From: Dehalococcoidia bacterium
Lineage (GTDB): Bacteria > Chloroflexota > Dehalococcoidia > GIF9 > AB-539-J10
NCBI GenBank assembly: GCA_030602785.1
Contig: JAUVZB010000021.1
Location: 1-39,044 of the forward strand
Length of the DNA stretch: 39,044 nt
Direction: 5' to 3'
Shown: positions 1-39,044 of the stretch, one piece after another
Numbering within the stretch: position 1 is the stretch's first letter
Layout of the letters: every line of letters begins with the position of its first letter
The notes under the pieces: generated by a model
What the model was told of the DNA's origin: nothing
Databases searched by the model: none
What the model saw: only the letters and a program-made list of their open reading frames with translations
Translations under genes and position numbers: made by a program

Positions 1-171
1 CTAGGAGCCTGTCGGAATAACCACACTGATGGTGAGGCTACACAGCGTAGGGCAGGGTTGGTGCGCCACTCCACGAAGGCCGGGGGTGCGCATTCAGTTC
101 ACCTGCGCCCCATGGCCGAGCTACTCCCTTCGTACCAATGCTGAGGGGCTGTTTCTCCGACAGGTTCCTAG
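1..171. repeat. MITE-like element with terminal inverted repeats
   Basis: The first 16 bases (CTAGGAGCCTGTCGGA) and bases 156-171 (TCCGACAGGTTCCTAG) are inverted repeats with one mismatch in 16. They end in CTAG on both sides, which could be a 4-bp target duplication. The 171-bp interior has no credible gene. Bases 111-171, read on the minus strand, match 38913-38974 with a handful of differences and one indel, so this is a dispersed family. It resembles a miniature inverted-repeat element or a deletion derivative of an insertion sequence; no transposase is present. The right end lies 3 bp before the ribosome-binding site of the next gene. Confidence 0.75.
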
Positions 172-186
172 TCCAAGGAGGAAATG

Positions 187-1371
187 ATGGCTGATTCGCT
201 GCGACAGCGTTTTGCCGACATCTGCAGATTCGAGCGCAAAGGGGACCTCTGTCTGCTGGCCCCCTGGCTGAACGATTTCTGGATTGAGACGCCCGACGTA
301 TGGGTCGGCAAGGGTGCTCCATCCATCCTCGCCGATAGCAGAAAGCTCCGCTCCTACTTTGGGTTCGAGCATATCCGTCTGATGAGAGAGATCCAGACCG
401 GACTCTACATGGACAAACGGCTCGACGTTGCCGGCAACGAATACGTGTACGCCATCCCTCCCATCCTGCCGACTTACGACACGCGCATTCTGGGTGAAGA
501 CGACCACACTGTGTCCCTCGTGAACGAGGGCGGTCAGACCGTGCGTGTGTTCAAGAATGACCCACAGAAGATGCCGATGTATCTCGACCAGCCTGTGAAG
601 GACAAGGCCTCGTGGCTGGAGTACAAGAAGCGGCTCGATCCTCACACCCTTGGCCGGCTGCCCCAGGACTGGGAGGCCTACGTGGCCAAGATGAACGCCA
701 AGGACGAGCCTGTGCTGCTGAACGCAGGCAGTTTCTTCGGCTTCCTGCGCGAGTGGATGGGGCTTGAGCCACTGCTATTCGCGTTCCACGATGAGCCGGC
801 GCTCATCGAAGACATGATGGACACCCTCTGCGACCTCGAAGTCGAGTGCCTCACGACAGTCCTGCAGGACATCCATGTCGACGCCGCCACTTTCTGGGAG
901 GACATGGCGTTCAAGACCGGGCCCCTGATTTCACCGACCATGTTCCGCCGTTTCATGATGCCCCGCTACAAGGTCATCACCGAGCTGCTCCACTCGAAGG
1001 GGGTCGACGTCATCTTCGTAGACAGCGACGGAAACCTCAACCACCTGATACCACTCTGGATTGAGAGCGGAGTCAACTTCTTCTGGCCCCTGGAGTGTGC
1101 TGCAGGAAACGACGCCGTCGCGCTGCGAAAGAAATACGGCACGGATGCCATTCTGGGCGGAAACATCGATAAGCGCGTCCTTCTCAAAGGCAAGGACGTC
1201 ATACGCGAGGAAGTGATGTCGAAGGTACCATACCTCCTGGAGACAGGAGGCTACTTCCCGTCAGTGGACCATTTCGTGCCGCCCGATGCGCCTTTCGAGA
1301 ACTTCCTCTACCTCATCAACACGTTGAGGGAGGTTGGGGGCCTTCCGCCGCTGCCTTCCGCTGTGGAGTAG
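187..1371 (+). CDS. URO-D/MtaA superfamily protein (uroporphyrinogen decarboxylase-like)
   Basis: A protein of about 394 residues with the TIM-barrel layout of the uroporphyrinogen decarboxylase/corrinoid methyltransferase superfamily. Family-like segments are the central FFGFLREWMG, the VDSDGNL strand, the LGGNIDKRVL strand and a C-terminal GGYFPSVDHFVPPD motif with the conserved His. Members include heme-pathway UROD and methyltransferases acting on methylated corrinoid or coenzyme M; substrate cannot be assigned here. No heme or corrinoid genes are nearby, so a heme role is unlikely. AAGGAGG at 175-181 favours the second of two adjacent ATGs (187) over 184. The 3' end overlaps convergent tyrA by 56 bp. 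The gene directly follows the small repeat element, which may contribute its upstream region. Confidence 0.75.
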   Translation: MADSLRQRFADICRFERKGDLCLLAPWLNDFWIETPDVWVGKGAPSILADSRKLRSYFGFEHIRLMREIQTGLYMDKRLDVAGNEYVYAIPPILPTYDTRILGEDDHTVSLVNEGGQTVRVFKNDPQKMPMYLDQPVKDKASWLEYKKRLDPHTLGRLPQDWEAYVAKMNAKDEPVLLNAGSFFGFLREWMGLEPLLFAFHDEPALIEDMMDTLCDLEVECLTTVLQDIHVDAATFWEDMAFKTGPLISPTMFRRFMMPRYKVITELLHSKGVDVIFVDSDGNLNHLIPLWIESGVNFFWPLECAAGNDAVALRKKYGTDAILGGNIDKRVLLKGKDVIREEVMSKVPYLLETGGYFPSVDHFVPPDAPFENFLYLINTLREVGGLPPLPSAVE

Positions 1372-2251
1372 TCGGGTACCGCTGCAGCGCTTCAAGCATC
1401 GCGTACATTCGCTCGTACGCGTCGCCCGCCCTCTCGTCGACTGAGCCCAGCTCCTTCCCAAGAGCGCTGAACTCCTCGAGAAGACCGTCACGGTCTCCGT
1501 CCCGCACCAGGCGCGAGAAGTGCGCGGCGCTCGATTCCAGCGCGGACGCGACGGAAGGAGCAGCAGGTAGAGCTGCCAGCAGCGTACTGTACAGGTCTCT
1601 CCCCACACCGAGCATGCTCTCTGTCAGCGCCATCAGCACCTCGAGAGAGGTTCCACTAACCTCACGAGCCTCCGCGAGACGCCCGGTGCCGAGAATGGTC
1701 CTTGCCACAACCGCAACGACAAGCGCCGGGATGAGCAGAACAACCGCCATGACTTCATCGTGTCTATCGGGAGTCATCGTCACGACGTGCGCGCCTTGTG
1801 GCTCGATATAGCGCTGCACTCTGGCCGCAAGCTCGCGACTCCGCTCATCGATAGGTGTCAGAACGACGTTGTGCCCCGAGAGGCTTTCCGCGCCCGCACC
1901 GAACATGGGGTGCACCCCAAGGAACACCGCTCGCGGCAAGTACATCTCCGCCGCCTTCTGGGGACGTCCCTTGAGCGAACTGAGGTCGATGACCGCCTGT
2001 CCCTCGCGAACGTGGGCTGACAGTTCTCGCATGGCCGGCTCGACCGCATCCACCGGCACCGCGATGATGACTACATCAGCACCACCTACATCCCCGAATC
2101 GGGCGACGCGACAGCGCTTCATGCTGCCTGCAAGCCGTTCCACCTCATCGCGCCGCGAATCCACAAGCAACAGGTCGTGGCCCTGCTCGTGCAGCAATGC
2201 AGCAAACCAGCTTCCCATCTTGCCGGCCGCCCCGATTATCGCGATGCTCAT
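1316..2251 (-). CDS. tyrA: Prephenate dehydrogenase (TyrA)
   Basis: Oxidatively decarboxylates prephenate to 4-hydroxyphenylpyruvate, the tyrosine branch. The 311-residue protein begins with a Rossmann dinucleotide-binding segment (IAIIGAAGKMG) followed by an acidic strand end (LLLVDSRR), as in NAD(P)-dependent TyrA. The central HPMFGAGAESLSGHNVVLTP segment fits the family substrate-site region. The start at 2251 is chosen because its ATG overlaps the pheA stop as ATGA, which implies translational coupling. It is the last gene of the nine-gene aromatic operon. Its final 56 bp overlap the convergent URO-D-like gene and the Pro/Ala-rich C-terminus there looks unconserved. No terminator is visible in the overlap. 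Confidence 0.9.
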   Translation of the reverse strand: MSIAIIGAAGKMGSWFAALLHEQGHDLLLVDSRRDEVERLAGSMKRCRVARFGDVGGADVVIIAVPVDAVEPAMRELSAHVREGQAVIDLSSLKGRPQKAAEMYLPRAVFLGVHPMFGAGAESLSGHNVVLTPIDERSRELAARVQRYIEPQGAHVVTMTPDRHDEVMAVVLLIPALVVAVVARTILGTGRLAEAREVSGTSLEVLMALTESMLGVGRDLYSTLLAALPAAPSVASALESSAAHFSRLVRDGDRDGLLEEFSALGKELGSVDERAGDAYERMYAMLEALQRYPTTPQRKAAAEGPQPPSTC

Positions 2252-3339
2252 GCTCTCTGCCAAACCGACTTCGCCTTTGGATAGGACCCGAGCACCCGAA
2301 TGAACAGGCAGTGCTTCATGAGACTCTCGAGTGCCTCTGCAAAATGCGGTTCCTGGCTGTGCCCTTCGAAATCCAGGTAGAAGTTGTACTCCCACGGCTT
2401 CTGCCGCGTGGGGCGTGACTCTATCTTCGTGAGGTTCACGCCTCGCTTTGCGAACGCCCGGAGAGCCTCGTACAGCGTTCCGGGCCCGGAATCGTGCTTC
2501 AAGGAGAAGACAATCGATGTCTTGTCAGCACCGGACGGGGCCACGTCCCGCTTCGAAAGGATGAAGAACCTCGTGTAGTTGTTCGGGTTATCCTCGATAC
2601 CTGGCGCCACGATGTTCATGCCGTATATCTCGGCCGCGCGCGCACTCCCTACCGAGGCAACTCCGCCGGCGTCCAGTTCGCCGAGCATCTTCACGCTTCC
2701 CGCCGTGTCATAGGCAGGAATCAACTCGCACCCCAAGTGCGACAGGAAGGTGCGGCACTGGCCGAGGGCCTGCGGATGAGAGTACACCTGCCGGATGTCG
2801 CCGAGCGTCACCCCCGGTGCTGCGATGAGGCAGTGGACAATGCGCAGTGCCGTTTCGCCGCAGACACGAACGTCGTGCTCCAGGAAGAGGTCGTAGACCC
2901 TGCTGATGCTCCCCTCCGAGGAGTTCTCCACAGGAACGATACCGAAGCGCGTCTGCTCCTCCACCACAGCACGGAACACATCGTCAAAGCTCTCGCAAGG
3001 GCGTGACGAGACCGACCTGCCGAAGAAATCCAGGGCCGCCTGCTCGCTGAACGCCCCCGGCTCGCCTTGAAACGCAACTGTCGTGTGTTGCACTGATTTC
3101 GAAGTCTCTATCACGCGTTCGTAGATTCGCTCGACATCGCGCCCCTCCACACCCATCTCAGAGGCCATGGCCCGCACTTTCTCAAGCACCCGCTGCTCAC
3201 GCGCGGCGTCAAGCACCGGCAATCCGCTGCGTTCCTTCTCTTCTCCGATGGCCCGCGCATACTTCAGCCTGTCGCTCAACAGGCGCACGATCTCCCTGTC
3301 GGTGGCGTCGATGTTTCGCCGCAATTCGTCCATGCTCAT
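2248..3339 (-). CDS. pheA: Bifunctional chorismate mutase/prephenate dehydratase (P-protein)
   Basis: Converts chorismate to prephenate and then phenylpyruvate, the phenylalanine branch. The 363-residue protein has three domains in order. First is an AroQ-type helical chorismate mutase (about residues 1-85, with IDATDREIVRLLSDRLKYA). Second is prephenate dehydratase, with VAFQGEPGAFSEQAA, PVENSSEGS, YSHPQALGQC and the catalytic NYTRFF segment. Third is a C-terminal ACT domain with the ESRP motif that binds Phe for feedback inhibition. The start is set at 3339, where ATG overlaps the aroC stop (ATGA). An upstream in-frame start at 3384 would add an unconserved Pro/Arg-rich extension inside aroC and is rejected. 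Confidence 0.93.
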   Translation of the reverse strand: MSMDELRRNIDATDREIVRLLSDRLKYARAIGEEKERSGLPVLDAAREQRVLEKVRAMASEMGVEGRDVERIYERVIETSKSVQHTTVAFQGEPGAFSEQAALDFFGRSVSSRPCESFDDVFRAVVEEQTRFGIVPVENSSEGSISRVYDLFLEHDVRVCGETALRIVHCLIAAPGVTLGDIRQVYSHPQALGQCRTFLSHLGCELIPAYDTAGSVKMLGELDAGGVASVGSARAAEIYGMNIVAPGIEDNPNNYTRFFILSKRDVAPSGADKTSIVFSLKHDSGPGTLYEALRAFAKRGVNLTKIESRPTRQKPWEYNFYLDFEGHSQEPHFAEALESLMKHCLFIRVLGSYPKAKSVWQRA

Positions 3340-4427
3340 TTCACACACCCCGATATCAGGCCGCCCTGCAGGCCGAGGTCGCACAGCACCACCGCTACCA
3401 TCGCTTCAACCACCACCACTGCCCTAGGAACGATGCAGGCATCGTGCCTTCCCGATATTGACATCTCCGCATCCTGCCATGTCTTCAGATTCACACTCCT
3501 CTGTTTGACAGACACAGACGGTGTAGGCTTGACGGCCGCTCTGACAACAATCGGCATGCCCGTCGTGAGCCCTCCAAGGATACCTCCTGCGTCGTTCTTC
3601 GTTGTCACAACCCGGTCGCCTGCGACGGTGAAAGGGTCGTTCGCCTGCGAGCCTCTCACTGCGCTCAATGCGAAGCCCCCTCCAAACTCGACCGCCTTGA
3701 CAGCCGGTATGGCGAAGAGGGCGCGCGCAATCTCACCGTCCACAGTTGAGAACACCGGCTCGCCAATGCCGACCGGCAGGCCTGTCGCCACGCACTCGAT
3801 GACACCGCCGACGCTATCGCCACCAGCCCTGGCATCCTCGATCTCTCGTTCCATCGCCGCTGCAGCGGGGCCATCGCAGCACGAGAGCGCATTTGTGCGA
3901 CAGGACGCGCGCGCCGATTCGGCTTCCGTCCCGGGTGCTCGCACACGCCCTATCCGGACGGTATGCGCAAAGACCTCGACACCGCAGCCGGCAAGGACGG
4001 CTTTCGCCACGGCGCCCGCCATTACGAAACCGGCCGTTATGCGCCCGGAGAAGCGGCCTCCACCCCTGGGGTCATTCATGCCGCCATATTTCACGCCCGC
4101 GGGGTAGTCCGCGTGCCCCGGCCGCGGTATGTCTGCAAGCGGACCGTACGCGTCGGATTGGATATTCGTGTTCTCCACAAGCATGCAGATGGGAGCACCG
4201 GTTGTGTGACCCTCCAGCGTGCCTGACAGAATTCTCGCGTTGTCCGGCTCGCGGCGCGAAGTCGCGCCCGGCTGACCCGAGGGCCGTCGCCGGTCAAGTT
4301 CCTGCTGCACGCACTCGCGACTGAGCTGCACTCCCGCCGGGCAGCCATCAATCACGACGCCCACGCACTCTCCGTGGCTCTCGCCGAAACTGGTCACGCG
4401 GAACAGCGTTCCAAGGCTATTGCTCAT
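3336..4427 (-). CDS. aroC: Chorismate synthase
   Basis: Seventh and last step of the shikimate pathway: 5-enolpyruvylshikimate-3-phosphate to chorismate, using reduced FMN. The 363-residue protein shows family hallmarks from the N-terminus: SFGESHGECVGVVIDGCPAG, DRRRPSGQ with RREPD, HADYPAGVKYGG and RGGGRFSGRITAGF. The ATG at 4427 has a GGAGG about 9 bp upstream and lies inside the 3' end of aroA (11-bp overlap). Its own stop overlaps pheA by 4 bp. Length and motifs are normal, so the gene appears intact. Confidence 0.95.
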   Translation of the reverse strand: MSNSLGTLFRVTSFGESHGECVGVVIDGCPAGVQLSRECVQQELDRRRPSGQPGATSRREPDNARILSGTLEGHTTGAPICMLVENTNIQSDAYGPLADIPRPGHADYPAGVKYGGMNDPRGGGRFSGRITAGFVMAGAVAKAVLAGCGVEVFAHTVRIGRVRAPGTEAESARASCRTNALSCCDGPAAAAMEREIEDARAGGDSVGGVIECVATGLPVGIGEPVFSTVDGEIARALFAIPAVKAVEFGGGFALSAVRGSQANDPFTVAGDRVVTTKNDAGGILGGLTTGMPIVVRAAVKPTPSVSVKQRSVNLKTWQDAEMSISGRHDACIVPRAVVVVEAMVAVVLCDLGLQGGLISGCVK

Positions 4428-5682
4428 CCAGTTGCACCTCCACGCCCAGGCGTTGCAGGTCCGCCCAGAACTCGGGGTAGGTCTTGTTCACGCACTCGGC
4501 TCCCTCCACGACAACGTCACCGACGACGGCGCCGAGCACACCGAAGGCCATCGCAATCCTGTGGTCGCCTGCTGACGATACCACAGCACCACCAGCGCCG
4601 CCACCGTGCACGGAGATATGGTTGTCCCCCACCTCGACAGCGACGCCCATTCGCTGCAGTCCCGCGACCATTGCCGCCACCCTGTCGGACTCCTTGTCGC
4701 GAGCCCTGGCTATTCCGGTGAGGGTAGTAATTCCCTCCGCGGCTGCCCCGAGCGCCGCGGCCACCGGCAGCAGGTCAATGGCCCCCGAGAGATCCACTCG
4801 CACGGCCTTCAATCGAGAGCGCCGTACCCTGAGTCCTTCAGCACTCGTGGTCACACTGGCATTCATGTCACGCAGCAGGGCCACTATTGCAGTGTCGGCC
4901 TGAAGGCTGGAGGGGTTCAGCCCGGCAACTGTCACATCACCCGCGAGCGCGCCCAGCGCCAGGAGCGCCGATGCGGCTGACCAGTCTCCTTCGACGATGT
5001 AGCGCCGCGGGGTGTAGCCGCCGGGCAGAACGCTGAAGGAGCGCGCGTCAGCGCTCGACCGCACGTCCGCTCCGAAAGCCCGCATGCATTCCATCGTCAT
5101 CATCACGTAGCGCTCGGACACCAGCGGCGTCTCAAGCTCTATCTCCAGCCCCTCGTCGTACCGGGGTCCTGAAAGAAGGAGGGCTGAGAGGAATTGCGAA
5201 CTCACATCTCCACGGAGGCGCACCCTGCCATTCCCCACAGGAATGCCAACAACGGTCACAGCCCCTGTTGCAGTGTCAACGTCGCATGCGGCGCCAAGTT
5301 GCTGTATGGCCTCCACCAGCGGCATGACGGGTCTTCGAGCGAGCGACGGCGCACAGTGAAACATCGTTGCGCCCGGTATGGTGGCCGCGATTCCCATCAG
5401 GAATCGCAAGGTTGCCGCGGACTCCCGGCACCGCAGGCCTGCGTTCGTCGTGTGAAGTGCCCCTCCCCGAATATGTAGTCCATCCGCAGCACGGGAGGCC
5501 TGCGCTCCCAGCGTTGTCACGCATTCAAGGACGGCCGCCGCGTCGTCAGCCTCAAGCACATTCTCGAGCACGCTCTCGCCGTCAGCCACAGCCGCGCACA
5601 CGGCAGCACGGATGCTGTAGCTCTTCGAGCCGGGTGCGCGGACAACACCACCTGCCCTACTCTGTGCTATCAGCGTCCTCAT
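4417..5682 (-). CDS. aroA: 3-phosphoshikimate 1-carboxyvinyltransferase (EPSP synthase)
   Basis: Transfers the enolpyruvyl group of PEP to shikimate-3-phosphate. The 421-residue protein has the N-terminal substrate loop APGSKSYSIRA, a second loop CRESAATLRFL in place of the classic GNAGTAMR, and the C-terminal NKTYPEFWADLQRLG. The ESAATLRF form resembles the divergent (archaeal-like) class and could alter glyphosate response, but this is not testable from sequence alone. The ATG at 5682 is preceded by GGGAG and overlaps the end of aroK by 26 bp. The gene overlaps aroC by 11 bp. Confidence 0.93.
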   Translation of the reverse strand: MRTLIAQSRAGGVVRAPGSKSYSIRAAVCAAVADGESVLENVLEADDAAAVLECVTTLGAQASRAADGLHIRGGALHTTNAGLRCRESAATLRFLMGIAATIPGATMFHCAPSLARRPVMPLVEAIQQLGAACDVDTATGAVTVVGIPVGNGRVRLRGDVSSQFLSALLLSGPRYDEGLEIELETPLVSERYVMMTMECMRAFGADVRSSADARSFSVLPGGYTPRRYIVEGDWSAASALLALGALAGDVTVAGLNPSSLQADTAIVALLRDMNASVTTSAEGLRVRRSRLKAVRVDLSGAIDLLPVAAALGAAAEGITTLTGIARARDKESDRVAAMVAGLQRMGVAVEVGDNHISVHGGGAGGAVVSSAGDHRIAMAFGVLGAVVGDVVVEGAECVNKTYPEFWADLQRLGVEVQLDEQ

Positions 5683-6196
5683 GCTCTCCCAGCGATTGCG
5701 CTACTCGTTCCACCACCTCGTCTACACTCAGCTCGGCGGTATCCACTGTCAGCTCCGCTGCCCTGGTGTAGAAAGGCCTTCGCTGTTCCAGTAGCTCGGT
5801 CACGCGCTGCTCTCTCGTGGAGCCGCTCAGCAGAGGCCGCACGTCGGACGGGCTTCCGAGTCGCTCGATGACACTGTCCGCCGACACGACCAGATGTACA
5901 ACCACAGCTCCAGACTTCAGGCAGGTCACATTCTCCGGTCGCAACACCACACCACCCCCACACGCGATCACGCTATCCCTGCCGGCGGAAACGTCGCGCA
6001 CAACTTCGGCCTCCAGGTCGCGAAACCGTTGCTCGCCCCACCTGGCAAAAATCTCCGCTATGCTGATTCCCGCCCGTCCTTCAATCAGCGAATCGGTCTC
6101 CACGAACGCCTTGCCGAGTCGAGAGGCAAGCCGCCATCCGACGGCCGACTTGCCCGCGCACATGAATCCGATGAGGGCCACGTTAGACCGCTGCAC
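5657..6196 (-). CDS. aroK: Shikimate kinase
   Basis: Phosphorylates shikimate at the 3-hydroxyl using ATP. The 179-residue P-loop protein has the Walker A GFMCAGKSAVG near residue 10, the shikimate-binding DSLIEGRAGISIAEIFARWGE segment with FRDLE, and the CGGGVVLRPEN loop. The start is a GTG at 6196 with GAGGAGG about 9 bp upstream. It overlaps the aroE stop by 14 bp. Length is typical for AroK/AroL. It is tightly packed in the aro operon and so probably transcribed only from the attenuated promoter upstream of aroF. Confidence 0.93.
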   Translation of the reverse strand: MQRSNVALIGFMCAGKSAVGWRLASRLGKAFVETDSLIEGRAGISIAEIFARWGEQRFRDLEAEVVRDVSAGRDSVIACGGGVVLRPENVTCLKSGAVVVHLVVSADSVIERLGSPSDVRPLLSGSTREQRVTELLEQRRPFYTRAAELTVDTAELSVDEVVERVAQSLGEHEDADSTE

Positions 6197-7046
6197 GACC
6201 GAGTTCCTCCTCGACCGCAGAGCGCATTACCTCGACGGGAGCCTGCACGCCGGTCCACAGTTCAAACGCGAGGGCCCCCTGCCACACAAGCATCTCCACA
6301 CCACTCACCGTCCGGGCCCCGCGTTCCGCGGCCTCCTGCAGCAGAGTGGTCCGTCGGGGGTTGTACACAATATCGCACACCACGAGGTCCTCGCGCAGCA
6401 GCTGCGCAGGGCAGGGAGAATCGCCAGTCACCGGGTTCATCCCGACAGAGGTCGTATTGACGAGGAGCGAGGCTGAAGGAAGCCAGTGCTGCAGCGACTC
6501 GTCACTCAGCGGACCGTGTTCTATGACAATACCTGTCGCCCCCGCCACATCAGCGGCGAGCGCCTGCGCCCGCGCCACCCCACGGTTCAGTATCACAAGT
6601 CTTGCCCCTCTGTCGGCCAGCGAGAACGCCGCAGCTCTCCCTGCGCCACCTGCCCCCAGCAACACTACTGTCCTGTCACGCACTTCGACATCATGGTCCT
6701 TCAGCGCCCGGGCGAAGCCCGCTGCATCGGTGTTGTAGCCCCTCAGCAACCCACCGTCGTTCACAATCGTGTTCACTGCGCCGATCCGCCGCGCGACATC
6801 ATCAATCGAGTCCAGAAAGGGTCTTATGTCGACTTTGTGCGGCACAGTCACGTTCAAGCCTCGTATCCCCATCGCCTTCATGGCAGCGGTGCCTGCCTCT
6901 GCCTCGCCTCTCCGCAACCTGAACGCTACGTAGACCCAATCAAGTCCGGCCGCAGCGAAAGCCGCGTTCTGCATGGCAGGCGACATCGAGTGCTCGACGG
7001 GATCGCCGACGATTCCGCACACAACAGTCCTGCCCGAAGGACGCAT
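6183..7046 (-). CDS. aroE: Shikimate dehydrogenase
   Basis: NADPH-dependent reduction of 3-dehydroshikimate to shikimate. The roughly 287-residue protein shows GDPVEHSMSPAMQNAAF (shikimate binding), NVTVPHK with the catalytic Lys, NTDAAGF and the nucleotide-binding LGAGGAGRAAAF. I prefer the ATG at 7046: it lies one base past the aroD stop, has TGGGAG about 9 bp upstream, and places the conserved core at the usual distance. An in-frame ATG at 7070 would overlap aroD by 23 bp but has a poor ribosome-binding site. Confidence 0.92.
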   Translation of the reverse strand: MRPSGRTVVCGIVGDPVEHSMSPAMQNAAFAAAGLDWVYVAFRLRRGEAEAGTAAMKAMGIRGLNVTVPHKVDIRPFLDSIDDVARRIGAVNTIVNDGGLLRGYNTDAAGFARALKDHDVEVRDRTVVLLGAGGAGRAAAFSLADRGARLVILNRGVARAQALAADVAGATGIVIEHGPLSDESLQHWLPSASLLVNTTSVGMNPVTGDSPCPAQLLREDLVVCDIVYNPRRTTLLQEAAERGARTVSGVEMLVWQGALAFELWTGVQAPVEVMRSAVEEELGRAAV

Positions 7047-7047
7047 C

Positions 7048-7719
7048 TCAGATGACTCCCATGGTTTCATATATCGCCCTGAGGTCCCCTACTGTCAACT
7101 GCCCCGGCGCCGACTCGTGGCCGGACGCAAGTGATGCATACGTGAAGCGCGCTCCGGCAAGGGGCGCCAGGACGCGGCTGGGCATCCCGAGCGGCCCCAT
7201 GGCAAGCACCACTATGCCCTCGTTGCTGAAGCGACTCGCAAGCCTCAGCACCGTGGCGTTGTCGCCGGCCTCCCGCGCCGTCGTGGCGACCTTGCATATG
7301 TCAGCGCCCAGCCGGCGCTCGCGCGCCACGATATCGGCCAGCTCGTTCTCACTGTCCGTGCCATGAACATCGTGATAGGACACGATTGTCCGAGCGCGAC
7401 CCTTGAGGTCAGCGACTAGAGCGCCGGCGCCCTCCGTGGACAGCTCGATGTCCACCATGTGCGCTCCGGCTTCCACAGCCTGCCGTAGCGAGGCCAGGCG
7501 GTCACAATCGGGGCAATCGGCAGCCCCGCCTTCGCTCGCAACCCGGTTGCACGCAATCCACGGTCGCGGCAGCGACCCGACGATGCCGCGCCAATCATCC
7601 CCTATGAGGTCAATCCTGACCTCGTACAGGGAGACGTCGTCGCGGACGGCGAGCGCCGCTTTCAGGTCGCCGCTCGAAGCAATGCAGGCGCAAATTTCAG
7701 GCAACGACATTGGACTCAA
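7048..7719 (-). CDS. aroD: 3-dehydroquinate dehydratase, type I
   Basis: Dehydrates 3-dehydroquinate to 3-dehydroshikimate through a Schiff base. The 223-residue protein carries the type I signatures: YEVRIDLI near the N-terminus, the SYHD histidine and the catalytic lysine in DICKVAT, with a C-terminal substrate loop ASGHESAPGQLTVGDLR. Two starts are possible: TTG at 7719, with GAGG 9 bp upstream, or ATG at 7710 with a distant site. The aroB stop overlaps the start by about 20 bp. Bacteria often use the unrelated type II enzyme; this operon uses type I. Confidence 0.92.
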   Translation of the reverse strand: MSPMSLPEICACIASSGDLKAALAVRDDVSLYEVRIDLIGDDWRGIVGSLPRPWIACNRVASEGGAADCPDCDRLASLRQAVEAGAHMVDIELSTEGAGALVADLKGRARTIVSYHDVHGTDSENELADIVARERRLGADICKVATTAREAGDNATVLRLASRFSNEGIVVLAMGPLGMPSRVLAPLAGARFTYASLASGHESAPGQLTVGDLRAIYETMGVI

Positions 7720-8788
7720 GTACCATTTCCTCTACGAGATTCCCGGGCACGTCGTTGCGAATAATGACCTCGCCCAGCCGGGTAGGCAGAACGAATCGCA
7801 AGCGACCGCCCGCCCGCTTCTTGTCACGGGCCATTGCAGCCAATACGACCGAGGGCTCAATGCCCTCCGGCATCGTAACGGGCAGACCAGTCCGCACGAG
7901 CAACGACCTGAGGCGCGTCAGCTCTCCCGGTTCGAGCAGTCCCATGGCAACAGACATCTTCGCAGCCGCAACCATGCCGATAGCCACTCCCTCTCCATGG
8001 CAGAGAGTGAATCCGGAGGCCGTCTCAATACCGTGCCCGATCGTGTGCCCGAAGTTGAGGATGTTCCGCAGGCCATGGTCGCGCTCGTCTTCCTGGACAA
8101 CTGCCGCCTTGATTCCGGCGGTCACGGCAACCATCTTCTCCAGGACGCTCTCGTCCCGCAGCAGCACGTCGTCCATCCGGCTCTCCAGGAACTCAAGGAA
8201 TCCCTCGTCCCTGATTACGGCGCTCTTGATGACTTCGGCCAGGCCGTTACGGAACTCGCGTTCCGGGAGCCGGAGGAGCGTAGAGATGTCCGCCAGAACC
8301 GCAACCGGCTGATGGAATCCTCCAACGTTGTTCTTCAGCATCCCATGATTGACGGCCACCTTGCCTCCGAGGCTGCTATCCACCTGGGCAAGCAACGTGG
8401 TAGGCACGTGTACAAGGGGCAACCCTCGAAAGTAGGTGGCCGCAACGAAACCGGTCAGGTCACCGATGACGCCTCCACCCAGCGCCAGGAGGGGCGTTGA
8501 ACGCTCTACTGCGAGCTCGTTCAGGCGGCTGTAAATCACTCCGGCAGTCTCCAGTGACTTGCGCTCCTCACCCGGGGGAATCACGATGACTTCCGGCTCG
8601 AAGCCCGCGTCCCGCAGACTGCGCTCCAATTCCTCTCCGAAGAGCGCTTCCACGGTCTCGTCGGTCACAACAACCACCCTGCCGGAGAAGCCAAGGCGGT
8701 CAAGCTCGTCGCCTGCCTGGCGCAGCACGCCGGTTCCGATGCTCATCCGATACACGGTTCCAGAGCACCACACTCGAGTTGTCCTCAT
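7697..8788 (-). CDS. aroB: 3-dehydroquinate synthase
   Basis: Second step of the pathway: DAHP to 3-dehydroquinate, with NAD and a divalent metal. The 363-residue protein shows the NAD-binding GGGVIGDLTGFVAATYFRG, the PTTLLAQVDSSLGGK motif, the Lys/Asn-rich KNNVGGFHQP segment, and metal-site residues in GLAEVIK and NFGHTIGHGIE plus a further His in HGEGVAIGM. The ATG at 8788 lies one base after the aroF stop. Length is normal and all recognisable catalytic segments are present. Confidence 0.95.
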   Translation of the reverse strand: MRTTRVWCSGTVYRMSIGTGVLRQAGDELDRLGFSGRVVVVTDETVEALFGEELERSLRDAGFEPEVIVIPPGEERKSLETAGVIYSRLNELAVERSTPLLALGGGVIGDLTGFVAATYFRGLPLVHVPTTLLAQVDSSLGGKVAVNHGMLKNNVGGFHQPVAVLADISTLLRLPEREFRNGLAEVIKSAVIRDEGFLEFLESRMDDVLLRDESVLEKMVAVTAGIKAAVVQEDERDHGLRNILNFGHTIGHGIETASGFTLCHGEGVAIGMVAAAKMSVAMGLLEPGELTRLRSLLVRTGLPVTMPEGIEPSVVLAAMARDKKRAGGRLRFVLPTRLGEVIIRNDVPGNLVEEMVLESNVVA

Positions 8789-8789
8789 G

Positions 8790-9845
8790 TCAGTGTTCCC
8801 TCACCAGGTGGTACAGCTTGCCACACGCCTCAATGATATCTTTCAGCTCGTCGGGCGTCACCATCTGCGGGCCATCCACCAGCGCTTCAGATGGGTCGTA
8901 GTGCGACTCTATCATCAGACCGTCCGCGCCCGCCGCAATGGATGCGCAGCTCATGTCAAAGATGAGGTCGCGGCGGCCCGTGGCGTGGCTCGGGTCGACT
9001 ATCACAGGCAGATAGGTCTCGTTGTGAATGACCGGGACAGCGGCGATATCCAGCGTGTACCTCGTGTAACTCTTGCCCTTGCCCATCGGGACGATGCCCC
9101 GTTCGCAGAGGATGATGTCCTTGTTGCCCTCCGCCGCGATGTACTCGCTGAAAGAGAGAAGCTCCTCGATGCTCGCGCCGAAGTGCCGCTTGAGCAGCAC
9201 CGGCTTGTGCTGACGGGCCACCTCTACCAAGAGGTCCTGGTCGTACATGTTGCGGGCACCGATGTGCATGATGTCCACGTAGCGCGCCACCAGCTCCACG
9301 ACGGATTCGCCCCTGACCTCGGTCACCACGGGCATGTCGAACTTGTCGCCCGCCTCCCGCAGCCAGCTCAGCGCCTCTTCAGCACTTTCGATGCTGCTCG
9401 CACCCAGGCCCTGGAAGGAGTGCACGGAGCTTCTTGGTTTGAAGACACCGCCGCGCAGGATGTGCGCTCCGGCCGCCTTGACCTCTTCCGCGATGCGCAT
9501 GAGCTGCGGTTTGCTCTCGACGGCGCAGGGCCCGGCGATGATGACGGGCTCGCCGTTGCCGATGTGAATGTCACCGATGCTGACCCGCTTGTGGGCGCCG
9601 GGTTCTCCCAGGAAGCGCGCATACGCCTTGCTGATGAGCTTGTACGGTGTCTCCACCATCGCCGCCTCTCTGACCCCCGGGAAGGAGGCAAGCCTGTCGA
9701 AAGCGAGTCGACGCTCATCGCCCACGGGTCCGATGACCGTCATATAGTCACCGCGAGACACATCGGCGCGGAGTCCGTTCCGCTCTATCTCCGCGACGAC
9801 CCTCTGTATGTCCTCCTCCGTCGCATCCGTCTTCATGATTATCAT
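8790..9845 (-). CDS. aroF: 3-deoxy-7-phosphoheptulonate synthase (DAHP synthase, type I-beta)
   Basis: Commits PEP and erythrose 4-phosphate to aromatic biosynthesis. The 351-residue protein has an N-terminal ferredoxin-like domain (about 1-75), used for allosteric feedback in Thermotoga-type enzymes, then the KDSA-like barrel. Metal ligands are visible: Cys107 in AGPCAVES, His in DPSHATG, Glu in MIESHYDP and Asp in VDGPQ. The phosphate-binding loop reads [11 protein letters not shown] (136-146) instead of the usual KPRTSPYSFQG. The ATG at 9845 has AAGGAG 8 bp upstream. It is the first structural gene after the leader attenuator, where transcript control would act on the whole pathway. Confidence 0.94.
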
Positions 9846-9912
9846 CTTGTTGTCTCCTTACATCTCCGCGCTGCCTGCGGTCCCTGCGGTCGCCCGGTCA
9901 GCGCAAAAAGAA

Positions 9913-9936
9913 AAGGACCCTCCCGGGAGGGTCCTT
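9913..9936 (-). terminator. Attenuator terminator ahead of aroF
   Basis: On the minus strand a perfect 12-bp inverted repeat (AAGGACCCTCCC then GGGAGGGTCCTT) is followed by TTCTTTTT, a canonical intrinsic terminator 68 bp before the aroF start. Its 5' arm (GACCCTCCCGGG, 9933 to 9922) can instead pair with CCCGGGAGCGGTC (9988 to 9976) at the end of the leader ORF. That alternative helix has 12 base pairs with one bulged C. The competing structures make this an attenuator rather than a plain terminator. Confidence 0.88.
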
Positions 9937-9964
9937 CTTTCATTCTGATGAGTTCTACGCTACA

Positions 9965-10054
9965 TCACGTTGCAAGACCGCTCCCGGGCGTGCGGGCCGG
10001 ATAGCTAAACCAACAGCTGAAGACGAAGTAGGCCCGGGAACTGTTCATTGTCAT
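9965..10054 (-). CDS. Aromatic-rich leader peptide of the aro operon
   Basis: A 29-codon ORF (ATG at 10054, TGA ending at 9965) between the promoter and the attenuator. Residues 9-18 read YFVFSCWFSY: two Tyr, three Phe and one Trp in ten codons. Such runs are the hallmark of ribosome-stalling leader peptides in amino-acid operons. The stop codon lies 8 nt past the antiterminator strand (9988-9976). A ribosome finishing the peptide would cover that strand and let the terminator form; one stalled on the aromatic codons would leave it free. The ribosome-binding site is weak (GGTGAG). A second in-frame ATG is at 10048. The peptide itself probably has no function after synthesis. Confidence 0.85.
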   Translation of the reverse strand: MTMNSSRAYFVFSCWFSYPARTPGSGLAT

Positions 10055-10081
10055 CCGCTCACCGCGTGAAGCTGATTGGGG

Positions 10082-10111
10082 ATTGTAGAGAGGCACAGGG
10101 GCTCGTGTCAA
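10082..10111 (-). promoter_or_regulatory. Sigma70-type promoter of the aro leader and operon
   Basis: On the minus strand a perfect TTGACA (10111-10106) is followed by an 18-bp spacer and TACAAT (10087-10082). The predicted transcript start near 10075 gives about 20 nt before the leader ATG at 10054. No other strong promoter was seen between here and aroF, and the operon genes overlap or nearly abut, so this promoter probably drives all nine. Confidence 0.75.
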
Positions 10112-10638
10112 GTCCTTGTACTCGTCTGTTGATGGTCTACGATTCTGTCCTCCCCTAAGCGTTCAGCGAGAGTGCCCGTATGGAGGAGATGCTGGCATTG
10201 AACAGGAATGGGAGGGAAAGGCAGGTGGCCACGGGCCCAATCATTGAAGACGCGTTGCTCGTGCCCGGGCATGGGGGCGTAGTCTGCCCTGAGGGAGCGC
10301 TTGTGGAAGCGTCTGGTGATTGCGTCAGAACGCGATTGGAGTCATCGAACTGGATGTGAGGAGGGTGTGTTGCACAGTCGACCACGGTCACGTGCGGTCG
10401 CCGGGTCGTTCTCGAACGACCGCTACGTCTGGAACAACCACCGCGCGCACATGCAGCCGGGCATCGGGTGGTTGGTGGTTCCGGCAGGGGCGATGCATGC
10501 GTCGCCCGTCGGCTGGTGTGCCGTTCAGGGCTGTGCCGACCTTTGCGGCGTTGTGTGATGACGGAGCGGCGGGCCAGGCAGCACGGTATCTACAATGGCC
10601 CCTCAGGGCCGACCTCGCCCGGCAAGAACACGCAACAA
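10112..10638. other. Gene-poor interval between the aro promoter and the TRAP operon terminator
   Basis: About 530 bp with no ORF showing recognisable protein features. Short frames on both strands are Arg/Pro/Ser-rich and look like translated noncoding DNA. One palindrome stands out: GGTCGTTC-TC-GAACGACC at 10404-10421 (8-bp arms, 2-bp centre), which could be an operator. The rest may be remnant sequence; I see no transposase or RNA gene signature. Confidence 0.5.
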
Positions 10639-10672
10639 GCAGGGTGGAGGAGCGTACGCTCATCCACCCTGC
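10639..10672 (-). terminator. Hairpin terminator after the TRAP operon
   Basis: A 10-bp perfect stem (GCAGGGTGGA with TCCACCCTGC) encloses a further GAGCGTACGCTC palindrome. On the minus strand it is followed by TTGTTGCGTGTTCTT, a broken T-rich tract. It lies 24 bp after the dctM stop, so it most likely ends the dctPQM transcript. Confidence 0.65.
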
Positions 10673-10696
10673 AGTCAGTTCACGAGTGTAACCCAG

Positions 10697-12031
10697 CTAT
10701 GCAATCATCTTGCCGGGTAGCCACAGAATCAGTTGAGGGAATGCTATGCACAACGCCAGTCCAAGGACAATGCAGAATACAAACGGCCAGACGCCTTTGA
10801 TGATGGTCGCCATATCTATCCCCAGACCCGGGTCAACAGCCCCCCTCAGATAGAAAATGGCGGACGCGAACGGCGGCGTCATGAACGACATCTGCAAGTT
10901 GATGATCACCATCATTCCAAACCACAGAGGGTCAAAGCCAAGCACGGGCGCAATCGGCGAGATAATCGGTATCATGATGAACACGATTCCAATCCAGTCG
11001 ATGAAGAACCCGAGCATGAACACGATGAACATGATTACCGCGAACGAACCCCAACGCCCACCGGGAGCGCCAATGATGAGCTCCTCAAGCACGTTCCCAC
11101 AACCCGCCCCGATGAACACGCCTACGTAGGCGAACGACAGCGCGCCGATGAGGTAGATCATGGCGCTAACCCGCATCGCCTGCGTCAAGGTGTCCTTCAG
11201 CACAGGGAAGGAGAACTTCTTGTACCCCACGGCAAGCCCCATCGACGCAAGAGCTCCAACCGCGGCCGCCTCGGTCGGCGGCGCGATGCCCATAAAGATG
11301 CTTCCCAGCACCGCCATAATCAGAACCGCTGTTGGAGCCAGCGCCCCCACCAGCAGCTTCGTCTTGTACCAGAACGAGAACTGTCGCTCCTCGGCAGGCA
11401 CGGCAGGACCCAGTTCCTTGTGTATGGCGCAGCGTATCGCAATGTAGCCGCAATACAATGTCGACAGTACAAAGCCAGGGATGAACGCCGCCATGAACAG
11501 CTTCCCTACCGAGACCCCCGCCATCGGTCCGTAGATGACAAGCATGATGCTCGGTGGAATCAGGATGCCAAGCGTTCCTCCCGCACATACTGCACCACTC
11601 GCCAGCGACTTGTCGTAGTTCCGTTTAATCATCGCCGGCAGCGCGAAGATAGCCAGCATCGATACCGATGCTCCGATAACACCCACGCACGCCGCCAGGG
11701 CCGTTCCCAGCAGCACCGTGACGATCGCAAGACCTCCGTGCAATCCGCTCAGCCACACGTACAATGCGTCATACATCTTCCCCGCTATCCCCGACTTCTC
11801 CAGCATCACCCCCATGAACACGAACAACGGAATCGCCAGCAGAGTGTACGAGTGCACCAAGCTGAACAGTCGTCCGTACAGTAGGGCGGGAACCGCCTTC
11901 CCGTATACCAGGAAACCAAACAGCAGCCCCATCGCACCCACGGGAATCGCAAGGGGGTATCCAATCAACACGCCCACGAGCACGCCCGCGAGCATCAGAA
12001 AGGTGAGCAGTTCTGGACTGATGTCTAACAA
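10697..12031 (-). CDS. dctM: TRAP transporter large membrane subunit (DctM family)
   Basis: The 444-residue membrane protein is the ion-coupled permease of a tripartite ATP-independent periplasmic transporter. It has about 12 hydrophobic segments and DctM hallmarks such as the N-terminal GVLIGYPLAIPVGAMGLLFG, the GGTLGILIPPSIMLVIYG loop, and PPTEAAAVGA in the second half. The start is a TTG at 12031 with GGAGG 6 bp upstream, overlapping the dctQ stop by 7 bp. It works with DctQ and the DctP lipoprotein to import an organic acid or sugar acid using a Na+ or H+ gradient. The neighbouring enolase-superfamily enzyme suggests an aldonic or uronic acid substrate (inference). Confidence 0.93.
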   Translation of the reverse strand: MLDISPELLTFLMLAGVLVGVLIGYPLAIPVGAMGLLFGFLVYGKAVPALLYGRLFSLVHSYTLLAIPLFVFMGVMLEKSGIAGKMYDALYVWLSGLHGGLAIVTVLLGTALAACVGVIGASVSMLAIFALPAMIKRNYDKSLASGAVCAGGTLGILIPPSIMLVIYGPMAGVSVGKLFMAAFIPGFVLSTLYCGYIAIRCAIHKELGPAVPAEERQFSFWYKTKLLVGALAPTAVLIMAVLGSIFMGIAPPTEAAAVGALASMGLAVGYKKFSFPVLKDTLTQAMRVSAMIYLIGALSFAYVGVFIGAGCGNVLEELIIGAPGGRWGSFAVIMFIVFMLGFFIDWIGIVFIMIPIISPIAPVLGFDPLWFGMMVIINLQMSFMTPPFASAIFYLRGAVDPGLGIDMATIIKGVWPFVFCIVLGLALCIAFPQLILWLPGKMIA

Positions 12032-12534
12032 CGCGGGCCTCCCTTCACCACCAGGTGAACGTCACGAACGAACTCCGCAACCCCCTGCAGCAAGAACGTG
12101 AACATTCCTATCACCACCACTAGTCTGACGGGCAGCGCCGGGGGGTACCAGAAGCTCGCCATCAGCACCTCGTCGAAGATGTAAGCCTCCCAGGCCATCT
12201 CGGCCGCCGCGTACATCAAAACTATGAGCAGCGGCAGGAAGAACACCAGGGTGCACACGATGTCCGTGATTGCCTTGCCTTTCGGCGACATGCGTGAATA
12301 GAGCACGTCCACCCGCACATGCCCGTGGTGGAGATGCACGTATGACCATCCTATACACACCAGGAACACGCCCAGCATCATCGACATCTCATGCGCCCAT
12401 ATCGTCGGATTGTCGAACACGTAGCGCATCACCACTTCGAATGACAGCACCAGCACCAGCGCCATGACAGCCCATCGCGCAATCATCCCGGACCACTCAC
12501 TGATAGAGTCAACGACACTCAGAAATTTCTTCAT
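12025..12534 (-). CDS. dctQ: TRAP transporter small membrane subunit (DctQ family)
   Basis: A 169-residue protein with four predicted transmembrane helices, typical of DctQ, which bridges the solute receptor and DctM. Family-like segments are VVMRYVFDNPTIWAHEMS and the HHGHVRVDVLYSRMSPKGKA loop. The start at 12534 (MKKFLSVV) is chosen over an upstream in-frame start because it has AGAGGA just ahead of the ATG and gives the normal length; the longer form would run through the intergenic hairpin. Its stop overlaps the dctM start. Confidence 0.9.
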   Translation of the reverse strand: MKKFLSVVDSISEWSGMIARWAVMALVLVLSFEVVMRYVFDNPTIWAHEMSMMLGVFLVCIGWSYVHLHHGHVRVDVLYSRMSPKGKAITDIVCTLVFFLPLLIVLMYAAAEMAWEAYIFDEVLMASFWYPPALPVRLVVVIGMFTFLLQGVAEFVRDVHLVVKGGPRC

Positions 12535-12546
12535 AAGTCCTCTAAC

Positions 12547-12585
12547 CAAGCTCCCGCGCCGGGATATCCCTGCGCGGGAGCCTTG
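12547..12585 (-). promoter_or_regulatory. Intercistronic hairpin between dctP and dctQ
   Basis: GCTCCCGCGC (12550-12559) and GCGCGGGAGC (12572-12581) form a perfect 10-bp stem whose loop holds a second palindrome, GGGATATCCC. There is no T-tract. Strong hairpins at this position are often used to stabilise the upstream receptor mRNA or reduce read-through, so that DctP exceeds the membrane subunits. That role is inference here. Confidence 0.6.
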
Positions 12586-12623
12586 TTGACAATCGGCCAG
12601 CAACTAGGAATCCAGTCGGTGCA

Positions 12624-13739
12624 TCATCCAATGCCGGCGCGGTCGCAGATTGCCTTGAACTCCCAGTGAGAGTCAAGGATCTTCTTGTACAGAGGGTCGG
12701 CCGCAGACTTTGCCGCGTAGAACTCCATGGCTGCCTCGAGGTACGCCTCTTCCACCTCAGCCGGCAGACTCATCACTTCCGTGCCGTAGTTGTAGTACTC
12801 GACCAGAGCCTCATCATCACGCACGACGGACTCGGCATAGTAGTCGAAGCCGACCACCGCGACTGCGTCGAGAACAATCTGCTGCAGGTCGGGAGTCAAC
12901 TCCTCCCAGTCATCCCTGTTCACCCAGACGTGGCCGCAATCCGTCGGCGCCCGGGATGGTGACATGTAGAGGTAGTCGGTCACCTCGTGGAAGCCCATGC
13001 CCCAGTTAAGGAACGGCGAGGCGTACTCGAACGCGTCGATAACGCCACGTTGCGCCGATTCGTAGATCTCGGCGCCGGGGAAGTAAACCGTGGCCACGCC
13101 CATGCTCGCAAGAATCTCACCGCCGTCACCGGCACAGCGCATCTTCAGGCCATCGAGGTCCGAAGGCTTCTCAATCTTCTTGTTGGTGTGGGCCCAGATC
13201 TCCGGCGGCAGAAAGCCCTTCGAGCCGATGTACTTGACGTTCATCTTGGATTCCCAGAAATCGGCCGCAAGAGCGTCACCATCGCCCCTCGCGTGCCAGA
13301 GGAACATCTGGAGCGCCGTCATGCCACCCGACACCATGTCGAACAATGCGGCCTGCGGGAACTTGCCGACGTTGTACATCGGGCAGGCAGAACCCATATT
13401 CAGGATGCCCTGGTGCACGCCCTCAAGTTCCTCCGTCGCAGGCACGATTGAGCCGCCGGCAAAGGCCTCGACCTCGAGCCGTCCACCGCTCATCACTGTG
13501 ATGTGCTCAGCAATCCTAAGGTCGCCCTGATGGTAGAAATCCGCCACGGGCGGGTGCCCCTGCAACTGCCACTTGATGACCTTTGCTTCAGGGGCAGCAG
13601 GCTCCTCCTCCTCCTCCTCCTCTTCGGCAGGTGGTTCCTCTCCTTCTGCCGGGGGAGCTACCTCGGGGGCACAACCCGAAATCAACAGAGCCCCGAGTGC
13701 CAGCAGTGTAACCAGCATCACCAGCACACTTCTTCTCAC
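12624..13739 (-). CDS. dctP: TRAP transporter solute-binding lipoprotein (DctP family)
   Basis: A 371-residue secreted receptor. It has a signal peptide with lipobox LISGC (Cys23), then a Glu/Pro/Ala-rich tether with a run of eight Glu (about residues 30-50), and the DctP fold. The conserved region around GLKMRCAGDGGEILASMGV contains the Arg that normally binds the substrate carboxylate, and the YESAQRGVIDAFEY segment is also typical. The lipid anchor implies a cell envelope without a free periplasmic pool. The start is GTG at 13739 with AGGAGG about 7 bp upstream. The closest functional clue is the dehydratase-like gene upstream on the same strand. Ligand is unknown. Confidence 0.93.
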   Translation of the reverse strand: MRRSVLVMLVTLLALGALLISGCAPEVAPPAEGEEPPAEEEEEEEEPAAPEAKVIKWQLQGHPPVADFYHQGDLRIAEHITVMSGGRLEVEAFAGGSIVPATEELEGVHQGILNMGSACPMYNVGKFPQAALFDMVSGGMTALQMFLWHARGDGDALAADFWESKMNVKYIGSKGFLPPEIWAHTNKKIEKPSDLDGLKMRCAGDGGEILASMGVATVYFPGAEIYESAQRGVIDAFEYASPFLNWGMGFHEVTDYLYMSPSRAPTDCGHVWVNRDDWEELTPDLQQIVLDAVAVVGFDYYAESVVRDDEALVEYYNYGTEVMSLPAEVEEAYLEAAMEFYAAKSAADPLYKKILDSHWEFKAICDRAGIG

Positions 13740-13857
13740 TGTTCACCTCCTGTATTGACTGAATATGGTCACAGGGTTACCCCTGGGAACTCCTCAACAG
13801 ACCACGCGGTTCGCTGCCACAAGACAGGAGCTGCGTGGAACACACGGCAGTCTGTCC

Positions 13858-13886
13858 AGCGTATCCAAGCGCATTTCGTATGTCAA
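13858..13886 (-). promoter_or_regulatory. Predicted promoter of the dctPQM operon
   Basis: On the minus strand TTGACA (13886-13881), a 17-bp spacer and TACGCT (13863-13858). The -35 is perfect and the -10 weak, a combination typical of activator-dependent promoters. Tandem repeats directly abut the upstream edge. The predicted 5' UTR is about 110 nt. Confidence 0.5.
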
Positions 13887-13934
13887 CAGTCGCACAAGAC
13901 TCGCAGTCGCACAAGACTCGTCGCACAAGACTCG
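13887..13934 (-). repeat. Tandem 17-bp repeats abutting the dctP promoter
   Basis: On the plus strand CAGTCGCACAAGACTCG occurs twice in perfect tandem (13887-13903, 13904-13920), followed by a 14-bp partial copy TCGCACAAGACTCG (13921-13934). On the transcribed strand the array sits immediately upstream of the -35 box. Its position and period suggest binding sites for an activator of the TRAP operon. No regulator gene is in the window. Confidence 0.8.
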
Positions 13935-13988
13935 TTACGACCACGGCTCTCAGCCCCGGTCTCCGCCATACCAGCCTCACAATCCGAG

Positions 13989-15191
13989 CTATAGAACCGG
14001 CACATACTTGACGAAGTCAAGGTGATAGGCATTGCTGTATGACTTGTACGTGCCATCCGCCACCTTCGCGTTATGCGCCTCTATCTCTTCGTCATTCAAT
14101 TCAATGCCGAAGCCAGGTCTGTCGGGGATCTCAAGGTATCCGTCAACGATCTTCAGGCGCGGCTCGACTGCCCACGGAGCCATCTGCTCGTGCTCCTGTA
14201 TGAGGAACGAATGTATGGCCGCCGACAGGTGCGCGTTGGCGATTGCCGCAACCGGTCCAAATGGATTGTGTGGCGCGGACTTTGCCTGGTAGGTCTCACA
14301 CAAGGCACAGATCTTCATGGCCTCGGTCAGTCCACCCACCTTACCCACATCAAACATGACGACATCAACAGCTCCCGTCTCCAGGTACTCCTTGAGTTCG
14401 AGCTTGCTGTTCAGCCGCTCGCATGCCGCTATCGGGATATTGACGTGGTCCGTCACCTTCTTCATGGAGGTGACCATGCCGACGGGCACGGGTTCCTCGT
14501 ACCAGAAGAGGTCGAATTGCTCGAGCTTCTTGCCTATCTTGATGGCAGTGCCGGCATTGAACTTTCCATGGCACTCCACCATGAGGTCCACCGTAGGACC
14601 CACCGCCTCACGGATAGCAGCGACGATATCTACCACCGCATCGATCTCGTCAGGGCGGTAGCCGTGATATCCATCCCTGCCGGGTCTGAACGGGTCGAAC
14701 TTCATGGCCGTGTAGCCCTCGTTCACCAGCTCCTTCGCGTGCTGACCGAGCTGCTCAGGCGTGTATTCGATCTCGCCCCAGGGCTCGGAGAAGAGGTCAT
14801 CCTGGGTGGGGTCAGGGAAGGAGTTCCAGGTGCCACGAAGGTGAGGATAGAGCCTTATGTGTCTGCGGTACAGTCCGCCGAGAAGCTCGTAGACGGGAAC
14901 TCCGAGCGCCTTCCCCTTGATATCATACAGGGCGCAATCCACGGCGCTGATGAGCGAGTTCATGTATGAGAACGATGTCTGGTTCATCATCTTGATCCAG
15001 AGCCACTCGATGTTGAACGGGTCCTGACCAACCAGTATTCCCTTCAGCATCTCCACCTGGGCCCTGAGAATCCCCGGGTTGCTAACCACGTTCTCACCAA
15101 GGCCGGTGATACCCTCATTGGTGTAGACCTTCGTGATGGGCAGCGGCCCACACATGATAGCCTTGATGTCGGTAATGCGTAGATTGGACAT
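13989..15191 (-). CDS. Enolase-superfamily dehydratase (mandelate racemase/galactonate dehydratase-like)
   Basis: A 400-residue member of the mandelate racemase/muconate lactonizing enzyme group, which abstracts the proton next to a carboxylate with Mg2+. Visible sites are the capping N-terminal domain; the barrel metal ligands VECHGKF, WYEEPVP and AACERL; the FDVGKVGG strand; and a C-terminal catalytic His in APHNPFGPVA. The pattern is closest to galactonate/gluconate dehydratases, but the first ligand motif is ECHGKF rather than DFHGR, so substrate is open. ATG at 15191 has AAGGAGGAGG just upstream; a longer in-frame start is rejected. It lies upstream of the TRAP genes on the same strand, suggesting uptake and dehydration of one acid sugar. 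Confidence 0.85.
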   Translation of the reverse strand: MSNLRITDIKAIMCGPLPITKVYTNEGITGLGENVVSNPGILRAQVEMLKGILVGQDPFNIEWLWIKMMNQTSFSYMNSLISAVDCALYDIKGKALGVPVYELLGGLYRRHIRLYPHLRGTWNSFPDPTQDDLFSEPWGEIEYTPEQLGQHAKELVNEGYTAMKFDPFRPGRDGYHGYRPDEIDAVVDIVAAIREAVGPTVDLMVECHGKFNAGTAIKIGKKLEQFDLFWYEEPVPVGMVTSMKKVTDHVNIPIAACERLNSKLELKEYLETGAVDVVMFDVGKVGGLTEAMKICALCETYQAKSAPHNPFGPVAAIANAHLSAAIHSFLIQEHEQMAPWAVEPRLKIVDGYLEIPDRPGFGIELNDEEIEAHNAKVADGTYKSYSNAYHLDFVKYVPVL

Positions 15192-15224
15192 GTGCCCTCC
15201 TCCTTGCCTCGAAATAGTCTGGCA

Positions 15225-15253
15225 ATAGTAGTCGGACACTCCGCCAACGTCAA
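15225..15253 (-). promoter_or_regulatory. Predicted promoter of the dehydratase-like gene
   Basis: On the minus strand TTGACG (15253-15248), a 17-bp spacer and TACTAT (15230-15225). The transcript would begin near 15218, about 27 nt before the ATG at 15191. Read-through into dctP remains possible because no terminator was seen after the gene. Confidence 0.6.
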
Positions 15254-15270
15254 GCGTCTCACCTGAGTGC

Positions 15271-15299
15271 TGGAACTGCCCGACTTCGAAGTGTATACT
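15271..15299 (+). promoter_or_regulatory. Possible promoter of the mbh operon
   Basis: TGGAAC (15271-15276), a 17-bp spacer and TATACT (15294-15299) on the plus strand. The -10 is good and the -35 weak. It would leave a leader of about 150 nt before mbhA and lies back to back with the dehydratase promoter. No better candidate was found upstream of mbhA. Confidence 0.35.
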
Positions 15300-15453
15300 T
15301 GCACAGCTTCCCAAGCTTCTCCAGGCCCCATTTGATTATGCCCGACATGGATAGCACAGCAGTGACCCTGCATGAGGCCGGGGGACAAGTGTTCAGCCCT
15401 GCAGAGGGCTACCTGCACCCCACACATCACGCATCTGCAAGCCTCGAAGGGGT

Positions 15454-15984
15454 ATGCCTCGCTTCATGACCCGGTTTGTGGCCACCACAGTCGCGAGCTT
15501 CCTTCTCTACCTGTTTCTCACAACCGCAAGCGGCGCCGTCGGCCTCTGGAGCCTCGAGGAGCTTGCGCTCGGAGTTCTCCTCGCGCTCATCGTGGCCGCA
15601 CTGACCAGGGATGTGCTCAAGGGAGACTGGGTCCGGTTGCTTAGTCCTCGACGCTGTGCCCTTCTCGCCATCTACCTGGTCGGGCCGTTCTTCTGGGCCA
15701 TGGCAAAGGCCAACCTCGACGTCGTCTACAGAGTCATTACCGGGCGCATCAAGCCAGGGATTGTCCGCATCTCCCCCAAACTGACCAATGATGCGAGCAT
15801 CACTCTGCTCGCGAACTCGATAACACTCACCCCTGGCACGCTGAGTGTCGAAGTGGACGAGAAGACCAACGACCTCTACGTCCACTGGATAAACGTGGAC
15901 GAGAGCGTTCTGGCGCAGACTCCGCGCGACTACACCCTGATATGCGGAGGCTTCCCCGAGTGGGCCAGGAGGATAGCAGGGTGA
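15454..15984 (+). CDS. mbhA: Mbh subunit A (MrpE-like antiporter subunit)
   Basis: A 176-residue MnhE/MrpE-family membrane protein, the first gene of the 14-gene hydrogenase operon. It has N-terminal hydrophobic helices followed by a soluble C-terminal part with the family signature NSITLTPGTLSVEVDE and the end LYVHWINVD. In the Pyrococcus Mbh complex this subunit belongs to the sodium-translocating module. The ATG at 15454 follows a short GAAGGGG; an internal ATG at 15466 is an alternative. Its stop overlaps the next start as GTGA. Confidence 0.9.
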   Translation: MPRFMTRFVATTVASFLLYLFLTTASGAVGLWSLEELALGVLLALIVAALTRDVLKGDWVRLLSPRRCALLAIYLVGPFFWAMAKANLDVVYRVITGRIKPGIVRISPKLTNDASITLLANSITLTPGTLSVEVDEKTNDLYVHWINVDESVLAQTPRDYTLICGGFPEWARRIAG

Positions 15985-16235
15985 GCTGGCTCCCGGCGGT
16001 GGTCTTCCTCGGGGTGTGTATCGCCATCGCGCTCGTGCGAGTCGCCATCGGCCCCACGGTGCCGGATAGAATCGTGGGACTTGACACCGTCAACTCCATC
16101 GTCGTTGTGGCGATGGTCCTGCTTGGCGCCGCTTTCCGCGAAGTCATCTATATCGATGTGGCAATCGTCTATGCGCTCCTCTCCTTCGTCGCAACGCTCT
16201 TCATCGCCAAGTACATCGAGAAGGGCAAGTTCTAG
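15981..16235 (+). CDS. mbhB: Mbh subunit B (MrpF-like antiporter subunit)
   Basis: An 84-residue membrane protein with three predicted helices, matching MrpF. The family segment RVAIGPTVPDRIVGLDTVN follows the first helix. The start is GTG at 15981: it forms GTGA with the mbhA stop and has AGGAGG 8 bp upstream. A longer frame beginning at 15942 would lie inside mbhA and lacks support. MrpF-type subunits take part in cation translocation within the antiporter module. Confidence 0.9.
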   Translation: MSWLPAVVFLGVCIAIALVRVAIGPTVPDRIVGLDTVNSIVVVAMVLLGAAFREVIYIDVAIVYALLSFVATLFIAKYIEKGKF

Positions 16236-16598
16236 ATGCTGGATATCATCACTTACGTACTCATCGGCATCGGGCTGTTCTTCAACCTGATGGCGGGCGT
16301 GGGACTGCTACGGTTCCCTGACTTCTACACACGCCTCCACGCGGGCACGAAGTGCACGACGTTCGGCTCCATATTCCTGATAGGCGCGGTCGTCCTGCAG
16401 TCGGTCGCAGCATGGATAGATGGCGGCTGGGGCTCGCCGGACTCGGTTCTCGCCTTGCACGCGGCAATCGCGTTGGCAGCGATTCTCGTTACAAACCCGA
16501 CCGGCGCTCACGCCATTGCCCGGGCAGGGCACCGCAGCGGGATCAAGCCCGTACAGGCAGTCGTAGACGACCTCGAGGATGCGAAGTTCAATGATTGA
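16236..16598 (+). CDS. mbhC: Mbh subunit C (MrpG-like antiporter subunit)
   Basis: A 120-residue MnhG/MrpG-family protein with three predicted helices and the signature GLLRFPDFYTRLHAGTKCTTFG. Its ATG directly follows the mbhB stop codon with no gap, and its stop overlaps the next gene by 8 bp. The C-terminal tail is soluble. The A-B-C order equals the mrpE-F-G order at the head of Pyrococcus mbh operons. Confidence 0.92.
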   Translation: MLDIITYVLIGIGLFFNLMAGVGLLRFPDFYTRLHAGTKCTTFGSIFLIGAVVLQSVAAWIDGGWGSPDSVLALHAAIALAAILVTNPTGAHAIARAGHRSGIKPVQAVVDDLEDAKFND

Positions 16599-16833
16599 GC
16601 TTCAGGTCCTCCACGCCATAGTTCCACTGCTCATCGTCGTGTGCGCTGTGCTGGTCGCACGTTTCAAGGACCTCATCAGCGCGGTCATCGCGCTGGCGGC
16701 GCTGAGTCTGCTCCTGGCCCTCGAGTTCTACCTCCTGCAGGCCCCTGACGTGGCTATAGCAGAGGCAGGCATCGGAGCAGCAATAACAACAGCCATATTC
16801 GTGATAGCGATACGTGCGACGAAGCGCACATAG
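16591..16833 (+). CDS. mbhD: Mbh subunit D (DUF4040, MrpB-N-like)
   Basis: An 80-residue protein with three hydrophobic segments and the DUF4040 pattern APDVAIAEAGIGAAITTAIF, with the conserved Glu in its third helix. In Mbh and Mrp complexes this corresponds to a piece of the large MrpA C-terminus. ATG at 16591 (MIELQVL) is preferred; an upstream in-frame ATG at 16579 lies inside mbhC. Confidence 0.88.
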   Translation: MIELQVLHAIVPLLIVVCAVLVARFKDLISAVIALAALSLLLALEFYLLQAPDVAIAEAGIGAAITTAIFVIAIRATKRT

Positions 16834-16838
16834 AAGCC

Positions 16839-17117
16839 ATGTTGAGAAAAGCAGCAATAGGCCTCACACTCATTGCCTTCGGGGTGATGTTCTTCGCGGC
16901 TGCTGTGACTATTCGCCCGTTCGGCGAACCGCCTTCAGCGATGGACGACTACATCATTGAGCACTCGCAGCAGGAGACCGGTGCGAACAACGCCGTCTCG
17001 GCGGTTGTCTTCGACTACAGGGGCTACGACACGCTCGGTGAAGCGACGATACTGTTCGCAGCGGCTACGGCTGTAGTCATGCTCTTCCGAAAGCGAAAGG
17101 ACGAGGCTCCCGACTGA
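16839..17117 (+). CDS. mbhE: Mbh subunit E
   Basis: A 92-residue protein with an N-terminal helix, a central extramembrane stretch (RPFGEPPSAMDDYIIEHSQQ, then a segment ending in VVFDYRGYDTLGE) and a second helix ending in a basic tail. The FDYRGYDTLGE motif is typical of MbhE and of the matching part of MrpA/MrpB. It starts 5 bp after mbhD, and its TGA overlaps the next ATG by one base. Confidence 0.88.
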   Translation: MLRKAAIGLTLIAFGVMFFAAAVTIRPFGEPPSAMDDYIIEHSQQETGANNAVSAVVFDYRGYDTLGEATILFAAATAVVMLFRKRKDEAPD

Positions 17118-17575
17118 TGTCCAAGATCGTGCGAACGGTGGCCAGGCTTCTCACGCCGGCGATCCTGCTGTTCGGCCTGTACGTCATCATGCACGGGCAT
17201 ATCACCCCCGGTGGCGGTTTCCAGGGGGGAGCTGTGTTCGCATCCGGCGTGGCGCTCCTCATCGTGGCATTCGGTGCGGGCCGGGTTGAGCAGTTCCTCA
17301 AGGAGCACCCACTCTCCATGCTGGAGAGTGGCGGCGGACTGCTGTTCATCGGACTTGCGTTCGCAGGGCTTGCGACGGCCTTCTTCTACAACTTCCTTAT
17401 AGGATCGCCCATCTTCGGACATGTGCCGGCATTCGGGCCAAATCCCGGAGACATCTGGACCGGAGGGACGATCCCGCTAATGAACGTGGCCGTCGGCATG
17501 AAGGTCATCGCCGGCCTCTCAGCTATCGTGCTGGTAATGGCGCTTGCCTCCTCGAAGCAGGGTGAAGACGAATGA
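17117..17575 (+). CDS. mbhF: Mbh subunit F (MrpB-like antiporter subunit)
   Basis: A 152-residue MnhB/MrpB-family membrane protein with four predicted helices. It carries the signature YVIMHGHITPGGGFQGGAVF and the later IPLMNVAVGMKVIAGLS segment. Its stop overlaps mbhG by 4 bp (ATGA). In the Mbh structure this subunit lies in the sodium-translocating part of the membrane arm. Confidence 0.92.
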   Translation: MSKIVRTVARLLTPAILLFGLYVIMHGHITPGGGFQGGAVFASGVALLIVAFGAGRVEQFLKEHPLSMLESGGGLLFIGLAFAGLATAFFYNFLIGSPIFGHVPAFGPNPGDIWTGGTIPLMNVAVGMKVIAGLSAIVLVMALASSKQGEDE

Positions 17576-17925
17576 GTGAGTTCCTGGCCAACATCCCGTT
17601 CCTTGCCGTGGCGGCGCTGATATGCGTTGCGCTGTACATCATGATGTCGCAGCGAAACCTCATCAAAGTTGTCATGGGTGTCGTGATACTCGAGTCAGCC
17701 GTGAACCTGTTCCTCGTGACACTTGGCTACAGAGAGGGAGGGGTTGCACCCATCTTCACGAACGCCCCCGGCACTCTGATGGTGCTGCCCGTCCCCCAGG
17801 CCCTCACGCTTACCAGCATCGTCATCGGAGTAGCTACGACGGCGCTGATGCTCTCGATGATCATGCTCATCTACCGCCACACCGGCGAGACAGATGCCGA
17901 GAAGTCCCGAAAGGTGAAAGGCTAA
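17572..17925 (+). CDS. mbhG: Mbh subunit G (MrpC/NuoK-like antiporter subunit)
   Basis: A 117-residue NuoK/MrpC-family protein with three helices. The pattern NLIKVVMGVVILESAVNLFL with its membrane Glu, and PVPQALTLTSIVIGVATTAL, is diagnostic. In complex I the equivalent Glu lies in the proton path. The start overlaps the mbhF stop by 4 bp, and the gene ends 5 bp before the TTG start of mbhH. Confidence 0.93.
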   Translation: MSEFLANIPFLAVAALICVALYIMMSQRNLIKVVMGVVILESAVNLFLVTLGYREGGVAPIFTNAPGTLMVLPVPQALTLTSIVIGVATTALMLSMIMLIYRHTGETDAEKSRKVKG

Positions 17926-17930
17926 GCGAC

Positions 17931-19496
17931 TTGGACGCATTGACAGCTCACTCTTCGATACTGGCAATCGCCGTCCCGCTGCTTGCGGCCTTCCTCACAC
18001 CTCTGGTCGGCAAGCTCGGCGCCAGAACCCGCAACGTGTTCGTGGTCGTCGTTCTGGCCTTCGTAGAATTCCTCGTGCTCGTCCTGGCACGCGACGTCTA
18101 CGCCAATGGCATCCACGTCTACACTCTGGGCGCCGCTGCACCGTCTCTCGCAATACCGGAGCACTACATGGTGCCCGTCCGCATCGTGCTCGAGGTCGAC
18201 GGCCTCGGCGTCTTCATGGGAATCATCTCGGCCACCGTCGCGCTGGCGGGAGCCATCTACTCGATCTCATGCATGAAGCATGAGACAGGCCAGGACCGCT
18301 TCTACACGCTCCTGCTCCTCCTGACTGTCGGCATGCTCGGGATTCAGTTCACGGGCGACCTGTTCAACCTGTTCGTGTTCCTTGAGATTCTGTCGATATC
18401 AGGTGCCGCGCTTGCTGCCTTCAGGACCAGGTTCATCGATGCGGTTGAAGGCGGCTTCAAGTACCTCATCGTGTCGACTGTGGCGGCCTTGATGGTGCTC
18501 CTCGCCACCGGCCTCTTCTACGGACAGTACAACCTGCTCAACATCGCCGCTATCGCAGATGCGATGCAGTACACGGCGCTTGACAAGATAGCTCTCGCGC
18601 TGCTCATCGTCGCTCTGCTGACGAAGAGCGGTGGCGTACCCTCCCACTGGTGGGTGCCTGACACCTACACACCTGCACCCGCAGGTACGAGCCCGATGAT
18701 CTACGCCGCGACCCTCGCGTGCATGTCAACCATGTTCCGGGTTGCGTTCACCCTCTACGGACTGAAGATGAGCGTCGCGACGATCGGGTGGCTGATAATC
18801 ATCGCAGGCCTCCTCAGCATGTTCATCGGCGTTACGATGGCGCTGCGGCAGACGGATGTGAAGCGGCTGATGGCCTACCACGTCATCTCCCAGGGCGGCT
18901 ACATGCTGCTTGGCGTCGGCGTCGGCATCGCTGTCCTTGGCGACCCGCAGGCTCTGGCCGCCTACGGAAGGGAGGCAGTTGCCGGAGGCCTGTTCCACGT
19001 CATGAACCACGCTTTCTTCAAAGGACTTCTCCTTCTGGCGGGCGAAGCCCTTTTCTTCCGACTGGGCACACGCGACCTGAACAGGATGGGAGGCATGGGC
19101 CGCAACATGAAGTGGACCTGCGCGTTCTTCCTCATCGGCGCCCTGGCCATCTCCGGCGTGCCGCCGCTCAACGGCTTCGCATCGAAGCTGATGATCTACG
19201 AGGCATCCTATCAGCTCAACCCGATGCTCACCATCATAGCCATGATGGTCTCAATCATGACGCTCGCCTCCTTCACGAAGGTATTCCAGTCCGCATTCAC
19301 GGGTCCGGAACTGCCGGAGTACAAGGAAGTGCGCGAGGTCCCACTCTCGATGAAGCTTGGGATGGGGATTCTTGCAGGGGCAACGTTGTTCATCAGCCTG
19401 TTCCCGAGCCTTGTGGTCAACACAATCGTCTACCCGGCCGCAGATGCGCTTCTCGATCAGGCCGGATACATCGGCGCGGTCATGGGAGGTGGATAG
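17931..19496 (+). CDS. mbhH: Mbh subunit H (MrpD/NuoM-like antiporter subunit)
   Basis: A 521-residue polytopic ion-pumping subunit homologous to MrpD and complex I NuoL/M/N. Key membrane residues are visible: the Glu in FNLFVFLEILSISG, the Lys in LLTKSGGVPSHWW, the central His in AYHVISQGGYMLLG, and the Lys in MNHAFFKGLLLLAGEALFF. The start is probably TTG at 17931, just after the mbhG stop; no ATG is near enough to keep the first helix. The whole frame continues open upstream, but that part overlaps mbhG and is not coding. It should couple hydrogenase electron flow to Na+ or H+ movement. Confidence 0.92.
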   Translation: MDALTAHSSILAIAVPLLAAFLTPLVGKLGARTRNVFVVVVLAFVEFLVLVLARDVYANGIHVYTLGAAAPSLAIPEHYMVPVRIVLEVDGLGVFMGIISATVALAGAIYSISCMKHETGQDRFYTLLLLLTVGMLGIQFTGDLFNLFVFLEILSISGAALAAFRTRFIDAVEGGFKYLIVSTVAALMVLLATGLFYGQYNLLNIAAIADAMQYTALDKIALALLIVALLTKSGGVPSHWWVPDTYTPAPAGTSPMIYAATLACMSTMFRVAFTLYGLKMSVATIGWLIIIAGLLSMFIGVTMALRQTDVKRLMAYHVISQGGYMLLGVGVGIAVLGDPQALAAYGREAVAGGLFHVMNHAFFKGLLLLAGEALFFRLGTRDLNRMGGMGRNMKWTCAFFLIGALAISGVPPLNGFASKLMIYEASYQLNPMLTIIAMMVSIMTLASFTKVFQSAFTGPELPEYKEVREVPLSMKLGMGILAGATLFISLFPSLVVNTIVYPAADALLDQAGYIGAVMGGG

Positions 19497-19502
19497 ACAA
19501 TA

Positions 19503-19844
19503 ATGAACACTGTGCCGACTCTGACCTTCTGGGCGCCGCTTCTGTGTCTCATCGCCTTCCTGATTGTGATTGCCATCACGTATGCGTACAGGCATCGGGG
19601 CGAGGCCGGTTACAAGGAGGGCACCGAGCAGACCGAGGTCTTCCTCTCGGGAGAGGATGTCCCCGAAGAGGGGTTGCGACATATCCGGGCGCACAACATG
19701 TACTGGGGCTTCTTCGAGGCAATGAAACGATACTACGACCCGACCGTGCGCGCTCACTCGGGTATCGTGAACGACTTTCTCATCTGGCTTCTTGCGCTGA
19801 CGGCAGTGGCGGGCCTCGCACTGTTCGCCGCAGGGCTGTTCTAA
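19503..19844 (+). CDS. mbhI: Mbh subunit I
   Basis: A 113-residue protein with one N-terminal and one C-terminal hydrophobic helix separated by a charged, partly amphipathic middle that includes MYWGFFEAMKRYYDP. Size, topology and position between the MrpD-like subunit and the small hydrogenase subunit match MbhI, which joins the antiporter and hydrogenase membrane parts. GGAGG is 13 bp upstream of the ATG. Identification rests partly on position. Confidence 0.82.
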   Translation: MNTVPTLTFWAPLLCLIAFLIVIAITYAYRHRGEAGYKEGTEQTEVFLSGEDVPEEGLRHIRAHNMYWGFFEAMKRYYDPTVRAHSGIVNDFLIWLLALTAVAGLALFAAGLF

Positions 19845-19859
19845 ACGTGGAGACACTGA

Positions 19860-20294
19860 ATGGGCATTGACTCACTGAAGCGGGCGTTGTGGATATACCA
19901 CGTGAATACGGGGTCGTGCAACGGCTGCGACATCGAGATTGTGGCCTCGTTGACGCCACGCTACGACATCGAGAGGTTCGGCATCAAGCTCGTGGGCTCA
20001 CCAAGACATGCGGACGTGCTGCTCGTCACGGGACCCGTGACAAGGCAGATGGAGCCCCGCCTCAGGCGGGTATATGCCCAGACACCTGACCCCAAGGTGG
20101 TGATGGTCGTTGGCAACTGCGGCACCGACGGAGACGTGTTTCACGAGTCATACAACCTGGTCGGCCCCGTGGACCAGATTATTCCTGTTGACGTCTACGT
20201 GCTTGGCTGTCCTCCACGACCGGAGGCCATAATCGATGGGGTAGTCAAGGCCTGGTTGAAGCTGGAGGGAGCTACAACGAAGGAGACTGCATAG
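19860..20294 (+). CDS. mbhJ: Mbh subunit J, [NiFe] hydrogenase small subunit (NuoB-like)
   Basis: A 144-residue cytoplasm-facing subunit holding the proximal [4Fe-4S] cluster that passes electrons to the NiFe site. The four ligands are visible: Cys20 and Cys23 (GSCNGCDIE), Cys87 (GNCGTDG) and Cys117 (GCPPRPE). This is the short group 4 form without a signal peptide. GGAG lies 8 bp before the ATG. The next gene begins at the base after the stop. Confidence 0.94.
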   Translation: MGIDSLKRALWIYHVNTGSCNGCDIEIVASLTPRYDIERFGIKLVGSPRHADVLLVTGPVTRQMEPRLRRVYAQTPDPKVVMVVGNCGTDGDVFHESYNLVGPVDQIIPVDVYVLGCPPRPEAIIDGVVKAWLKLEGATTKETA

Positions 20295-20837
20295 GTGAAC
20301 ATACTGTCAGCCAGGGACGTCGAACAGAGCTTCAAGGATGCGCTCGACGGGGCCCTTATGGCTACCCGGATATACGAGCGTGAGGTCGGCATCAAGAAGA
20401 ACCACTACACGTCGCTATGGCTGGACGTGAAGCGCGACGGATTCCGTACGGCCGTTCTTCACGTGTGTCAGCTTCAGGAACTGCCTCACTTCACGGTAAT
20501 CGCGCCGGTCGACAGGGGCGACTCAGTGGAGCTCCTGTACCATTTCGCGCTCTATCACGGGCATCACCTGAAAGCCATCGCGCTTGCAATCCGCGTCACG
20601 CTGCAGAAGAATGACCTCTCCATTCCTACGATTTCAGACATCATTCCGGGAGCCATCTTTGCCGAGCGTGAGACCCAGGAGATGATGGGCGTTAAGGTCA
20701 CGGGTATCCCCGACGACCGAAGGCTCTTCATCCCCGATGACTTTCCACAGGACGTCTATCCCTGGCGCAGGGACGAGACAGGACCGCACGACATGCTGAA
20801 GGTACTGTCCGGCAGACAGGGTATCCAACATGAGTGA
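20295..20837 (+). CDS. mbhK: Mbh subunit K (NuoC-like, 30 kDa)
   Basis: A 180-residue soluble subunit homologous to NuoC. The C-terminal half has the family pattern IPTISDIIPGAIFAERETQEMMGV followed by FIPDDFPQDVYPWRRDE. It packs against the large subunit in group 4 hydrogenases. The start is GTG directly after the mbhJ stop. The 3' end overlaps mbhL by 8 bp. Confidence 0.92.
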   Translation: MNILSARDVEQSFKDALDGALMATRIYEREVGIKKNHYTSLWLDVKRDGFRTAVLHVCQLQELPHFTVIAPVDRGDSVELLYHFALYHGHHLKAIALAIRVTLQKNDLSIPTISDIIPGAIFAERETQEMMGVKVTGIPDDRRLFIPDDFPQDVYPWRRDETGPHDMLKVLSGRQGIQHE

Positions 20838-22068
20838 CTCAATCCAGAAGACTACCTTCACAATGCCGATAGGGCCCATTCATCCGGCTATCCACGAGCC
20901 GATCCGCCTCGACTTGAGTGTGGACGGCGAGGAGATAGTGGACCTGGACGTCGCGGCGGGGCAGGTACACCGCGGCATCGAGTGGATAGGCATGAACCGC
21001 AACAATCCTGTGCAGAGCATCTACCTCGCAGAGCGCGTCTGCGGCATCTGCTCTGCCTGCCATCCGTTCACTTTCGTCCAGGCTGTCGAGCAGGCTGCCG
21101 GCATCGACGTGCCCCCGAGGGCAGAGTATATCCGGGTCATCATTGCAGAGATGGAGCGTATCCACTCACATCTGCTCTGGGCCGGAGTTGCCGGTCACGA
21201 GATAGGATTCGAGTCGCTCTTCCATCTCGTCTGGCGGGTGCGCGAGAAGGTCATGGACCTGACCGAGTACATCACGGGCAACCGGAACTCCAAGGCCATG
21301 TATCAGATCGGCGGCGTGCGACGGGACATCACCGAGGACCAGGCGCCGACCATACGAAAGACACTCGACTACTACAAGTCCATCTTCGACGAACTCAAGA
21401 AGCTGCTCCTCGACGATCCGACCGTGAAGATGAGGACCAGGGGAGTCGGCATACTCTCCAGGGAGGACGCGCTCCGCCTCTGCGCGGCGGGACCAATGGC
21501 CCGTGCCAGCGGCGTAGCCGCAGACGTGCGCCAGGACTTCGCCTACGCTGCATACGCTGACCTCGGAGTGCGCGCCATTACGCCCGATATCTTCACAGGC
21601 GCCGTCGCCGGGGATACATATGACCGGATAGTCGTCAGGCTCCTCGAGGTGAAGCAGTCCATCGAGCTGATTGAGAAGGCTCTCGCGGCGATGCCGGATG
21701 GGCCGGTACTGACCGAGCCAAAGATTGCGAAACTCCTGGCGGTGCTCAAGAAAGCCGACGGTGAGGCCGTAGCCCGCACGGAGGCTCCGAGAGGCGAGTG
21801 CATGCACTACGTGCGAATGAAGGCGGGAGAAGACGCGCTCGAGGCGTGGAAGATACGAGCACCAACGTACGCCAACCTGATTGCAGTGCCCACCATGCTC
21901 ATCGGCCAGCAGATAGCGGACGTTCCCATCGCCTTCGCGTCCATCGACCCGTGCATGTCGTGTTCCAACAGGGCTGTTATCGTCGACACACACTCCAGAA
22001 CACGAACCGAGCTGGATAGCGAGCAGCTTCACGCACTGTCCGTAGAGAAGACAAGGAGGTTACTCTGA
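20830..22068 (+). CDS. mbhL: Mbh subunit L, [NiFe] hydrogenase catalytic large subunit (NuoD-like)
   Basis: A 412-residue catalytic subunit. Both nickel-binding pairs are intact: Cys71/Cys74 in ERVCGICSACH and Cys375/Cys378 in DPCMSCSNR. This distinguishes it from NuoD and from Mbs/Mbx-type relatives that have lost or altered cysteines. A 31-residue tail follows Arg381, as in HycE-type precursors whose tail is removed by an endopeptidase after Ni insertion; a HycI-like protease is encoded at 23496-23984. The reaction is ferredoxin-linked H2 evolution or uptake. The start overlaps mbhK by 8 bp. AAGGAGG near its 3' end serves mbhM. Confidence 0.95.
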   Translation: MSDSIQKTTFTMPIGPIHPAIHEPIRLDLSVDGEEIVDLDVAAGQVHRGIEWIGMNRNNPVQSIYLAERVCGICSACHPFTFVQAVEQAAGIDVPPRAEYIRVIIAEMERIHSHLLWAGVAGHEIGFESLFHLVWRVREKVMDLTEYITGNRNSKAMYQIGGVRRDITEDQAPTIRKTLDYYKSIFDELKKLLLDDPTVKMRTRGVGILSREDALRLCAAGPMARASGVAADVRQDFAYAAYADLGVRAITPDIFTGAVAGDTYDRIVVRLLEVKQSIELIEKALAAMPDGPVLTEPKIAKLLAVLKKADGEAVARTEAPRGECMHYVRMKAGEDALEAWKIRAPTYANLIAVPTMLIGQQIADVPIAFASIDPCMSCSNRAVIVDTHSRTRTELDSEQLHALSVEKTRRLL

Positions 22069-22094
22069 GTTCACTGGCAAGTAACCCGCCGGGC

Positions 22095-23078
22095 TTGATA
22101 GCGCTCCTTCTTGGCCCAATTGGCGTGGCCATCGTTGGCTCTGTTGTGGGCCTCTTCTATCTTGGCATCGACAGGAGGCTCGTTGCCCGCATGCAGGCCA
22201 GGGTAGGCCCTCCGCTCGTACAGCCCTTCAGAGACGTCGGCAAACTCATGATGAAGGAGAGCATCATCCCAAACGGGGCACTGCGGTGGCTGTTCCAGTT
22301 CTCTCCCGTGATGTGCGTCATGGGCTCCACCGCCCTTCTGCTCTACATCCCCCTGTTCGGTCAGCCCGCGCTGTTCGAAGGGTCAGGAGACGCGATACTC
22401 CTCATCTACCTGTTGACGGTCCCTTCCCTCGCACTCGTCGCCGGCGGTTTTGCCTCCAGCTCACCGTACGCCACGGTCGGAGCACAGCGCGAGATGGTCG
22501 TGATGATTGGCTACGAGTTCCCCCTGTCGGTGACGGTGGTCGGCATCGCGTGGCGCATCCTCCAGGTCACTGATGCCAATGCGTTTGCGTTCTCCTCCAT
22601 GGCTCAATACCCCATCTGGGACCTGGTTGGACCCCTTGGATTCGTCGGCACGCTGCTGTTGCTCGTCTCCATCATCTCAGTCACGCCGGGCGAACTCGGC
22701 AGAATACCATTCGACCTCGCCGAAGCCGAGACAGAACTCGCAGGTGGTCTGCTGGTGGAGTATTCGGGCAGAAACCTTGCCCTCTTCTACCTTGGAAACG
22801 CAATACGGGGCTTTGCAGTGCTCTCGCTTGTGGTTGCGCTGTTCTTCCCCTACGGCATCGCCGCCAGCATCGGCGTGACGAGCACGGTCCTGGCGGTAAT
22901 CATCGACGGGGCGTTCTTCCTGGTCAAGGTCCTGCTTGTCATGTTCGTTGCAGTCGCGCTCGTCCGCTCGGCAATGGCGCGCTTCAAGATCAACCAGGCC
23001 TCTGTCTTCTACCTGATGATTATGACCATGGTAAGCCTGGTGGGGCTGCTCCTGATCTGGGCGGACATGATGCTATGA
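22095..23078 (+). CDS. mbhM: Mbh subunit M (NuoH/EchB-like membrane anchor)
   Basis: A 327-residue membrane subunit of the NuoH family that anchors the hydrogenase module. Hallmarks are GIDRRLVARMQARVGPPLVQ, the acidic loop GRIPFDLAEAETELAGGLLV and about eight helices. The given start is TTG at 22095, which has no ribosome-binding site. An in-frame CTG at 22065 overlaps the mbhL stop (CTGA) and has AAGGAGG 5 bp upstream, so the real protein may be ten residues longer. Confidence 0.93.
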   Translation: MIALLLGPIGVAIVGSVVGLFYLGIDRRLVARMQARVGPPLVQPFRDVGKLMMKESIIPNGALRWLFQFSPVMCVMGSTALLLYIPLFGQPALFEGSGDAILLIYLLTVPSLALVAGGFASSSPYATVGAQREMVVMIGYEFPLSVTVVGIAWRILQVTDANAFAFSSMAQYPIWDLVGPLGFVGTLLLLVSIISVTPGELGRIPFDLAEAETELAGGLLVEYSGRNLALFYLGNAIRGFAVLSLVVALFFPYGIAASIGVTSTVLAVIIDGAFFLVKVLLVMFVAVALVRSAMARFKINQASVFYLMIMTMVSLVGLLLIWADMML

Positions 23079-23088
23079 GTGAAAACAG

Positions 23089-23487
23089 ATGACGATACTC
23101 AAGGTCCTTCTACGCCAACTCCTGTTGCGCCCGGCAACCAATTGCTTTCCTGCGAAGCACGCTCCGAAATCTGTCAGCGCCTTCCTCGCCCGGGCCTCCA
23201 AGGACACCCATGCAGTGACTCCTCCAGTGCCGGTGCCGCCGGGCTTCAGGGGCAAGATTGCGTATGAGAGGGACAAATGCATCGGCTGCCAGCTATGCGT
23301 CAAGATATGTCCGGCCAGGGCCATCGAGTTCCTGCCGGAAGAGAAAAAGGTAAGGATATTCGTGGCCAGATGCTGCTTCTGTTCGCAGTGCAACGATGTC
23401 TGCCCTGTGGGATGCCTGTCGATGACCGACGAGTTCCTGCTGTCCAGCTATGACAAGTACTCTGAGGACCTCATCGTGACGGGCTGA
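23089..23487 (+). CDS. mbhN: Mbh subunit N, two-[4Fe-4S] ferredoxin-like (NuoI-like)
   Basis: A 132-residue polyferredoxin subunit that takes electrons from soluble ferredoxin. Two complete cluster motifs are seen: CIGCQLCVKICP (Cys64, 67, 70, 74) and CCFCSQCNDVCP (Cys95, 98, 101, 105). The N-terminal 50 residues are less conserved and include a Pro-rich stretch. It is the last gene of the operon, and its stop lies 8 bp from the convergent protease gene. No independent terminator was found. Confidence 0.93.
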   Translation: MTILKVLLRQLLLRPATNCFPAKHAPKSVSAFLARASKDTHAVTPPVPVPPGFRGKIAYERDKCIGCQLCVKICPARAIEFLPEEKKVRIFVARCCFCSQCNDVCPVGCLSMTDEFLLSSYDKYSEDLIVTG

Positions 23488-23495
23488 ACTGCGCC

Positions 23496-23984
23496 CTACT
23501 CAAGAAGCCTCACGTCATTCAGCCTGCCCTCACACAGGAGGTTGATGAGTGCCTCCCCCGCCTCTCTCACCACATCCGACAGGGGCCGCCCGAACAGCAT
23601 CTGCGCCGGCTGCACACCCACGAGCTTCACGGCGGACGCCATGCCCTCGACGTAGGTGATGAAAAGCGACAGAGGGATGCTGTGTGTCGACAGGGTTAGA
23701 AGACCGATGCGCTCAGGGGGAATCACGCGAATCTCGCCCGGCGCCAGTTCCATTGAGGCAGCGTCCACAATGACCAGCACATCGGGATTCTCCCGGCGCA
23801 CGACAGCTGTGTAGTTCTCCGGTGTCGTGCCGCAATCCAGTGCGACAACAGTGTGAGGCCCGCGTCCCCCTCCGGTTCCCTCTCCACCAGTGGGGCACGC
23901 AGCTGCAATACGAGCGGCAACATAGGGTCCGATGCCATCGTCACCATTCAGGCTGTTTCCCACACCCAGGACCAGGATTGTCAT
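23496..23984 (-). CDS. Hydrogenase maturation endopeptidase (HycI/HyaD family)
   Basis: A 162-residue protease that removes the C-terminal tail of the large subunit after nickel insertion. Family marks are LGVGNSLNGDDGIGP with the metal-ligand acid near residue 16, Asp74 in VIVDA and His101 in STHSIPL. It lies head-to-tail convergent with mbhN and its obvious client is MbhL. An inserted Gly/Glu/Pro-rich stretch (about residues 30-43) is not typical and may be a loop. The other Hyp maturation genes are not in the window. Confidence 0.88.
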   Translation of the reverse strand: MTILVLGVGNSLNGDDGIGPYVAARIAAACPTGGEGTGGGRGPHTVVALDCGTTPENYTAVVRRENPDVLVIVDAASMELAPGEIRVIPPERIGLLTLSTHSIPLSLFITYVEGMASAVKLVGVQPAQMLFGRPLSDVVREAGEALINLLCEGRLNDVRLLE

Positions 23985-24094
23985 GACACGAAGCTGAAAG
24001 GCCTTCCGACACGATCACCAAATATGGTACAGGGCGCCAGGATGGCGCGCAACGCGCTCTCCCGGCCACCGAACGATTCGGGGCACCATCCGAT

Positions 24095-24123
24095 TGACAA
24101 CGAGCAGCCATGCTGCGAGAATT
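24095..24123 (+). promoter_or_regulatory. Possible promoter of the nfu-flavoprotein pair
   Basis: TTGACA (24095-24100), a 17-bp spacer and GAGAAT (24118-24123) on the plus strand, in the 288-bp gap between the divergent protease and nfu genes. The -35 is perfect, the -10 weak. The rest of the gap shows only a short ACACA-rich stretch before the nfu ribosome-binding site. Confidence 0.35.
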
Positions 24124-24272
24124 CGCGATATTGGGTCGTCCGATCACATGGCACTTCACAGCTCACACAATCAATTTCGCATTTCCTCGTGACCCTCAGA
24201 TGTGGGTCATCCCGTAGGACCGGGATCACGTTGCAGGACAGACACAACACAACACAACAGGAGGACACTCTC

Positions 24273-24497
24273 ATGCGAGACAAAGTCGAAGCGGCGCTGA
24301 ACGAGATACGGCCGGCGCTTCAGGCTGACGGTGGCGACATCGAGCTTGTTGACGTGAATGACAAAGAGGGCAGCGTCAGCGTCCGGCTGACGGGAGCCTG
24401 CGGAACCTGCCCCCTAGCAACCATGACGCTGCGATTCGGCGTGGAGAAGGTCCTAAGGGAGCAGGTGCCGGAAGTCAAGGAGGTCATCGCAGTCTAG
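24273..24497 (+). CDS. nfu: Nfu-type Fe-S cluster carrier (NifU C-terminal domain)
   Basis: A 74-residue stand-alone NifU C-terminal domain protein. It begins with the helix VEAALNEIRPALQADGGDIE and has the cluster-binding C-x2-C (Cys43 and Cys46 in GACGTCPLATMT). Such proteins carry and deliver [4Fe-4S] clusters. The adjacent hydrogenase has several clusters to fill, but Nfu also serves many other targets. CAGGAGG lies 8-9 bp before the ATG. The next gene starts 4 bp after the stop, so the two are probably one transcript. Confidence 0.92.
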   Translation: MRDKVEAALNEIRPALQADGGDIELVDVNDKEGSVSVRLTGACGTCPLATMTLRFGVEKVLREQVPEVKEVIAV

Positions 24498-24500
24498 GCT

Positions 24501-26198
24501 ATGGACACACAGACCAGAATCGTCATCGTCGGTGGTATGGCGTGCGGTCCCAAGACGGCTGCGCGCGCACGCCGCCGTGCCCCACGTGCGCGCATCACCG
24601 TAATCGAGCAGGGTGAGACAGTATCCGAGGGCTCATGTGGTCTCCCGTACTATGTGGGGGGACAAATAATCAGTGACACGGCACTGCTCATCCGTGGAGC
24701 GAAGTACTTCAGAGAAGTCATGGAGATAGATATCCTCAACGGCACAAGAGCCACGGCCATTGACCGCAGTGCCCGCACGCTCGAAGTCCTTGACATCAAG
24801 ACCAATACCACGTCGCAGATGCCGTACGACAAGCTGGTTATCGCGACAGGAGCAACACCGTCGGTTCCCAGGGCCCTGAAGGGACAAGATCTAAAGGGAG
24901 TGTTCACACTCACTAAGATCGCCGACGCGAACGCGATTCTACAGGAGATGGAAAATGCCTCTCCGAAGAGAGCCATTGTCGTGGGGGCAGGACTCATTGG
25001 TCTAGAGTCAGCCGAAGCGTTCAAGGAGCGCGGCCTCGAGGTTACCGTAATCGAGGCACTCGACAGGGTTCTTCCGGCATTGCTGGATCCTGAGATGGCA
25101 GCACACGCGGAGAAGGAACTTGTTGACAAAGGCATCGACGTCAGACTCGGCCAGAGAGTTCTCTCTCTGGAAGGGGACGCAGACGGACACGTCCGGCGCG
25201 CCACCACCGAGAAGGGCGAAATCGAGGCGGACATCGTCCTGCTGTCGCTCGGAGCCAGGCCCAACGTCGAGCTTGCCCGGAACGCGGGTCTCGCGATAGG
25301 GACAACCGGCGGAATCACGGTGAACGAGTACATGCAGACGAACGACCCTGACATCTACTCCGGTGGAGATTGCGTGGAGAATACCCATCGGCTGACCGGC
25401 GCCAAGATGTTGGCGCCGATGGGGTCAACCGCCAACAAGCATGGCCGAATCATCGGCACAAATGTGACCGGCGGCAGCGAGACGTTTCCCGGAGTCCTCG
25501 GAACGGCAATCGTAAAGGTGTTCGACCTGAACGTCGCCCGGGTTGGACTCAGCGAAACGGACGCCCGCGCGGCCGGCATTGACATCGTCACTTCGATCGC
25601 ACCCGGATTCGAGTACGCCAGTTACTATCCCGGCGCGCAGATGATTACGGTGAAGATGGTAACTGACGCCACGACGGGCAAGGTCCTTGGTGGACAGGTA
25701 CTGGGCAAGGGCGAGGTGGCGAAGCGCACGGATGTGCTTGCCACCGTGCTTTCGTTTGGAGGAACCGTCGAGGACGTCGCCAATCTTGACCTGGCTTACT
25801 CACCGCCGTTCAACGGCGCCATGGACGTCCTTCACAACGCTGCGAATGTCATCCGCAACAAGATGACGGGGCACGCCAGAGCGATGAGCCCCATTGAGGT
25901 CAACGAGCGCATATGCGAAGGCGAGGAGTTCGTGCTGCTCGACGTGAGGTCACAACCAGAGTGGGAAGACGCCCATATCGATGCCTGTCAGTGTCGACTG
26001 CTTCCACTCAACCAGCTCCGCCAGGAGATCAGCTCCCTGCCACCCAACACCAGGATTATCACCATGTGCAGGACAAGCATACGAGCCTACCAGGCACAAC
26101 GCATCCTGGACGGGGAGGGATTCGACAATCCATGTTTCATGGACGGCAGCATTACCGCATGGCCCTACGCAGTCGTGTGCAGGAAGCAGTCGAGTTAA
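24501..26198 (+). CDS. CoA-disulfide/persulfide reductase-like flavoprotein with C-terminal rhodanese domain
   Basis: A 565-residue FAD/NAD(P)H oxidoreductase. In order: the FAD-binding IVIVGGMACGPKTAARARR; the single redox Cys46 in EGSCGLPYYVGG, typical of the CoA-disulfide reductase, NADH oxidase and NAD(P)H sulfur reductase group; an NAD(P) Rossmann segment VVGAGLIGLESAEAF; a dimerisation domain; and a rhodanese domain (about 455-565) whose loop CRTSIRA carries Cys523. The fusion resembles CoA-persulfide or polysulfide reductases. It follows nfu by 3 bp. Which substrate is used cannot be settled by sequence; a sulfur role is likely. Confidence 0.9.
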   Translation: MDTQTRIVIVGGMACGPKTAARARRRAPRARITVIEQGETVSEGSCGLPYYVGGQIISDTALLIRGAKYFREVMEIDILNGTRATAIDRSARTLEVLDIKTNTTSQMPYDKLVIATGATPSVPRALKGQDLKGVFTLTKIADANAILQEMENASPKRAIVVGAGLIGLESAEAFKERGLEVTVIEALDRVLPALLDPEMAAHAEKELVDKGIDVRLGQRVLSLEGDADGHVRRATTEKGEIEADIVLLSLGARPNVELARNAGLAIGTTGGITVNEYMQTNDPDIYSGGDCVENTHRLTGAKMLAPMGSTANKHGRIIGTNVTGGSETFPGVLGTAIVKVFDLNVARVGLSETDARAAGIDIVTSIAPGFEYASYYPGAQMITVKMVTDATTGKVLGGQVLGKGEVAKRTDVLATVLSFGGTVEDVANLDLAYSPPFNGAMDVLHNAANVIRNKMTGHARAMSPIEVNERICEGEEFVLLDVRSQPEWEDAHIDACQCRLLPLNQLRQEISSLPPNTRIITMCRTSIRAYQAQRILDGEGFDNPCFMDGSITAWPYAVVCRKQSS

Positions 26199-26206
26199 GT
26201 AGCAAG

Positions 26207-26263
26207 ACCGGCCAGAGCGGCCGGTGACGAAGCTGGAGCGGCGGCCTTGCCAGGCCGCCGCTC
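26207..26263. terminator. Paired hairpins, probable bidirectional terminator
   Basis: Two hairpins lie between convergent genes. 26207-26225 has 7-bp arms (ACCGGCC and GGCCGGT). 26236-26263 has perfect 12-bp arms (GAGCGGCGGCCT and AGGCCGCCGCTC) followed on the plus strand by TGTTCATTCTT. They should end the nfu-flavoprotein transcript; on the other strand they should end the lipoprotein transcript. Confidence 0.75.
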
Positions 26264-26266
26264 TGT

Positions 26267-27274
26267 TCATTCTTCAGGTTCTTCCGATTCCGTGCTTGAT
26301 GTCTTGAAGGCACACGTACAGGTCTCAACCTTCATCACGATGCTCTTCTCGGCGAAGTGACCCTCGGCATCGCGGGCAATCACCCTGATGATGTACTCGC
26401 CTCTCTCCAACGGCGCCGTCCAGCGAATCTCCGACGGACCGCTGTCGAAAACGAAACGTTCGCTTCCCACAGGGAAGAGGCACACAGGGCCACCGTCCGA
26501 CCACTCGTAGGAGACGATGCGGCCAGGCTCGTTGACCACACAACGTATCGTGCAGGTCTTGCCCTTGAGGATCTTGTAGCGCTCGTCGTAGAACTTCAGG
26601 TACTCGGGTTCATCCACCGGAGTCACTACCATGTCGGTCACAACAAGTGGCGGGTCAACAGCGGTTCTCACGACAACGGAAGCCGTGCGCTCTCCTCCGT
26701 AGCCATCGCTCACCACAACACGAATCGAGCAGTCCGCCTCGAAGTCCGGAGCCGTCCACATCACCACGGCCCCATCCCCCACGACCTCACCACAGTCTGC
26801 GGACCACGTGTAGGTGAGGACGTCTCCATCCATGTCCTCTGCCTGGCAGCGGATCTCGCAACTCTCGCCGGGGACAACCCAGTCGCAGTCAGCACCAACA
26901 CCGTCTATTGCCGGGTAGTGATTGTCCTTCACGATGACGGTCACCGTCTCGCTGACAGGCAACCCCTCGCCCCCGTCGCTCACCGCAACGGTGACATGGT
27001 AGATACCTTCATTCTCGGGAGCCGTCCATGCCACCGTGCCCGCATAGCCGTTGATCATGCCATTGTCGGTGGTCCACTCGAACTGGAGTTCGTCACCATC
27101 CTCGTCCTCCGCAATACACTCGATCAGGCAACTATCGAGAGGGGCAACAACCTCCTGCCGACAGGCAAGACCGACAATCTTCGGGGGATTGTTCTTCGGA
27201 GCGCACCCGCTCCACACCATGGAAAGGCAGGCTATCAAGGATAGCAATAGGAACGTCTTCAAGGCACGAGGCAC
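26267..27274 (-). CDS. Lipoprotein with tandem PKD/Ig-like domains and paired cysteines
   Basis: A 335-residue surface lipoprotein of unknown function. The signal peptide ends in lipobox WSGC (Cys24). Three beta-sandwich domains of PKD type follow. The first two show the repeat D-x-DGD-x-L-x-(F/Y)-x-W and WTAP. Each domain carries a C-x3-C in its second strand (CLIEC, CEIRC, CTIRC), unusual for PKD domains, plus further cysteines and a C-terminal CTC before an acidic tail. GTG at 27274 is preceded by GGAGGAG at good spacing. It lies 92 bp after a related gene on the same strand and probably shares its transcript. It likely acts outside the membrane in adhesion or binding (inference). Confidence 0.75.
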   Translation of the reverse strand: MPRALKTFLLLSLIACLSMVWSGCAPKNNPPKIVGLACRQEVVAPLDSCLIECIAEDEDGDELQFEWTTDNGMINGYAGTVAWTAPENEGIYHVTVAVSDGGEGLPVSETVTVIVKDNHYPAIDGVGADCDWVVPGESCEIRCQAEDMDGDVLTYTWSADCGEVVGDGAVVMWTAPDFEADCSIRVVVSDGYGGERTASVVVRTAVDPPLVVTDMVVTPVDEPEYLKFYDERYKILKGKTCTIRCVVNEPGRIVSYEWSDGGPVCLFPVGSERFVFDSGPSEIRWTAPLERGEYIIRVIARDAEGHFAEKSIVMKVETCTCAFKTSSTESEEPEE

Positions 27275-27366
27275 GTCAGGTCTCCTCCTAGAATCAGCAG
27301 AGCCGGGGTTCTACACCCAGTCAGTGGCAAGCCACTGCGGCACACAACTCCGAAGCGCCGATGGAC

Positions 27367-28845
27367 TTACCCGAAGCAGTTGGCGCATCTACTCACTCTG
27401 AAATTGACGCTGTCGCTTTCTTCAACGCCTTCACCATTGCGCACGACAACAGACACTCTGGCATAGCCGGCACCGTCGAACGCCTCCCATACTATGCTCT
27501 CGCCACTTCCGGTGATTGTCCCGGCGGCTCCCTCTGTCTCAACGTAGTTGCCGACTTGGGCTAAGTCGGTCTTGAGTCGAACGCAGCTCCATTCATACTC
27601 AAGACCGCTCGTGGATCCATCCACTATGCAGGTAATAATGGCCTCCCGACCCGTGAAGATCGTGTAGTCATCCTCGGTCCCGAAGGTCAACTTGAGTTTG
27701 CTATGACCATTGGGCTCCACCTCGAACCCATCAATCCGGAAGGGTCCCACGGAGCCCTCTTCACTCTCTTCCTCAGCCTCACCCACACGCAGGCTCACAG
27801 ACTTGCTCGCCTGATTGCCCTCCTCATCGGACACAACCGCCTTCACCTGGTAGAGGCCTGGCTCATCAGGGGCCGTCCACGACACCGTCGCGCCCTCTCC
27901 CTCGATGCTTCCGTCCGCAACAAGCCATTCGTAGCTGAGCGCATCCCCGTCCAGGTCAATCGCCATGCAGGTGACGGAGCAAGTGTCCCCGGGTTCAAGG
28001 TGCGCACTATCCGCCCTGACACTCGTGATTATCGGCGTCCCACCCATTACAGACGGGTCGCCCATGGCCTCGCTCAACGCAACAGCCTGTTCAGGGTTGA
28101 GGCCCAGGCGTGACTCAATCTCCCACCACAGCTCCTCGTCGAGCGACGAGAAATCACTCTGCAGCTTCGCATGGAATGCAGCGGCCTCATCAGGGCCCTC
28201 TGCCCACGCAATCACCTGCTCGAACGGAGCACTGGTGAACGTAACCGCGTCTATGGCGGCGTCCCTGCTCCAGTCCTTGTGCCAGTACAACGCGTCGACG
28301 AGCACAACCATGTGGCCATGATGCGCACTCTTGAGGTTCGTCATCACGGCCTGGACATCGTCGCCCTGTTTTCCGGCCTTCACCGTCCAGGCAAGGCTGT
28401 TGAAAAAGTCGTCCTGGTACTGCTTGCAATGCTTCGCGGCCAGGACGTATTCACCTTTGACGCAGAGCTCGCGGACAGCCAGTATGTCCTCGTTCGCATA
28501 GCTGAGCCTCAGGTTCGCCTTGTCCACCCAATCGAAGGTGAAGGCACAACGAAGGCCTCTGACGATTTCTTTCGCGAAGTAGAAGGGCGAAGACGGTAGC
28601 AGACCCGCATCACTGATGCCGCCGATAGAGAACTCCTCTGCGGGTTCGACCACGACTTCGGCCGTGACGGCGGGCGCCTGCGCACCCTCTTCCTGTTCAC
28701 CACCCTGACCCTCCGACGGAGGCGCAGCCAGTACAGTGGTCACGGTTACGACGACTGCAACCGCGCCTAAGACGCCCACCAGGGCCTTCTTGTTCGATGT
28801 CAGGGCATGCCAGATGCGCAATACCCAGAAGTAGATGTCATCCAT
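27367..28845 (-). CDS. Membrane-anchored DUF5667-like protein with PKD-like domains
   Basis: A 492-residue protein with one N-terminal hydrophobic anchor (about residues 20-42), an acidic linker, a helical region beginning SPFYFAKEIVRGLRCAFTFD that resembles DUF5667, and two PKD-like domains. The first PKD-like domain has C-x3-C (CSVTC), D-x-DGD and WTAP, as in the downstream lipoprotein. The second keeps only one of the two Cys. The protein ends in RCANCFG, a C-x2-C. Function is unknown; it looks like a cell-surface protein. The ATG at 28845 is preferred to an upstream GTG at 28872. The matching cysteine pattern suggests that it and the lipoprotein are a functional pair. Confidence 0.7.
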   Translation of the reverse strand: MDDIYFWVLRIWHALTSNKKALVGVLGAVAVVVTVTTVLAAPPSEGQGGEQEEGAQAPAVTAEVVVEPAEEFSIGGISDAGLLPSSPFYFAKEIVRGLRCAFTFDWVDKANLRLSYANEDILAVRELCVKGEYVLAAKHCKQYQDDFFNSLAWTVKAGKQGDDVQAVMTNLKSAHHGHMVVLVDALYWHKDWSRDAAIDAVTFTSAPFEQVIAWAEGPDEAAAFHAKLQSDFSSLDEELWWEIESRLGLNPEQAVALSEAMGDPSVMGGTPIITSVRADSAHLEPGDTCSVTCMAIDLDGDALSYEWLVADGSIEGEGATVSWTAPDEPGLYQVKAVVSDEEGNQASKSVSLRVGEAEEESEEGSVGPFRIDGFEVEPNGHSKLKLTFGTEDDYTIFTGREAIITCIVDGSTSGLEYEWSCVRLKTDLAQVGNYVETEGAAGTITGSGESIVWEAFDGAGYARVSVVVRNGEGVEESDSVNFRVSRCANCFG

Positions 28846-29121
28846 ATGAATTACCGTCAGGCGACCGCACACGACGGCACGATGTCTGCCTTGCCATGCC
28901 CGATTGCGTCACCACGGGTTCCACTACAGCTGCAGGAGGATGATGGACCGGGTGAGACAGCTCTCAAGGCACTCACATCAAATACAACGCACGAACACCG
29001 CCCAAAGATGAGGCTCTGACACCTGAACTCCGCGAAATCATCGCCTTCGTACTCGGAAGCGATTCCCTGCCGACGCGAGAGCTTTGACGTGACACGCGTC
29101 ATTTTGCTAGGCTTCGCTATC

Positions 29122-29166
29122 GACACGAGTCGTCGTAATACTAATCTGGGCAGGGACTCGTGTCAA
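29122..29166 (-). promoter_or_regulatory. Promoter with flanking inverted repeat for the surface-protein genes
   Basis: On the minus strand TTGACA (29166-29161), a 17-bp spacer and TAGTAT (29143-29138). A perfect 10-bp inverted repeat brackets it: GACACGAGTC at 29122-29131 and GACTCGTGTC at 29155-29164, one arm overlapping the -35 and the other just past the -10. This is a plausible repressor site. It would give a leader of about 285 nt. The 438-bp gap (28846-29283) otherwise holds only short unconvincing frames and a weak plus-strand promoter-like match near 29084-29113. Confidence 0.6.
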
Positions 29167-29283
29167 ATACGGATAGGGCCGCGCAGGCAGGTATCCGCTA
29201 GCTGAGAAACGACGAGTGCAACACCTCCGGCGGTCGCCTGGGGCCGGGTCAGGCGTTTGTCGCAGGGCATTCATAGAACACTG

Positions 29284-30507
29284 ATGGCCACACTCGCTAA
29301 CCTCTTCCGCGGTATATGGAACGATCCGTTCAAGCGGTACGTCAGCATTGCCCTCGTGGTGCTCGCCACGGTCCTGCTTTTCGTGGCCTCGCCGGATACC
29401 GGATTCGAAGAGCCACCGGCACCCGAGACCGACACCAGCCTTGAGGTCCACTTCTTCTACCATTCGGGCTGTCCACACTGCAGGGACCAGGAACCTTTCA
29501 ACGAGGACATGGCCCGCAAGTACCCGGATGTGTACTTCGTGTACCACGACGGCGCCGACCCCGGCGAATACGATGTCCTGGTGCAGTTGATAGAGGGCAC
29601 CGGAGTCACTGAGGATGAGCTGGATTTCCCCGCCACCATCATTGGCAAGCGTGCCTTCATCGGGTGGGAGTCACTTGAGAAGAACGGGCCTGCCCTCGAA
29701 CAGGCGATTGTCGATGGTCTGGAAGGCGGAGGCCAGGAGGCGGCCCCTGTTGAAGATGTGCTGCCGCAAGAGCTGGACTTGCCTATCTTCGGCACAGTCC
29801 GCATCGCGGACTACTCGCTTCCCGCGCTCGCAGTCATCCTCGGCTTTGTTGACGGGTTCAACCCGTGCGCGATGTGGGTCCTGGCCTACCTCATCTCGCT
29901 TCTGGTCGTGCTGAATGACCGGCGCAAGGTATGGCTCATCGTTGGGGCCTTTGTCTCTACATCATTCGTCCTCAACTACCTGTTCATGACGGCATGGCTC
30001 AACGCCTTCCTGCTGATCGGCTACTCGCGACCGATCACCACCATCATCGGGACCGTTGCTCTCGGTGCCGGTGTATTCAACCTCTACGACTACATCAAGT
30101 CCGGAGGACTGATTGTCTGCGAGGTCGTGGATACCGAGTCGCGCAAGGGCACGATGTCACGCATACAATCCATCGCCGCTTCACCCGTCAACATTGGATT
30201 GATAGTAGCCATCATAGCACTCGCATTCATCGTCAATTCCTTCGAGTTCGTGTGTTCGGCGGCGCTCCCGGCGATATTTACGCGCGTGCTGACGCTGTCC
30301 GATCTAAGCACCCTCCAGCACTACCTCTACATCTTGCTCTACGTCTTCTTTCTCATGCTCACCCACCTCATCGTCTTCAGTGCCGCAGCTCTCGCGCTGA
30401 ACACCTCGGTCGCGGACCGCTACATGAAGTACTGCCGGCCCGTCGGGGGCGTTATCCTGTGCGTCCTCGGAGTGCTTCTGCTGTTCGCACCACAACTCCT
30501 CCAGTAG
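29284..30507 (+). CDS. Thioredoxin-like domain fused to a CcdA/DsbD-type membrane domain
   Basis: A 407-residue fusion. One N-terminal helix (about 19-35) exports a thioredoxin-fold domain with the active site CPHC (Cys63 and Cys66). Then come about seven helices of the CcdA/DsbD type with GFVDGFNPCAMW and a second membrane cysteine in FEFVCSAALPA, the usual pair that carries electrons across the membrane. The likely role is to move reducing power from the cytoplasm to extracytoplasmic thiols. It is divergent from two cysteine-rich surface proteins, which may be its targets. The ATG at 29284 has a weak ribosome-binding site; an upstream start at 29257 is less likely. Confidence 0.82.
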   Translation: MATLANLFRGIWNDPFKRYVSIALVVLATVLLFVASPDTGFEEPPAPETDTSLEVHFFYHSGCPHCRDQEPFNEDMARKYPDVYFVYHDGADPGEYDVLVQLIEGTGVTEDELDFPATIIGKRAFIGWESLEKNGPALEQAIVDGLEGGGQEAAPVEDVLPQELDLPIFGTVRIADYSLPALAVILGFVDGFNPCAMWVLAYLISLLVVLNDRRKVWLIVGAFVSTSFVLNYLFMTAWLNAFLLIGYSRPITTIIGTVALGAGVFNLYDYIKSGGLIVCEVVDTESRKGTMSRIQSIAASPVNIGLIVAIIALAFIVNSFEFVCSAALPAIFTRVLTLSDLSTLQHYLYILLYVFFLMLTHLIVFSAAALALNTSVADRYMKYCRPVGGVILCVLGVLLLFAPQLLQ

Positions 30508-30575
30508 CGCATCGATTCACGACAGACATCCACTTCCGCTGCACCACGCGGCCGCAATGCTCGCATGCGAGCGCT

Positions 30576-30604
30576 TTGACCACGTACGGGGCCGATGCTA
30601 CACT
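30576..30604 (+). promoter_or_regulatory. Predicted promoter of nadK giving a very short 5' UTR
   Basis: TTGACC (30576-30581), a 17-bp spacer and TACACT (30599-30604). The transcript would start near 30611, only 3-5 nt before the ATG at 30615. No ribosome-binding site lies upstream of the ATG, which agrees with near-leaderless initiation. Confidence 0.6.
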
Positions 30605-30614
30605 TGACCTTCCC

Positions 30615-31430
30615 ATGAAGCGAATCGGAGTCCTCTTCCGCCCCCACGTCGAGAAGGCCCTGACTCTCGCACACTCGATTCGGCATTTCCTCGAGTCCGA
30701 AGGCATCACGGTATGGCTCTGTTCGGCATGGGACGAACAGGCCGCGGAACCCCACATGCCGGAGACAGACCTCGTCGTGGGCATTGGCGGTGACGGCACG
30801 ATACTGCACTGTGCCCGCGTCACGGCCCCGGCTGCAGTCCCTGTGCTGGGGGTGAAGCTCGGGAAGCTTGGTTTCATTACCGAGTTGGGTGAGAGCGAAA
30901 TAGACGCAGCGCTGCCACAAGTGATTGCAGGGGAGGGGTGGATTGAGGAACGAACGATGTTGTGCGCCACGCTGGGGGGGAGGCAGTTCCTCGCCCTCAA
31001 CGACGCAGTGGTGCGCTGCACCGCGGTGCGGCTCATCAACGTTGCGCTCGATGTTGGCGGCGAGCCTGTGACAACGTACAGGGCAGACGGCGTCATCGTG
31101 GCGACTGCCACGGGGAGCACCGGCTATTCCTTCGCCGCAGGAGGCCCGGTGCTGCTGCCGGAAGCCCGGGAAATCGTGGTCCAACCTATTTCCAGCCACA
31201 TAGGCCTCAGCCAGGCTCTTCTGCTGCCGGGAGATGCCAGGGTCGGTCTCCATGTCGAAGGCAGAGACGGAGCGGTCCTCAGCCTTGATGGACAGACAGA
31301 CTGCCCTCTCAGCAGCGGCCAGCGTGTAGAGGTCATGACGAGCGAGCACAGGGCTCGTTTCGTGCGGTTGAGGCCTCGCACGTATTTCTACGCATCGCTT
31401 CAAGAGAAGCTGGGAGGTGCAAGGACGTGA
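30615..31430 (+). CDS. nadK: NAD kinase
   Basis: A 271-residue enzyme that phosphorylates NAD to NADP. Diagnostic motifs are GIGGDGT (56-62), the LND segment in FLALNDAVV, and ATATGSTGYSFAAGG, followed by the C-terminal beta-rich domain. It starts after a promoter with almost no 5' UTR. The end overlaps the next gene as GTGA, so both are translationally coupled. NADPH supply fits the aroE and other biosynthetic needs but no special link is implied. Confidence 0.94.
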   Translation: MKRIGVLFRPHVEKALTLAHSIRHFLESEGITVWLCSAWDEQAAEPHMPETDLVVGIGGDGTILHCARVTAPAAVPVLGVKLGKLGFITELGESEIDAALPQVIAGEGWIEERTMLCATLGGRQFLALNDAVVRCTAVRLINVALDVGGEPVTTYRADGVIVATATGSTGYSFAAGGPVLLPEAREIVVQPISSHIGLSQALLLPGDARVGLHVEGRDGAVLSLDGQTDCPLSSGQRVEVMTSEHRARFVRLRPRTYFYASLQEKLGGART

Positions 31431-31912
31431 ACGTCTCCAAGGCAAGAATAGCCGACGTGCCAGCCATGCATCAGCTCATCAATGACTTCGCCAATCGTGG
31501 CGACATGTTACCGAGGGCGCTGAGCCAGATATACGAGAACCTCAGGGACTACTTCGTCGTGCGCGATGGGAGCATGTTCATCGGATGCGCCGCACTGCAC
31601 GTGAGCTGGCTGGACCTGGCAGAGATTCGCTCGCTGGCGGTCAAGCAGAGCAGACACGGGGAACGACTCGGGGCAACGCTCGTGCAGTCATGCATCGATG
31701 AAGCACGTTCGCTCGGGCTTCCGCAGGTCTTCTGCCTGACACGCCAGCCGGAGTTCTTCCAGAAACAGGGGTTCACTCTCGTAGACAAGTCGCAGCTACC
31801 GCACAAAGTCTGGGCCGAGTGCTACTACTGCCCGCTGTTCCCTGATTGCGACGAGGTCGCCCTCATACGCGCGCTTGACACCCCACCTCCAGAGAAACAC
31901 CAGGGTCAGTGA
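31427..31912 (+). CDS. GNAT N-acetyltransferase, short ArgA-type
   Basis: A 161-residue acetyltransferase. The acetyl-CoA loop lies in SRHGERLGATLVQSCIDEARSLG. The C-terminal region HKVWAECYYCPLFPDCDEVAL matches the short, kinase-less amino-acid N-acetyltransferases that make N-acetylglutamate for arginine synthesis in many anaerobes. The start is GTG at 31427, overlapping the nadK stop, with GGGAGG upstream. Gene order nadK-acetyltransferase-Nudix seems operonic. The ArgA role is inferred from the motif; other GNAT substrates are possible. Confidence 0.82.
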   Translation: MNVSKARIADVPAMHQLINDFANRGDMLPRALSQIYENLRDYFVVRDGSMFIGCAALHVSWLDLAEIRSLAVKQSRHGERLGATLVQSCIDEARSLGLPQVFCLTRQPEFFQKQGFTLVDKSQLPHKVWAECYYCPLFPDCDEVALIRALDTPPPEKHQGQ

Positions 31913-31934
31913 CCACAGGGAGCAAGCCGGCGCG

Positions 31935-32468
31935 ATGGAGAAACAGATATCAACCAGACAGGTCTACGATGGCAACGCCATCTCTCTCCGGGTAGACACG
32001 GTGACGAAGCCAAACGGCAAGACGACCACGCGTGACGTTGTGGAACACGCGGACTGCGTCGTTGCCGTCCCTGTAGATGAAACCAACAACGTCCTGCTCG
32101 TGCGCCAGTTCCGATACCCGGTCGACTCATACCTGCTTGAACTCCCCGCCGGTGGGGTGGAACCCGGCGAGGACCCGCTCGACTGTGTCAGCCGGGAGTT
32201 GCAGGAGGAAATCGGGTACATCCCCGGGGCAGTCGAGCCGCTCGGGGGTTTCTACTCGATACCGGGCTACGGCACCGAGTATCTGTACTCGTACGTAGCT
32301 CGCGACCTGAAGCCGAGCAGGCTGGTGGCGGAAGACACCGACGAGATAGAGGTTGTCAAGATACCGTTGAAGGACATCACCGGACTCATTGAGTCCGGGA
32401 AGATATGTGATGCGAAGAGCATCGCGGCCCTGCTCATGCACATGGCCCGCGAGAAGCTGCTAGCGTAG
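31935..32468 (+). CDS. Nudix hydrolase, ADP-ribose pyrophosphatase type
   Basis: A 177-residue Nudix enzyme. The Nudix box is complete (GGVEPGEDPLDCVSRELQEEIGY, GX5EX7REUXEEXGU). The upstream LLVRQFRYPVDSYLLELPAG segment is typical of the ADP-ribose pyrophosphatase subgroup, as is the proline-containing FYSIPGYGTEY after the box. It would hydrolyse ADP-ribose or a related nucleoside diphosphate sugar. It follows the acetyltransferase by 22 bp and overlaps the convergent isocitrate dehydrogenase 3' end by 9 bp. Confidence 0.92.
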   Translation: MEKQISTRQVYDGNAISLRVDTVTKPNGKTTTRDVVEHADCVVAVPVDETNNVLLVRQFRYPVDSYLLELPAGGVEPGEDPLDCVSRELQEEIGYIPGAVEPLGGFYSIPGYGTEYLYSYVARDLKPSRLVAEDTDEIEVVKIPLKDITGLIESGKICDAKSIAALLMHMAREKLLA

Positions 32469-33539
32469 CTTCTCAATCACTGCGTCGGCCACCTGGTTCG
32501 TCGTGACCGCAGACGGATCATCACGGTCGGCCTTCATGTCATAGGTGACACTCTCGCCCTCTGCAATCACAGCGGCTATGGCACTCTCCAGCCTGTCGGC
32601 CGCCTCCGTCTCGCCCAGATGGCGAAGCATCAGTACGCCGGAGAGCATCGTAGCGATAGGATTCACCTTGTTGAGTCCGGCATACTTGGGAGCGCTTCCG
32701 TGCGTCGGCTCAAAGACCGCGATGTTGTCGCCGATGTTGGCGCCCGGCGCCAGCCCGAGGCCGCCCACGAGTCCCGCGCACAGGTCGGAGAGGACGTCGC
32801 CGTAGAAGTTGGGCGTCACAAGCACATCGAATTGCTGCGGCCGCCTGGCAAGCTGCATGCAGCACGCGTCGAGGAGGACATCCGTGAACTCTATCTCCGG
32901 ATAGTCCGGCGCAACTTCCCGTGCCGCGTCAAGGAATACTCCATCCGAGAACTTGAGGATGTTCGACTTGTGCACAGCGGTGACTTTTCTGCGGCCGTTG
33001 GCACGCGCATAGTCGAAGGCGAAGCGGGCTATCCGCGCGCTCGCCGAATGCGAAATCACACGCAGGCTCACCGCCGAGTCAGCAGGCACGCGTCTGCCAC
33101 TCGTCTCCTCTATGAATGCTCTCAGTCGCGTGGTGTCATCCTGCCCCCGATTGAACTCGATGCCGGCATACAGTCCCTCGGTGTTCTCCCGCACTACGAC
33201 GATGTCAACATCGTCATAGGGTGCGTACACTCCACGGAAGCTCCTGCACGGCCTCAGGCATGCGTACAGGTCCAGCTCCCTCCTGAGAGCCACGTTCACA
33301 CTGCGAAAGCCGCTCGCAATCGGAGTCGTCACTGGCCCCTTGATGGCCGTTCCGTTCTTCCGAATCGAATCGAGAGCCGCCTGCGGAAGCGGTGTTCCGG
33401 TCTTCTCCAGGGCCTCGGCGCCTATCACAACGGATTCCCACTCGAATGCGACACCAGTGGCTTCGAGCACCCGTCTCGTGGCTTCCGACACCTCCGGCCC
33501 AACACCATCACCCGGAATGAATGTGACTCTGTGCTTCAC
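32460..33539 (-). CDS. NAD-dependent isocitrate dehydrogenase
   Basis: A 359-residue member of the isocitrate/isopropylmalate dehydrogenase family, decarboxylating isocitrate to 2-oxoglutarate. The substrate motif S-x-N (SGFRSVNVALR), YACLRPCRSF and VVVRENTEGLYAGIE fit NAD-dependent isocitrate dehydrogenases better than isopropylmalate or homoisocitrate enzymes. The NAD site includes EPTHGSAPKYAGLNKVNP. The start is GTG at 33539 with GGAGG 4 bp upstream. It is the last gene of the oadA-aconitase-like-idh operon, which supports isocitrate as substrate. Confidence 0.85.
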   Translation of the reverse strand: MKHRVTFIPGDGVGPEVSEATRRVLEATGVAFEWESVVIGAEALEKTGTPLPQAALDSIRKNGTAIKGPVTTPIASGFRSVNVALRRELDLYACLRPCRSFRGVYAPYDDVDIVVVRENTEGLYAGIEFNRGQDDTTRLRAFIEETSGRRVPADSAVSLRVISHSASARIARFAFDYARANGRRKVTAVHKSNILKFSDGVFLDAAREVAPDYPEIEFTDVLLDACCMQLARRPQQFDVLVTPNFYGDVLSDLCAGLVGGLGLAPGANIGDNIAVFEPTHGSAPKYAGLNKVNPIATMLSGVLMLRHLGETEAADRLESAIAAVIAEGESVTYDMKADRDDPSAVTTNQVADAVIEKLR

Positions 33540-33588
33540 ACAACCTCCATGGAGTAAGCGCGATAGTAGATGATGTGCGGCTGAGGAT

Positions 33589-34101
33589 TCATGAGCCGGC
33601 ATCAAGCGTGCCGTGCTGCCTGATATACGACACGAGGCCACCTGCGGCGAGGATATCGGACATGAGCGGGGGCATCTTGTCACAACTCAGCGTTGTGCCC
33701 GTATTGAGGTTGACGACGATTCCGTCGTCCAGCCTTATCTCGATCTCATCGCCATCCTGAATGCCATCCGTATCGCAGATAAGAACGACCAATCCCTGGT
33801 TGATGGCATTCCGGTAGAAGATACGGGCCACCGACTTCGCCAGGATGGCGGCTACGCCCGCCATCTTGATGACAACCGGTGCATGCTCCCTGCTGGAGCC
33901 GAGCCCGAAGTTGCGTCCCCCGACAAGCACATCACCTTTCCTCACTTTGTCCCGGAATCCGTGGATTCTATCCTCGAAAACATGGACAGCCAGTTCAGGA
34001 AGGTTGCTGCGAAGGTGCGCGAACCTCCCGGGTATTATGTCGTCGGTTGAGACATCATCGCCTGCGGTGATGGCTGTGCCTCTCAGTATGTTCCTCTCCA
34101 T
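33589..34101 (-). CDS. Aconitase-like small (swivel) subunit
   Basis: A 170-residue swivel-domain subunit of the LeuD/homoaconitase small-subunit type. Signatures are GDDVSTDDIIPGRF, the GRNFGLGSSREHAP substrate loop with Ser and Arg, and FYRNAINQGL. Two-part enzymes of this family handle isopropylmalate, homocitrate or citrate. Lying between the matching large subunit and isocitrate dehydrogenase, it most likely acts as aconitase (inference). It starts 2 bp after the large subunit stop. Confidence 0.85.
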   Translation of the reverse strand: MERNILRGTAITAGDDVSTDDIIPGRFAHLRSNLPELAVHVFEDRIHGFRDKVRKGDVLVGGRNFGLGSSREHAPVVIKMAGVAAILAKSVARIFYRNAINQGLVVLICDTDGIQDGDEIEIRLDDGIVVNLNTGTTLSCDKMPPLMSDILAAGGLVSYIRQHGTLDAGS

Positions 34102-34103
34102 GA

Positions 34104-35357
34104 TCAGCGCATCTCCCGGGGATCGGTTATGATGCCGGCAAGCGCCGTTGCGGCCGCGGTCGCGGGACTCGCGAGATACACGAACGCGTCCGGGTTGCCC
34201 ATGCGTCCCTTGAAATTACGATTGGCTGTAGAGAGGCACGTCTCTCCGTCGCCGAGCACCCCCTGGTGCAGGCCCAGACAGGCGGCGCAACCGGGTGGCA
34301 ACATGACAGCGCCGGACTCAATGAGGGAGGCAACATACCCGTGCTCGATTGCCTGCAGCAACACCTGTCGAGAGGCTGGCGCAACAAGCAGCCTTGTGCC
34401 GTCAGCTTTCCTCTTGCCCGCAAGCATGCGCGCGACGAGTCCCAGGTCCTCCAGGCGCCCATTCGTACACGTACCGACAAAGACCTGTTCCACGCGTGTG
34501 CCGCTCAACTCGGAGACGAGGCGCACGTTATCCACAGTGTGCGGGCACGATGCCACAGGCTGCAGCGAGTCGAGGGCAATCTCAATCGTGCGCTGGTACC
34601 GGGCATCCGCGTCGGCAGCCAGCGCGCGGTAGTCCTTGCCTCGGCCCATGGCTTCAAGGAATTCCCTGGTCTTCTCATCGCTTGGAAAGAGGCCCACCTT
34701 GGCCCCTGCCTCCACAGCCATGTTCGACACAACGAGCCTGTCAGCCAGCGAGAGCGTCTCGACACCGGGTCCGGCGAACTCCAGCGCCATGTATGTGGCG
34801 CCGTCCGCCCCGATAAGTCCAATCAGGTGAAGAATGAGGTCCTTCGAGTACACCATCGGGCCAAGTGACCCTGTTAGCCATATGCGCAGCGTCTCGGGAA
34901 CTCTGAACCAGTTCTTCCCCAGCGCCATGGCAACTGCAACATCACTCGATCCCATTCCTGTCCCGAACGCACCGAATGCGCCGGCAGTCACGCTGTGCGA
35001 GTCAGAACCCACAATCACATCGCCCGGCCTGGCGTAGCGCTCGGCAACGAGTTGGTGACACACGCCGTCACCGACATCGCTCACGGCACAGTCGAACTGG
35101 CGGCCAAACTCCCGCATGAACACGTGATCCGTCGAGAGTCCTCGTGCAGGACTGGGAGCAGCGTGGTCCATGAAAAGGACCGTCCGCGACGGGTCTGCAA
35201 GCTCCTCGAAACCTCCCTCTTCGAAAATCCGCAACGTCAGGGGCCCGGTCGTATCCTGCACAAACGCGAGGTCGACACGCGAGATTGCGATGTCGCCCGC
35301 GCTGGCATCGGTGCCCGATCTATCAGACAGGATTTTCTCGGCGAGGGTCTTTCCCAT
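34104..35357 (-). CDS. Aconitase-like large subunit ([4Fe-4S] hydro-lyase, LeuC/homoaconitase type)
   Basis: A 417-residue catalytic subunit. It has the N-terminal GKTLAEKILSDRSG, the DHAAPSP and GDSHSVTAGAFGAFGTGMG-like segments, and cluster cysteines in VGTCTNGRLEDL and PPGCAACLG. This archaeal-type split form covers isopropylmalate dehydratase, homoaconitase and some aconitases. The operon context (carboxylating enzyme upstream, isocitrate dehydrogenase downstream) points to citrate/isocitrate. The ATG at 35357 (MGKTLAEK) is preferred because upstream in-frame sequence lies within the previous gene and is unconserved. Confidence 0.86.
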   Translation of the reverse strand: MGKTLAEKILSDRSGTDASAGDIAISRVDLAFVQDTTGPLTLRIFEEGGFEELADPSRTVLFMDHAAPSPARGLSTDHVFMREFGRQFDCAVSDVGDGVCHQLVAERYARPGDVIVGSDSHSVTAGAFGAFGTGMGSSDVAVAMALGKNWFRVPETLRIWLTGSLGPMVYSKDLILHLIGLIGADGATYMALEFAGPGVETLSLADRLVVSNMAVEAGAKVGLFPSDEKTREFLEAMGRGKDYRALAADADARYQRTIEIALDSLQPVASCPHTVDNVRLVSELSGTRVEQVFVGTCTNGRLEDLGLVARMLAGKRKADGTRLLVAPASRQVLLQAIEHGYVASLIESGAVMLPPGCAACLGLHQGVLGDGETCLSTANRNFKGRMGNPDAFVYLASPATAAATALAGIITDPREMR

Positions 35358-35362
35358 CGAAG

Positions 35363-37111
35363 CTATCCTATCACCGCCAGGATCTGGTCCAACTGCACTT
35401 TGTCGCCGGGCTGGCACATGATGGCGATAACCTTCCCATCCTCCGGAGACGGCAGGACGTTCTCCATCTTCATGGCCTCAAGCAGGCATACTCCGTCGCC
35501 GGCTTGCACCTCATCTCCCTCCTCAACCAGGTAGCGGATGATTGTGCCTGGCATGGGGCACAACAGCGGCGTTCCCGCAGCCGGCTCGGGAGATGGCTCG
35601 GCTCCTGTCAGCACAGGGTCCTCGACCGCCTCCGCGTCGGGCGCAGCCACTTCGCCCGAGCGCACTTTCGCAAGCAGTGCGTCCTCCCGCCGGATATCAT
35701 CCAGCGTCTTGCCCTTCGTCTCTGGCGGAGGCGCCTCAAGCCCGTACTTCCAGCGCAGGAATCGCCCACCCGACGTCGGATAGAGTACGTATGTGAGAAC
35801 ATCGCCGGCGTCAGCCGCCAGGTCACCCACTTCGCGGCGGGCTGCCTCCAGTTCAGGCTCCAGCACGTCGGCGGGGCGGCAGTCAATCGGTTGTTCACCC
35901 CGCTCGTAACCCTTGAGCACGATCTCCTGCACCGAAGGGTCAACAGGTATGGACGGCTTGCCATAGAGGCCGTAGACGTAGTCCTTCACCTGCTCGGACA
36001 CGGTCTTGTAGCGACCGAAAAGGACATTGGTGATTGCCTGCGTCCCAACGATCTGGCTCGTTGGCGTGACAAGCGGTGGATAGCCAAGGTCCTTCCGAAC
36101 CCGGGGCAGTTCCGCATACACCTCGGGCAGGCGGTCGAGCGCGCCGGCCTCCTTCAACTGGGACACCATGTTGCTGTACATGCCCCCGGGTATCTGATGC
36201 CGGAGAACCGCAGTGTCGATGACTGACATCCGGGTGTGGGCCAGGAAATCCCTGTACCTGGGAGCGATGGCCTCAAGCTTGTCATCAATCGCCAGCACCG
36301 TGTCGAGGTCGAGCCCGGTCTCCCGCGGCGTGCCCCGAAGGGCCGCAATCATCGTCTCGATTGCCGTATGAGACGTGCGCAAGGCGAACGGGGCAAGGCA
36401 GGTGTCTATCATGTCCACGCCGGCCTCCACCGCTTTCAGCAGGCTCATGGCCGCCATGCCGCTCGTCGAATGGCTGTGCAGTGCCACAGGGATGTCGAGC
36501 ACGTCTTTCAACGAACTGATCAGGTCATACGCATCATCAGGGGCCATCAGGCCGGCCATGTCCTTCACACAGAGGCTGTCCGCCCCCATCTCCTGCAGCG
36601 TGAGTGCCTTGTCGATGAAGTAGTCTATCGTGTAGACGGGACCACCGAGCTTGTGCTCGGTCAGCGAGTAGCAGACGGTGGCTTGCACGTGCTTGCCGCA
36701 CTCCCTGGCCGCTTCCATAGCCGTGCGGAGGTTTCGCTCGTCGTTCAACGCATCGAAGATACGAAAGACGTCGATGCCGCACTCAGAGGCGTGGCGCACA
36801 AACGCCTTCACGACATCGTCCGCGTAGTTCCGGTACCCAACGAGGTTCTGTCCGCGCAAAAGCATCTGGAGCCGAGTCCTGGGAGCCGCACGTTTCAGAA
36901 GACGCAGGCGCTCCCACGGGTCCTCGTTGAGGAAGCGCGTCATGACATCAAACGTGGCGCCGCCCCAGACCTCCATGGACCAGAAGCCGAGGCCATCCAT
37001 GTCAGGAGCCAGCTCAAGCAGGTCTTCAGTCCTCACCCTGGTCGCGAGCAGCGATTGGTGCCCATCACGCAAGGTCAGGTCGATGACTTGCACAGGTGTC
37101 GTTTCGTACAT
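35363..37111 (-). CDS. Pyruvate/oxaloacetate carboxyltransferase subunit with biotin domain (PycB/OadA)
   Basis: A 582-residue carboxyltransferase. The TIM barrel begins VIDLTLRDGHQSLLATRVRT. The catalytic Lys lies in LCVKDMAG and metal-binding histidines in ALHSHSTSGMA. A middle PYC_OADA domain follows, then a Pro/Ala/Glu-rich linker and a C-terminal biotinyl domain with EAMKMEN. The same architecture serves pyruvate carboxylase subunit B and oxaloacetate decarboxylase alpha. No membrane beta or gamma decarboxylase subunits are nearby, and the downstream aconitase-like and isocitrate dehydrogenase genes favour an anabolic pyruvate carboxylase role (inference). The biotin carboxylase partner is not in the window. 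ATG at 37111 has AAGGAG 11 bp upstream. Confidence 0.9.
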   Translation of the reverse strand: MYETTPVQVIDLTLRDGHQSLLATRVRTEDLLELAPDMDGLGFWSMEVWGGATFDVMTRFLNEDPWERLRLLKRAAPRTRLQMLLRGQNLVGYRNYADDVVKAFVRHASECGIDVFRIFDALNDERNLRTAMEAARECGKHVQATVCYSLTEHKLGGPVYTIDYFIDKALTLQEMGADSLCVKDMAGLMAPDDAYDLISSLKDVLDIPVALHSHSTSGMAAMSLLKAVEAGVDMIDTCLAPFALRTSHTAIETMIAALRGTPRETGLDLDTVLAIDDKLEAIAPRYRDFLAHTRMSVIDTAVLRHQIPGGMYSNMVSQLKEAGALDRLPEVYAELPRVRKDLGYPPLVTPTSQIVGTQAITNVLFGRYKTVSEQVKDYVYGLYGKPSIPVDPSVQEIVLKGYERGEQPIDCRPADVLEPELEAARREVGDLAADAGDVLTYVLYPTSGGRFLRWKYGLEAPPPETKGKTLDDIRREDALLAKVRSGEVAAPDAEAVEDPVLTGAEPSPEPAAGTPLLCPMPGTIIRYLVEEGDEVQAGDGVCLLEAMKMENVLPSPEDGKVIAIMCQPGDKVQLDQILAVIG

Positions 37112-37153
37112 GAAGTGGGTGGCTCCTTATCCGAATCAGAATGCGGAACGATT

Positions 37154-37182
37154 ATTCTATTCAAATCCGCTGTTATAATCAA
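37154..37182 (-). promoter_or_regulatory. Promoter of the pycB/oadA operon
   Basis: On the minus strand TTGATT (37182-37177), a 17-bp spacer and TAGAAT (37159-37154). The transcript would begin near 37147 with about 36 nt of leader before the ATG at 37111. The -35 box overlaps the -10 of the divergent folP promoter. Confidence 0.65.
37174..37179 (+). promoter_or_regulatory. Consensus -10 box of folP, probably leaderless
   Basis: A perfect TATAAT seven bases before the GTG start codon at 37187. With usual spacing the transcript begins at or within a base of the start codon, and no ribosome-binding site is present. The -35 region is poor. Confidence 0.55.
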
Positions 37183-37186
37183 CGAC

Positions 37187-38050
37187 GTGACGTTCGCCGA
37201 GCAGATGGGCGTAGAGGGGAAGCTGCCACTGCATATCCGGGCCACAACGTTTCAGTGGGGTAGACGAACCTACGTGATGGGGATACTCAACGTCTCGCCC
37301 GACTCGTTCGCGGGCGACGGCGTGACGAAGCTGTCAACGGCGCTATCCCTGGTCCGGCAGATGGTCGCCGATGGCGCCGACCTCATCGACATCGGGGGCG
37401 AGTCCACAAGGCCGGGCTCAGAGCCAATCAGCGCGGACGAGGAGACCGAGCGCGTCGTCCCGGTCATTGCGGCTATCCGTCGCGAACTGGACATCCCGCT
37501 AAGCGTTGACACCTACAAGTACCAGGTCGCATACGAGGCGCTGGAGGCCGGAGCCGACATCATCAACGACATCTGGGGGCTGAAGCAAGAGCCGAGACTG
37601 GCCGACCTCGCCGCGGAGCGCGGCGCAGGCATGGTCCTGATGAGCAACCAGAGAGACGTCTCCCCGAGGCATGACGTAGTGTTCAATGACATCGTCAAGG
37701 TCGTGGCAGAAGACCTTCGAAGGGCCACATACGAGGCGCTCGAGCGAGGGGTTCCGTCGACACAACTCATAGTCGACCCCGGCATCGGGTTCGGAAAGAC
37801 GCAGCCGCAGAATCTTGAACTGCTGCGGAGGATGGGCGAACTGCGTGAGTTGGGGTTTCCCATACTTGTCGGCACATCGAGGAAATCCGTCCTGGGACAT
37901 GTGCTGGACCTCCCTCCCTCCGAACGACTTGAGGCAACGGCAGCTACTGTGGCGATATGCGTCACACAGGGAGTCGACATCGTCCGGGTACACGACGTCA
38001 GGGAGATGCGGCGCGTCTGCAAGGTTGCCGATGCAATCACCCGCGGCTAA
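37187..38050 (+). CDS. folP: Dihydropteroate synthase
   Basis: A 287-residue TIM-barrel enzyme joining p-aminobenzoate to dihydropterin pyrophosphate in folate synthesis. Motifs include VMGILNVSPDSFAGDG, DIGGESTRPGSEP, PLSVDTYK, INDIWGL, DPGIGFGKT and GTSRKS. The start is set at GTG 37187 because a TATAAT lies just ahead; an internal ATG at 37205 is the alternative. It heads a three-gene pterin operon with folK and a 6-pyruvoyl-tetrahydropterin synthase homologue. Confidence 0.93.
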   Translation: MTFAEQMGVEGKLPLHIRATTFQWGRRTYVMGILNVSPDSFAGDGVTKLSTALSLVRQMVADGADLIDIGGESTRPGSEPISADEETERVVPVIAAIRRELDIPLSVDTYKYQVAYEALEAGADIINDIWGLKQEPRLADLAAERGAGMVLMSNQRDVSPRHDVVFNDIVKVVAEDLRRATYEALERGVPSTQLIVDPGIGFGKTQPQNLELLRRMGELRELGFPILVGTSRKSVLGHVLDLPPSERLEATAATVAICVTQGVDIVRVHDVREMRRVCKVADAITRG

Positions 38051-38054
38051 GGAC

Positions 38055-38567
38055 ATGGCACCGGAGCAAGTGTTCCTGGGACTCGGGTCGAACATTGGCG
38101 ACAGGCTGGGGCAACTGAGCGCAGCGCTCCGGGCTCTCGCGCAGCACGTGGACCTTCTGGAGACATCGAGCGTCTACGAGACGGAGCCGGTCGGCCATGC
38201 CAGCCAGCCTCCCTTTCTGAACCTCGTGTGCCACGCCACAACGGAACTGGCTCCGCTGGAGCTACTGGACCTGACTCAACGCATCGAGACAGAACTGGAA
38301 CGCCGCCCCACGTTCAAGAACGGGCCCCGCACCGTGGATATCGACATCCTCTTCTATGGCAGCCGGTCGGTCCACACGGCTCAACTGGACATCCCTCACC
38401 CACGCATCCCCGAGCGTTCCTTCGTACTCGTACCACTAGCGGAGATAGCTCCTGACCTCGTTCATCCCGAACTGCGCAAGACCGTGGCAACGCTCGCGAG
38501 TGAGACACGCGACAGCCACTGGGTGCGCAAAAGACACGGAGGCAATGATGTACCAGCTATTCGTTGA
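38055..38567 (+). CDS. folK: 2-amino-4-hydroxy-6-hydroxymethyldihydropteridine pyrophosphokinase
   Basis: A 170-residue HPPK, which pyrophosphorylates 6-hydroxymethyl-dihydropterin before FolP. Motifs are FLGLGSNIGDR at the N-terminus, SSVYETEPVGHASQPPFLN, and the signature GPRTVDIDILFYG followed by IPHPRIPERSFVLVPL. It begins 4 bp after the folP stop; an in-frame ATG at 38031 inside folP is also possible. The 3' end overlaps the next gene by 20 bp. Confidence 0.93.
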   Translation: MAPEQVFLGLGSNIGDRLGQLSAALRALAQHVDLLETSSVYETEPVGHASQPPFLNLVCHATTELAPLELLDLTQRIETELERRPTFKNGPRTVDIDILFYGSRSVHTAQLDIPHPRIPERSFVLVPLAEIAPDLVHPELRKTVATLASETRDSHWVRKRHGGNDVPAIR

Positions 38568-38916
38568 AGAGCACTTCGATGCCGCCCACTATCTCCCCGA
38601 GTACAACGGCAAGTGTGAGCGACTACACGGCCACCGGTTCAAGGTCGTCCTTCGAGTGGAGGCCGAATCCGTCGGCAGCGACGGGATGGCATACGACTTC
38701 GCCGAGATGAAACGCCTGCTCCGTGAGCTGCTCTCACAGGTGGACCATACCTGCCTCAACGAACTCGGGCCCTTCTCTGCGAAGGCTCCGTCGAGCGAGA
38801 ACATCGCCGCATGGCTCTACCGGGAACTGCAACCCCTGTTCGAAGACACGCCCGTGCGGCTCGCAAGCGTCGAAGTATGGGAATCGCCGACAGCAGGAGT
38901 CAGCTACAGTCCCTAG
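38548..38916 (+). CDS. 6-pyruvoyl-tetrahydropterin synthase family protein, PTPS-I/III-like
   Basis: A 122-residue T-fold enzyme of the QueD/PTPS family (COG0720). Zinc ligands are His14 and the HGH pair (His27, His29). The catalytic segment reads CERLHGH, that is CE-x2-HGH with both Cys23 and Glu24. Within this family C-x3-HGH is typical of QueD, E-x2-HGH of PTPS-III (a FolB substitute) and CE-x2-HGH of PTPS-I/III enzymes that can do both. Its place after folP-folK with no folB supports a folate role. The ATG at 38548 has GGAGG 5 bp upstream. The TAG stop lies in the CTAG edge of the repeat element that follows. Confidence 0.88.
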   Translation: MYQLFVEEHFDAAHYLPEYNGKCERLHGHRFKVVLRVEAESVGSDGMAYDFAEMKRLLRELLSQVDHTCLNELGPFSAKAPSSENIAAWLYRELQPLFEDTPVRLASVEVWESPTAGVSYSP

Positions 38917-39044
38917 GAGCCTGTCGGAGAAACAGCCCCCTTGGTATTGGTACGAAGGGAGCAGCTCGGCCATGTCGCGCTGCCGACACGCCACTCATTA
39001 TGACCATTCACGGTCGAGTTCCCTGGTGTAGGGGCGGACCTCTG
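38913..39044. repeat. Second copy of the terminal repeat element (partial)
   Basis: 38913-38974 matches the minus strand of 111-171, beginning CTAGGAGCCTGTCGGA and running through GGTACGAAGGGAG to CTCGGCCATG, with a few substitutions and one indel. Beyond 38975 the two copies diverge, so family members share ends but not interiors. The far end is outside the window. Its CTAG boundary supplies the stop codon of the preceding pterin gene. Confidence 0.75.

Follow-up and report, generated by a model that had tools for sequence, protein, structure and literature searches.

The Aromatic Operon and Its Leader Region

The window, i.e., the whole stretch of 39,044 nucleotides from a Dehalococcoidia bacterium analyzed here, carries nine genes on the minus strand, from aroF to tyrA, whose ends are adjacent or overlapping from position 9845 to 1316. 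The first gene of the operon, aroF (8790–9845), encodes DAHP synthase (NCBIfam NF006421 and TIGR01361) and is followed by aroB, aroD, aroE, aroK, aroA, aroC, pheA, and tyrA (1316–8788), which were assigned from coordinates and NCBIfam families. The pheA product was identified as chorismate mutase-prephenate dehydratase by its NCBIfam match. For aroD, shikimate kinase, and tyrA the NCBIfam matches were consistent with the assignment, yet under the curated cut-offs.

The region ahead of aroF was found to contain the promoter, the 29-codon aromatic ORF, the pairing strand within it, and the terminator that the original prediction had described, all on the minus strand. The sigma-70-type promoter TTGACA-18-TACAAT (10082–10111) has 11 of 12 matches and scores best among the five promoter-like sites within the window's first 12 kb. 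The leader peptide ORF, MTMNSSRAYFVFSCWFSYPARTPGSGLAT (9965–10054), begins with an ATG at 10054 and ends with a TGA at 9967–9965; starting instead from the in-frame ATG at 10048 would shorten it to 27 codons. It contains the control codon run YFVFSCWFSY (10001–10030), with two Tyr, three Phe, and one Trp codon. The candidate antiterminator strand (region 2), CCCGGGAGCGGTC (9976–9988), is located 12 nt past the last aromatic codon and 8 nt ahead of the stop codon, and can also be written as CCCGGGAG(C)GGTC. The intrinsic terminator (regions 3:4), AAGGACCCTC-CCGG-GAGGGTCCTT followed by a T-rich tail (9911–9938), was the strongest among ten terminators found by the terminator scan in the first 12 kb.

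Region 2 and the 5′ arm of the terminator can form 12–13 bp with one bulge at –23.7 kcal/mol, in agreement with the duplex proposed originally. For the protector strand (region 1), GTTCCCGGGC (10032–10041), two partners had been suggested. Pairing with the antiterminator strand stood, in that 10041–10032 pairs with 9989–9980 and is present in the MFE fold, while GGCCCG at 9998–9993 was not a conserved partner. The region therefore holds what an attenuator is recognized by, at the level of sequence: an ORF with control codons, a predicted terminator before the first gene, a predicted antiterminator sharing the 5′ arm of that terminator, and a competing protector. When the window leader was folded alone its stability was unremarkable compared to shuffled sequences (z = –1.45). 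Since a single-leader fold is uninformative, the support for an attenuator rests on comparison.

The Leader Is Conserved Across Dehalococcoidia

A search with AroF as query gave 80 loci in named Dehalococcoidia/Chloroflexota MAGs, 79 of them with sufficient upstream sequence. Each of the 79 usable loci has a terminator with a short ORF, rich in aromatic codons, that ends close to it. A stricter automatic detector was positive at 75 of 78 aroF genes compared to 3 of 930 other genes, each of at least 200 aa, on the same contigs as aroF, and two of the three positive control ORFs appear, by sequence, to be coding sequence of the upstream gene. The TTGACA was retained in 79 of 87 leaders, with spacers of mostly 17–18 nt. 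The complete order aroF-aroB-aroD-aroE-aroK-aroA-aroC-pheA-tyrA was present at 34 of the 42 loci with at least 8 kb of downstream sequence, and aroF was alone at three of the 42. In relatives that keep the operon, the promoter is retained together with the aromatic codon run and the mutually exclusive helices, and nothing in this comparison spoke against the original prediction.

The leader was present in the window's genus both at the operon copy and at a stand-alone second aroF, and was located ahead of aroF in three single-contig genomes (L258, L260, and L261). Among aroF genes with at least 61% identity the leader is almost always present; the exceptions are one truncated contig and a second aroF copy (L239, 61% identical) that has no leader. 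Relatives of aroF in the same family at about 45–50% identity had no leader and a different gene context.

A covariance model of the leader gave matches in 76 of 393 genomes of the class, which is a lower bound; the model misses G005:C122, G267:C4, and G300:C45, which were positive by hand or by coordinates. One weak match (L198, E = 0.049) appears to be spurious. When 301 genomes from the phylum were sampled, the 20 matches obtained all fell inside Dehalococcoidia, although a model trained on this class does not prove absence elsewhere. Altogether, the predicted leader switch before aroF is class-wide in Dehalococcoidia.

The leader ATG was located at most 9 nt past the –10 box in 17 of 82 leaders (e.g., L007/L057, L063, L069, L074, and L097). 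The mRNA for the leader peptide may be leaderless in the species concerned.

Predicted Competing Helices Show Compensatory Changes

We compared the pairing of the strand past the last aromatic codon with the terminator 5′ arm and loop, either its own or one swapped from another leader, for 87 leaders (one contig being represented twice). Pairing with the own terminator had a mean of –19.5 kcal/mol compared to –15.6 kcal/mol for swapped terminators (sd 0.30; best of 2000 permutations –16.6). The antiterminator-terminator pairing is specific to each leader. Part of the terminator loop takes part in the pairing with region 2 in addition to the arm, so that the match is not a mere by-product of the terminator stem.

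Pair changes and covariation were counted in an alignment of 44 sequences. Two-sided changes were found in 34 cells for the antiterminator, 35 for the terminator, and 10 for the protector. The covariation score was 0.302 for the antiterminator (0.183 shuffled), 0.347 for the terminator (0.252 shuffled), and 0.138 for the protector (0.069 shuffled), with none of 500 shuffles reaching the observed value in any of the three cases; these shuffles ignore relatedness. Relatedness is controlled for in the register test, where the covariation of all three helices peaked in the correct register relative to slid registers, and the swap test agrees.

Most of the 87 leaders have a region 2 that begins about 9–17 nt past the last aromatic codon and stops about 5–25 nt short of the last base of the stop codon, a spacing that fits the ribosome footprint. 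Given the usual bacterial footprint, a ribosome stalled on the final aromatic codon would leave region 2 just free, while one standing on the stop codon would mask most of it.

Region 1 was found to be more variable. In the window's genus a CCGGG-type region 1 sits immediately ahead of the aromatic run or at its start, and most of the 11 leaders compared allow it to pair with region 2, among them L052 with a compensatory CCAGG/CCTGG protector pair. Elsewhere in the class, a small GCGCA/TGCGC hairpin immediately past the aromatic run serves as the candidate region 1, again with compensatory variants. The class has, as far as these predicted structures tell, two placements of region 1, which makes the protector step more variable than the antiterminator and terminator helices.

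These compensatory changes also bear on what the leader ORF is for. Attenuator peptides acting in trans exist, such as peTrpL (PMC7298713), and the ORF ahead of aroF might likewise encode a functional small protein, with the terminator being an ordinary partial one that keeps aroF expression at a constant level. However, the peptide sequence is not kept outside the aromatic run and the tail encoded by region 2, it tracks the amino acid produced downstream, and the antiterminator pairing is maintained through compensatory change, which leaves a small protein with a slim chance.

Amino Acids Probably Sensed by the Leader

Of the 605 aromatic codons in the 87 leaders, 332 are for Tyr, 202 for Phe, and 71 for Trp. 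Tyr codons are present in 85 of the 87, the same number have Phe codons, and 67 have Trp codons. Synonymous codons are both used, with TAT found 197 times and TAC 135 times, and TTT 153 times and TTC 49 times. The original prediction that one leader senses all three aromatic amino acids was therefore borne out for Tyr and Phe, for which sensing by the aroF leader is well supported by the codon content, but it was weakened for Trp. Sensing of Trp would be secondary, because trpE in the window's genus sits behind a T-box.

The operon leaders of the window's genus contain 22 Tyr, 19 Phe, and 5 Trp codons, while leaders of the stand-alone second DAHP synthase (L006, L031, L033, L034, and L035) contain 21 Phe, 3 Tyr, and 5 Trp codons. 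These counts, which come from related sequences, suggest that the two DAHP synthases follow different amino acids.

The trpE T-box scored above the Rfam threshold in three members of the window's genus. The region upstream of trpE in the window's own genome matched RF00230 with 88.8 bits (E = 1.1e-18), just below the threshold of 93. Four relatives were found to have a leader peptide with a WWW run ahead of trpE instead of a T-box.

The relatives with the WWW leader (L133, L135, L136, and L146) have close relatives with a T-box (L141, L142, L145, and L149). Judged from these predicted elements, the sensing system has switched on the same gene, trpE, among Dehalococcoidia.

With T-boxes controlling trpE in the same genus, the aroF terminator could be thought to be worked by a T-box or a metabolite riboswitch rather than by translation. 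In the window the Rfam covariance search gave no match to the T-box family RF00230 and no family at threshold; the weak matches, such as Phe_leader RF01859 with 20 bits against a threshold of 55, were centered on the terminator hairpin. In addition, the aroF leader ahead of the terminator is only about 140 nt long and mostly coding, compared to about 270 nt for the trpE T-boxes, and its conserved feature is the codons. Direct RNA sensing at aroF is thereby largely refuted and its chance is slimmer still, the T-box being found at trpE instead. A chance aromatic ORF next to a terminator that belongs to the upstream TRAP transporter gene was rejected as having a negligible probability, since the TRAP permease gene, although on the same strand, ends at 10697, about 760 nt before the terminator, with a strong promoter intervening that is conserved along with the terminator, and since the leader arrangement is conserved together with aroF.

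Proposed Mechanism

The reading that we favor, with a probability of roughly 0.93, is that the element ahead of aroF-tyrA is a ribosome-mediated (leader-peptide) transcription attenuator. An attenuator of the trp and pheA type was what had been proposed for the window, and conservation, covariation, and the difference between own and swapped pairing all support it. From the observed elements, their spacing, conservation, and covariation, and their linkage to the operon, we infer where transcription would start, where the ribosome would stall, when read-through would occur, and which tRNAs would be sensed.

RNA polymerase would start shortly ahead of the leader ORF. A shortage of charged Tyr-tRNA or Phe-tRNA, and less so of Trp-tRNA, would stall the ribosome in YFVFSCWFSY, where it would mask region 1 and leave region 2 (9988–9976) free. 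Free region 2 would then pair with the 5′ arm of the terminator, no terminator would form, and aroF-tyrA would be transcribed. With amino acids in ample supply the ribosome would reach the stop codon and cover region 2, so that the terminator could form and transcription would end. If the leader is not translated, region 1 would sequester region 2, and the terminator would be expected to form as well.

Comparison with Known Systems

The proposed attenuator resembles the enterobacterial trpL and pheL leaders (RF00513 and RF01859) in having a control-codon ORF, mutually exclusive protector, antiterminator, and terminator helices, and a terminator just before the first structural gene. There is no sequence relation between them, and several features differ. 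The Dehalococcoidia leader mixes Tyr, Phe, and Trp codons, its antiterminator strand is located inside the ORF, region 1 is ahead of the control codons in the window's genus, and the whole shikimate trunk plus both the Phe and the Tyr branch would be controlled.

The original prediction knew of no described example. None covering aroF through tyrA was found in our literature search, but leader peptides ahead of aroF have been described before. For aroF of Corynebacterium glutamicum (cg1129) a putative Phe-Tyr-Phe leader peptide was reported (PMC4046766). This leader, which we liken to ours by its description, is also mixed in Phe and Tyr and ahead of a DAHP synthase gene, but it belongs to another phylum and was described for aroF and not for a nine-gene aroF-tyrA operon. 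The Acholeplasma uORFC-13-1 motif upstream of aroF (PMC8632094) has the same order of promoter, uORF with Phe codon(s), terminator, and aroF, but has only a U-run/Phe codon and is limited to Acholeplasma and unassigned environmental sequences. For aroF-tyrA of E. coli, likewise a DAHP synthase gene and tyrA under possible Tyr-tRNA control, attenuation was hypothesized (Camakaris, 1980, cited in PMC2659441); as it is cited there this is a hypothesis only, and that citation describes no aromatic-codon leader of the Dehalococcoidia form. T-boxes were reported for Dehalococcoides ahead of ileS, trpE, and a trpB-like gene, the genes named in that account not including aroF (PMC2494555). They too make transcription in these bacteria responsive to amino acids, that of trpE included, but T-boxes bind uncharged tRNA directly and without a leader peptide, unlike the aroF leader.

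A genome survey from 2010 was aware of amino acid leader peptides in Proteobacteria and Actinobacteria and, beyond these, only of the new cases that it described itself in Firmicutes (PMC2965389); a survey from 2013 that included Chloroflexi took attenuator leaders to be mostly gamma-proteobacterial (PMC3766115). Our search of the literature, the coverage of which is incomplete, found no description of an aroF leader in Chloroflexota and none of the same design being reused on other operons in Dehalococcoidia. The mechanism is classical. The clade, the target (the common pathway with the Phe and Tyr branches), and the reuse on other operons had no precedent in the literature covered. Textbook attenuation, so far tied mainly to Proteobacteria and Actinobacteria, would thus be class-wide in Dehalococcoidia, on a complete aromatic pathway as a single unit, and the leader would offer a simple readout of the need for aromatic amino acids in organohalide-respiring bacteria, which do not lend themselves easily to manipulation.

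The Same Design on Other Operons

At other matches to the leader model, the codon run suits the gene located downstream. The run LILSILIIV was found ahead of acetolactate synthase, also in the window's genome (L167), and VVVAVMLIV ahead of ilvE. A Thr-rich TMTTTITL is located ahead of homoserine dehydrogenase (L197, near 1030) and FIFTF ahead of pheS (L206, near 6218); these two leaders resemble enterobacterial thr and pheST attenuation. Tyr-rich leaders, one with eight consecutive Tyr codons, were found ahead of hisC-type transaminases (L245:1076–1212, L247, L248, and L251), which suggests that these transaminases act in aromatic amino acid synthesis.

The largest target group consists of 28 loci with AMP-forming CoA ligases, mostly with Phe-rich leaders (L172, L173, L178, L183, L257, L259, and L262 among others). 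At the loci examined, genes for a Liv-type ABC transporter come after the CoA ligase gene, and two complete genomes have a PaaK-like gene there as well. Our guess is that this operon serves salvage of aryl acids under control by Phe. The wider proposal, that leader-peptide attenuation is a general form of amino acid control in Dehalococcoidia where the codon run names the function of the operon, and that the operon of CoA ligase, Liv-type ABC transporter, and PaaK-like genes takes up and activates aryl acids (e.g., phenylacetate) to feed Phe synthesis, we put at slightly under even odds. Leader codons could be used to assign function to uncharacterized transporters and ligases behind the same switch.

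The leader before the acetolactate synthase gene ilvB, ARIVSRGLILSILIIVRT, with its run of Leu, Ile, and Val codons, was located at L167:7078–7195 (G000:C59:37078–37195) and was also found in L168, L169, and L272. A second leader, with Val and Ile codons, is located about 8 kb off, before ilvE, in two members of the genus.
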